Shown here: positions 1-64,000 of the stretch, piece after piece | How positions within the stretch are numbered: position 1 is the stretch's first letter | Layout: each line of letters begins with the position of its first letter | Assembly (NCBI GenBank): GCA_018389105.1 | Contig: JACATO010000317.1 | Span: 2,823,001 to 2,887,000, forward strand | Origin: Nautilus pompilius | Lineage: Eukaryota; Mollusca; Cephalopoda; Nautilida; Nautilidae | Direction: 5' to 3' | Length of the DNA stretch: 64,000 bases | Position numbers and translations under genes: made by a program | Notes under the pieces: model-generated | What the model was told of the DNA's origin: nothing | The model's database searches: none | What the model saw: only the letters and a program-made list of their open reading frames with translations

Positions 1-690
1 CTCAAGCGAAAGATCTCGACTGATTTTTTTTTCATCCTTCGCTTCCTTCAGACGCCAGGCTAAATAATGTACAATCACAGGTAAAGGTACACGAGAAGAT
101 GTGTTTTGGAGGAAGCGGTGTCTCGCTGGCCGCTCCGCAGAGTTTGTCCAGTCTGCTGCAGACAGTGAAAATGCTGGATGGTCGGTGAACTCATTCGTGA
201 GCTTGATTCACAGCTTATTGACGGAGTAGTTCACCGCTTCCTGCCTAGCTACCTCTCTAGCAACAGGCGACATTGGAAACACTGCTCAGCCAGCTTTCTA
301 CACTCATTATCCTAAAGAGAATATATATAACATTAAAATCCTTTTTTAGAAAATCTCTTAGAAGGAAGATAAACATATCACTGACAAAACGCCGACGTCA
401 GCACGATTTTTGTCTGCTTTATCAACCTTTATTTCCAGTGCACCTTCGGAAAATCCTTCACTTACGGTCAGGCGGGTCACAGACCTTTCGTGATTGTCCT
501 GCATATTTTCAAAAAGTGGCCATCACCGGATGAAGTCGTGTCTACTAGATCCGTGAGACCGCGAGAAGATCGTTATTGCGCGCCAACTGAGTGTAATTCA
601 CTCTCTTTTACCTATATGATGTCATGTACAAATACAACAGAGTTGGTCATTTCGTTCTTTAAAGCAGGTAGATAACAGCAAGTAAAGATG
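1..690. other. CpG-rich leading stretch, no confirmed gene
   Basis: GC and CpG content are higher here than in the following kilobases. On the plus strand a pyrimidine-rich acceptor ends at 51, and a CAG/GTAAAG donor lies at 78-83, enclosing a 29-nt open segment. On the minus strand a 39-codon ORF (75-194) is preceded by its own acceptor-like tract, so the strand of any exon is ambiguous. The short plus-strand ORFs at 273-533 and 490-675 show no recognisable domain. I would not annotate a gene from this alone. Confidence 0.25.
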
Positions 691-809
691 GTATTTAAAC
701 TAGCCTAGGACACGCTGATTGGGTAGTCAGGGGACTAAGCTGCTCGTTCCTCATCCCGGAGGCCGAAGTCTCATTACCGCGCTTGGCTCTCGCTCGCTTC
801 CAGGTAAAC
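690..809 (+). promoter_or_regulatory. Candidate promoter and first exon
   Basis: A TATA-like TATTTAAA lies at 692-699 and an inverted CCAAT box (ATTGG) at 718-722. A GC-rich segment follows and ends in a good splice donor, CAG/GTAAAC, at 801-809. This order fits a short non-coding first exon spliced to something outside the recognisable genes here. No downstream exon could be tied to it, so the call rests on signal arrangement only. Confidence 0.25.
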
Positions 810-814
810 ATTTC

Positions 815-2092
815 AAAACTGAAGGATTAACCTAGTGCAAACTAGAAGTAAAGGGTCTAGACAGGAAGTCGACATCATATCAGCACCTCATCACGCTGAG
901 GCCTAAAAGGCGATTCTTTAATTTACGAGTTCCCCAACTTTTCTTGCGCAATGAGACGGACGAATGAGAGAGAACCACAGCGCCATGTTTGCTCGCAGAC
1001 GCTTGTATCTAGATGCCAACTCTCTAACTTTGCGTAAACTGTGTGCACAACTCTATCGGGAAACATAACTGTCCCGATGTTTACACACTCGTGAAACAAT
1101 GTGTAGGTTTACATAAAGTGCTTCTTTGTTCAATTTCAAATGACTTTCTTTTGAATTAAAATGATGAATATCATTTGCTGTCGCTGGAAACTTGCACACT
1201 TAATAGAAGAACCGTTAGAAGGCTGCTTTCGCTGCTCAGATTATCTCCACGGCAACACGTTTTCCATGCAGTCGCTCACGACTATCAATTAACCTGCAAA
1301 TGTACACCAAATAATTTTTTATTCCATTTTTACTGCTATAAATGCAACAGACAAAAATATTAAAGTTGAAACCCCGAATTCTCTTCCTGATCGGAGTCAG
1401 TACGGTTCGATCTACCTCCCTGTCATAGTCTCTTCTCGTTTACTCCCACATCTAAAAATGGAGACATTTATTAAGAATTTCCCTGCCAATGTCGGCAGTG
1501 CCGGGTCTGTGGCGCAGAATAAATCTCTCTAGCAGACAACTACAACAGTACGCTTCCTCGTTACTGTAGTCGCTATTGCAGAGACTACATTTAGTTCAGA
1601 ATTACTGGTTCTCTAACAACTTTTCCTTGTAGCAACTATCCTCAGTCTCCCCTATAACATATTACACTTTGATGCGAAAGCAAATTGGATCATAGTCACG
1701 CCGTACTGTGTCAGAAATTAAAACGTTAGCAGCAGTTTGCCGTCAAAATCTGCAGTCTGTCTTTTATAGTATGTGGTTTACAATTGGCACCCACATTAAG
1801 GAAAAATATTATTTGGTAGGGTATTTATCATGAAGAACATTATGAGGGAATAAATCTTGTCTACTGTGAAGACGTTTTCATAGTTAGATAATCGAAGTTC
1901 GTAACGTCTTCTCTAGCAACCACTGCAAAAACTGACGCAGATTCTTTGATATTAGCATCACATCAAATAGCACTTGAAATCTTTAATGTAAGTCATATAA
2001 CAGCCGGGTTTTTTTACACTCAATGCAAAAGTTATAGTAATCGTGTAATATCCGCTTGAAATGTGTTGGCAAGCCAGGAAATGAAAGTAGCA

Positions 2093-2142
<50 letters not shown>

Positions 2143-4560
2143 AGGGAGAAAGAGAGAGACCAGCCACGCAATCTAGGGTGAAAGGGCCTACTTCCCAATA
2201 GTTAAAACGTTTCAGCCTCTTTGAAATGTCATATTCACTTATTTATTTACTTATTCATTCCTACAATCTTTATTTGCATATGTCTATCGTTGATTGCTTT
2301 TATTCGTATTTAACAAATTAATCAGTTATTGCCTGTTGGAAACAATAGTGATTTTCCACAAATTTGTGAGTCAGTTGTGACTACTGTCATGCGTCGAAAG
2401 CGATAGGATACGGAAGTTGAACGAATGCGCCAGCTCACTTCGTATTACTGAGAGATGCTTATTTCAGAAAATAAGACTTAGCTGTTTCTCAGATTATGTT
2501 GGAATATTTAGACAGACCAGGTTTTTCCTGAGGCTACAGCGTAAAATTTCTTGCATTAGCTCTTTCCAAAGAACTATTTGAATTATATAAGTTTTAAATA
2601 AAATAAAATTCAATTTTCTACAGACAAAAGCAGACAGCACTCCGAAAAGTAGCCAAAAATTGTTAAATCAATAAAAGAATGATTAAAAAATCACTCCTAA
2701 ATAGAATCTAAATGTTATAATGATACAGGTGTTTACAAAATCGCATTCTTCTGTTGTAATTTTTTTTTTTTTTGTGAACATTATGGTGACTGTATTTCAC
2801 CAAACCTAAATTACCATTTATGTCCATTTAATTTTCTCTGTGGTTCGGCTTATTTTATTATGATGGAAACGTGTACTTAATTTTGCCTTCTTGTCCCTGC
2901 ATAGTTTCATGCGGATGCTTTTTGGGGGTAATGGATTCTATAACCTTGACACTTTTCGCTTAAAGTGCTAAAATTGTTTTTTTTTTCTCATAATTAGTTC
3001 AAATAATGTGTTTGCATTGTTATTTCCCTGTAAAAATACTATTTTTCTGTTTGTGGTATATATTACGGTATAATCATCTTTTCGTTACTTATGCCTTTTC
3101 TTGAAAATAATGTGATGTTTGTGTTTTCGCTGCTTTCCCTTGAAATTGGTCCTTACATACGAGCTGTGCTGCAACATCTCGTAAATAAAGATCCGAAGTC
3201 GTATAACTTACATTTAGCGAGGGTTTATGTCATTTTTACGGTGACCTCATAATTTGAACAGTTGTTTCTTCTCGACGTTTTCTACAGAGTAATTACTTAA
3301 GTGAGTACAATAAATAAAGCTGCACTTTATCCTTCAGGTATCCTTATTGTTTACCGACCCAATTTGTACAAGGTAAGTATTTGCACCTTAGTTCCCCACC
3401 TTCAGGTTATCCAATAACCGGGCAACAAGATTCAGCAATTTCCATTTTAAAAAAAAGCAATTTTCGAAACTTTCTTTAACTTATGGAACAAGCTCCTAAA
3501 TCAAAGATGCTTCATAACCTATATATTGACAATAATCCGTTCAGTAATTTTAGTGAACAAATTATTTTCATTAATAAAAAGATTAAGTATGACAGGATAT
3601 TTTGCATATTTTTACCTTCTTTTGTAGATTTTATTAACTCAGAGACGGGTCTTTAAATAACATCAGCATGAACTTATTGTAAATGTTTCGGGGGATTCTT
3701 CTCTGAATGACGTCAGAGAACTGAAGAAACTTTAAACTAGTATATAAGTAGAGGACCTGAATTAACGATTAAAAAAGCAAAAGCTTCATATTATTAGAGT
3801 CTGCAAAAAGTAGGAAATAGTATAATTAAATATCGGTTTTTCAGCTGCGTAATCATTTCTTACTTTCTTAAGTTAATCTCCATTCTATCTATCCAATATG
3901 ATTTTACTTGTCATCAAATACTCTGCATCCGACCCAGAATCATAGCCGGACCAAAAAAAAAAGAGAGATCTCGTGGCGCTGAAAACAACAGTCGACTGAA
4001 CTAACGAATGCTTTACTAGAACTTGTTTGTTTAACTAAGAGAGGAAATCCGATTATCTGATGGAAACTACGCTGTCAGAATTATACCGAAAAATCAGAAA
4101 AAAGCCGTGTCATGAAGAAAATCAAAAGAAATAAGTTGACATCCCCAACAGAAATCTAACTCAGGTTCTTTAAACCGCGGTCATTCCTACCAAGTAGTTG
4201 TGCTTAGGAAATTCTTCATAAAGCATCTTGCTTTATGGCTTGCAGACCGTGCATGTTTAATGCAAATTTAAAGCATATAATTGTTTAAACTTGTAAATAT
4301 TTAAGTTGCATAATTATTTGGTAAATCACTAAAGCAATTTTGCGATATGCAAGACTGTAATCTTGCAATAGAGACCTTTCCAATATTTTCCAAACATTAT
4401 TTTCACAGAGTTCTTGGCAGCATTAGTTAAGAAAGGCCAAATATTTTCTATATGACAGAGTCGCACTAAAGAGTTCTCTTAAACTCAGTACATTTTTACC
4501 GATGTATTCAGCTTCATAGGTATGGTATTTGAATAGAACGCACCCATGTGAGATTTATCG
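815..4560. other. Non-coding AT-rich stretch
   Basis: No ORF with coding character was found on either strand. The stretch contains short A and T runs and one CA/TA microsatellite, listed separately. Confidence 0.6.
2095..2142. repeat. Compound (CA)n(TA)n microsatellite
   Basis: About 16 CA units run directly into about 8 TA units, followed by a purine-rich AGGGAGAAAGAGAGA tail. The two overlapping minus-strand ORFs over this block owe their VCVCV/YIYIY residues to the repeat and are not genes. Confidence 0.95.
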
Positions 4561-4570
4561 GAAACCAGAA

Positions 4571-4571
4571 T

Positions 4572-4603
<32 letters not shown>

Positions 4604-4615
4604 ATATATATATAT
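4571..4615. repeat. (TA)n microsatellite
   Basis: Nearly pure alternating TA across about 45 bp, with a single phase slip near 4592. Confidence 0.95.
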
Positions 4616-4860
4616 CACATTAGCAGAATACTTATTCACATAAAATTGACAGATATTTTAAAATGCAATTCCTTCTTACAAGTGTCTGTACAAATGCAAG
4701 CTGCCATGCATGTCAGTTTCCTCTACCTGCAACTGAAATTGTTCGATGTGCATCTTTTGCGCATCCGCACGAAAGAATATCCTCCTTGCACGACTCGTAA
4801 ATTGGAACAAGTGATAAAGCTTTAATGACGCTTGTTAATCTTCTGTTTTCCAGATTTTGG

Positions 4861-7800
4861 TTTTAGGTGAGGGTAGGACAGACTGTGATTGGTAGCCTGC
4901 TTCCATACTATGCATTATTAGTGTGCCTGTTCAAAATGAAATTGTAGCGCATCAGTTTCTGGAAGTCTGTGCTTCTAAAGAGGTTTTAAATTTGTAAGAT
5001 AGTTTAATGTGAGCCTCTTTATAGCTGCATAATTTTGGTACATTGCACACAAGCGTTTCTGCTTCCCTCATTGTTTTATGTGCCCGGTCTCGTTTTCTAA
5101 GGTCTTTGAGAAATGGAATTGTTTGTGTTGAAAATTTTCCGCGCAGTTTTCTTGATATATCCAGCAAAGTAGAATAAAGAATCGCATCTTGTTATTGCAT
5201 GGAAAGGAAAGAAAGCCTCAAGAATCGCCTCGTAAAACAAAGCTTCTACCCAATTTCATGCAGTAGAATCTATTTGCAATATTTGGATGTGCCTACCCTA
5301 AATTACTTTTTTCACTTCATTTTATATAAATGGTCTACAAGTACAACTAACATTTCTGTGTCACATGCAATACAATAAAAATGTTTGATTGGCGTGCATA
5401 CAATGCAGGATAAACCTTTGTCTGCCTTCTCGTGGTTGACCTGTAACTGCTGAATCTCTAAATCAGGGTTGAGTATCTGTACTTCATTTCTTCTATAGTA
5501 TATACAAGTAACTGCTTTGTTTTACATGCAGGTGAATTTGCGATAAGATGGTTTTAAAAGAAGCGAGCTGAGTCTGCTTCCAATACTCTTCTGATCAGAA
5601 GAGATTGTTTCGAGCGTTTATTGCTGATTCCAACCTTGAATGAAGTTTTTCTAGACTGTACCAAACTAACATTGATTCTGTCAAAGGATCTTCCAGCATC
5701 AACAAGATGGACAAATGTACTTTCCAGTATACTAGCGTTTATGACTTCTGCAGTCTGCTAAGTGAAACTACCAGGGCTTGACCATCTGTCAACAAGGAAA
5801 AGGTTCCAACAACGGTAACATCTGGTGGACGGGTCACACTGGATTTTTTGCTAGTTTTCAACATTTTATTTGTGTACCGGGGCATCTAGTGTTGTAATTA
5901 GTTCACTTTGTAATATCTTTTTTAAATATACATTTATACCAACCTGTTAGGCGATGTATAAGTGTTGAAATATATTCCTGTGTCCTTTATAGTAATTTTT
6001 TTCCTTTGGATTCTGCTTTTACTTCATAGATAAATGAGAAAGTCAACACCTTTAACTTGTGTAAAATATTTCTCAATTCGGCTTGTGTGGCCATCATCAG
6101 AAACGATTAGTCTTTCCTTCAGAAAAGTAAGCTGCACTTGATCCTAATTATTCAGAATAGGTTCTTGAATATTACTAGTTGCCAACTCCTTAATAGCGAT
6201 AGTCTAGAAAACACCACAAGCCATGTTTGGCGCAAACAGATCTCCGTAAAAGTGACACGATGTTGTTTTCATCTTCATTGTCCCGTTTATTCAAACTGAA
6301 ATGGTTCTCTTGTGAATAATTTTGTCATCATGCCTAACCATAAACAGTGTTCTCTTTTAATTGCAATGCAGGTCCTGAGGATAGATGATAAAGCCCATCT
6401 GCTCAATGATAACGCGGTTTTCGTAATCTATACGATACCGCAACAATTTTTCCATTCGCCTTTATTCACTCTGGCTGTGATCAAGGTTCATTTAGTTAAA
6501 TCGTTGGTCTGATCACTTCACAACAAAGTTACCATTCTGTAACTCATCTTTGACTTCATCAGATGACTATCATCTCAGCTAAGTATACACAGCCACATCT
6601 GGCATAGTTAGTGTAATCATAACAATGGAAAAATGATAGCATTTATCTAAAGGTAAAGAGGTAAAGCTTCCAGAGAGTATGATGCTGAGCTCTGAAGAAC
6701 AGAAGTAGTCTGCAAACCATGTTCATATACTGCCACCAGTAGGAAAGTTTACGTCTTCCTCTTTGTTGTGTATAAACGCATCAGTTTGATTACGAAGTAG
6801 GTTAAATCCACTATTGCCACTAGCACATCTTAATCTTGTGGATCGTCTAATGGTCCTTTATTCTTTCTTCAGTTCATAGTCCTGCACCGCTAAATATGAA
6901 AGGAGCTGAGAAATCAGTAGTTTTAAAAAAATCTTGTAGTGTGATCTTTTGTGTCTGTCTTCCCTTTGCAAGCAACGTTTTAGCCATTGCTTTTCTGTTG
7001 AAACTAGTCCTAATCAACTCTTTATTTCGAATTCTGCCAATCGATAATTATTAGCCTGTTGTCTTAAGATCTTCAGAAAGTTTATTGATGTATGGAGGCC
7101 TCCTAATAGTAAAATCAGAACATTATTATACTGTGACATTGTTCATTTTAGCTCCAGTAGTGCAAGAAAGAGAATCTGATCAAATGTACGCAATGCATGC
7201 TTTTTCTGAAAATTCTCTAACAGCTGTATTCATTGTTCATTCCTATGTTATGTGCAGAGACTTCATTGATCGGCATGTATATTTTTCTGAGGTTTTAATC
7301 GAAAGATGTCTAAGTTTTGGCTGTTTATTCTGACGTATGAATATAAATGCCCTGTCTGTATCTTTATCTTTTAATGCAAACATGAAGTAAGTCATAGGTT
7401 TCTAAAATCATTCTGCTTTTACTTTCTTGAGATGTAGCTTCTTGGTGCTTTCGGCGATGTTGAAAAGATGATAGCTTTTTGTGCCCTTGGAAAGTAATAA
7501 TCAAAAGCACACGTTTCGATGACTCGGTGTTCTTCAGCAGGTTTCCTAGAGCTGCTGTTCCTCTCTGCCAAGCTGCGATTTGTTTGCTATGAAAAGTGTT
7601 TTCATCATCTAGAATTAAATAATTGATGTTTATGTTTTCTACAGAAAATTGAACAAATCATCTTTGCACCATGTTAAGTGCAATTAAAATTTAATTTTCG
7701 CAATCCATGTTTTCCATTGTGGTTTTGGTCATTGCTGTGCTAATCTGGAGAATAGCTTTGTAGCTACAATGTGACTAGCATTATGAAGTCTTTGCATGAG

Positions 7801-9000
7801 TAGTTTTAATATAATAGCCTGGCACAGAGTTGATCTGAATCCAACATATTTTGCTTTCATTTCTTTCCACTCGTGGTAGAGACAAGATATTGTGCAATAC
7901 TAAGCAACCTGAATCTTTCCAGGAATTCTTGTTTATCGTAATCTTCTCTCAGGATTTGTTTCCAGGGGTCATTGGCCACCTAGCAATAGACGGGAAAACA
8001 TGTAAACATTCGACGAAACAATTCATTGCTTCCTCTTCTCTAATATCCAATCTGTTGTATAAAGAGTGGAACAATATCTTTGATCGTGTTTTCAATGCTA
8101 CATAAATCATGGAGAGAAACTTATCTTCTTGTAGCTCAAAGATACGGATAATAGTGAAACCCTCATCCAACTTCTAATCATGGACTGTCCACTGATAAAA
8201 CGGTATATGGCTAAAGTTGCTAGCTACAATTGTTGCTTGTCTGTTAGGGTGCAGCTTGATCATGCAGCGCAGTAAATTCATAAATACCTTAAAAGCGATC
8301 TGGCTGAGAAAGAATCATGAGATTTCAATATCATTTTTATCCGAAAATTTTTGTATCCTATCCTGACATGTTGCTTTTCCAAAGGATTACCTTTATCTGC
8401 AAAGTGCTTCAATTCATGTCCAAACCAAATCATAGCTAAATCACCATTATAAATTTCTTTAAACAATTTGAGTTATAGCACTTGTCTGGCGTCATGCGAT
8501 CATTAACGCCTGCTACGCGAACATTGGCATGCTTCACGTACTTAGCTGCTGAAAGATTTTGGTTTATGTTTTAGTTCTTTGCTAACAGCGGATCTTTTTA
8601 CTTCATTTCGATGTCTTGACTAAACATTCAAAAGTTCCTATCCATTGCCTGTGAACTGATGCGTAACCATAAATATCTAGACGGTGAAACATTAGCAGAG
8701 AAAGTTATAGACGGAGAGTCATTACCTCTTCTTAATATCTGAATTTTGTCCTTATGTGTGTAATCTCCATAACATGATTTATGCCAGACAACTGCTTCTT
8801 ACAGTCTAAGCCAACCTCGAAGGCTGGTGCCAGTCTATCAATGGTGTGTCTATATTTGACATCCTGTAACGTCTGCTTTCAAGTAGTTGCTTCTTTCATA
8901 AAGATAAGATCTAGTGATGATTTACCAAAGAGTACATCACGTTTAAATTCTTGGAAAATGATGCCGGGACTGAGCGAAAGACTGAATCCATGATTGTTGA
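4861..9000 (-). pseudogene. Decayed copy of a long unnamed gene family with a FEN1/XPG-like nuclease region
   Basis: Read on the minus strand, the last kilobase carries a chain of motifs in a fixed order. They are TDGQALVVSL (about 5761-5820), FDRINVSL then KRSKQS (5600-5700), NHEKAD and CDTEMLVVLVDHL in one open frame (5312-5455), FHAITRCDS then FAGYIKKTARKIF (5125-5210), and ALQFHFEQAH followed by WKQATNHSLSYPH (4861-4958). From memory, these match a multicopy family in invertebrate genomes annotated only as uncharacterised, with forms like NHEEADT, DTDVLLLL, FHAITGCDTTS. The acidic spacing (DG, E-x-AD, D-x-D, GCD) is that of FEN1/XPG-type nucleases, which is an inference. From 5,830 to 9,000 there are long open minus-strand stretches, for example around 8340-8466 and 7949-8170, that I could not assign. 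Many stops and frame changes interrupt the copy, so it is dead. The 5' limit is uncertain. Confidence 0.6.
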
Positions 9001-9980
9001 GTTGATATAACAATAAATCAATAACACCTATCATTATATATTGTATTAATTATCAGATTTGGCTCTTCCTTTACACACCCGTATTTTTTAAAATTTGGTA
9101 TACCACTTTTTTGCAAAGGATTTTTGTATGTTGAAACCGAATATTTATTTTGTTGTTATAATAGTTTCTGCCAAGATATAATATCCCTATTCTAATGTGT
9201 TCAATATGTCTGTAGGCATAAAAGAAACATAGTATTAAGCGCAAAGCTCATGATTTTACCAACCCTTGTTCAGAGATTATGGGCGTCTGAAGATTCCCTT
9301 TCTATTGATTTCGTTCCTAAAACATCGAAATTCAGCGTGGAAATCGAAATATTCAGTAGTTTCACGTACCCAAATATTTTGGAAAAGAGTGGTTTTCTAA
9401 CTTCTCCTCCAAAAGGCCTCCATTCACATATCCTGTCAACTGCTCCTTGTCGGTGACACCAGATCTCTAATAGTTAATACCTCAGTTTATTTACTTTAAA
9501 ATAAATCTCTTTCTCCTTCTTTTGCCTGCCTGTTTCCACCCCCGATAATCTTCACCGCATCAGCCTCGGTTTTAACCGATGCTCGCTTAACAAATCCGAT
9601 ATTGATTTTATAATTCACCAAATTCAAATACTGAAACTGGGTTAACAGTGGCATCGATGAGGAGATCGACTTTAAAGTTTTTTTTTTCCTAGAGACATTA
9701 AATGTTTTATTTTAAAAAGATATTTTTAAGGAATGTCCTGAAAGATATACCTTTTTGTGGTTAATCGAAAGAGCATTTTAAAAAAATAAAGATTCCGTTT
9801 TGAACAAAGAAAATAAATTTTTCGTTAAAAGTTGTAGTTTAGTTTGAGGTTCATGATTTCATTGGAAAATGAACAGGCAGATAAAGTTTAAAAAAAGTAA
9901 TAAATTCATACTTAACACTTTTTTTAAAAAAAATAATAATTAACACAAAACAGTTTTGCTAAAATCTTTAACATTTTAAA
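9001..9980. other. Non-coding stretch
   Basis: AT-rich sequence between the decayed gene and the repeat beginning at 9981. A plus-strand ORF at 9250-9456 has no recognisable features and is probably chance. Confidence 0.5.
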
Positions 9981-10073
9981 ACGATTAAAATATATTGTTT
10001 TATTGGCGCGGGATGACGGATAATGAAAGTTCGAAAATGTGGAAAATTCAACAGCGTACAACTTAATGAATTA
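9981..10073 (-). repeat. Repeat copy A, downstream half (split by the 2.2-kb insertion)
   Basis: These 93 bp match the reverse complement of 18898-18990 with about five differences. In the minus orientation the repeat ends with an AATAAA-type signal (CCAATAAAACAATATATTT), so it may be the 3' end of a transcribed repeat. Position 10072-10073 is the TA duplicated on insertion. Its other half resumes at 12293. Confidence 0.8.
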
Positions 10074-10100
10074 CACTGGTCAACAACATTTTTGGTGCAT
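10074..10100. repeat. Left terminal inverted repeat
   Basis: Twenty-seven bases ending in GGTGCAT. It pairs with 12256-12292 apart from single changes and the longer T/C tract in the right copy. Confidence 0.8.
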
Positions 10101-10534
10101 TGATACTGACCCTTGATGTTACCTGATTTGAGTGTGCTGAATTTATATATGAAGTTAGTTTTCCTCTGATAGCTCCAAATTTTTTGCAATTAAGCTTTTT
10201 TTATTTTTCCGAAATTTGAATGTTTCTCGTATGATGATGCAATCCATCTGAAAATTTTATGGTTATACCATCTTCATAATAGGTGGAAAACAAATATGTT
10301 TGCATTGAGGTTCTAGATCTATTCATAAATACGAGTTAGTACACCACAATAAGAATTAGGCTATAAAAATAGTATTTAATATTCCGATAAATGTTACCAT
10401 TTGCCAATACAGAAACGTAACTCCGCTATATTAAGTGTGTGTACTTATTTTCAGTGGAAAACATACATTATATACAATTAATAGGTAGCTAGGTCAGAAA
10501 CGGAATAGTATTGAAGGCAAAACAAAAATAGATC

Positions 10535-12087
10535 TTATTCAGGCAAGAATTTGCGCTTGTAGCTCTTGCGTTTGTGTATTTTCCCAGGGCAATCTCGCTT
10601 AATGCTCCAGCAGTGGTCTGCTATCATATTTTTGTCCCATCTGCCTTGGTACCGCTCTTCCATGGTTCTGATGTCTTGATGGGAAGCGCTCTCCATGCTC
10701 ATCACTAACAGCCCCGAGATTCTCAGGAAATTGATCAAGGTGACTATGCAGCAAATGGAGTTTGACACTCATTTTACTCCAAAGATCACGAAAAGCTGAC
10801 AACATGTTAGTTAAAAGAATTTCATAGTCATCTGCTTTTCTTTTACCAAGGAAATTTTGTATAACTGCCACGAATGACAGCTATGCTGCCCTTTCCTTGT
10901 CATTCATCTTTCTGATAAATTCCTCATCACGCACAAGGGCACGAATCTGAGGTCCATCTAACACACCTGCTTTAATCTTCTCGAAAGACAAAGCAGGGAA
11001 TGCAGAGATTATATGTTGAAAATATTCACCATCAGTATTCAATGCTTTCGTGAACTGCTTCATCAAGCCCAGCTTGATATGGAATGGTGGGAAAACAATC
11101 TTATCTTGACTGATGAAAGTGACCATTTTAAAGTCTACACAAATGATCCAGTTGTGTTCATGATATTTTAGTAGGTCAATAACCGTTTTTATGTCATTAT
11201 ATTCTTCTCGTAAATGCACTGAGTGACCAACTGGGACAGCTCCATAAACATTGCCATTGTGCAGGAGAACACACGTTAGGCTGCGCGTAGAGCTATCTAG
11301 AAATAGTCGCCACTCAGTTGGATTGTAAGATGGAATGTCTAATACCTGGAGAAGACCTTGAATATCGTGGCAGAAAACAAAATATTTTTCTTCAGAAAAA
11401 TAAGACAAAAATCTGGTTCCACTTTCGAAAATAGGAAACTTTCGCAGCTTGGTCAAGTAGATGTTTTTCTTGCAGCCTGGATGCTAACACTTCAGCTGCA
11501 TTCTTGGAGAGCCCCAGATCACGCACTAAGTCATTCAGTTCTGGTTGGTTAAACTGTTGAGGAGTTGACTATTCGGTATAAGAGGGGTCTTTGAATTCTG
11601 AACTTATTTCTTGAACCTCGTTATCATCGTCGTGATGTTGTTCGCTTCTTTCATCTTCGGATGAGGTTAGCCCACGAAAAACTGAAATCGGGAGTATATC
11701 AGAGTGCATAATAGGTCTAATTGCTGATGGAATATTAGGATAAGAGATTTTATGCCTGTTTTTCATGCCAATACCCTTTGTCTTGACCAGACAAAAATAA
11801 CAGTCAGTTGTGTGATCCCTGGGCTCTCGCCACACCATAGGAACTCCAAAAGACAGACCCTTCCGTTTTCCTTTTGTCCAGTCACGAAGCCTTTCCTCAC
11901 AGATATGACACAACATGAGGGGCCCATTTTTGTCTTGGTCGCCAAGGGGAATTCCAAAGTAGGCCTTATAAGCTTGTCTCACAAACAATGTTATATTACG
12001 CCTTTGACGAATAAGTGTGAAGTAGCCAGTGACGTAGCAGAAGCCATCAGGATTATTCACACATCGACGTTTGCTTGAAGAATCCAT
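10535..12087 (-). pseudogene. Unnamed invertebrate multicopy protein (putative transposase), damaged copy
   Basis: The chosen start is the ATG at 12087 (MDSSSKRRCVNN), because TTTCAG, an acceptor-like site, lies 8 bp upstream. Recognisable blocks in order are FCYVTGYFTL, FGIPLGDQDKNGP, an early CHIC pair, FGVPMVWREPRDHTTDCYFC, PELNDLVRDLGLSKNAAEVL, WRLFLDSSTRSLTCVLLHNG, WIICVDFKMVTF, FPPFHIKLGLMKQFTKAL, DGPQIRALVRDEEF, FPENLG, then MEERYQGRW and KRKFLPE at the stop (10535-10537). I recall this family as abundant in arthropods and cnidarians and annotated only as uncharacterised. This copy has in-frame stops at about 11569 and 10881, frame changes near 11435 and 10680, and appears to lack about 50 residues near 11108, where relatives carry a Cys-rich CFLCMWDSR segment. 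The order D (LFLD), D (ICVD), missing Cys block, then HIKLG suggests a DDE/RNase H-type transposase. This is an inference. Confidence 0.75.
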
Positions 12088-12255
12088 GATTAGATCTGAA
12101 ACATAAACACAATTGTCAATTTTAAGTATGATATATCTCGACAGGTCAAAAAAGTATATCTTAAAATTGCAAGAAAACGAGAGCATATAGAGCAAAACTA
12201 ATTTAAAATTTGAAATCAGCACCAAAAATTAAGCTAGAAACAGTGAAAAAATCTC

Positions 12256-12292
12256 ATGCACCAGAAAAAGAGAAAAAAATTGTTGCCCAGTG
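12256..12292. repeat. Right terminal inverted repeat
   Basis: Thirty-seven bases. Complemented, it shows the same CACTGG, CAACAA, T-run and GGTGCAT blocks as the left end, with about 10 extra bases in the T/C tract. Confidence 0.8.
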
Positions 12293-12345
12293 TAATCGAT
12301 CATTTCTTTCGACATGTACCAATGTATATTTGTGAATATGCAATT
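12293..12345 (-). repeat. Repeat copy A, upstream half
   Basis: Begins with the second TA of the duplication and resembles the reverse complement of 18850-18899 at roughly 80 percent, including the block CATTTCTTTCGACA. It fades out before about 12345. Confidence 0.65.
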
Positions 12346-12780
12346 AAAATAACCTTTAAATAAGTTTTTTAATATTAAAGACTTTTTTAGAGTAAATTTC
12401 TAATATTATATTGGCCAGTAAGTTTGATTTATTATTTTGCGATTTTAAAAACGTGTAGCTAGAATTAAATTAGCAGCATAAGTTTAAATGGTTGTTCGTA
12501 TTGGCTGCGGTATGCAAAAGTCGTTAGCGATCGTTTTTCAAGCCCAATATCTGGGCGCACTTTGCTCGAAAATTCGCTAGGTCTGAGACACGTAAATGTA
12601 GTTATCATCGGGTCAGCCTAAGAGAAAAAAATATTCTGGTTAAGTCATTTTATTGTTTAATTTCCTTCACTTCCTTTTCCCGATTACCTTATTAGTTTCG
12701 CTATCCGCTGTGTAAAACATTCTACAAATAATCTGCGAATAAATATTTTTTGGTTGCTTTTCTTAAAATTTTGTTATAAA
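12346..12780. other. Non-coding AT-rich stretch
   Basis: Nothing recognisable on either strand. Confidence 0.5.
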
Positions 12781-13523
12781 TCAAGAATCGTGGAACAAAT
12801 TGGTTTGTAAGTGCCAAGAGCTGTTAGCGTGAAGTAAATAAATGTCAGCTCGGTAATCTTCGTTCAAATTCTGAAACAATCCTTTCTTTACGAAAGGCAA
12901 TTTATAGAATGATGCAGCCTTGAAATCGTCGTGGAAAGCCTCTTTCCACATTCGCAAAATAGCTCTGTCCAAACTTTGCTTTAAGAAGATTTCATTTTGA
13001 AAATTATGCTTGTAGTTAAATTAATTCATTGTCAATGACTTTCAGAATCGCATGATTGGCGGCGATACCAGAAACATCAACCAGACAATTCTTTTGTATT
13101 TTATACAGGTATGGAAATGCTTCACAGTATTCACACATTTTCGACAAAACCCCAGGGACTGAAAGAAGTGGAGACCCACAGGTCTGTCCTCAGTCCTTGC
13201 GTGTTTAGTAAATAAATTGTATGGATGCGATGGCCAGTACAACATTGTAGCACCTTACTGTAAAGGCATTTCCCTGCTAAACAAAACGTTGTCAGCCACT
13301 GAGGTGCGAAAACCTTACCAATGTTAAAAGGACAATAATAGCATCTAAACACAGTGCTTTTCATTAAATACCAGTAAACATAAAAAGTGGGCCAATGAAT
13401 CATTAAATATGAGCTTTTGTTCAATGTGCGCAGAACTTCACAGATTTCATAAATCTTAAATGGCCGACACGATTTATATTTTTTCTGCTCACGATCAATA
13501 TTGACTTTGCTGGACAGCATCAC
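12781..13523 (-). pseudogene. Unrecognised coding-like tract
   Basis: A 130-codon minus-strand ORF (13131-13523) runs through sequence less AT-rich than its surroundings. It has natural-looking residue use, for example HWPTFYVYWYL, FRCYYCPFNIGKVFAPQW and LWVSTSFSPWGFVENV, and several Cys residues. Coding character continues in another frame (EYCEAFPYLYKIQKNCLVDV, about 13030-13130) and again at 12781-12972 (AILRMWKEAFHDDFKAA). The pieces lie in one order on one strand, as in a decayed gene or an unknown transposon gene. I do not recognise the family, and no start signal or splice sites decide its limits. Confidence 0.35.
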
Positions 13524-13706
13524 GAACCTTGTTGCTCAGTACATAGAGCAATTAAACTATTCACAGTAACGTTGTAAGTCTATTTTTAAAATACTTATCT
13601 TCGGAAAAGAAGATTTTGATCACGTTCCATGTGGTAAAAAAATTAACTTTAGTAATTTAATTTTTTAAAAGTTGTTCTTTACTTCTCCCTCTGCAGCTCT
13701 TTTTTC

Positions 13707-13708
<2 letters not shown>

Positions 13709-13767
<59 letters not shown>
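13709..13767. repeat. (TTA)n microsatellite
   Basis: About 20 uninterrupted TTA units. Confidence 0.95.
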
Positions 13768-15900
13768 GCTTTTACACTTCTTATCACATCCAATTTTCAT
13801 ATTAAACTGCTACCACAAATATGATTACCACTTTTTCTTCTCCCGCCACAACTACTAATCCTATTTACCCACCATCTACCAAAATTATTACTTATCTACC
13901 TCTTTCTATTATTCCTGCTTCTTTACCTTCTTTCCTAATTAATATTCCTAGTTCATCCTTTTATTGTTCTTCCTCATCTCCGACACAATAACTTTTCTTA
14001 CTCCTATTTATTCTCCTCGGTTTACCACTGAAAACATTGGTAATAATTCAAACGAATATAATTATCAGGTGAAAGTTCGTTGTGGGGATTGATTTGAAAC
14101 CTGTAAGCGAACCCAGTTATATAGCTGCCTGTTGTTATGTAAATAGTAACGCCTGTCTGTTAAATTTTATCAGATTTCGATTCATCAGTTTCAAAATTGG
14201 CGTCCATTTTCTGAAATATGAACTTTTTAATAATAACCCATAGAATTTAAACGTGTATTGGTGACAATTTCTTGACAACATAAGAAAAACTATGGGCAAT
14301 CATTTCTGATTTAAAACTGTAGATACTCTTTCACTTGCAGTAGCCAGATCCAATTATTTTCAATATCTCAGGTTGAGCATTTGGCCAGCTTTCGTAGCTT
14401 TTATGGTGCGCACATTTGTTAAGGAGCAACGTTCGTTTGAAATCTTTTAAATGTTATTTCAGTTAAATGTATTGTAAGATGAAAACACGATTTTGGTAAC
14501 TGAAGAAACGTTCTAATAAGTTACACACCCCTGAAGATCTGTAAATTATTCAAGTGAACAAAAAGACGAAGAAAGCTGAGTTCTTTTGAAGCAAGTTATT
14601 TGATTAATACATACACAGGAATTGATGATCACATTTCAGAATCTGTGCTTAGGTAATTGTATTCCAAACTTCAATCTGTGATTTTAAAAAAGTCAACACC
14701 GCAAAAAATTATTATGGTTTGAGTGCGTCCAACAACTACAGTGATAATTTAATAAATCTTTGAATAGTGTTACACTCAACCTCTCTCCATAGAACAAAAG
14801 ACTAATTCTGTTTAATTTTAAAAAAAAAATCAATGATAATATCTAATTTTATTACCATAAGCAGAAAACAATTAAATCATACAAATTTTAAAACCATGGT
14901 GCACGCAAACTCTGCATTAACATAAAATATAAAGTAAAAAAACAAACAAATACTTGATTATAAATTTATTTCAGATCGTCTCCAGATAATATAATTACTC
15001 CACAATAAACCTGTTATTTAAATTGTGAATCCATATTTAATTTTTATTATTGTAAAACCTTTTTTAAAAAAGTTCTAGCTTTTTGACACATTTCACTATG
15101 TTTTAAATTTTAAAAAAATTGTGGCAGTCAAAAAACAAGATTTTAGTTAATTTATGGGCAAAAATATTTTGGCTCATTTTATTCCTAAAATTTTAAGTAC
15201 TGTCTATTATCACGGTGCAAATTCAATTGTGTGACACATCTCTCTTGCTACTTCTCATCTAAGAAATGTTATTTTCAGTCTGTGGCATTTAACTTATTAT
15301 TAAAATGTGCGTGTATCCCGATCTTCAGAAATATGATCGTAATACTTAAGATTTTATTTTCTATTGTGCAACATTAATTTTTGGGTTCAATGTACTTTAA
15401 TAAAATTTACCTACTCTTGAAAAAAAAAGACCGTTATATAATTTAACTGTAGTAAACTTAATTAAATCCCAAATTTAACATGTGGTTAATTTTACAATAA
15501 CGCTTAAGTATCATTTACTACATAAATTTACTAGATCGTAATAATAACTTATTGAAATAGTACATGACAAGTAATCTCTAATAAAGCATATTTTATTGAG
15601 TGAATCTATTAAAATGCATCAATAGAATAAAAATAAAAGCTTCTTTCGATAAAACCATCTTTTAAATGCAATAATATTTTGCTTTTATTATGCGGAAATA
15701 ATCCAGAAATCAGGCCATCCCTGATTTATAACAATATAAACTCACAGTTTTCTTTAAGACAATAGACAGAAAAACATTGAACGCTTGTGGGCAATTACTG
15801 TATTATAGTCAAATCTAATGCCTTGCATTTTGCCTTATGGGCCATAACCAATGGCATCGATCGTCTGTGGGACGCAGTTCCAAACATCCTCGAATCATTG
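13768..15900. other. Non-coding AT-rich stretch
   Basis: Pyrimidine-rich for the first 250 bp after the TTA repeat, then featureless AT-rich DNA without usable ORFs. Confidence 0.6.
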
Positions 15901-15945
15901 ACTTAGCTGACGGATAGTCACCTTAAAGTATTTCGCGCTCTATTT

Positions 15946-16522
15946 TCATTCCGGATATATTTGATTAATGTCAGAGCGGAAGAGTTTACATAATATGTGA
16001 GAAAGTTCGTGCAGTTTTATTGCAGATGGTGCCTTTAGAGTATGAACGATGCGAAATGTTGCTTCGTAGCTTGCTATGGTCTCGATAAAGCAGAAGGCAA
16101 CAATATAATGAAAGTTAGATGTAATGTCACCACCACAACTAATCACAACAAGTAGGGGAGATGCCTCTCCAAACTATAACCCGTCATCGCTAAAAACTGG
16201 ATCGTGATTGTTTCCTAGCAGACTGACTACGTGCTGCCAATAGTCGCGTTTATAGTTCAGAGGTCAGACCTCATCAGATTTTGTGCCGTTCGTTCTGCCT
16301 AAAGGAGCTCAACCGATACACGAGACTTGCAGGAAAAACCCAATCCTGCACCCTGCCTTCATTCACATGCAAATAAAAAGCAATGGCGCAAATTGTTGGG
16401 TGAACTAACAACGGTGGTATCTTCATGTCCAATAAGAATAGAATTCTACTACGACAGGGAAAATATTCTACTTTGGTCGTTATTTCAGAACTTTGTTTAA
16501 CATTTACCAAAACTTCCATCAC
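15946..16522 (-). pseudogene. Unrecognised coding-like tract
   Basis: Two minus-strand ORFs (16274-16522 and 15946-16146) sit in one order within sequence of better than average GC. Fragments such as LLVHPTICAIAFYLHVNEG and SAIKLHELSHILCKLFRSD look like protein rather than noise. The frames differ and a gap with stops separates them. No family recognised. It could be an old transposon gene or chance. Confidence 0.25.
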
Positions 16523-17590
16523 TCCCGGAAACGGCAGAAAATCCGAGAACCCCGTAATTTATCGATATCTAAGATTTATAGAATTTCATTCAGTACTCCT
16601 GCGAATTAAATTTAAGATAAATTAAAATTGTCCCGCAGTTTTGTTCTGACTTAAGGTTTTAAAACAATCCAGTTAACATTTACAGTGAAAGGAAAACTGC
16701 AACGTGGACCCTATTAAGAGGTTTTACATGACACACTTATTTACGTTTCAGGAGGCAAAGTTTTGTATCCCTGAGTTGCTGATTAACAGAAACCTTACGC
16801 GTCTATAGTTTTCGCCAGGTTCTCCCACTCCCTGCTGACTCTTTGAGTAATAGCCATTTGGAATCGTCCCTTTATTTCTAAAAGGAAACCCGTTTTAGAA
16901 GCATTTCGTTTTCAATTCCTGGAATCGTCACACTTTTTTTCGTTCTATTCCGTCATCCAAGGAAAAAAGGAAAACCCAACTGAATAGCGGTTGTTTACAT
17001 GGAGGGTTTGACAAGAATTCGCAGATGTTACTCTTAAGATGGTAGGCAGTAGGGAGGGGCAACGGTTTGTAGCCTATGTAAATCAGTTTCCTGTGTAGAA
17101 GTGTATCGTGTCTTGGAGAAAGACGCAATAAACGGGGGGAGGAGAGAAAGAATTACAATACTAACTTGTCAGTAAGTAGCAGGAAACAAATAGATGTTAC
17201 GTAACGATCGATTTAAGTGAGTCACGTAAAAGTGGTGTGGCTGTTAACACAGAAACTAATAGACGTCTGGGATTCGCGTGGGTCGACGAGAAAGCGACAA
17301 AATTCTTGTCGCGCTAAAAATTAAAGTGATTAAGTAAAATATCCAATGGAAAAGTGCAGGCAAACGTGTTAGATCACACTAGAAACCCTCAGGTTACTAC
17401 TGCACAATACCACTATATTCAAAAACGTAAATAGTAATTAAAGTCGATCGAAACATTAGCTTAAGTAAATATAAATGTTTTTTTTTTATTTTCACTTTGG
17501 ATGCAAAGAAGTGGTTGAAGATTAGCAGTAGACGGACCAGAGCAAAGAACTGTTTTCGGTAAGATTTCTTTGTGACAGGATGATATTTCT
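16523..17590. other. Non-coding stretch upstream of the secreted-protein gene
   Basis: No ORF of note. Any promoter or upstream exon of the gene at 17720 should lie here or further left, but I see no clear core-promoter signal. Confidence 0.45.
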
Positions 17591-17601
17591 TTTGTTTACA
17601 G

Positions 17602-18031
17602 TTAACATAATTTCTTAATATTGCACCTTCATGGATGCTGATGTTCAGCCCAATTTACGATGACGGGATCCACTACTTTCGTTTTGATTTCCTAAGTTTG
17701 AATCTTCTTTTTAAAAATTATGGTTTGTCTATGGTTTTGCATACTGTTGTTTTGTTGTACTCTCTCCCACACACGAGTAGAAGATCCAGCAGAGCAGACA
17801 GGACGACCATCTCACGTCATGTGTGGTCATGTAAACTCCTCGGGGTACGAACTTTTTATAGTTGTCAGGTTCAAAATAAAGACGGAATTCTGTCCATCGC
17901 ATGATACCAGAGATCCCGGAAGACATTGCAAAGAGAAAATACCGCTGTCAAGCTGCACAACTTGCGGCACTTTTTCTGTAATCACAGAAAATCAAACCAC
18001 GAATGAATGGATGAAGGAATTCTACAATTAA
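17602..18031 (+). CDS. Putative secreted Cys-containing protein, 103 aa (exon from 17602, ORF 17720-18031)
   Basis: The ATG at 17720 opens an intact 103-codon frame ending in TAA at 18029-18031. Residues 1-18 (MVCLWFCILLFCCTLSHT) form a typical signal peptide, so export is inferred. The rest is hydrophilic with Cys at 35, 58, 70, 79 and 82, and N-glycosylation sites at 39 (NSS) and 91 (NQT). The middle, YELFIVVRFKIKTEFC, alternates like a beta strand leading into a Cys, loosely recalling cystatin-fold or cathelicidin proregions. That resemblance is weak and I do not assign a family. An odd number of mature Cys suggests a free thiol, a dimer, or a missing exon. TTTCTTTTGTTTACAG ends at 17601, a strong splice acceptor, so a 5' UTR exon probably lies upstream. 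ATTAAA at 18076-18081 could be the poly(A) signal. Codon use is mixed and natural, unlike chance AT-rich ORFs nearby. An overlapping frame from 17635 is a shadow. Confidence 0.55.
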
Positions 18032-18075
18032 CTGACTGCGATTTATCAAACCATTGAAAATTATCTTTTCATGCA

Positions 18076-18081
18076 ATTAAA
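18076..18081 (+). promoter_or_regulatory. Candidate poly(A) signal ATTAAA
   Basis: A common variant of AATAAA, 45 bases after the stop of the secreted-protein ORF. Position and strand fit; use is unproven. Confidence 0.35.
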
Positions 18082-18535
18082 CGAACCACAGTGTTACACT
18101 TGCTATATTTTGTTATACTATATCATTTACAATTCCGCGCCTCAGCTTTTCATTGTAATATGAACGCAGTAGTTAGACACATTCCAGCCTGGTCCAATAT
18201 CAATCAAACCGCACCCTCTGACACGGTTATGTTAAAAGAAAATTGCAACACCATTTTTCAGTCAGCTTCAATTATTTTTATTGTTTTGACGACAATTTAC
18301 TCGTCAGAGTTTAATCGAAGTATTCCGCTTCCGTAAACACAGATGATAATAAACAAACAATTGAGCGTTTTGTTGGACGTAGTTTGTGCAACAGAGAAAT
18401 AATTTCTGTGCTTTTCTGACGAGTAGTTCCTTCTTATCTTTTGAAAACACGCTGTTTCTAATGAATCGCTTCTGTACCAGACTTTAAAACGGATATAATT
18501 TATTGTCCTCTTCGACTTCTCCTGGGCCAATAAGT

Positions 18536-18539
<4 letters not shown>
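18082..18539. other. Non-coding stretch
   Basis: Short ORFs on both strands without recognisable features. Confidence 0.5.

Positions 18540-18590
<51 letters not shown>
18540..18590. repeat. (GA)n microsatellite
   Basis: About 25 GA units. The SLSLSL stretch in the minus-strand ORF across it is a by-product. Confidence 0.95.
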
Positions 18591-18594
<4 letters not shown>

Positions 18595-18849
18595 ATGATT
18601 GTGATACTAGGGAACTCCATATAAAATTCAGCCAAAATAGCATAGCCGGGAAAAACCAGCCGGTTTTCACTTAATCATCTCTCCTAATTTAATATCATTA
18701 AAGCAGGGAATTAAACATTTTATTATCCCTAACTACATTTAAAACCACTTATACTGCCAGCAAACAAATAAGCAAAGTTGTTGTATATATGTAAGGAAGG
18801 AGTGCCTTCATCATAAATCTTGTTACCTAATACATTGTATGTCAAATTT

Positions 18850-18990
18850 TATCTCCTTTACTAATTTGCATTGGAATGTGTCGAAAGAAATGCTCGATAA
18901 TTCATTAAGTTGTACACTGTTAAATTTTCCACATTTTCGAACTTTCATTATCCGTCATCCAGCTCCAATAAAATAATATATTTTAATCGT
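18850..18990 (+). repeat. Repeat copy B, uninterrupted (empty site)
   Basis: The same repeat as the sequence flanking the 2.2-kb element, here without an insert. The two flanks meet at a single TA (18898-18899) with one base fewer than expected. The right half (18898-18990) is about 95 percent identical to 9981-10073 complemented; the left half is less similar. AATAAA lies at 18967-18972. The repeat class is unknown. Confidence 0.8.
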
Positions 18991-19990
18991 TAACTTTTAA
19001 AGTGGTTCAGCTGTAAGTGACCATTAATGTCGCGGAACAATAAAAGATCAAGACACCGAGCTTTTGCAAAACTTTAGAATTTACTTGGACTCTCTTTGAA
19101 TTAAAGGTCGTCTTTGTTTGTCTGCCTAATTACGGCCAGAGAAACACAATTTTTACGTGTAATGTATTCTATACATAATATTAGCAATAAAAAGTAGAAA
19201 ATTTCGTGTAAATGTCATCTAAAGATGGTGTTTTTTCGGTTTAATGCAGTCTTCTAAGATAAAGATGAATTCTTCCGTTTTGTTATGGTTACTGGTAGAA
19301 TTCTAGAAAAGCATGATACAAACAGACAAACAGAAAACGTTTTTATTAAAAAGAATCTCCACTAATCATAGAAAACCGATCTGTGAAAGTTACAAACATT
19401 TTTCATTACTTTTTCATCAAAGGCCCCTGTTTTGAGCACTCAAAATACGTTCCCAAGTCATTATCATTCCAACCAAATGAGACTGAAAAATTTACTTCTT
19501 GAAATATTCTGTACCAAATTATGGCTCGAGATGACCATGTCTCGTAAAGTTTAACGTTTAGCTGACAGTTTGGTCTCAAACCTTCTTACCACAAATCCGA
19601 AGCCTTTGCCAATTCATGAAACTTTGCAGTAATTGGCGCGATGCCACGTTAGAATTGACATTGGAGTTGACGTGGCTCCTAATGATCTTCCACTATAAAA
19701 TCGCTAAACCGGGTTCCTTCCGCTATCGGTTCGTCTGTAGGAAAAATAGCCAGTGTATTTACGTCCTTGATGCAGACTTAAGACGGTCATTCACAAACTC
19801 AAAAAATTATTGTGCGGACATTAAAAAAATATATTATTTAATAAATCCTTTGCAGGATATTATTCGCCATTAGTTATTATACATGTACATAAATCATTCG
19901 CTATATTATTGCAAATTTATTCCACGAGGAAACATCATACGAGAATTAATGTCGGTCTTTTACTTGTTACCGCGTTTACTTTGTTTTCAC
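18991..19990. other. Non-coding stretch
   Basis: Nothing recognisable. The plus-strand ORF at 19616-19873 lacks any motif. Confidence 0.5.
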
Positions 19991-19994
19991 TTAC

Positions 19995-20142
19995 GACGGG
20001 AACAGCAACGCAGCAGCAGGGCACGTACATGTCGCTATTTCGCAAACTTTGACGACGTAGATGCCTGGGAAGCAACCTTCTCGGGTGCGATGTAAATAAG
20101 TCTAAGGCAAGGAACAAGCACAAAATCAGAGAAGCACGAAGA
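19995..20142 (-). other. Possible internal exon
   Basis: On the minus strand, an acceptor (GGTTTCTGCAG) is followed by 148 GC-rich bases and an excellent donor, GTC/GTAAGT, at 19989-19997. One frame stays open throughout and encodes a hydrophobic start (LILCLFLALDLF) and a CCC run. The plus strand is also partly open. Splice signals and composition are the only support. Confidence 0.25.
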
Positions 20143-20219
20143 CTGCAGAAACCTTGTTGATTAGTCAACAAAAAACAAAAGGCAAAAAAAAAAACAACTT
20201 CTAATCGGCTACAACAGGC

Positions 20220-20480
20220 AAATATTAAAGCTGAACCCTTTCGGTCTCCTCTGGCTGAGATCGAGGCGTGCTATGCTCTGTGACTATGCCTGGTATTTCA
20301 CCCTAGGCTTTAGGGCGTCTGACTGCCGGGAAGGGCTTGTATTGCAGGCTCCCTAACTGGAAAGCGAACATCAGGACAACCGCCTTCTGGCACCACTCCG
20401 GATTAATGCCTCACCCGAAACCACGCACACTCTACTCACAAACACTTTCATATGTGCACCGCTACAAAATAACACCTTTT
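20220..20480. other. GC-rich unassigned segment, possibly an old SINE
   Basis: About 250 bp richer in GC than both neighbours and without an ORF. Such isolated patches are often SINEs, but I cannot see convincing A and B boxes. Confidence 0.2.
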
Positions 20481-22374
20481 GCTATTCCTTTAAATATATA
20501 TCTTTAGAATCCTGCGCATTTTTAAAATTTAAAAATTTTAATTTAAGCTAAGATAGATTACATTAAATTTAATTTCTCAAGTTTTTATTTATATACTTCA
20601 TTGTGTTCTTGTATTCTGCAGACCACTGAGTTTAGAAAAAGGTTAAGAAGCGATCAGTTTATTCTTTTACTATCTCTCTCTCTGTTGGAAAGTATTACTT
20701 TAACGAAAATTTAAAACTATATCAGGTTCCAGTTGTTAATTGGGAAATAAATACGTATAAACAGTTTTCAGGGGGGTTGAAAAAATATAATAAATCTTAA
20801 TTAGATTAAAACAACTATGGCATGTTTTTCATACGCATATGCTAATATTTACATATTTTTTAACCATTCATATAGTTCTTGATACACGGCAGTCGCAGTT
20901 TGAACGTTTTCCAATCACCTGGCTGGCCAATCTCTCCTTTTTGCTTTAATCGTTATATTATTTTTTATAAAAACGGATCTTCTTATTTATTCTGTTTTAT
21001 TCTACTCGTAATAAATATGTTTTCTTTCATAGTTGTTTCATATTTGGCATCAGGTCTTTTCATTCGACGATTTAATTCGCTTTACCATATTTAGTAAGGA
21101 ACAAATCAGGGATTTTCAATAACTCATCTCTTTATCCCAGAATAGGTACGAACAGTTTCGGGAATGTCTTGAGTTACCTTTGTGTTTAAAAGTGAATCGT
21201 CGGTCAGCAAGACATCGGTCTGATGGTAGGGCGAGGTAGACAGGATTACGGTAGTTATTTTCTTCCTACATAAATCCATCCACTTTGCGGATGTCGGTAA
21301 TGATTATAATATAATTGTCTGTAGAAAATTTCCGTACCATATCCTTTCCTCCATTATGCTTCACAGTTGGCACTAGGTTCTGCTTTTTTACGGAGTTGTT
21401 TTTTATGCTTTTCAACACATGTCCTTCGTTTTAAATCGGACAAACTAATGGAAATTCACTATTCGCAATCGATAGACTACTATTAGTGAGCTGTGACATT
21501 TCGGAAACCCTTTTAAAGTGATCAATTAATGTTTTTTTGAGCATCATCACTATGATTCTCTTAATCGTCGCTTAACCATAGTAAAAGATACTGAATGAAG
21601 AATTGCTGTGTCATCAGTTACATATAAGGTGCCCGCGAAATTCACCAAGAAATATGGAATAAATTGTGCACTATTTTTTTTTTAAATAACAAGTAATGTA
21701 CATAATGTACTAATTATACATGAGGCAGTGGTAATAATTTTATAGGCTTATTCACTTTCTGAGGTGTATTATACTCAGTCACTCTAATATGTTTCTGTGT
21801 TTTAGAAAGACACAGGCTCCAGTTTTATCCCTGATGGAAATGAAACTGGATATCCGCCTGGTGATCTATGCCGGTATCGGTGTTTCTCTATTTACCTAGT
21901 AACGTAACTCTTTTCGTTTTACCGATTGTTCTGATTGTAACATAGATTGGGGGGGTCGTCTCTGGTTATATTTATTTATTTATCTGTCTGCCTCGGGAAC
22001 CATAAGCTAACAAAATTTTTAATATGTCTAATGGACTGGTCAAGCTGAACAACCAAGTATAATACTGGACATTTGCGTCGGAATTTGATGTTACGCTTCA
22101 GGAAAGACGGTTTATTTGAACTTTGATTGTATTTGGACATTTAAGCTGATGGGAGGCTAAGCTGGTGATTCTACCTTTCAGAGAATGCTATTTTGAATAT
22201 CAAATTCCTCATTCATTTCTGTGTAACAACTTTGAGGAACCCGATATTCACTATTTTTATCGTAGAGAAATTGCGCATTTCTATTATAAAGATATTAATA
22301 ATAATTTATATTTGTTATTTTTCTTTTAACCCGCGTAATATTTTTGCCTCTTGAATAATATCAAAATTTAGATT
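20481..22374. other. Non-coding AT-rich stretch
   Basis: No supported feature on either strand. Confidence 0.6.
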
Positions 22375-22600
22375 TATTTAGTAGATATAAGAAGGCAGAA
22401 ATTCTTCATGGCTGACACAAGGATTTTCAGGCAAGAAAAAATAGACTGCAATACCATGTAGTGTAAGTTCTTCTCCTGGTTTTCTCTGTGGACTTGTTCG
22501 GTAAAGCGTGCTTAAGATTCTGAAAGGAAGCTCACTTTGATCAAAAAGAGAATCCAGAGATTTCTGTGGCAATACTTTCTGTTTGGTCTAATTGGCATTT
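22375..22600 (-). other. Possible terminal exon with poly(A) signal
   Basis: A minus-strand frame encodes SLDSLFDQSELPFRILSTLY and later LHGIAVYFFLPENPCVSHEE. It ends in TAA, and AATAAA overlaps the stop at 22372-22378. An AATTAG acceptor-like site lies near 22592, with a weak pyrimidine tract. Residue use is protein-like but the piece is short and unrecognised. Confidence 0.25.
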
Positions 22601-24774
22601 CCAGAATGGTACTTTTGATGTGAGACTTGCCTGGCAGATGAAATAGTCCACAAATTTGGCTACCCATCTATCTACACTTTTCAATATACTAGTTTAAACA
22701 TGCAATGCGAACACAAATAGGATTTATTTTTAAAATTTACCTAACAGTTATTACAGTATTAAATCTAATATTTTTTAATGAAACTTTATTTAAGGAATCC
22801 ATAATATTTCTATTCTTATGGAAGGCTGTGATTTGTGATAAATGCACATATAATTGCTTGTGAAGAAGTATAAAATAAATATTTGACTGGGCTGTTTACC
22901 ATACTTTTGAATATTAATGAAACAAATAGAAACATTCCAACATTTGTTCTTATTATTTCGATCTTTCGGGCTATAGAAGGTTAGGATTAGAAACTCTAAG
23001 AGTATTACAATGTGTTCTACAGTCGTAAGAGTTATTCCAGTCCTGTGGTATAAATTGTTGGAACGATCTGCTTATCAGAAATGTTCAATGAACAAAATTC
23101 AATTCATTAAACATTCTTTGGATAGATTGGCCTGAAATAACATTGACTTTATATAAGTTGAAAGAAATAGCTACTCACATAGAGAAGGAAATTTAATTTA
23201 AAATATTTAAAGATGTTTCCTCTGTTTAGACAGTTGGATAATATTACGAATTACTTCGGACAGTAGATCACGATGCCAAGACTGGATATCGGGAAAGGAC
23301 TTCTACAATTGGCAAATCTGACCCATCGTCTCCTAACCATCACAGATTACTTTAGAAATTGTAACAGTTCAGATCTTCATAACCAGTTTCAAAACCTTCT
23401 GTTACCTATTGGTTCATCGTTTATGACATATCGGTCTGACAACACTGTGAAACAAATGCACGTTGAGAAGCAAACTCGTAGTAGCATATTTAGGTTTAAA
23501 CTTTAATTCCAACATTTAGTTTGTAAAATAAACCTTAAAGCAAAAATATTGGCTGGACAAAAACTCTACACATTATTCTTTTTAGAGAAAAACTGCCTAC
23601 CGTGATTATTGTTATTTATTTATTTGTGGTTGTCTGTTTTTCATGGGACCATCAAAGATAAAGTGTTAAATTGCAAGACAGACGAAAAATTCTGTAACTC
23701 CTTTCATTCCTTAAGTATAATGGGACGTAAATGAAAGTAGGCTGTTTCTATCTGTGTCGTGAAAATATAACTGATCATTTAAGAAAATAATAAAAAAATA
23801 TTAATTTCTAAATTATTTAGAGATGCATTTACATTATACGCTGCGACTAGAATTGCACTTACTTTACTTCCATCATGATTTAACTATAGTCCGCATTCAA
23901 AGCATAGATGCATCGATAAACTAAAATGAAACAGACGAAATAAGAAAAGATTTTGTGAAATTCGAAGGTTAAATAGAAAGAATTACTTCTATGTTAATGC
24001 AGTTATAGATATTGGAATAGTTATCGATGAGGTAAAGTAATTCTGTCCGTAATGTCTGTTTCTGAAGGGCTCTATATCTATACCAATATTGGTACTTTAT
24101 CCTTTAGGCTACACGCTATCTTTTTCCTATTACGGTTCAAGAACTTAAGTAAATGTATTTTGCCATCATAACCCAGAGACGAAGAATAAGTAGCGAAAAT
24201 CGAAGGTTTTTAGTAAATACTTTACGTGGCGACATGCAGAAAGTGTAGATCGAAATGATGAATACAGAATTTTCTTGAACCAGAGAGAGATAACGGAAAT
24301 AAGAGTAAATAAATTAATTCTAAAAAAAAATGTGAAATGCGATTACATAAAACAGGATTATGGATTTTAACTAGTTTTCTTCGAATTGTTTAGTAAGAAG
24401 TCGTTTTTACTACAAACCAAAGTAAGATGTATACACTACTTTGTATCCAAAATAAATTAGTATGTTATATAATACAGCATAAAAAACACGGAGTTTACCT
24501 TTTGTAAAAATAATACAATTTTAGACAACAATAAATACAAAATAAATATAGTACATTGAAATTTTAGAAGCCATTTTTTTTACTAATACTGCTTTTAAAA
24601 TTTATTTAAAATTTATTTTATATTAGTTTTTAAGGAAAATGATTGTTATGATTTATTATATGCGCTGTTGGAATATTTTTATGTTTTTACTGAACATAAT
24701 TTACAAATATCTCAAACCGTACACTCACCATTGTCGTTAACAGCTGTAATAATAACAGTAATAGTAACAAGAGA
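22601..24774. other. Non-coding AT-rich stretch
   Basis: One modest plus-strand ORF at 23273-23506 (77 codons) is more balanced in codon use than its surroundings but has no motif, acceptor or poly(A) signal that would support it. Confidence 0.45.
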
Positions 24775-24779
24775 AGTAA

Positions 24780-24829
<50 letters not shown>

Positions 24830-24830
24830 A
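24775..24830. repeat. (TAG)n microsatellite
   Basis: About 17 TAG units. The poly-Leu run in the minus-strand ORF at 24687-24980 is the repeat read as CTA. Confidence 0.95.
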
Positions 24831-25164
24831 AATATTACTAATAATATAATTTGTGTTGCTTATATTGTTTTGACATTTGGAAAGGCCTGTCGTTGTAGTT
24901 AGAGGCTGTACAGTAGATGTTTGAGTTAAGAGCGCAGTCTGTTTCATATGCAGTAAAGTAAAACCAAGTATTGTTAACATTAAGTACGGTTTCTTTGGAC
25001 ATCTCTGGTCACATTTAAATTTTAAAGGTCATCTTAAAAACTAGTACAATTATAAATTATTATCATTAATATCCATCATTTAAAAATTACAAAATAATGA
25101 AGGTAAAACTTCAAGCGGTGCATTGGTAGTAGGCTTCCTTCAAATTTTTTACCAGATTTTCATG

Positions 25165-25360
25165 TGCGCGTGGTCACGTGGCTCTATCCTCTCTACCGAA
25201 GCAGTTCTACGCTCACTCCTGATTATTTCGCAGGCGTTCCGCCCGCATCTGTGCTGCACAACGCGAACCCATTGCCACTGTGTACCATTTATGCGTGAGT
25301 TCTGACGTCGGAGGAGGAGCGCCATCTTCGGTCGCGAAGAACGATGTTATAAGGTATATC
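25165..25360 (+). promoter_or_regulatory. Promoter-like CpG patch with first-exon donor
   Basis: A 200-bp CpG-rich island in AT-rich DNA carries an E-box in GGTCACGTGGC (CACGTG at 25175-25180), a CRE-like TGACGTCG (25303-25310), and a YY1-type GCCATCTT (25321-25328). AAG/GTATAT, a usable splice donor, follows at 25351-25359. The only ATG between YY1 site and donor (25344) is closed at once, so the exon would be non-coding. This is a familiar arrangement for a TATA-less housekeeping promoter. No downstream exon is identified. Confidence 0.35.
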
Positions 25361-28300
25361 TTGGAAAACAGCATATAAGTAACATATTTCTTTTAAAAAG
25401 ATCGTTTGGTTGCAATTGTTTAGTCTGAAATGTAAATGTAGCATCGGTAAAGTCTGTTTACAAAAGTTCTACGTAGTGTCTTAATGATGAATATTTATAG
25501 AATAAGAGAGCATGAATTCTTAAAATCCGGATAAATTGCGTCGTTACCATAGCAATTTCCAGGGTATGTTCATTTCTGAGCATCAAGATTCTACAATAGC
25601 GAGTTTTAATATCAGCCTTTCTTTATAAAATAAGTAGGTTGACGGCAAATGCGACAGAAAGAAAAATCACACTGGAAAACATTAAAAACTTTACTATGTT
25701 AATTATCCTTCTTAGATTGTGTTCTGAAGGTAACTGTAGCTTAAATAATTTTAAATATAGATGATATTTAATTAAGATTTTGTTGATTGTTTTTTAATGG
25801 ATACAATGATGTAGAATTACTAATGTAATGATTAAAAATTCTATTTTGATTAGTTCTGATTAGTTTTCTCAAATTTTAAAATATATTTAATAAAAATATG
25901 AAGATCTTTATTAAAATACTGTCCATACTAGGATTTTCAGTGTTTTTAAAAAATATCCCTTTTATTTTTTTTTCTTATTTTAAATCTAATTCTCTATATT
26001 TGAAATTATATTTTTAAGATTATTTTAATTTTAATATGTAGCTCAAAAAACAAAATTGTGAATATTAAATGATAACATATAAATGAAACATTAAAAATAT
26101 TCTAGCTCCTTAAAGGGTATTTTTATTTTAAAAGACAGCTCTACACCCATTCAGACTGAAGAAATTCAAATAAACAGGTCAGGTAATTAAAATCAGAAAT
26201 GTATTTACTTTACTGAGATCAAACATTCAAATTAATGATTTAAAAACTCAGAATAATAATCAAAGAAGAAATTATGGCTAATTTCCTTTAAAAAAACAAA
26301 CAAACAAAATGGGAAAAACGAGGGTCACCTGAGTTATTTGTTTTCACGGTTCTAAACCTTAGTTTTTATTTGATTTCCAGATATTTAATAAGGACAGGCA
26401 AGAACTGAGAACTAGGTCAAGGTAGGTCGGGAGGCAATCGAAAGAGTGGGCAGGTAACGTCCTACGATCATCGAGGGAATAAAAACAGATTTATGGAGTT
26501 GAGAAGGAAGAAAAACGCCTCGCGAAAGCATACGGAGTTAACGTTTTTGCCTTTTCTATAATTTCCCGGTTGTCCTCGTTATTTCGAGCCTCAAGTTTAT
26601 CGGATAAGGCAGCGATTTTAAAGTAGTGGAAACACAGAAATAGAAAAAACAAAGAGCGGCTAAATTAGCCAGCGAAACAGACAAAGGGAGAATGACGCTT
26701 ACACGATGCCAGTGTTCGCGAAGTAGAATGCCCTGTAGACATGGTTGACTAATCTTTCTGATCTGAGCTGCGATGATTAGATAAGTCCCCGTTGCATGGT
26801 GCTTGGGCATTGCAGATGGGATCTGACTTCTCGCAATTTTTCATGGTTCCCGTTTGTCCAGACCTCTGTTATTAAGTCCCGCCCTTTCATCCTTTTTTTT
26901 CTTTTTATAATTACTGAAGTTATCATACACTGAGCTCGTTAGCACCATCTTGGTGATAGACCAGCGACTGAAGTAGTGTTAATTGAATCCAGCAGCTTGC
27001 CACGATCTGCTGTTTCTCTCAAGTATGGGAATAGTGCGCACTCTCTTCCCTTGCTAACGTTGTTAGTGCGCAAAATGTTCTTGTGAAAGTTTGGTTTAAC
27101 TATGTAAGTTTATTTTCTTCTGAAGACACACAACGAAAACATTTGCATGATGGTATAAACCACTGTAAGTACTCAGAATAAGAGTGGGCATAACTTCGAC
27201 TTTGTTTCATCTTTAAAATGATAGAAAGCAAGGAAAACAAGTACCCAGAAGTAGAATTTATATAATGGTTACTATCCTACGCATTTCATGTCATCATAAT
27301 AAGATGGCCATTTTCCATGCTTATTATTAAAGAAACATGAATTTCTGTCCAGTGTAAAAACTCCATAGCTTCATTAGCTTTTAAACTAAGCAAAAAAGCG
27401 TATGAGTCGTCCAATGCGTTCAACCGATCTTGTAGTGGCACATGATGGCTCAGTGGAAGGGTCACAACGCATGTGCTACTAGACAATTATAATCACGATC
27501 AAGGCGCATAATTGGATTTACTTCTCGTATAAGCATAAGGAAAACAAATAGGGTAACTAAATAAACTAGTAAACCTCTCATTCTATTTTAGTATTTAAAA
27601 CTGAAGAGGTAGTGGAAGTTATTGGTGATTATAGAAAATAGACGGTTAATTTGCCTGTTTCCGATTACCTTGTAAGGAGAAATAACTGAGCAATTTAACT
27701 TAGTTATACTTAGAAAAGTTTTATATACGATGTAGGTTCTCGGTTATCTGGCCGAGGAATTTTCAAGACACCAGATTACAGAGAACCCATGCTTATCTTG
27801 CTCTCCGGCCACTTATGAAAAAAAAAATTTAAGTTGATCGTTAAGGGTTAAATAGCAACCTAATTTACATATTTATTACAATATAGAAAAGCATTTTACT
27901 GTTGAGCGGAATTTAAAGATCTGAAATCATTCTAACCCGTTATACATGCATGAAAACTCGAGTACCAGGCAACCAATTCTGCGGCCTTTTAAAAACAACA
28001 AATCGCTTAGGGATGGGCGGATGACCAATGTAACCATTGAAATTATCATTAAGATACACATTCATTGTCTTATCAGATTTTTTCAATAACGTAGTGTGTT
28101 ACATGCTAGGGAACTGTATTTAGGATCATCACCTCTTGAAGCATCGTCAGCTTTCGCGATATCGTGGTTGGCGAGGTTTGTTGCGGAGCAGGGCAATGGG
28201 CTCGGTTGGAATTGCTTTCGTGAGGAGAGAATTCGTTTTCGCTTCCATTTAATAAGGAAAGATGTTTATTTTTAAAACGGTTGATTAACTAAATCAAAAC

Positions 28301-28900
28301 GTTGGTTCTATCTTCTGGGATGATCGCCCAAAACAAAAACTGATAATCGCATTAATTTTCTCAGTAGAGTAACAATGAAGCAGGGTAAATCATTTGAAGA
28401 AACATTTAAGACACTAAAAAAAACAACACATACATAATATAACACGAGAACAATATATGCAACGATTTTTGGTTTTTCATTAAAAAAAGTGATTTAAAAA
28501 ACTAAATCTCACTTGCCTTCTAAATGTTTTTTTTTTAATTAAAAATACGGTTAAAGTAATCTTAAAGGCATGGAGTTGAAAAACGGTTAATCAAGAACAT
28601 TAAAATAATTATAAAAATAAGTTTGGACCACGGGATGTAAATTATATTTTTTACCTCAGTTTCACAAACCCTCCCAAAGAATTGGACTTCAATAAAATTT
28701 TTTAACTGTAATACAAACCATCAGCAAAATCAATCAAAATTTCCCCTTTGAAACAAAATATAATAATGTTTGACTATTTTGAGATAACAGTTCTGGGGCA
28801 GTCCTATTAAATTCTTAAACTTATTAGGTTTATCAGAAAGAAGATGCAAAAAGTCTGAAACTACTATCTAAAGCGAACTTAAAGAAAGGGTTTCACTAGG
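25361..28900. other. Non-coding stretch
   Basis: Very AT-rich to 26.3 kb, then mixed. A minus-strand ORF at 26556-26810 contains a hydrophobic run but no recognisable family. Confidence 0.5.
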
Positions 28901-28909
28901 ATGAAAGAC

Positions 28910-29270
28910 TTAAGCTCTCTTCTTGTGCGGAATACCTTGGTTTGGCGTAACTCCAAAGAATGCTTTTCTTCTAGCCACCTTTTCTTCAGACGGCCACGTG
29001 GATTTGTTTGGCATGTCGGTTTCCACCCATAAGTTCCAGTAAGGATTTTGCATGGAAGTAGTATCCCTTCATAAATGGTTCAGCCTAGGGACATCTTGGA
29101 TATGTTATTAAAAAGACCTCTCTGCCATACCTCGGACAGAGCAACGGTAGACGGGCTTCTAACTGTAGAATCTCTTGTTGATGCTGCTGAAAGAGGGTGC
29201 ACTGTTTTATGCAGAGAGATAACATGCACATCTGGCAGTGTGCCGAGTGATGAGACGTCATCCCGTCACA
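28910..29270 (-). other. Possible 3' coding exon(s) of an unidentified gene
   Basis: A minus-strand frame from 29065 to the stop at 28910 encodes 51 residues of very protein-like sequence, including MQNPYWNLWVETDMPNKSTW and FFGVTPNQGIPHKKRA. Upstream, in another frame, about 60 open codons (LPDVHVISLHKTVHPL, VALSEVWQRGLFNNI) extend to near 29265. AG dinucleotides near 29065-29090 could serve as acceptors. The plus strand also has a 76-codon ORF (29075-29305), so strand is not certain. I do not recognise either peptide. Confidence 0.3.
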
Positions 29271-29305
29271 AGAAAAATATAAAGACTCATTATAGAAAGA
29301 AATGA

Positions 29306-32010
29306 ATCGTATGTAGTGTAGTTAGATTAATATTTTGATTTATAAATGAATGGCTGCAGAAAATCTTTTTTTAAATGGGATATGATGAAGGTGATTACTT
29401 TGTCTACAATGAGGCAGTTAGAGGCAATAACGTTGTCCTTGGATATAGGACTTACTTTTGTCACTTTTTTCATCTTTATAATCATGCCCTACTCAAGGTT
29501 CTTCTCTTTCTTCGTGTGAAGGAGATCATTCATTTTGTTAGTGGAAACCAAGATATACGGGCTTTGGAAAGTTTAAGGTCTCGGATGCCGCTATCAGTTG
29601 TTTAAATTCAGTTAATCTTGTTTTGTATAGTGTTACTTTGGAGGGATTTATTCTAAGGATTTAATCTTAGAAAGATAGGGAGTGAGTCTTAGAAGTTTGA
29701 TGATGGTGGTGATGATACCATCGTTTATTCCATGTGTTTATCTTTTAACATCCAGTGGGGGGCGAGTGAGAGCAGTAGTAGCAGTGTTGGAGATAATAAT
29801 AGCATTTCCACATTTCCTGCAATTGGTTTGTTGGAGACCTTTTCGGGACGAGGTGGTATTTCAGAGGGTTTGTTTCTGATTTAGGAAATAGGTTAATGAA
29901 TAGCAGTTATTAAAAGTTGGGGGTCTTATTTTTAGTTTTATCAGGTTTCTTAATATTTCCCTTCTGTGAAAGGAGTAGAATGGTGAGGAGAAATCACTTC
30001 TTTTGATTTCCCCCAATGATGAGATTTTTAAGTAACTTTAGGGTTGTTCCTTTGACGAAGAGGGTTGTTAGGGGTTTTCTTTGAAAGGGAGATAAATCAA
30101 GGTTTGAATGAAATTGTCGGTGGGCAGGCTATCCTAGTTCTTTTAAAGTGCGTCTCTGGGATTACGTGATATATAAGCGAACAAGATATCAGGAGGATGC
30201 TTATTGCTGTTGATACTGTTGGTTGTGTTTCAAGGGTTAAATCTAAAGACCAGAATCCTTCTGGAACACGTGAGACCAAGAGTAGAAGACATCTAATTTG
30301 TCTCCCCTACATGTCTTTTCGAAATTAAAGATAGAAAAACCAATGAGAAGAATCTTAATCTTCAGATAGTATCTATGAATTGCCGAATAATTTGAAACTT
30401 AAAGACCATTTTGATAAATTATCTTTTAATTTAAAAGATATAATTTATAGAAAGGTAGGACTATATAAAAACTACACAAATTGTTGTAAAAAGTAGAAAA
30501 AGATGATACAGTTATCAAATCATCGTTTATGGAATTGCCGGAGTTTAATTTTAAAGTTCTATATTAAATAAAAAATGGAACACAACTGCTTTTGTCGTGC
30601 ATCTTTGCTAAGCTGAATAAACTCGGAAATATCAAACTTATAAAAATGAGCTCAATATCAGTAATATATACCTTTTCTGTAAAATAAATAAACAAATTTG
30701 AGAATAATAATCTCAGAAAACTTTTAAAATCATGTAACTTCTTTATTTATTACAAAAAGCTATGAGCCATATTATACATTAATGAGAAATATATCAATGT
30801 TAATTAGATCTCAGTTAACACAACATGAACCAAAATAATTTTGTGTAAAAGCTGTTCAATTAATTTTAAAATTGAAAACTGAAGAAACATTAAATAATCA
30901 TCAAACATCATGTGGTAAAAAATTTTCACTTCTCTAACTTTTGGATATTTAAATAATTAACACTTTGTATCAAAAGTTGAATTACCACGTGATTTATGCA
31001 CAAACAAAAAGCGTCTTTTATAAGTAGAAGGACAACTCTATAAATACAAAAATACATATTACCCTTATTTAGTTATACTGCCTCTGATTGTGCAACATCT
31101 ATACCTGTTCTCTTTAGAGGTGAAAGTATATCAGAATAAATTAGATAAAAATAGATAAATAATAATTATTCGATACTAAAGAATCAGAAAAAGTGGATTT
31201 TTCAAATAGACAACATTTACACTTTGTACTTTCTGATCTTTATTACATTTGTGACGAATGTTTTAAAATAGAAAATTAAATAATTTGAGATCGGTTTCGT
31301 ATCATTTGAAAATTTAGAGAAGCAGAAAATAACTAAGTAATCTTAATCTAAATAAGTAATTTCATGTATCTTGTTATATTTCATAATTTGTCTAAATGTG
31401 GTTTTCTTCATTTCTTTAAAGATCTTGTTCAAAGAAGATAAATCTCTGTTATTTCTAGTCACAGGAAAAAATATACTTTATTTTAACTTAAATAAGATAC
31501 TGTGAAAGTTAAAAATGATTCCCCAACATGTAATCTTTTAAAGGTTTGTTCGCTGACATTTCTTTACAGAATCTTTTGGCATGGCATGTTTGTCTAAAGC
31601 TGACGAAATTAAATCCATTATTATTAGCAGATTATGATATGCTATTAATGTTGGAGTAAAATATAAATAGCGAAATCTCTATGATCCCACACAGACGTGC
31701 AATATTTAATAATTCCTATGTGGATATATTTTAAAAAACATATAAACGCTACTGAAGCATCATATATATAATACAATTATAAAGATATCGTTTTGTAAAT
31801 ATTAGACAAGTCATTGGTCGTTTGTAAGGTATAAAGTAAATTTATGATACTCAAATGAATTACATGAACTGTCCTAAATTTTATGCATTGTCCATATTTA
31901 AAAATGTTCTTATTATGTGAAAATTTGGGTATCTTTCTCAAAATAATATGATAAACATAAAATAGGATCTAAACCAGGTGTTAAGAAGTTATTAAATATA
32001 AATTATAAGA
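29306..32010. other. Non-coding stretch
   Basis: The plus strand is GT-rich to 30.3 kb, then the sequence becomes very AT-rich. No supported gene. Confidence 0.5.
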
Positions 32011-32015
32011 TGAAA

Positions 32016-32668
32016 GATTTTGAGCATTATGGAAATCTGCGATGTCACGTATTTATAGATATGAAATTAACAGAAGTCCGTAGAGATATTTATTACTTTC
32101 AGTCACACACCTTAACTGAAAACTTATACTGAGTTAAACATGAATATGGGAACTCAGGCCACAGATAATTTTGAAAAGACTTTCATTTAAAATCTACAAT
32201 AAAACTTTAGAAAAAATAAGAAAATGAAACTAAGATTTTGAGCATTATCGAAATCTGCGATGTCACGTATTTATAGATATGAAATTAACAGAAGTCCGTA
32301 GAGATATTTATTACTTTCAGTCACACACCTTAACTGAAAACTTATACTGAGTTAAACATGAATATGGGAACTCAGGCCACAGATAATTTTGAAAAGACTT
32401 TCATTTAAAATCTACAATAAAACTTTAGAAAAAATAAGAAAATGAAACTAAGATTTTGAGCATTATCGAAATCTGCGATGTCACGTATTTATAGATATGA
32501 AATTAACAGAAGTCCGTAGAGATATTTATTACTTTCAGTCACACACCTTAGCTGAAAACTTATACTGAGTTAAACATGAATATGGGAACTCAGGCCACAG
32601 ATAATTTTGAAAAGACTTTCATTTAAAATCTACAATAAAACTTTAGAAAAAATAAGAAAATGAAACTA
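32016..32668. repeat. Tandem triplication of a 218-bp unit
   Basis: Unit starts are at 32016, 32234 and 32452, exactly 218 bp apart. The copies are almost identical. I see one change in the first copy (ATTATGG against ATTATCG) and one in the third (CTTAGCTG against CTTAACTG). No ORF runs through the unit. The near identity means a recent duplication, ongoing homogenisation, or an assembly effect. Confidence 0.95.
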
Positions 32669-33003
32669 TTGTAAAGGTTTATAGTTTTCTAGAACAACTT
32701 TAAAAAGTACATTTTAGCAAAATTACTCAGTAATATACTGAAGATATTTTTGATGAAAACTTAGCTCTTCTGTATATGAAAACTGAAGTCATTAGTTTTA
32801 ATAAACCGTTTTACATTAAATTTTCGCTCTTGGATAATCTAAATAACTGATGTGATTTTTACTTTAATGTTATGAAATCTAAACACAAAGAAGATCTAAT
32901 TGTACTAGACACTGATTTCATATTAATATATGAAAACTGAATATATCACTAAAGTGACTGAAAAAGACGACGGATTTTTGGTTATTTCCCTTGCCTTCTG
33001 AGC

Positions 33004-33070
33004 AGAGCGCGGACACGAACCCGCTTCAACACGTTTGCGAACATCATAATCACTAGAAACTAGTCCATGT
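33004..33070 (-). repeat. tRNA-derived SINE head or tRNA pseudogene
   Basis: On the minus strand GTTTCTAGTGATTATGATG is followed by TTCGCAAACG and GGGTTCGTGTCC. This resembles an eroded tRNA-Val (TAGTGGTTATCACGTTCGC and a GGTTCGA B box). The T stem pairs poorly, so it is not a working tRNA. CAAGGGAAATAACC just downstream on the same strand could belong to the SINE body. Confidence 0.4.
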
Positions 33071-34835
33071 CTAGATAATGTGAATTAAGTTTGTAGCAGA
33101 GTCTGGACCGAATAATGATGCAAAACATTATCATTATCACTGCTTCCCTTGCCTAGTTAAATGTAGGTGCTACAAGTTGCTCTTGTTTTTCCTAGTAGTA
33201 TCCTGTTTTATTTCCCTAACTTAATGCATGTACAGTAAATGTTTTATCATAACTAACATGTCCACCAAAGTTATTCTGTCACGGATCTGTATATCAAGTT
33301 GTTCTATACGCTAATCTTTTAGATATCTGATCTAACTTTTGACTTACAGGATATTTAAGAGCTACAAACAATTTGGCATCTCTACAAAATTTCTTTTCAT
33401 TTTTTTATAATTATCAACGGAGATCCATGATATTAGTGGTGATGTCAAACGTATGTGCTAATTATGTATGTAAAAATAAATCATCCTTATAACTCACAGG
33501 GAAATCTATTAGGTTTATAGAAAGGTGCTCTTACTCCTTCTCTTGGGTTGCTTTTAGATGAAAAGAAGAATTATCAGCTTTCTGTAAAAACGTTCGACCG
33601 GAATCTATAAACGCATCGTGTTTAAAATATGCACCATCCTTAATGAAGATATAATCTGGAATGCGAACACGTGCGCAGCAGATGACTGCCATTGTATTGC
33701 TCTTTAAAGTTGACTAAACAAATCAATTTCAGTCACGTCGACTTTATAAACTTTAGTCGTGGATTTTGGTGCAGATGTAACGGTTCTACGCCTTGGAGTT
33801 ACTCTTGGTCGTCCAAAAGGCACCCGGTTGTGAACCGAAACCACCCTGCAGCCGAACAATAGAAGTATGATAGCAGTTTTGTTGTCCTGCCCTTCGCTTT
33901 GTTGACTGACTTGATTTAATCAACCATATAGCAATTCCTGCTTCAAGACTGCTTAGTCTGGGGATGACTGCTCTCTTTGGTGAATACACTTGGCTCCAAT
34001 GGAAGAACACATGGAAATTGACTTTCCAAACCAAGGTTTTAAAAAATCCTCCCAGTTAAGATATTGTGTACTGAGCCTTTCCCAGTCTGCTTCAGGTTGG
34101 TTTCTTGTTGCGGTATAAGCTAGTCACTAATCAAAAGATGTGCCAATGGATTGCTCGATATTTCCAAATATTGGTTTGCGACAATTCTCTTTTGTGAAAG
34201 AATTCCATGCATTGTATCGTTACTGTCCGGATGAGCAGAAAAACCCATATATATATATATTCACATCAATGCCGCCAGGCTTACTTCTAACGCAACGGCC
34301 TCTTTCGAAATTGTAGGTAGGAACTACACTTTTCAATACCTGAACCAGTCAGTTAACTGTCTTGTTTCCACATCTAGGCAAAAGATTTTTGGTGGTTGCT
34401 CGGCCAATTAAATGGATATGCCTTTGGTGGTAAGGGGAGATGTCGAAGGAATCGGGATCAGCAGTTAATTTGCAACATTTCAAGACAGTGTATTCTCAAG
34501 ACTTTAAACTTTCAATTTGATAATTTTTGTCTTTCGTTTAAAGAATTTAAAGTTCATTGCCTATCCAGTTGACTTCATTCTATAATCGCACACTACACTG
34601 CGTAACCCCAGCTTCCTCTACAATTTTCTTTGGGCGTAAGCAGCTTTATGAAATGCAATGATGGATATCTTTGATTCTTGCTGAATTTAGTTTTAGGTGC
34701 CATTTCATTTACCAGACAAGGCAATAGCACTCATCAATAATGGGATAAGTTAATTTTTATATAAAAGTATAGTATGGGTGAGGTAAAGTTTTAAGTAAAC
34801 AACAAATGAAAAACTTTTGATACAACACCAAAGCT
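33071..34835. other. Stretch with unassigned minus-strand coding-like fragments
   Basis: Around 33.6-34.5 kb the minus strand shows short protein-like pieces in several frames, for example QPEADWERLSTQYLNWEDFL near 34030-34100. They may be an old mobile element. I cannot name it and do not define a gene. Confidence 0.25.
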
Positions 34836-34839
34836 GAGG

Positions 34840-34912
34840 ATAACCGTTGGCCCAGTGGTCAAATTACTAAGGCTGAGAAGAACCAGGTTAGATTTCTGGT
34901 TGGATTCGAGTA
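34840..34912 (+). repeat. tRNA-like segment (SINE head or tRNA pseudogene)
   Basis: A clean A box, TGGCCCAGTGG (34848-34858), is followed 24 bases later by CCAGGTTAGATTTCTGG (34883-34899), which folds as a 5-bp T stem with a 7-base loop. The acceptor stem does not pair well. A T-rich tract follows. Probably a SINE head or tRNA relic. Confidence 0.4.
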
Positions 34913-35763
34913 GCTTTTATTTTTCCCCCCTGATATGCAGTTCTCAGCCTTTTTTTAAATATTCTTCAAAATTCTGAAAGACAAGTTAAGTTTATTTGTA
35001 TAGAATAATTATTATTCTTACTTGCATTTTTTACAAAAATTTTGTACACAAAGCAATCTTTCCGGATATGGTGGGTATATTTTTATAAAATAATGCAATA
35101 TTAAAATTGAAGTCATGCTTTGCTATGAAGTTCATTTTCAAAACTTTCGGGTGTGGGAGACGAGACAGCAAGAGTACAGTATGCGGAATATCACAAGATT
35201 CGTTGTGTGGTCTGAGGCTGAACGTTTTTTGGAATGTCCCCCCACCACTATCGCCTGCATTAAAAAAGCAATATAGGACTCTAAGATCTGTTCCGCACTT
35301 AAAAATGATAAGTGTAGACGATTTTAAGATATTCTTCCCTATAACATAACTGGTTCTCCACCAAATCAGTCAACGTGACCTACACTGACGAAGTGGTATC
35401 TTTCATGCTATGGTGGTTAACACTTTGTCAACCATTGGCATTGTATAACAAAAATAATATTTGCCAATGTGCAATACCGTCCAAGTCACATCTAATATTC
35501 AAACCCTGTACTGGTGACAGCATTGAAACCTAACTTGCTTTTGTGGTTGGAATCAAAACGTTGTTTCGCGCACGTCGACCGTTACAGATACAATGGTCAC
35601 ACAAACAGTCCTTGATGGTCTATCGGATATCTCATGTAATTCAGAAATATCCTGTGCTGTCGAGCTAGCAATTCTGGACTTTCCCCACAAGTGTAGCAGG
35701 TCTGAGATGTCAGATGCCTTTATATGACCATTGCTTATTTCCGGCTTTTCCGGTTTCTGGAAG
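34913..35763. other. Mostly non-coding
   Basis: Near 35117-35270 two overlapping plus-strand frames are open. One contains FRVWETRQQEYSMRNITRFV, which looks protein-like, but is only about 50 codons and unrecognised. Confidence 0.3.
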
Positions 35764-36039
35764 TCAGTTGCATACTCTGATGCTGGTCGGTCGATCTGTG
35801 TATATATACAGGTTGCAGCCTCCTAAATGTGTGATTATTTTTAATTTCAGATAATCCCGGTGTTCTGTCAAAGTTGAAACAAAATGGCAGCAGTTGTGAG
35901 CCTGCAACCAAGTAACATGGCTTCTTATACAGCCAACATCATGGGGATGATAATTTGTATATATAGAGTATGAACAGCTCCACCCCACACATAGAGGCGA
36001 TGCTAATGAGATGAATAAAATGAAAGAAAAGCAGTTCAC
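35764..36039 (-). CDS. Hypothetical short secreted-type ORF, 91 aa
   Basis: The ORF starts with a plausible signal peptide (MNCFSFILFISLASPLCVG). The remainder has six Cys at 22, 37, 50, 51, 75 and 90, with widely spaced pairs around a CC. No family is recognised. Part of the 3' end is TA-rich and could be chance sequence. No splice or poly(A) signal supports it, so this may be a spurious ORF. Confidence 0.2.
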   Translation of the reverse strand: MNCFSFILFISLASPLCVGWSCSYSIYTNYHPHDVGCIRSHVTWLQAHNCCHFVSTLTEHRDYLKLKIITHLGGCNLYIYTDRPTSIRVCN

Positions 36040-37090
36040 TAAAGTTATTAATTCTTTCTGATCAAAATTAAAATATTGTTGCTGTGTTTACATTTTAAAA
36101 AACAATTGAATCATCATATCCCAAATAATGCTTTTATTAAACCTTATTTCTGAGATTCTCAAAGATAAGTTGCTATCCTAGTTTCCGAACAAATTTTTTA
36201 AAATCTTTTACTCGCACATTCTTTTCTTTTATTTCCATGATACTTTTCCTCTTGATTTTTTAAAGAATACGCGTATTAAAAATTTCTTTTTGAAGAATTC
36301 CAAAAAAATTATCGATTTCATACAAATATTTCTGTAAAAAAATACCAATTAAAATATTTTAAAAGTAGCAATTACTTATCAGATTCAAATTGGTAAATTA
36401 TATAAACTACCTTTACAGTATGAATAACATAATTTGATTTATTATCAGTAATAATCAAATCACTCTATGTCGCAATTTAAACAGACCTCCAGACACCATA
36501 TAACGACGGTTTCCCATATATTTGGGTTTACAGTAAATTGCTTCCTACCATATTAAACTTTAAATACTGATATTGCTCAGTATTTTTTTCATCTAGATTC
36601 GAATTACCGCAGGCAAAGGGTTAGGGTTGTTGATATCAGTGCATAATATGACACAATTATTTAAAGAACTGCATAAGCTCGTTAACTTTAACCAATATTT
36701 AGTGTATTTTAATATTCAAAACAGCCAACTTTTTTGGTATTTAATTTATTTTAAATTTAAATTGTTTTTAATGTTTTTTTAAAAATCTTTTCTATAGCTG
36801 CTTGTGGTTTTGTCATTTACGCGATAGCCGTTATCACGCACCTCATTAAACAATACTTAACGTTTCTCTTTAATCTTTATTCCTCTGTTGTCTGCATTGT
36901 CATTTGTGCTCCAGGTTTCGCGTTCTTTCCTGTAGTACGAGTGTTTCTTATTTGAATTCTTCCTAGCTTTCCGGCTCATGGCGATTTTTCCAGCTGCCGA
37001 GTGCCTCGCTAATTTCCGGTCGTCTTGGCTTTGTTCCTTCGGGGCTGCGTTTCGGTGATTCCCAGAATCCTCTCTTCTCTAGATTCTTCC
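36040..37090. other. Non-coding AT-rich stretch
   Basis: A 12-bp perfect palindrome, AATACGCGTATT (about 36267-36278), is the only item noted. Confidence 0.5.
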
Positions 37091-37091
37091 C

Positions 37092-37135
37092 CAGACGGGC
37101 TGAGCGGTAGCGCACTGGTTTACCGGGTCCTAATA
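37092..37135 (+). repeat. Partial tRNA-like segment
   Basis: GGGCTGAGCGGTAGCGCACTGG resembles the A-box half of a tRNA-Ala-type gene and is followed by TTTACCGGGTCC. The anticodon region is missing. Probably a SINE remnant. Weak. Confidence 0.2.
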
Positions 37136-40100
37136 AACTAACAACGAATAGATAAATAAATAATGCTCTAGCATTGATTACTGCCCACAAAAGTGGAGCA
37201 ACGTTGGCTGTTTTCCAGTAGGTGTAACAGCTGACTAAAGTCCCTGACGCATCCCTCTACTTAAGTTTCAGCGAGAGACACAGATCACCGCAAGATTCAG
37301 CCAAAAACGAGAAAGCTAAGAACGAACCCACGCAAAACAAAATGTCCGCTCTACAAAGGCATTTTCATTTTTATTTATGTTTTAATATTTCAGCCCACTA
37401 AAGAGTTAAATAAACCTACCTTAGTTTCATTTATACGTGTATTATATTCAGGCTCTAGTCTAAATCGTCCAACCTTATTTAAAAAATTATCATATGCAAA
37501 TCTGGTAGTTTATTTCTTTATGTTTTAAGCATAATCCAAATTTTCCATTTTTATTATTTTAAAAAAACACCAATTAAACGAGCAATCGTAGGCGCAATTC
37601 TTGCATAATCACCTGCTTCAGCATTAATAATAGATAAAGCGTCAGGTGACAGTCATCAATAAGAAAGTGTTCTCTACTTATCGATCTTTCACCTTCGCTA
37701 GTAAAACACTTACTGTTTCCATATCGCGAAATTTGATTTACTGTTTTAAGCTCTTTGAATAAAATTCAGGTTTAACTTTTAGAATTTCTGTTAATATTGT
37801 TTTTGTTGTTTTATATTTTTAACAAATCTTTACCACCGAAATTCGAACTGTTATCTAAAGGAAATACCAGCCGACGGTTGCTTCTTACCTACATTTTTTA
37901 AAATTTTACAAAAATATTATTTTGTAAAAAGATACATTTTTTAAATTTAAAATTTGTGTAACAAATCACAGCGATTCCCGTTTAATTATTAGAATTAGCA
38001 TTTCTCAAACAAAGGGGGGGAAGTCCATTCCAAGAGAAGTGCTAACCCCAGAAAATATATTTAAATAACTCACACATTAATATTAATTTGAAAACATTTA
38101 GAATTGAAGTTTATTTTATTTTGTAAAATTTTATTATCTTAAACAAGTTATTGTTTTACTCTTGTCAGTAAAGACTTGGAATACTGTCGTATATATCTTA
38201 TATAAGTAATAAATTATCTTCCCCTTCTGACCTACCCTACATCCCAGGTTTTATTTTCAAACACAACTTTATTTTATTGTGGAGTCTGTTAGCATCGTCA
38301 CTCAGAGGCACTAGTGTAAAATGATTATTTTAATTCCATTTTATTTTTCAGATATAAGAATTTTGTTTCCTCTTTGTTTTACTTACCAAACACATACTTG
38401 ACATCACGAATCTTGTTAAAAACTAAGAAAAGATGGCGTAAAAGAACTTGAAGGTTGCTCGATTTAATCAAAGAATTAAACATTTTCTTATAGTTCAATT
38501 TCTTTGACTGTCAGCTTTCTGGCGATGGATGTTAAAGGAAAAATATATTCTACCACAAACCTTTTCTTTCTAAAATTCGCATCTTTAATATTAATTATTT
38601 ATCTGAAAATGTCAATAACATTTTATTTTTCATAGTGAAATATTTTAAATATTAAAAACTGAACAAATCTAAATAATTCTTGCGAGTATAACTCATGACT
38701 TTCGCAGATCACCTAGCGATCAGGTGAAACAGAAACAACCTGGCCTCTTTTCCAGTTGCTTGATGGCGAATGCCGTTCTTATAAATTGAAATCACGCCAA
38801 ATCCGTTTGACTACACGATTACAACATAAAATAAATAATCTTCCTTTTATTCCCTTGTGTATATCTTTAACATGGTAAATATATTTAGTTATAGACAGAC
38901 TTGCTTTAAAATAAGCATTGATGTAAAGATTCAAAGATTCACACATAAAACGATAAATTAATGTATATATATTTCTAAATCTCCTATTTCAAGGAGAAAA
39001 AAATTTGAAAGCCAAAATCTGACAAAGTAATTGAACACCAGAGAGTAGGAAATAACAAGGAGCTTTCTATGTGCTTTTTAGTTCCTGCTTCTACTGAGAT
39101 GAGTTTTAAGATGAAGTCCCTCTACAACAATGAAGGAAGAAAAGCTACAACCTATTGGTACTCTACGACATTATCAGGGTTAAAGAACATCGCGGTAGAA
39201 GTCCGGATTAAAAGAATCCCAGTTTATCTGCAATGATTATCTTCAAACGAAAATAATTATGGTTCCTTTTATCGTTGACAACCAGCGAATTCAAAATCCG
39301 TCTCAATCATAAGGGTGCTCGCAGTGTCACTGTTGCTAGACGACAAATATGCATGCTCGCGCTACTCAGGAGAGTGAAGCTGCTTCAGTTTCTGAACGTT
39401 TTCGGTCTTTGTTAGTTGCTACTAGGGCACTCTTTTCAAGTCGATGGTTTTATTCGTAGATCTAGCCGATGTAGCCAACGTGGCTACTTGACAAAATACA
39501 CTCAAGAACTTCTGAACTAAACTGCACGTCTTATGTAATTATAATAAAGAGTTCACCTGAAACCGTCTGTTGAAGAAAAACGGGGTTTATAATTACTGAT
39601 CAAATCTTGACCAGGCAATCAAATTATTTGAAAATGATCTTTTTTAAAAAACCCTTTATTTTATGTTTAATCGAATTATTTTTCAATAGTTAAAAGCAGT
39701 TAAAAGTTACGATCTCTTTCAGTAGAAAGATGAAGTATTTAGTTCTGAATATTGATTTATCGCCGGGGTTAGCCGTGTACAGCCATCTTTACATAAACGT
39801 TTCTGGCTATAGGCAGCTATTTGCCGTAAAGAAGCTATTCTGAATAGCGTGTCGGAACACAATATAAATGTCCTTAGAGACGACCTCCACAGTCAGCTTA
39901 CCTCACGTTAACCGTTTCTACAAGTAGGAAAAAAATTTTCAAAACGGGCGAGAGGAAATAAAATGAGACAAAGTAATGTGTTCTTTTTTTTTAAATGTTT
40001 TAAATGTGAACTTCTTCCCACGTGGGCGGGCTTATTAATTACATTCACGCTTGCTATTCAATAATAATATAAACATTTTTGTAACAGTCAAGAATAACTA

Positions 40101-41146
40101 CGAATATGAGAAATCCCATAAAGGATGCATGTAAAAAGTGCCTTCCTTTTTTGTTAGCTGTATACTAAAATATATTATTGGTCGGGGCTATTCATCACCC
40201 TGTCTTCCACACAGTTTACCATACGAAAACGCTATTATCGGCCTTTCCAATGCTACGCATAATTAAAATGCATTATTTCAGCGCAAAAGCCTACGACAAC
40301 TCAGTGGAACTATGTAAAAGAACTTATAGATTATTAGTTGCGATGTCATCATTATTTCACGCGTTTTTCATATAAAAATGATCACTTTTCAGATGAATAA
40401 ATATAAAATTCTGCTTGGCCATTTTCCAAAAGATTGCCTTGCAAGTAGTTTCATAAATGATTGGTTGTTGGAACGTTTTCCATGGATCTTTGATCTACTT
40501 CATCTGACATAAGTTCAGAGGAGAGATCGGTAGAATAAGATAGCAAATGGTGAGAACGACTTTCTCCTTATCCCCTGTGTGCAATTTTAGTTCCTTTAAC
40601 ATATGCGACTGTTTAGCAGGTACGAACAGCCGTCATTTTTTGTAACCTCGCAAATTTAAGTATTTGGCTATAAAAAAACAGCTATAATTATAGAAATGTC
40701 TCACGGCATTTTTTAAGTAGAGTTATGGCTAGCGGATTCGGCCATTTAGCATTTAGAACGGCCGGCCAGCTTCCCTGCGTCACTGCCGCCTTTCAATGGT
40801 AGAGCATAAACTACTGGGGGAGTCTTTCGGTTACATTAGCCATCAAATAATTGAGAGGACGAAGCCTCAGTGGGTACTGAACGATCATACGCACTGCAGC
40901 ATGCTGCCAGGTGTGCATAGGCCATCGCAGTGAACCCAATGCGGCCTCTGGCTGTTGTAAGTGCACTTATTCCTGTTTGTTTATTTTAAAGTGATTCGAT
41001 GGCGAATGGATGAGGTTGGTACAAACGCGTCAGGTGACACCAATTACGAGACTGGCATGGAATTATTTCCTTTGTGGCCGATCAACATTTCGAGCATTCC
41101 ACAAACATTATATACCGCGGCGGTGATTTCTAATCCTGAAAGATGA
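37136..41146. other. Non-coding stretch
   Basis: Long AT-rich DNA with no supported gene. A GC-richer patch at 40740-40990 just before the hAT relic could be its leader or a separate repeat. Confidence 0.5.
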
Positions 41147-42879
41147 ATGCCTCCGAGTAAAGAAAAGTTAAGGGCGAAAGCGGAATTTTATGAAAGAGAA
41201 GGACGAGGTATTTATTCACGGAAGTAGTTGCGAGAACTGTGAGGCTGATTTGCCAAGAAAGGGGAGTACAGCACGAATCATCACTCTAATTTAAAGCATA
41301 CAGGCCTTCGAAATAAGTTGTCAGCTAAAGGTAAAACCAAGTTTAGGAGCTGATGGTTCAATTACAAAACAACAGAGAGAGTTTAGTAATCAAAACACGG
41401 AATTAAGGAACGCAAAATAAGGCTTTGTATTGGCGCGCAAAATCGTGCGCCAATAAGACAGTTCCGGGTAGTGAATTTGTGAAGCAAAGCATCATTGACA
41501 GGGCTGATGTAATTTGTACTGAAAACAAAAGAAATCTGAAAGCGTCAGTTAGACCAGAAGAACAGTAGAGAATCGAATCGAATAGAGTGACTGACGCAGA
41601 ACTGACAGCAGAGTAAACAAAAGAGCTGAGATGTTCGAGTGCTAATCATTGGTGCTGAATGATATCATGGAGATCGGAAATGCAGCTGAGCTGTTCGCTT
41701 TCATAAGTGGCATCAGATCAGTAAACAGTTTGAAATCCCTAAAGAAATGCTGCCCATAGAATATATGATGGACACAACAGCAGAAGAAGATCTGTTTGAT
41801 AAAGGGGAGAGAACAGCACCTAACAACAAATTTCCCATGGGGAAAATTGGTTATGGTCACAGCAGACGGTTTTCCAAGCTTAGGCAGGTAAAAACATTTG
41901 ACTATTGAAAGGAATTAAAGAGAAAGTCAGGGATGAGCTAGGATCGGATGATTGTATGTTTTTAATGCATCATCCATTGGAAAGTGCTTTGTAAAATTTC
42001 TGCAGATAATAAGTACGTGATGAGCAAAGTCGTTCAGTTTGTCATTTTTATTCACACTAGGAAACTAAATTAGCGAAATTTAGTTCGCTGCTCGAAGACA
42101 GTGATGCAGATCACAGAGATATTTTGTATCACACCGAAGTTCGTTGACTGAATTTAGGAAAAGCGCTGAAGGGAGTTTGGGAGCTGAAAAAAGAAATTAA
42201 CATAATTAATATGTTATTAAAAAATGAGATGTAAAGATGAAATTTTGCACAGCTCAAAGATATAGATTAGCCTCTCGACTTTGCCTTTCCTGTGATCATT
42301 ATGGAGTATTTAAGCGACTGCAACCCAAAACTACTCAAATTACTCGTTTTATATGCAGATAAAAGAAAACTTTTTTTTTTGCATTCCCCAACCATGCAGT
42401 GTATCGTTCCAGTGTCCTTCAGTATGACTGACAAGTCCAGCGAAATGATGAAGAATTTATATGAGAATTTTTGGTGTCGTTTGTAGAATATAAGAAAACT
42501 GAGGAGGAGCTGAAGTTGCCATCTTGTCCATTTACTTTTGACCATGGGCTCCAGAACAACTTCTACTGGAAACGATCGGTTTACAGCGTAATTTACCTCT
42601 GAAGGAGAAGTTAAACTCTTAGAAATTAAACAGGTTTTAGTCAACGCTGAAGAAAATATTCTCTAACCTACATGCAATACTTTGCCAAAAAATTAAATCC
42701 TGGCGTTGTTCGGTTCCATCTGTTTGCTAGCAAACAATTTCATTGATAACAGCAACAAGTTGAAGTCACAAATAAATGATGACCATCTGAGAGTACTGCT
42801 GCGCATTTCAGAATCAGAACTGACACCTGACTTGGGAAACCTTATAGAAAGCTGTGGGCAATTACCCATCTCCCACTGA
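41147..42879 (+). pseudogene. hAT transposase relic of the GTF2I/ZBED5/FAM200 type
   Basis: From the ATG at 41147 to a stop at 42877 the plus strand carries, in family order and in changing frames: a BED-finger remnant (VARTVRLICQERGV), FVKQSIIDRADVICTENK, GIKEKVRDELGSDD then MFLMHHPLESAL, LLEDSDADHRDILYHTEVR, LGKALKGVWELKKEI, and the C-terminal dimerisation segment INDDHLRVLLRISESELTPD ending PISH. These match the hAT-like proteins known as GTF2I-repeat-containing or ZBED5-like in animals. It contains many stops and frame changes, so it is inactive and old. I could not find the 8-bp duplication or end repeats of the original element. Confidence 0.8.
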
Positions 42880-43588
42880 GATGTTGGTACAGTATGTCTA
42901 ATTTATTCTTTAAAGGGAGAGAAATAAGCATAAGTGGTGCAAAATCTCATACGTTTTACATATTTATGACCCTGATTGTTCGAATAATTGTAAATTATTA
43001 TTTTTTATTTAATTTTTATGTATAAACCATCCTACAGGAGAAAGGGACTTCCGCCGGCGCGCTTTGCACTAACCCACTCGCTCATTTTTATGCTAATGTA
43101 ACTGATAGAAGAAAAAAAACTTAGTTATTCTCTATTTGTGGTTCTATTCCTGTCAGTGACACAAAGAGTTAATATGTCTAAAAGATTTTATTCATTCCTT
43201 GAGTTGAAAATTTGTTTTAAATATAAATATACAATTTTATCTTCTTTTTTTTAGGACTGAATTTTGATCCCTGACATGTGACATGTTGCTGATTTTGCAA
43301 AATATGGGTCATACTTTACATAGGGAAAATCAGCAGTTATATATATGTGAACAGCACACAGCACTTTTATCTTTCTAGACAATAAACCTACTAGTTTTGA
43401 CCATAATTTATATTTGGATTACATTAAGATCCTAATAAAATCCTCAACAAGCTTAGAAGTTCAAATCACTGAATTTTTTTTCCCTTAAAAGAAGCTTCAT
43501 CTGTCCCCTTAACAAATAAGGTTCATCCATTCTCAATATTGCGCTTTAAACGTTTCGTCATTTTCAGGAAAAAAAATCAAGATTCAGG
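42880..43588. other. Non-coding stretch
   Basis: Probably includes the 3' part of the hAT element, but no terminal repeat is visible. Confidence 0.4.
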
Positions 43589-43673
43589 TAAAATGAAAGT
43601 AGAAAATGAAAATGGCAACGTGTGAAATAATTATTAGAATGGACGAATCTTTTCATTTTCTACCTTCATTTTA
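43589..43673. repeat. Inverted repeat, MITE-like hairpin
   Basis: The 24-nt arms TAAAATGAAAGTAGAAAATG... (43589-43612) and its complement (43650-43673) have one mismatch and enclose a 37-base loop. Weaker outer pairing (TTCATCCATTCTCAAT against ATTAGAATGGACGAA) suggests the remains of a small non-autonomous transposon. Confidence 0.6.
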
Positions 43674-44265
43674 TTGAAACACATTTGTATTATTCTCTTT
43701 CGTTGTTTGTTGATTCCATTATTCGGAAGTGTTTATGTCAATGAACACTGCGATTTCAAAATATTCATGCCTGTTTCTTTAAGTGTATTTCCGTCCTTTT
43801 TACTTTGCTGCTTTCTAAAGTATAAAATTGCACAATATCAAAGATCTTCGCTATCAAGAATATCTTAAAACTGTGTGAAAAAGTCTCTCTGCTCTTGCTG
43901 TTATTGTCACATCAGGCGTGTTTTTGTTATCTTTTACTTTATTTAAAATGATCATCTGGTGTCGAGGTTATGTACCAGATGCTGTAAAAAGTTACAACGT
44001 CCTGTATCCTGCGTTGCTAAGGATCTTAGATATTAAACAGCAAACTGGGAGATAAAGTTGAATGGGGTGTGTGCAACGTTTTGCCTGTCTCTCGTCGCAG
44101 CCACATTAACGTCTGAGGCTGCCGGGTAGGATGCAATCTGTTCTTGATTGTATTTCAAAATTTCTGACGATGGTTTCGGGCTGGAGAAAGTATTGATTTT
44201 TTAAACCCCGTGGTTGGAGACGAAGAATGACAATGACAGTATAGTTGCTGGGTAATGGTTTATTA
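43674..44265. other. Non-coding stretch
   Basis: No supported gene. Confidence 0.45.
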
Positions 44266-44351
44266 TCAGGATGTGCGATCGACATGTACGTCACCATTTC
44301 CAGCTATGGCTACCCTGATCTCTTTCTTCTGGTCGTCGAGAACGGCCTTAA
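44266..44351 (-). other. Possible terminal coding exon
   Basis: On the minus strand a strong acceptor (TTTCTTCCTATCTGTTTACTAG) opens onto 86 CpG-rich bases encoding KAVLDDQKKEIRVAIAGNGD and VHVDRTS before a stop. AATAAA follows the stop by a few bases. Splice signal, composition and peptide quality agree, but no upstream exon was found and the family is not recognised. Confidence 0.35.
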
Positions 44352-47300
44352 CTAGTAAACAGATAGGAAGAAATTATTTCTTGCAAAAATTTTCTTTTAA
44401 TTTCCTTAAAGAAGGGAGAAAAAAAATTTTTTTCCCCCTTCTCTTTAAATTTTTTTTTGTCTTGTTTAGAATCTTTCTTCAGAGTCACTTACCCAGCTAA
44501 TTGTCCTTTAAGATATCATTTTTATCTCGCTACCGGCGACCCGCTGTTAACGTCGCGCGAACACTGTTTTAAACCAGATACGGTGCACAAGCCTTGCTGT
44601 TTACTTCTTAAAAAAAAATGATAAACTGTGCTTTCCAAATTAAGTCTTTAACTTCATGATTAACCATTATTTAAAAAAAAGAATTAAGAAATATGGGGGG
44701 AGTACATCATTTATCGACCTTGAAAAACCTTATACTAGACGCTAATTGACAGCTTTAATATATATATATATGTTCCATGTAAACCGGTAAAAATCAAAAT
44801 TACTTCGTATTAGCTTCACTCTGGGTCCTCTGCACATCGCCACTATCTGCTGCCGACGTACTGGAGCAGAATCATTGCCTAGAGGAATAAAATTCAATAT
44901 AGGAAAAGTGTTCGTCTAAGAATAAGTCGCTCGATGACAAAACTAAACCACCTTATATTGAACGACCCATTAAAAGAAACGATTTGAATAATTAAGAGAG
45001 CCCACGCAGAGGGTAACGAGCTGTCAGAATAGTTTAAAAGCTGCTGCATCAGGGCTTCCTCCTAAAAACCCCGATAGAACGATACAAGGCATTTTATTAA
45101 CTGATTTTTGTAGAAAGAGGGAGAAATGCACTGAACAAGACCAATACTACCACAGAGAGCCAAAACATTACTCTTTTGTGGAATCTTTACGACATTAGGT
45201 AATATTAAAGATATGAAAATGGCTGTCACGACTCCATTTATCATTTCTACAAAGTAAAAACAGCTTTCATGGAGGGATTTCAGAATGCAGTAATATATAT
45301 ATTTTTTTAAAAACTGGTTGGATTTATTAGTAAATTATTTAATTAAACCTTAAAATTAGTGATGCAAAACGGATAACTCACAACAATGGTTAATTTTCTT
45401 TTTTAAGAAATAGAAAAATAAATCGTTCACTCGAGTAACTTTTTTTCTTGTTGAAATTCAACGCAAAATTCTTTCATCCGGTCTGGCACTTAAAGTCATT
45501 TTAAAACCAAAAAGATGGCAAAGTAAAACCTTTCCCTCCTCCGCTTTCTAAAGAGTTGATTGTTTCCTTTTTGGCGTTTATATATGTTCACTCTTCTAGC
45601 TCATCTGCTGATGTCGATATAGTTTCTGCCAATGCCAAAACTACTTTCCACAGGCTAACACCGATTTAGCTTAGTGCATATATAATTATGCCTAGTGCCA
45701 AAAATATTCCACTGTTCCAAAACGACTCTTCCTCGTGCACAGACATGTTTAGAAAGCGCGTTTTTGCAGGGATCACTTATCGGTTAGATTTCGAGACAGC
45801 TCTTACAACCTTAATTATGTTTTTTTCTTGTTTTTTCTTTATTTCTCTTTGTTTTCTTATACTTTCTGATTATAGAAATTTCAACATTTCAAACTTATAC
45901 ATTTCAAAACATTTCTTTTAATACAACGAATTTATTCAAACAAGTTACTTTAGATTTCCTAAACTGTTATTCTAAAAGGGTAAAAATCAAAAAGAACATG
46001 AGTTTCTTAATGATATTTTTCCCTGCATAAAACTGATCCGCTGTAAAAATCGTCTATTGTTTTCCGGTATTTCTACTTTTAGATTATAGTACCGTGCACT
46101 TGTAAATCTGTGTACAGTTGTCTTGCTGTAATATTGTGTAACATTGCACAATATTCCTTCATCGTACATTAATCAACCCTGTAAGAGAACGCGTAACTTT
46201 GGCTTACTGTGTATATTTGTAGCCATTTATTCACACTATTGATTGTTCATTTTGCATATTCATTTTTACCGCGATAAAGAAAATATTCTACTAAAGACTG
46301 TAATAAATTCTTTAAAAGATGCGACTGCAGATGAAAAAAATAATAATTAAAAATTGTATTGGTCGTGGTATAAGTACATTTCTACAATCTATAGTCGAAC
46401 TGTTTTGAGTGATGCGATAATTCTGATAAAGCAGAAACTGAGCCTAAAATGACAAAATTGTTTATTTTTAGATAAACGATTCGTATTCGTCAAATAAAAA
46501 CGGATGAAACGTCAAATATGGTGGAATCGTATGGAAAGACTGGCCTTTATTTCATATCAATCAAAATTGATTTGCTATTTGCAGCTGTAGACATTTGTTT
46601 AGATCGGACGATTTGTCAGGCAGTTAAATCTGAAAATCCAGCCTAAATTTTTTTTATTCTTGTAAATTCATATATTACTATGCAGATACTTGCAGGTTGA
46701 TTAATTAAGTGAATCTCTCTGTAAACAAAGAGAGAGGACATATAGATATATCAGAGAAACCTGAAATGTGTTAAATGTTTTAACAGTAGAAAAAAACTCA
46801 AAGTTATTAGATAAAAGAACACGTCGATGATATAGTCTGCTTCCTAATGTTTTGAAAAAAAAAATAGAATGAAACAAGTCGGAAGTCAATAGTTTAACTA
46901 CATCCAGATTCTGATCCTCTCTGTATGGAGTATATTGATTCTCCAAGTTTATTCTACGATATCTATTTTAAGTACTGTGAGAAAAAAGAAAGTTTTCCAT
47001 TTGGCTGATTTTGCCTAGAGTTTGTCATTAAAAAAATCTCTATAATATCTAAAGTAGATAATAGATTTTTTAAATGAAAACTTTACTCTTAAATCACCTG
47101 CTCACTTGATTGCATGATTATGTGCTCTGAAATTGCTTGATCGCACTCACATGTGCACTAGTTAGCCAACTGAGTAACAACCAAAAAAAAGCAAATACAC
47201 AAATAGAATTTTTATCTCTTTTTCAGCAGTCCTTTTCCTCCAAAGTGATCTGAATAATATATAATTTTCTCATTGTAGATTTTTTGTGATTAACGGGGTT

Positions 47301-47771
47301 GCATCTCGTCACAAGAGACCCCCACAGGCCTGCATACAAAGAAATATACAGTATTCCTTTCAATTTTTAAATTTTAAAATCTCTAAGGATAATGTTTGAC
47401 ATTAATTTATACTTAACACAATTAATGCATGAATAAAAATGTATTTTACAGAAGATTCTTTATTAGTATCAAAACAGTAAAATGCTAGGACTTCTCTAAT
47501 TTACTATATTAGTTTGAATCTACAACTGAAATAAAATGCTACGCTTTAGTTGTTTCTGAAGCTAAATAATACAACTCAATAGCATTTCAGTGAAGGCCAA
47601 TAGTATTTTTAAGTGTTTTATTTCCAGTATGTGCAAAAATAAAAGCGGTATGCACTCCAATGTGTTAACGTAAACTTTAAATGCAAATACAGCAGGTTGA
47701 ATTCGAATGTACCGAGCAAAATGCTTTTAATTCTAGCACGATGCAAAACCTTTGGACATGGCTATATACAT
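44352..47771. other. Non-coding AT-rich stretch
   Basis: Contains an imperfect palindrome at 44406-44449 (GAAGGGAGAA then its near complement) and a short TA run near 44758. No supported gene. Confidence 0.5.
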
Positions 47772-48157
47772 CTACGTAAAAATAAAGAAAATATTTAAGG
47801 TAATTGTATAGTAATGTTTACTGGATTTAACTGTGAGGGCTTCATTAGGTATTTTCATCAATATCTTGATTTTCAAATTGTCTAAAAATAACGTCTCTGT
47901 TGCGTTGTAAGTAGTTGACTTTGCTTTGTAAGGGTTACAGCCACAACATTGTGCATTTGTATACTGATGTACAAGAAAACTTCTATAAGCGAATTGCAGA
48001 CTCAATAATTTTATACCATTATCTTGGACCATAGCTGCTCCCTTTCCACGCGGTGGTAGTACTGTAGTGGCAACATAAGACAGGTTTCTTCCACCTTTTT
48101 CTGTCCACACCCGTCCCCAACCAGGAAAAGAAGTACTAACATGGTTTTAGGCACCAT
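47772..48157 (-). other. Coding-like tract with two overlapping open frames
   Basis: One minus-strand frame (48011-48157) starts with an ATG and a signal-peptide-like MVPKTMLVLLFLVGDGCG and ends after 48 residues. A second, longer frame (112 codons from 48110) includes GGRNLSYVATTVLPPRGKGA and TNAQCCGCNPYKAKST. Both look less random than flanking DNA. A single frame change between them is possible, so this may be a damaged small gene. Family not recognised. Confidence 0.25.
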
Positions 48158-50296
48158 ATTTTTTCCTCATTCTACAAAACCACATTAATTTTTAACGATT
48201 TTAACTGCGTGTAACAAGTGAAAGTATATTCTACGGACTCGGTAAAGACACGCACCTGTTCGCTTGAAAAATAGAAAAGTTCTAATCAGATGAAACTTTT
48301 CTGATGAGGAAAAGGGACATGACGAAAAATAGGTTCATTGGTCAGTTGTATTCGACTAAAAGGTTAACAGGAAACCTCCGAACTAAGGTCTGTTGAATTT
48401 CCGATAAAATTGGGTCTTTCGTAGCAGTTAATGCATTTTAGGTGTGTTTGAAATTACGTTTAATATTTTGTGTTCTTCTGTTGACGTACCGGTGAGTTAC
48501 AATAAAAATACGAAAAGACGTACCGAAAATAACGAGCCCTAATTGCTTTCAGAAATACCACTATTCGAACAGTCCTGTGGTTATATTCACAAAAAATGTA
48601 AAACACCATACGTAAATACCAGAACAGACCATGAATAGATAATTCTAATCAATTCCTCCAAATGCAATTTTTTAATCAAGTGCCATGGCATTTGATGGCA
48701 GGAACATCATCTGTCCGTCAAATTCATTTGGATTTCACTTATTTACTTAATTGTTTAATGTTGTATAATTTTTTGTCTTCATTTTGATGTAAATATCTGC
48801 TACAAGTAATTTAACTTTTAGTAAAGATATAAAGTAAAATTCCAACTAATTTATGCAGGTATTTTTACTTCCTTTTGTTGATGTATCATAAATAAAAACA
48901 GTGTGCAATTTTATCTGACATTTGTTTGAATCTCAAGATTTTTGAATTAATTAAAAGAAAAAACAATGTCTGAAAACTTTCAAATTTGAGAAATGAAAAA
49001 GGGAAAAGCAGCAATAGTTTTATCAAAAATCAAACTCGGTTATCTCAAAAATATTTTATTATGATATTTAATCTTGCCTGATTTTCACCTGTCATTATCT
49101 TGGCTTCACTGTTCTTAGATAAAAAAAAGAAAATATTCGAAATTATAGCTAACATTTTGGTTATAACTACTTGGCACATTCCTTTTGCTAATAGCTATAT
49201 ATTCACGTTGGCTGGTGACCTGTCAGGCGTTTTACCTGAATATATCGATCTAAAGAGGACCAAGCTAAAATGACTTCAGGTATGAAGAGCTATTAGGATA
49301 GTTGGGAAGTTTTCCATCAACATTATTACTGTAGCTATTAGATATTTTACTACCAGAGACTTATCATTAATGACGAAATCCGCAAATTGTTCGACGAAAG
49401 CATGTGCTTCCTCTACAATTATCAGTAACGAAAGATCTCTAATCATTATCTTAATTCAATCTAGTTATATATTTAATAATAGTTAGTAATACAAAACGAC
49501 ATTAACTTCAGCTTCCATTAGTTATCAGCACAGGAAACAAATGCAGTTTTTAGACTGAAAGGATTAGACTATACATTTGTACTAATCAAAGGAATGGTAA
49601 GTCTTGGAAAAAGCAGCAAAGGCGAAAGAATGCAAAAAATGTCATTAAAAGATTATCGCAAAATTTACTGAAAACATTTGAGACAAATATGGCTACTCAA
49701 ATGTCTGAGTAGAATTAAAATACAAGTCAACTTCAGATTATCTTATTAAGTAATTAAAATTTTAATTTAGTAAAGTTAAACTAAACAATACTAACTGAAA
49801 AATAAAAGTAAGCATTAAAATTCTCGATTTGATAGTTTTCGCGTTATAAGATAAAAACAGATTAAGATATTCACAGACTGGCAATTCTTTTCCAACAATG
49901 TAATCCACTGTCTACAGACTCAATCCATAATTATATATCGCGATAATATTTTCAAATTTTAAGTGTTGTTACGCAACATCAAGTTATTAAAAATATTAAT
50001 GTTAAATTACATTAAACTTCTGAACAAAAATTAGTTGCAAAAATGCACATATGCATTTTTAAACTGAAAAAAACAAATAAATGATATCAGTGCTAACAGC
50101 TTGATGAACTATAGTGACAATCGTAGTACACGGTATGCGCGCGCGCACACACAGGGCTGTATATAAGTATATTATATTGCACTTATCGAAAAACATACAC
50201 ACGTCATTTTCTTTGGATGTGCATCAGTATAAAAAGATTGCTGAAGGCGATTGCGGGCCCTGTATTTACACCACTGACCTACCGAATCTGAGGGTC
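48158..50296. other. Non-coding AT-rich stretch
   Basis: A 20-bp alternating purine-pyrimidine tract lies at 50133-50152 (TATGCGCGCGCGCACACACA). Otherwise nothing is recognisable. Confidence 0.5.
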
Positions 50297-50386
50297 CTAA
50301 ATTAATTCCAAATCAGACATAGGACACCTCCCTGGCATCAGCCCGTCGCGTGGGTTTCCGCCGAGCTCTCCAGCTACCTCGCACAT
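50297..50386 (-). other. Possible terminal exon, strand ambiguous
   Basis: Minus strand: the acceptor CTTCATTTTCAG is followed by 29 GC-rich open codons (MCEVAGELGGNPRDGLMPGR...) to TAG. The plus strand of the same patch ends in a good donor, TCTG/GTAAGA (near 50405), so an exon could lie on either strand. Not recognised. Confidence 0.2.
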
Positions 50387-50489
50387 CTGAAAATGAAGGT
50401 TTCTGGTAAGAAATTTTTTCGCTGACGTCAGAAGGACCGGAACCCTTGTGGCGCAGAATGGAGAGCGCCTTCTAGCGCATAATTCCAAA

Positions 50490-51054
50490 ACTACCGTTTC
50501 TTGTCAAGGTTGTTTCTAATGTAGAGCGTCTGTCTCGGATGCATTATAACAAAAGCAGGTACAGGTTGTTGCATGCTGAGGCTGAAAAATTTTACTCATC
50601 ATGGATCACATATACTGCGGCATAAAATCTGATGGTAAGATGGAAGATACCCGGCTGTATTTAGGAAGCATTTTATCATATTTGGGTGTAGGGACTAACA
50701 TACTTTTCCATTTGACACTGAAGCGTTTCTGATTAACAGTTATGACTTCATGCGGTCTGATTTCATTTATTTTAATAGCATCAAATTAATTATTCATAAA
50801 AATGGTTTTACAATTCTTTATTAATATTTATTGGCAATGTAAAGAATGCTATGAAAACACACTGATTCGAACGTATTTTAAAAGAATTTGTGTTGTTTTA
50901 AGTCATTAATACCGCTGGCGTCTTACCAACAATTAAAAAGTGGAATACAAAAACAATTAAAAATTAGAAACCGAAACCAATATGTGTCACTTTTCTGTAA
51001 TTGCCCGGCAAAACATTTTTAATTATTTACCATCTTTGGAGTTTTAGGCTGACC
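50490..51054. other. Non-coding stretch
   Basis: Nothing recognisable before the Mutator-like element. Confidence 0.45.
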
Positions 51055-51099
51055 GGTGATTTCACTCCTCATGCAACTCGCTCCTGATAAATTCATTCA
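51055..51099 (+). repeat. MULE left inverted end
   Basis: Shows TTTCACTCC, then AACTCGCTCCTGATAAATTC. It matches the complement of the right end in spacing and sequence. Confidence 0.6.
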
Positions 51100-51591
51100 T
51101 GTAATAAATTTTAAAAAAGAGGGGTCCCATAATCGCTGCTTGCTGCAGCAGGTGGATGACTTAATTTCCGATGCAGCCACACATAGAAAATGTTAAAATA
51201 AATTTAAATAATTTAAGACATCAGTTATATTAATAATTTAAATAGTTTTAAAATTTAGTTTTAAAAAACAAGTTAATTATAATATTTCAAATATTCATCA
51301 GCTGGGACTACGAGCGACATGAAACTGTTGTAGCTGATAAGAGCGGACTATCGGTGATATGGAAGTGTTGTGCCAGCACTTATTGGCAAAGCCTAACCTG
51401 TTCCGTCGCTCGTCTACCGCTGCCAGGTAAGGTTTTGTCAGAACCATCCCTTCTACCATGTTTTTAACAACCTTTCAAATCCTTCTGTTTTATCCTGTCT
51501 GTTTCACCTTTCTTAAAATATTCATCGAAAAGTAGTTGAGATCGGTTTGAAAGGAAAATACCATCAAAATAATGAGGTTAACCTGAAAGTA

Positions 51592-52160
51592 CAGGGTTAT
51601 TCAAAAAAAAATGAACCGATTTCATGACACATTACTTCAGTTCTCAAGCATCGTCATGGAATGAGTCAGTGACCATTTGAAAGAGGAGTTTTCTAAGTTT
51701 TGATTGGCTGCCACAGGGGGTCGCTGTAGTCGCGTCGTTCCTCCGGCAACGTTCATTGTTTGTTTACCCTCAGAATGGCGAGTCCTCAGCAAAAGGCGTT
51801 CTCGAGTTTGCGAAAACAAAATCGGTTGTTACGGTGCAGCGTGATTTTTTCTTATGAGGATATGTAAAAGATCGCGTTTATGATCCACCGCTACCCACTA
51901 ACCTCGATGACCTTAAACATCGAATAACAACAGCGATCAACTCAGTGGATCGTGATATGCTGATACGCGTCTGGGAGGAATTCTCTTATCGCATTGATGT
52001 TGCCCGTGCTGCAGGTGGTGGCCACATTGAACACTTGTAAGGCAGAAAATAAAACTTTATTTTGAGTAGAATACTTGTGACTTAGCTGGAGTTTTCTATT
52101 GCTTTTTCCTTATTAAAATATTGCGTAATGAAATCGGTTCATTCTTTTTGAATAACCCTG
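51592..52160 (+). mobile_element. Internally deleted Tc1/mariner-type element (DUF4817-like), 569 bp
   Basis: The terminal inverted repeats of 33-34 bp (51592-51625, 52128-52160) start CAGGGTTATTC and share TGAACCGATTTCAT, with one base change and one indel between them. TA is duplicated at 51590-51591 and 52161-52162. Inside are only the two ends of a transposase gene, so the copy is non-autonomous. It lies precisely within a codon of the host MULE transposase. The near identity of its ends suggests a fairly young insertion. Confidence 0.9.
51775..52040 (+). pseudogene. Deleted Tc1/mariner-type transposase, N- and C-terminal pieces
   Basis: The ATG at 51775 begins MASPQQKAF, typical of transposases carrying a DUF4817 start; VVTVQRDF appears one frame away. 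Near 51855 the sequence jumps directly to the C-terminal part GYVKDRVYDPPLPTNL, INSVDRDMLIRVWEEF and GGGHIEHL with its stop at 52038. The DDE catalytic core is entirely missing. Confidence 0.8.
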
Positions 52161-52802
52161 TAAGATGCTTTTCAACTCTTCCAATTCTTCGAATCGCCGA
52201 TGTAACTGATGGTTTCGAGAAACTAGTCGACGACGGTGATCTTCCTAAAGAACTAGCGTCTTGTTTTGCAACGTTCTGTATTGGATGCGAAAGAGGTCGA
52301 GCTAATGGAAGACGAAGAATTACTCCAACATTACCTATTGGCATTTGTAATGTCCTTAACAGAGAAGAACGAGATACGCCTCGTACCAACGAAAAACTGA
52401 AAGGATACTATAATGCAATCCAAGACTCGGTGAGGCGCGTATACCCCAACATTTGGAAATTAATTTCAACTTTGAAGAAAGAAGAATGTTTAGCACAATT
52501 GAAAACAGTTTCAATTTGATCGGGTGAGAACGCCAAAGACGAGAAGTATAAATACGTGAACTAATCGCTGTAAGCTCTGACTGCTAGATATGATTTACGT
52601 AACTAGATCGACTTTTTACAAGGGAATAGTTCGTAACTTGTCTCACTTTCAATAAGTTTTAATTTTTAGCGCATCAGTTTTTATGACGGCCGTTTATAGC
52701 TTTTAACTGAAGCAACACTTATTTAAATAAACTTTATTTTTAACGTTGACTACGGACCACTAATACATATTTTTTGACTTTAATACTAAATAAATTGTTG
52801 CA

Positions 52803-52853
52803 GGGAGTGAAATTACCAGGAGTCAGTTTAGCGGGAGTGAATTCTCCTACAAC
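52803..52853 (-). repeat. MULE right inverted end
   Basis: Three 15-bp repeats: GGGAGTGAAATTACC, AGGAGTCAGTTTAGC, GGGAGTGAATTCTCC. Confidence 0.65.
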
Positions 52854-55800
52854 CGTATATTTACTCGATGCTTTTTGCTTTACAGTTAATAATGATCATG
52901 ACGTGAGCAAGCGCGCGGTGGAATTAAAGAAGCGAGGTAGCAAATATAAGTGAAAATCAATTTTCCACAGATATATAGAGATAATTATAAGACGAGGAGA
53001 TTTTTGCAATTTCTTTTTAAACTATAAATCAAAAAGCATCGAGTATATATAATATTCATGGATAAAGGTTATAGGTTTACTTAGAAAATTTAACTTTGAA
53101 TAATTTAAATTGTTTGACTGTTAGACATTTATAATATTCAAAACATTCTAATGACCTTAAAGGTACCAGAATAAAGCACTCTGGTGAAGTATTATATTTG
53201 AGGCTCTGGTTTGTCTCATCAAACCCCGTTTCGATGGTGATCCTTGGGAATTATGCCAGTAATTCGGTTTGGAAACATTTTTCCCAAACAGAACACCAGA
53301 TTTCAACAGTATTTTAGATAAAGGTTTGAGTGTGTGTGTGTGTTAGCTGAAGGCAGCTTTGCTACACGAAATCTTAAATTTTTAGCATATAAAACAACCC
53401 TAATCGTGTGCAGGAGACGCAAATGTTCTAACGAAAACAGGTGGGTTCGCGCGTAGTGATACAGCACATCCAGATTCGTCGCTCGCTGGCAACATCAACA
53501 ACATTTAGTAACCAAAGAGGCAGCGAACAAAAAATAGAATACAAATGTAAAGTTAATCTTGCATATCTTTCGTTGTCATCAGGTCAGACCTGTATTCCTC
53601 GTGTTTTTCTTATTACTTCGTGTCAAAGAATTTTTTTCCATTCCATGTCCATCCATTACCTCCGTTTGATGAATACTTCCATTAAATTTTTTTAATAAAA
53701 GGCCTCATGGACCTTTTACTACTTTTTTGTTGTTTTCTAGGTCACTGATTTTGTGCAGTTATTGGTTAAGACATCAGTCAACGTCACGAAAATCATTAAA
53801 ACTTGGCAATACCCCCTGATAATTCAAGAGGAAATCTTATACAGGGTTCGTAATTTCTTAACGCTATCGGTCAGGCCATAGAACGTACCAAACCAAAACC
53901 TTTATTCTGTATTTATTACATTTAATAAAATTAAGCAGATGAGACGCCTCGCTATTGATTATAACACAATACAACTATTAATGGTTCGTGAATAGTTAAC
54001 GTATGAAATAATAACAAAACTAACAAATTTTATGTAAAAACTACTCGATGTAAGTGCTTGAAGTCCGTCAAAACCAATTATAATGCATTTTTTTGGAAAG
54101 TTTTCCATCTTCCAACTTACAATAATTATTCTGGCCCTTGGCGTGAATGTAGCATCAGAACAAAAACCTGTTCTTTGTTTTTCTTCAACAATGTGAGCAT
54201 CAGGAACTAATTCAGTTATGAGTAGCAGGAAATATTGTAAATTATAAATATCGTCGGCACAAATTCCTCACTTGTGTTACTTTTTTATGAATTAAACAAA
54301 TCGCATTCTGCTTTTAGTCGGAAGCAGTTGATCTGGCTAATTTAAAGGATCTATAGCATGTACATCATCTTCAGATTAACGGCCATTATCATTTGATTTC
54401 TTACCTAGTTTACAGTAGTTGTTAATTTTGCGCACATCAGATCAATTTAACCCAATTTTATTATCTAAAATTTTCTCACTTTTGTAGATCGATATTACCA
54501 ATTAAATAGTTAATTCTAATTTACTGAGAAAATGTTTTTATTTTTTATTTTAGATTTAGATTTTTTTTTATTTTCCACAATTAATGGTCCTTAATACCTT
54601 TCTTGGCTAGTAAAATAAATCTTAAGTTTCAGGTTATATGTGTATTTTTTACAAGTATAATTTTTAAAAATCAACTATTTTTAAATTTTATTTATATTTA
54701 TTATGTATATTTTAGTTCCTTTCAGCTTAATTTTATTTTATTTTTTGATTTTATTAGAGTTTTCTTGCTGTGTTTTTTTCAGCTATAATTAAAAAAAAAA
54801 CATTATTGTTATATTGCATTATTTACATATATTGCTATTAACTTTCATTTTCTTTTAACAGACAACTTGCCCCTTTGAAGTTATTTATTTAGTAAGACAG
54901 CTAGCGCTGACTGGAGAATGGCAGATAAAAGGGACTAGTTTTTTTCGTGTGGGAGGCAAAAGCAAACCACTACTCACAAGAAAACTGAATACAAGAGAAG
55001 ATTCTTGTAGTCATTAGCAAGTAAAATCTGAACACTTTAAAGTAAAACGAAGTACAAGAGTCGTACAGAAAGTATTGACTGCTAATTAATTGAAAAAAAT
55101 ACTATTCCAACAAAAAATGAGGTTTTATTCACACATCTGTTAGTGGAAATATCAAAACAACCCCAAGAGAATTAGTGCTACCTTTCACATAATCCCCAAT
55201 TTTGATAACAATTTCCGTGGTATTGGCTACTATAATATTACCTGTCAAGTAACAGTGATACTACTGGTGTTGATCTGATACTAAAGAGTAGATCAAACAT
55301 CTTGTGGGCATAAAGTTATAAGTTTTTAAAATAGTGTTTCTTTTGTAAATCTTTATAGCTAATTTTTCAATTCAACGACCGGAAATTCCCAGAATATGGC
55401 GGTGAAAGCCATGCCCTCATTCAGTATATCGTTTTTTCTTCAGGTTTTGACGTTATGACCCACTGTTTTGACATTTTGGATGTTGTCTGGTCGAGATATC
55501 ACTAATGATAGTAACGCCTAAATACGTCTGGAGATTCGTTTTTCTTTTTACCAACGAAATGTTTTAAATAAGTTTTTTTTGGTGCCAATCAAACAACCCC
55601 TTTCTTGGAGAAAATGGTAGATAACTATGAGTTCTTCGACACTAAGTAACCATTAAAAACTTAAGTCAAAAAGTATGGTCTGCTATTAGTGTAGACTTGC
55701 TTTATGACGCATAGCTTTGGTAAACGCTTTGCAAAAAGAATTTTTTTTTTTACAAAATTTTTAATGTAGATATTCTGTCATTCTTTCTCTCTCAGGTGGT

Positions 55801-57735
55801 ACAGAAAAAGATCGATAGAATTTACTTCAAAGATTTCCTTCGGAGAAACTAAAATTCAATATATACAAATCACCAGGAAAAGTCATTAATTTTTACTTTG
55901 CTTCGAGTATCCTGAAGTGCAGTATTAACAACCGAAATAAGGTTAAAGTGTGTGGGTATTCAAAAATACATTAATATAGGTTTGACACCATTTTTCCTGT
56001 TTTTTTTTTATTTTCTAGAAAAATTGATTACTTTTTATGTCCTAAACTAAACGAATTAAAAATTAAAACTAACAATTGCAGAGTGTTGTTAAAATTGAAA
56101 CAATAGTTGCTAAAATTCACTGGGTACCAAGTGATATGAACGATATTTTTCTACCTATGAGAATTTTAATATCCTGCATTATTAATACATGGCTTTGATC
56201 ACATACACGTAGAAGACCAGTAGATTCTATACATTTTACTGAGAACATATTTTTTTTGAAATCATGTTAATATTTTAGGAAACAAAAGGTGATTTTCACC
56301 AGCTTCCGTTATGCGCTAGAGATCAGTGATTAAGTATCAAATATTTTCAACTTGACCAGATTTCTTTATGTAATTAAATAAATGAAAATGATTTTCAAGG
56401 AAGATCTTCTGTCACTTGATATAAACCATATTTTTTCCAATATATTTTATATACATAAAATCTTAACCTTTAATAATTCAGTGAATTCAATTTTTTTCCC
56501 CGTGTTTGACCAGCCGGTGCAACTCGTTTGTAATCAGATCTGTAGAAATTATTCTGAAAGAGTGAATTAATTGATTATTGATTTTCAGAAGAGAGACTTT
56601 GTTTTAAGGGGAAATAAATTACCTATTTTCTCCCTAAATATTTTCGAAAATCGTTTTTCAACAGTAAGATTTTGCACGGTTGTGACTGATCATTTTCTCA
56701 GATTATCCAGGGAGAAAAAATAATTTCGATAAATTGCGAAATAATGAGTTCACTTTATTTCGAATATTAAATTTAAAAAAAAATTAAAGGTGTAGATTTT
56801 ATTCTTGCATTCTCTTGTAAACGGCGCAACAGTGGCAGGTGTTAAAGGCACCGTTAATATATACACTGCTCTATTTGTTAATACCGGTATCTACTTTACA
56901 AAGATCATGGCGTCCTGCCGTTCTGGGGACCACAAAATTCCGCTTCCTAGACGAACAATCGACCGGGAATTTATTCCTTAACATCTAAACCAGCACTAAA
57001 ATAAATCTTTTTACCTTTTCCTTGCCAAGAAAATAGACATAAACTTTCTATACACGAGTGAGTTTTTGAAAAAGAATTGTTTTCAATGAATAGCAGCTCT
57101 GCGACGAAGAGCCTTAAGCACGAGGAAATTATTTCCTATTATAGAGAATCTGCATCAGCGAGTACCCGGATGTCGGGTAAAGCCTGACTCGGAGAGCGAA
57201 CGGGGTTCGAAGGTGTAAAGACACTGCAGCGTAAACATGTCTTCCTCATCTCGCAGATCGGTTTTCATTATGTCTGGGTGCCATTGTTTGATACAGCCGA
57301 AGAGTAAACCCTAAAAATGTTTATACTGCCCCCTAACTTAAGTAAGTTTGATGTATACAACTTAAAACATTACTCTGTTCAATTATCTACCATTTTATCT
57401 TTTAGGAAAACAGTAAGTATTGCGTAACTGATGGCCCCTTAATGGTCCACATATCACGCTAGTTTTAAGCGACTAAATGTACGTCCATTTAAAATGGTTC
57501 AGGGAAATCTAACCCGACTGGGTGAAGGTAAAAATCTATTTCCTTAATGCAAACATCTAATTAGAGTCAGGAAATTCATCAAAATTAATAACGAGTTCAA
57601 AACAATATGCCTTTCGTCGCTGAAAAATGGATGGAAGAACTAAAGAAATCTAATTAGTTTCCTCTTGTTGCCGTATCTCGTGGTTCAAACGATTGTTCAG
57701 GTCGTTGGAAGCTGGGATACTAATTAGACGGGAAT
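52854..57735. other. Non-coding AT-rich stretch
   Basis: A short (GT)n at 53329-53343. The ORFs at 53441-53695 and 54603-54788 have no motifs and a composition expected by chance. Confidence 0.5.
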
Positions 57736-57737
57736 AG

Positions 57738-57775
57738 GATTTCGCGGCAACGGAAACTATGGCGGGAACGGAATC
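57738..57775. promoter_or_regulatory. Paired E2F-like sites in a GC-rich patch
   Basis: TTTCGCGG (57740-57747) and GGCGGGAA (57761-57768) lie 13 bp apart in a locally GC-rich segment. An ATG overlapping the second site opens a 32-codon frame (MAGTESPDAVNQ...). Could be a promoter or first exon. No other support. Confidence 0.2.
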
Positions 57776-58790
57776 CCCTGATGCAGTCAACCAAATCAGC
57801 GAAAGTCCCTGCTGCAAAATCTTCTATTCAGCTTTCGAGCGACAGTCCACTTAAGCACAGAGCAAGAAGAAATCCCTACGTGAAAGGTTTGCCAAACCAA
57901 GTCACGGTACCGGGTTTAGGTTGGGCCTGGTCTCTCAGCTGGCCGATACTCCACACAGTTTACTAAACACTGCACAGTTCTTTCATCCGACGGCCATTCA
58001 GACCTCAAGTAAATGTAACATTTTTTTTTTTAATATTTCAGTGATTTTCGTGACTTCAACAAGGTTTGGGGAATTTCTTTGTGTGAATCACTCTGAGTTT
58101 TAGATATAAAATAATAACTGGTATAATAAACGCCTAAGGTAAAAGGAGCGTGAAAATTCGGATTTAAAAGTAAACCATTTATAAACATTTCCATTAGTTT
58201 ATCTGATAGATGGCTTTTCCACAGATTAATAATCTAAATGCCTAGGCACTAAAATAAATGTTAACCCTTACTCCTTCCTGTTCCCAACGGGACACTTTAA
58301 ATTAAGTGTTTTTTTTTTGTTTAGATTCTCAAAAGACTGACTGATTTTCCTCACACTTCTTCTCACCTCGAGCACATCGCATGATCAGCCATCGAATCAC
58401 GAAACAGTACACGCTATTTCGGTTTATTCTCAGATGAAATATTCCATTGTTGTTCGATAAATGCTGAAACATCACTATCAGATATTACTGATATGATAAT
58501 ACATGGTGATCACCTAAAAACCTTCGACTCGTGAAATTATCCGCCTCTTTCTAACGACAGTTTCATCGGCATTTCACTCAAGGTTTTGCCGTCTTCACCA
58601 TCTATTTTGCTTCATCGAGATTGTAGCCATACTCAGAGCCATCTTGCAGTCGATAATTTGCCATGTTTTCAAGCGACGATCGAATTTTCCCGGAGCTGCT
58701 TAGCAGGACAGAGATCTGAGCACAGTGCTATAATTCAATCTGTTTTTAACTTCCCGGACGTTCCTTGTTCCTTTGTTTAAAAATAGTTCA
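57776..58790. other. Mostly non-coding
   Basis: The last 200 bp may hold the degraded 3' part of the Tc1-like fragment that follows. Confidence 0.4.
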
Positions 58791-58794
58791 TACT

Positions 58795-59220
58795 CATTTA
58801 GGCGGAATGAGTTGGATTGTCGTGTTCAAAATTGAATTGTCGGGCAAACAAGACGTACTCTCTGTTTGATACGGCGTGATGAAAAGAATTCGATAATTGT
58901 CTTCTTTTTTTAATAAGCAACCCCCAACGTTTATGTCTTCGCAAAACATCTTAACGTAAATTATCTTTCTTTTCCATGCTTTTACATTTAACATCAAAGA
59001 CTTGCCGCCGTCGCCAAGCAAATAGGGTGTCTGAAACTAAGCAGCTTGGAATAGAGAGTTGTGTTGAAATAGGACAGTTTTCCATTCACCAATGGACCAG
59101 TCTTTGTGAGCTCCGGTTTTTTTTCTTAACCCTCTTAGCTTTGCAGCTATCGTTGCCTGTTTTTTTTTGTTTTGTTCAGGTGACAATTTGTTTTTTTTCC
59201 GGTAGCGTCGTGTGACCATG
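58795..59220 (-). pseudogene. Tc1-like transposase fragment, decayed
   Basis: In minus-strand order and in more than one frame: AAKLRGLRKKTGAHKDWSIG, EWKTVLF (59068-59120), FAWRRRQVFDVKCK (58981-59030), and FNFEHDNPTHSA (58801-58840). Typical Tc1 transposases read AHKDWTxxDWKxVIFSDES, VWRRPGEAYxPKC and FQQDNAPxHTA at these places. The Asp of the SDES block is lost here (FQHNS). Short, frame-broken, with no inverted ends seen. Confidence 0.55.
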
Positions 59221-62005
59221 GATTCCAGTATCTTTTGAACAACACCTCACACCGATAATCAGTCTTAGTTTTATCTCTAGGGTTAACAAGTGATAAGCGA
59301 GGACGTTGAACGACGAATTTTAACTGCTGAAGCCACCGTCGCCTTTCTCTAGCGCGCACGCTTCACCAGACCTTAGATTACTTTTAACGAGTATAATGGA
59401 AAATTTTGGAGAACCTCCCCACTTTGTACGCTACTCGGCAATCAGTCAATGGAAATTCTCTCAGTGAAAATCCTAAATTAGATCTCTTGTGAAATCTTCT
59501 GCTTTCGCCGATCCTCCAGTCAAGAAAGCAGATACTGAGGTTCCATATAACTCTTCTTATAGAAAACATCAGTGATGTGCCAGCGCATCCAAAGACGGCC
59601 AACCATGTTCACACAATTGTTGTTTTGACAAGTTATTTGACAAAATCTCGAAGACCGATGACTAACAGTTTATTTGCTTTACTTTGAGAGCAATTAATTA
59701 AGAAACTGCATTCTATACTTTAAGTCTATCACCAAAATAGCGCAGATAACCTTTTTAAAACAGTTATTGATAAAGTCTCAAAGTAATCCATTGTAATACC
59801 TTTCGGGTTTGGATATTTTACATTTAAAACGTAAAAAAAACAAAACAAACTAAAGCATAAATGTGTAAATTAAGCAGGAAGTAAAATTTATCAATAAAAA
59901 ATGTTTAATATTAAAAGGATGAAAGGAAGGTTTCGAACTAAACTCATGGATGTTCTCTCACCACTAACGAAAAGAAAGAAATGAGAAATCAAAATTGAAA
60001 TAGGACAAAAAAAAAACGTGAACAATTATTTTATTAAGATAATTGAACCTCACCATTTGGAAATAGAAGCGGAAATGAGGATTGTTTATTGATAAATGAA
60101 GACAAAAATTTGTTGTAGGATAAAGATTCTTTATTTAAAAAAAAAAAACAAAACAGTGATAGGTAGTAGAATTAATAATTAAAGTGACTGACAAAAGATA
60201 ATTCTGCCCATTCGTGTAAAGCTTTATCGGATAATAGTAGTTTAGTTTTCCGGATGTGATATTTAAAATGATCAATATCTCAATCCCTGGAAGAAAAGGA
60301 AATTCTCTAGTTTACACTTTTTTAAAAAATCATCCGTTGATATAAACAGTTTTTTTAATTTTTACATTAAGAAAAATTTGTCTGGTATATGGAAGATTAC
60401 TATGAACCTGTTCAGTGTTGCACTTTACAGAGTTACTAGACCACTGCGTCTCCTTATATGTTAGATGCAATCACAGGGTGAATAGTCTCCTTGTACAGAA
60501 TGTTATCTTTAATGACTAACATAAAGACTTGCTCAATTTACTGAAGGACAGCTTTGATGTCGTGCAAGTTTAACAAAACCTGTTCTTCTGGTTCTTTATG
60601 TCAGTACTGAACACGAATTAAACGGCTTTTCGTCCACTGGAGAGACCAAACGACGCTTAACCTCTAGAGATTCTTCAGTTTTAAATGCCATCATGCAGAC
60701 GATCTTACTTTTTTTTATTGTTATGCTTTTAGACATTCTTGAATCTTCTTGAACCATGTCCAAAAAATAATTAAAAAATTGTCATTTATCGCAGATTTAA
60801 AGGCATTTTATTTGAGCGCAGTTATTATATTTGTTCTAAATTTTAAAGGAAAAGATGCTAAACGTGAAATTTTAGTCGTAGACGCACTAAATTCACCGCG
60901 AACCTGTAAAACAGCGGAAGAGACCGAGCTGCGATTTGTTTAATGTCTGATATAAAAGATCCAAGAGAAAAGGAAGTATTTTCTGTCTATGTTAAATATT
61001 AAATGACGTTTTTATGATTGCTAGTGAGAATACGCAATTGTTACTGCTCTTAGACGAATATGTTGGACTGTTCTGAACCATTAGGGAGACGAATTTCTGG
61101 ACCAGCTGTTTGCGCAGTTGCAATTCTGACTTAGATGAGAAGCTTATATTGTTTGATAATCTTACGTTTCGTTTTCTTCATTTATAATTTGATTGGAAGT
61201 GTACTATGTCTGTCAGCCTCTAGGCAAGGCGATCATATATTGCCTGCGCTTCATCAGACATTTCTATATGCATCATCGCGTAGCTATTCCCCTATAATAG
61301 AGTCATCAATTAGAAAAACACATGTGTTAAAAGCTCTGCTGATCTTGTCAGTTTTCTTATAATCCACTTTAGCAGAAAGTGTTCATTCTCGAACAGGCAG
61401 GAGAAGAAGCGGAGTTACAGATAAAAGACTGGTGATTGTTTTAATTTCTGAAACTTCGTGCGTTTGTTCAACAGCTGAAACGACTTTTTACTGTCTTTTG
61501 TTTGTTTGTTTCTGAACACATATTTTAATTTCACTGGGTTTGGAGCAGATGGAACATAAGCTCTGACTCAAGCACACAGTGGGCCGACCTTCCATTGTTT
61601 TATATTTCAAGCTATTATTATACATGTATGAAAACAAATGTTTTTTTTTTTCAATTTAGTAAAGGAATACGGCGTAAGAAAAGCATAAAATACAAAAGAA
61701 CCAACGGATTTCCTAATTTTTCAAAGATCATTGTAACAAAAAAAAATGTTTCCTCTAACGAAATCTGTTCTTGACTTCGTTTCCCTTTATTCCATATACA
61801 AAAGAGAGGAACTTATACTTTGGTCGTAAGGACATTTTATCTTCTTTTCGGTGTAGTTATCTCCTGCGATAACTCCGCACAACCAGTCATTTTCCACGTC
61901 ACGTGATCTTGCTACTCTGTTTGTTATAGTATAAATCCACATCTGATTGCTTAAGATACAGATTATGTAGTTAAACTACGCGCATTTACACTAAACTGAA
62001 TTGGT
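59221..62005. other. Non-coding AT-rich stretch
   Basis: Nothing recognisable. The ORFs at 59384-59602 and 61135-61362 lack motifs. Confidence 0.5.
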
Positions 62006-62009
62006 GCTT

Positions 62010-62222
62010 TCGAATCCCGGGGGTTGCCAACCATGCTGTCATGATTGTCCTCAGTGGTCATTAAATGTGGCGGGCTGCCAGAACGTAAAATAACCCTCCA
62101 CTTTTAGAAGAGGAACGACTCCGGAATTTCTGAAGAGAACGTGTTAAGGTTGTGCGGCAAACCCAACAGTCCCAGCCGAGACTCGAACCCTCCTCAACCA
62201 TGGCCACCGGACCACCTCGCCT
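62010..62222 (-). repeat. tRNA-derived SINE
   Basis: The minus-strand head reads GCGAGGTGGTCCGGTGG (A box) and GAGGGTTCGAGTCTCGG (B box). The anticodon arm between them is shortened. A roughly 160-bp GC-rich body follows. No second copy was spotted in the window, so its 3' end is a guess. Confidence 0.6.
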
Positions 62223-62229
62223 TTCTATT

Positions 62230-64000
62230 TACACTAACCACTACTCAAATACTAAATTTTCACTTTTAATTTCTTATTAACCTAAATTAACTTTACTAAA
62301 AAAAAATTAAAAAATTAGAAGGGATCGCTTTTTATAGCGTCTCTGAAATGTTTCATACATTTTAGATGAGGAATACGTTATGCGTGGACCTGGCCAGTAA
62401 GTAAATTAAAAGCTCTAAACTTTTTTTCTTATAAACACAGATAAATTGTGTATGCAATTCGGGTATTTAGGAAGCTAAAAACATGACATTTGTGAGGATT
62501 TACATATATGCGCTGAAAATACTGAAAAATCTACCCCCCCCACACACAACATGTAATTTATGGTCTATTTTCAGCTACTCGTTCGTAGAAACGAAGAGCA
62601 AGAATTCAGGGTCCCTTCTTCGTCGCTACTTTTAAAACAATATCTCTAAGAGTTGGGGATTTCATTGCGTTTCAAAACAGCATGTGGATTATTTTTCCAC
62701 ATCACTTGTCTTTAAATTACAGGCGAGGAATTTCTATTGTTGACAGGTAAATTGATGAACAATGCCTCAAGCAACGTTCGCTTTTCTAAATCGATAAACC
62801 TCATGGAACATTCGTTTAAAAAAACAACAAAAAGAAACGTTATATACAAAGGAAAATATCAAAATGTAACATTATAACAAGGTTTAAAAAAGATAACCTT
62901 TTGTTTATTTCTGTTTAAAAACTACTCAAATATCGAATAGCAGGTACGATTCTATTACGTAAGACGACTAGGGGAGATTGAAAGGCTTCAAGAACAGGAA
63001 AATCAATGAATTCTTTTGCATGGAAACATATGATCAATAAATACTTGAAACTCACTACCATCTGAAAGCGTATTAAAAAACTACTTTCGCTTCCTAAACT
63101 ACTTAGCGATATCCTTAAGAAAGTATACAGGCATTAACTTAGAACTAAAAACACGGCCAGTCAAACAGGGAGAAGAGACCTAAATGAAATATCCGAGTAG
63201 GAGCGCAAATCTACAAACCATCTATTCTTATATAATGCAAGCAAAAGTGCCAATATCTAAATCTGTTTCTGCCTATACAGACATCAATGTTCGCAAATTC
63301 AGAGCTTATATGTTTATGAACTTTTTCCTCTTCCGTGTTGCATCTATGTGCAGCAAAAATCCGTTAACGCGGCATTAATGATAGGTCAAAGAATAGGCGC
63401 TAGAATGAACTCTAACTTACACTGGCACATCATCTGATTTATCTTCTTATTTATCAAATCACAGTTATGGATATTAGGCAACTTTAATTTAATATGTTAA
63501 TGTTTTAATAGTTTAAGAAATGCACATTATAATCAACAAAACAAAACAAAGAAAACCAGATGTTCTGACACTGAGAAGACAGAGAGTTAATCATTACTGT
63601 TCGCATGTATGGTCTAGATGGCTGTCGGAAATAACCTGACACCATTCATGAGAAAAAAGTCTTAAGTCTAAGAATCAACATTTCTTTCGCATTTTAATCA
63701 GTTGAAAGACAAATAAACTCATTCATAGATATTATTGAAAAATTTTATTTGTATGTGAAGATGCAATGGTATTATCAGGAGCACGGAAGAAAAAGACACT
63801 TTAAAATACAATAATGGCAATTGTGCTAGACTCTTCAGTCGTTTGCTTTTCTTCAAAAGAACCCTCTTTGACAGTGGGCTTAAAGAATGATCAGTCTGCC
63901 ATCATCCGTTAGTAGGTGCTGCCCATTTAATACATTAGGTCGTTACAAAGGTTTTGTTGGTTTTTATATTATGTTAATTTATGGTTCATTTTGTGTATGC
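62230..64000. other. Non-coding AT-rich stretch
   Basis: A short C-run and CA tract lies near 62533. No supported gene to the window end. Confidence 0.5.

Follow-up and report, generated by a model that had tools for sequence, protein, structure and literature searches.

A transposon copy with the hallmarks of Chapaev3, now inactivated, in the genome of Nautilus pompilius

The element in the analysed window

The window, i.e., the whole stretch of 64,000 nucleotides that was analysed (Nautilus pompilius, assembly GCA_018389105.1, contig JACATO010000317.1), harbors an element with inverted ends of the form CACTGG...CAGTG. It starts with CACTGGTCAACAACATTTTT, and its other end is an imperfect inverse of this sequence. 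The remains of a single gene are found between these ends, and a second gene was not seen there in the window copy. The features are as follows (positions in the window):

10074-12292, no strand assigned: whole element, CAC...GTG, 2,219 bp, with ends common to other copies
10071-10073, plus strand: target duplication, left copy, TTA (from the empty site)
12293-12295, plus strand: target duplication, right copy, now TAA, one base off TTA (from the empty site)
10074-10093, plus strand: left terminal inverted repeat
12273-12292, minus strand: right terminal inverted repeat
11395-12087, minus strand: transposase remnant, first part, residues 1-238 of protein P0001, one in-frame stop (tblastn)
10683-11411, minus strand: transposase remnant, middle part, residues 234-526 of P0001, in another frame, with one in-frame stop, a 50-codon deletion and LH changed to FH (tblastn)
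10541-10681, minus strand: transposase remnant, last part, residues 527-573 of P0001, in a third frame (tblastn)
11114-11115, no strand assigned: point of a 150-bp deletion private to the window copy that takes the C(2)C region, its exact position depending on the aligner (from the other aligned copies of sub-family A)
18857-19002, minus strand: paralogous empty site of the window insertion, target TTA at 18898-18900, matching the joined flanks in 131 of 152 columns, with a 3-base gap at the junction

The inverted ends had already been recognized in the original prediction and are indeed present, as the arms at 10070-10093 and 12273-12296 match in 21 of 24 places, a number reached by none of 300,000 control pairs of 24-mers taken at random from the window. 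With regard to the gene that had been placed at 10535-12087, a minus-strand gene remnant does lie between the ends, but it is not intact. Compared with a whole relative, it is broken into three pieces in three frames (two frame changes) and carries two in-frame stops, while C(2)C is gone and LH has become FH. The deletion region is filled by 147-150 bases in all 20 other aligned copies of sub-family A (see below). Judging from these lesions, the window copy is dead and a whole enzyme could no longer be made from it. A fold prediction for one of the broken transposase pieces, read through TAG, returned a mean pLDDT of 39.2.

Copies in the genome

The genome searched comprises 728 Mb in 2,558 contigs. 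Sub-family A, as defined here, consists of the window copy and 33 fetched places (34 loci), the latter being mostly 91-96% identical. Wherever the ends are present in these copies, similarity ceases at CAC and GTG. A second group, sub-family B, shares about 70% DNA identity with A and was read at 22 distinct places on other contigs, 20 of them two-ended (within L042-L068). The left end, searched as a 27-base pattern with up to three mismatches, occurs 30 times in the genome while the reversed control does not occur at all; this figure is about that of the known copies, and there was no sign of a MITE family built on the ends of sub-family A.

A comparison of 400-bp flanks covered 29 two-ended copies (24 from sub-family A and five from sub-family B). 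Sharing on both sides was restricted to L009 and L010, a pattern typical of a duplicated stretch, and the remaining matches are short pieces (L014 with L025, L031 with L040, and L046 with L036 and with the end of the window). The ends are common to other copies and the flanks differ, as expected for independent insertions. Nor is the family a single-copy one: 34 loci of sub-family A were examined, and searching the genome at the protein level gave at least 84 matches, among which, as listed, five span all 574 query residues without a stop.

L009 and L010 lie on one contig about 1.25 Mb apart and represent the same insertion with flanks that are 99-100% identical, which reflects either recent duplication of a large stretch or an artefact of the assembly.

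Target duplication and the empty site

When the joined flanks of the window copy were used as a query, a single other matching place was found, which lies inside the window and does not contain the element. This empty site reads GAATTATCGA while the filled site reads GAATTA|element|TAATCGA. At the junction, ATTAT in the empty site stands against ATTA|TAAT in the filled site, a difference of exactly three bases, which identifies the target as A-TTA-T and the right copy of TTA as the one that has since changed in one base to TAA. The unequal flanks of the window copy thus amount to one base difference. Informative empty sites were not found for L046, L064, L045, L051, L027 and L065, one match for L046 reaching only a few bases past the junction.

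For sub-family A, 23 insertions were scored, i.e., the 34 loci minus ten without a locatable end and minus L010 as the repeat of L009; L021, the right end of which is damaged, was counted as unequal. Identical 3-bp flanks occur in 12 of these 23 insertions, ten of the 12 being TWA, and A outside on the left together with T outside on the right is seen in 14. When right flanks were re-dealt among the copies in 20,000 permutations, a mean of 5.0 identical pairs resulted and the observed 12 were reached in a fraction of 0.0004. The other 11 insertions have unequal 3-bp flanks, which exceeds what we would expect from divergence alone, and in several copies AT rather than TA or AA stands beside the end of the element. 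Possible contributors to these unequal flanks are chimaeras, damage, greater age and a less strict target choice.

The 20 two-ended copies of sub-family B are 2,274-2,312 bp in length. Nineteen of them carry an identical TWA on both sides, and in every one of the 20 an A precedes the left triplet and a T follows the right one. The same permutation procedure (20,000 rounds) yielded a mean of 10.2 identical pairs, and the observed number was reached in a fraction of 0.00005. Since the corresponding counts for sub-family A are 10 and 14 of 23, the target preference is clear in B and a tendency only in A. Median pairwise divergence differs as well, amounting to 4.4% among 21 aligned copies of sub-family A (L009 and L010 both counted) vs. 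0.6% among the 20 copies of sub-family B, which indicates that B spread recently. The whole 574-codon gene in five of the listed matches, which belong to sub-family B, taken together with their divergence of about 0.6%, likewise points to recent movement.

The one exception among the 20 copies of sub-family B is L065. Its right flank lies in a common repeat, three fetched empty copies of which (L073-L075) read A-TAA-T, and its left flank is unrelated to this repeat. As the two flanks stem from unrelated places, a chimaeric origin is most likely and the mismatch is a poor guide to duplication length; L065 is probably either a chimaera of two insertions or the product of a later rearrangement.

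Four further lineages were fetched (L069, L070, L071 and L072). The flanks are TAA on both sides in L069 and TTA on both sides in L070, in each case between A and T, whereas L071 has a fitting right end only and no element ends were found for L072.

The transposase protein

Further lineages among the listed protein matches share 58, 57, 52 and 49% identity. An alignment was built from four proteins representing four lineages, the window copy not being among them and L070 lacking its first part. Residues invariant in all four are D272, D326, C345-x2-C348, L393-H394, H502-x4-H507 and E521, E524 and E534. The ordered D, D and H blocks that had been noted earlier are therefore seen, namely in the whole relatives.

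Searches of Pfam, NCBIfam and PDB sequences with the transposase proteins gave nothing above the cut-off. PDB searches run with a single protein and with a profile of the four-protein alignment revealed no relative either, the single row returned by one of them being a collagen fusion with an E-value of 0.26, and scans of viral and prokaryote contigs did not yield any confirmed relative. A PANTHER number for this protein family did not appear in the papers listed by a limited literature search, although it may still be found in print. The N-terminal piece of the window copy matched the Pfam model RAG1_imp_bd with an E-value of 0.044; as this is below the cut-off and concerns one of the 12 proteins and fragments scanned, it is a hint only.

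Affiliation of the element

Chapaev3 transposons were reportedly described by Kapitonov and Jurka in 2007 and 2008. Transib transposons, which generate 5-bp duplications, and RAG1, a distantly related enzyme that rearranges antibody genes, belong to the same wider CMC/CMCT clade as Chapaev3, and the proteins found here gave no significant sequence match to Transib/RAG1. According to the accessible part of Zhang et al. (2014, PMC4079192), Chapaev3 elements have CAC/GTG ends, C(2)C, LH and H(4)H motifs and a TWA duplication preceded by A and followed by T, the duplications having been confirmed by paralogous empty sites. The elements studied here resemble the Chapaev3 representatives Garfield, Merrow and Conan of that account in these respects, with CAC/GTG ends, 3-bp duplications of TWA preceded by A and followed by T, and the three motifs. 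Garfield, from the silkworm, measures 2,289 bp and encodes a transposase of 556 aa (PMC4079192, same part), compared with 2,274-2,312 bp in the 20 copies of sub-family B and 574 aa, and a single transposase gene is present in both. Differences exist as well. In the same source, the genes of Garfield and Merrow consist of two exons while most other Chapaev3 elements have one open frame, as do the intact copies of sub-family B, and sub-family A, to which the window copy belongs, departs from Chapaev3 in its many unequal or non-TWA flanks. An excerpt of PMC4411706 ascribes to Chapaev3 a Chapa zinc finger related to the N-terminal part of RAG1, the position of which fits the N-terminal Cys/His block seen here, and Chapaev3 elements are also listed for a blowfly in a table of PMC3630058.

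It is directly observed in this genome that the element inserted at a TWA site and duplicated three bases, that its copies are dispersed and have their ends in common, and that relatives with a whole gene exist. As far as sequence comparison goes, the hallmarks of Chapaev3, i.e., ends, duplication length, target and motifs, are all found, the target clearly in sub-family B and as a tendency in sub-family A. We therefore regard the window feature as very probably an inactivated copy of a cut-and-paste DNA transposon of the Chapaev3 type, the likeness to the named group being drawn through published hallmarks. Dispersed copies with common ends, the empty site, target duplications and CMC-type motifs support the transposase function proposed in the original prediction, whereas its assignment to an undescribed or poorly described transposon group does not hold, as the hallmarks match those published for Chapaev3 in the available part of PMC4079192.

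A different reading is that of a TA-duplicating transposon, either of an undescribed group, as originally favored, or resembling Tc1/mariner or ESTA. TA does flank the window copy on both sides, as had been noted, but the duplication itself comprises three bases according to the empty site, which refutes this reading for the window copy. Moreover, TA on both sides is found in just two of the 23 insertions of sub-family A and in one of the 20 of sub-family B, the latter being L065 with its flanks from two unrelated places. A 2-bp TA duplication of the Tc1/mariner or ESTA type was accordingly ruled out, and we consider a transposon of this kind highly improbable. A PIF/Harbinger-type element would account for a 3-bp duplication of the TWA type, and 3-bp duplications are indeed also made by canonical Harbinger and Nuwa (PMC12730594). 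Such an origin is nevertheless next to negligible in view of the CAC...GTG ends, the C(2)C and H(4)H motifs of the CMC type and the lack of a match to any Pfam transposase model, and because the window copy shows no second gene inside its ends.

A closer competitor is another branch of the CMCT clade, be it EnSpm/CACTA, Mirage or an unnamed sister of Chapaev3, given that CA...TG ends, duplications of 2-5 bp and a C(2)C...H(3-4)H arrangement are common across the clade (PMC12730594). On the other hand, A-TWA-T, LH together with H(4)H, a length of about 2.3 kb and a protein of about 556 aa are reported specifically for Chapaev3 in the accessible part of PMC4079192, and affiliation with a different branch appears unlikely.

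Proposed mechanism and implications

The protein of the Chapaev3-type element would be its transposase, acting by cut and paste, and a zinc-binding insertion would interrupt the DDE core. An enzyme produced from an intact copy would recognize the element by its CACTGG ends, excise it and integrate it at A-TWA-T, whereby three bases would be duplicated. Defective copies such as that in the window may be mobile, if at all, with enzyme made elsewhere. We tentatively put forward a wider picture, itself rather doubtful at present, in which several Chapaev3 lineages coexist in the genome, sub-family B is still moving by means of an intact 574-codon transposase, and sub-family A targets looser AT-only triplets (TAT, ATA, TWA) than the strict A-TWA-T that has been reported.

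A protein family that has no Pfam or NCBIfam match here and that the original prediction called widespread and unnamed would thereby gain a name and a mechanism. Because the family members in this genome resemble Chapaev3 transposases, it is probably preferable to treat such predicted proteins as genes of transposons and not of the host. Given its young, intact copies, the Nautilus genome might provide a working relative of the Transib/RAG1 enzymes.

Other features of the window

Three other features were seen in the window. At 32014-32668, a unit of 218 bp is present three times head-to-tail with 99% likeness, corresponding to a very young tandem duplication or a small satellite array. The stretch 63925-63995 is part of a common short repeat that is also located beside L046 and L036, a query with the flank of L046 giving 1,556 first-look candidates in the genome. 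An open frame of 132 aa on the plus strand at 52121-52519, for which Pfam gave no match above the cut-off, resembles a fragment of some predicted or transposon-derived protein.
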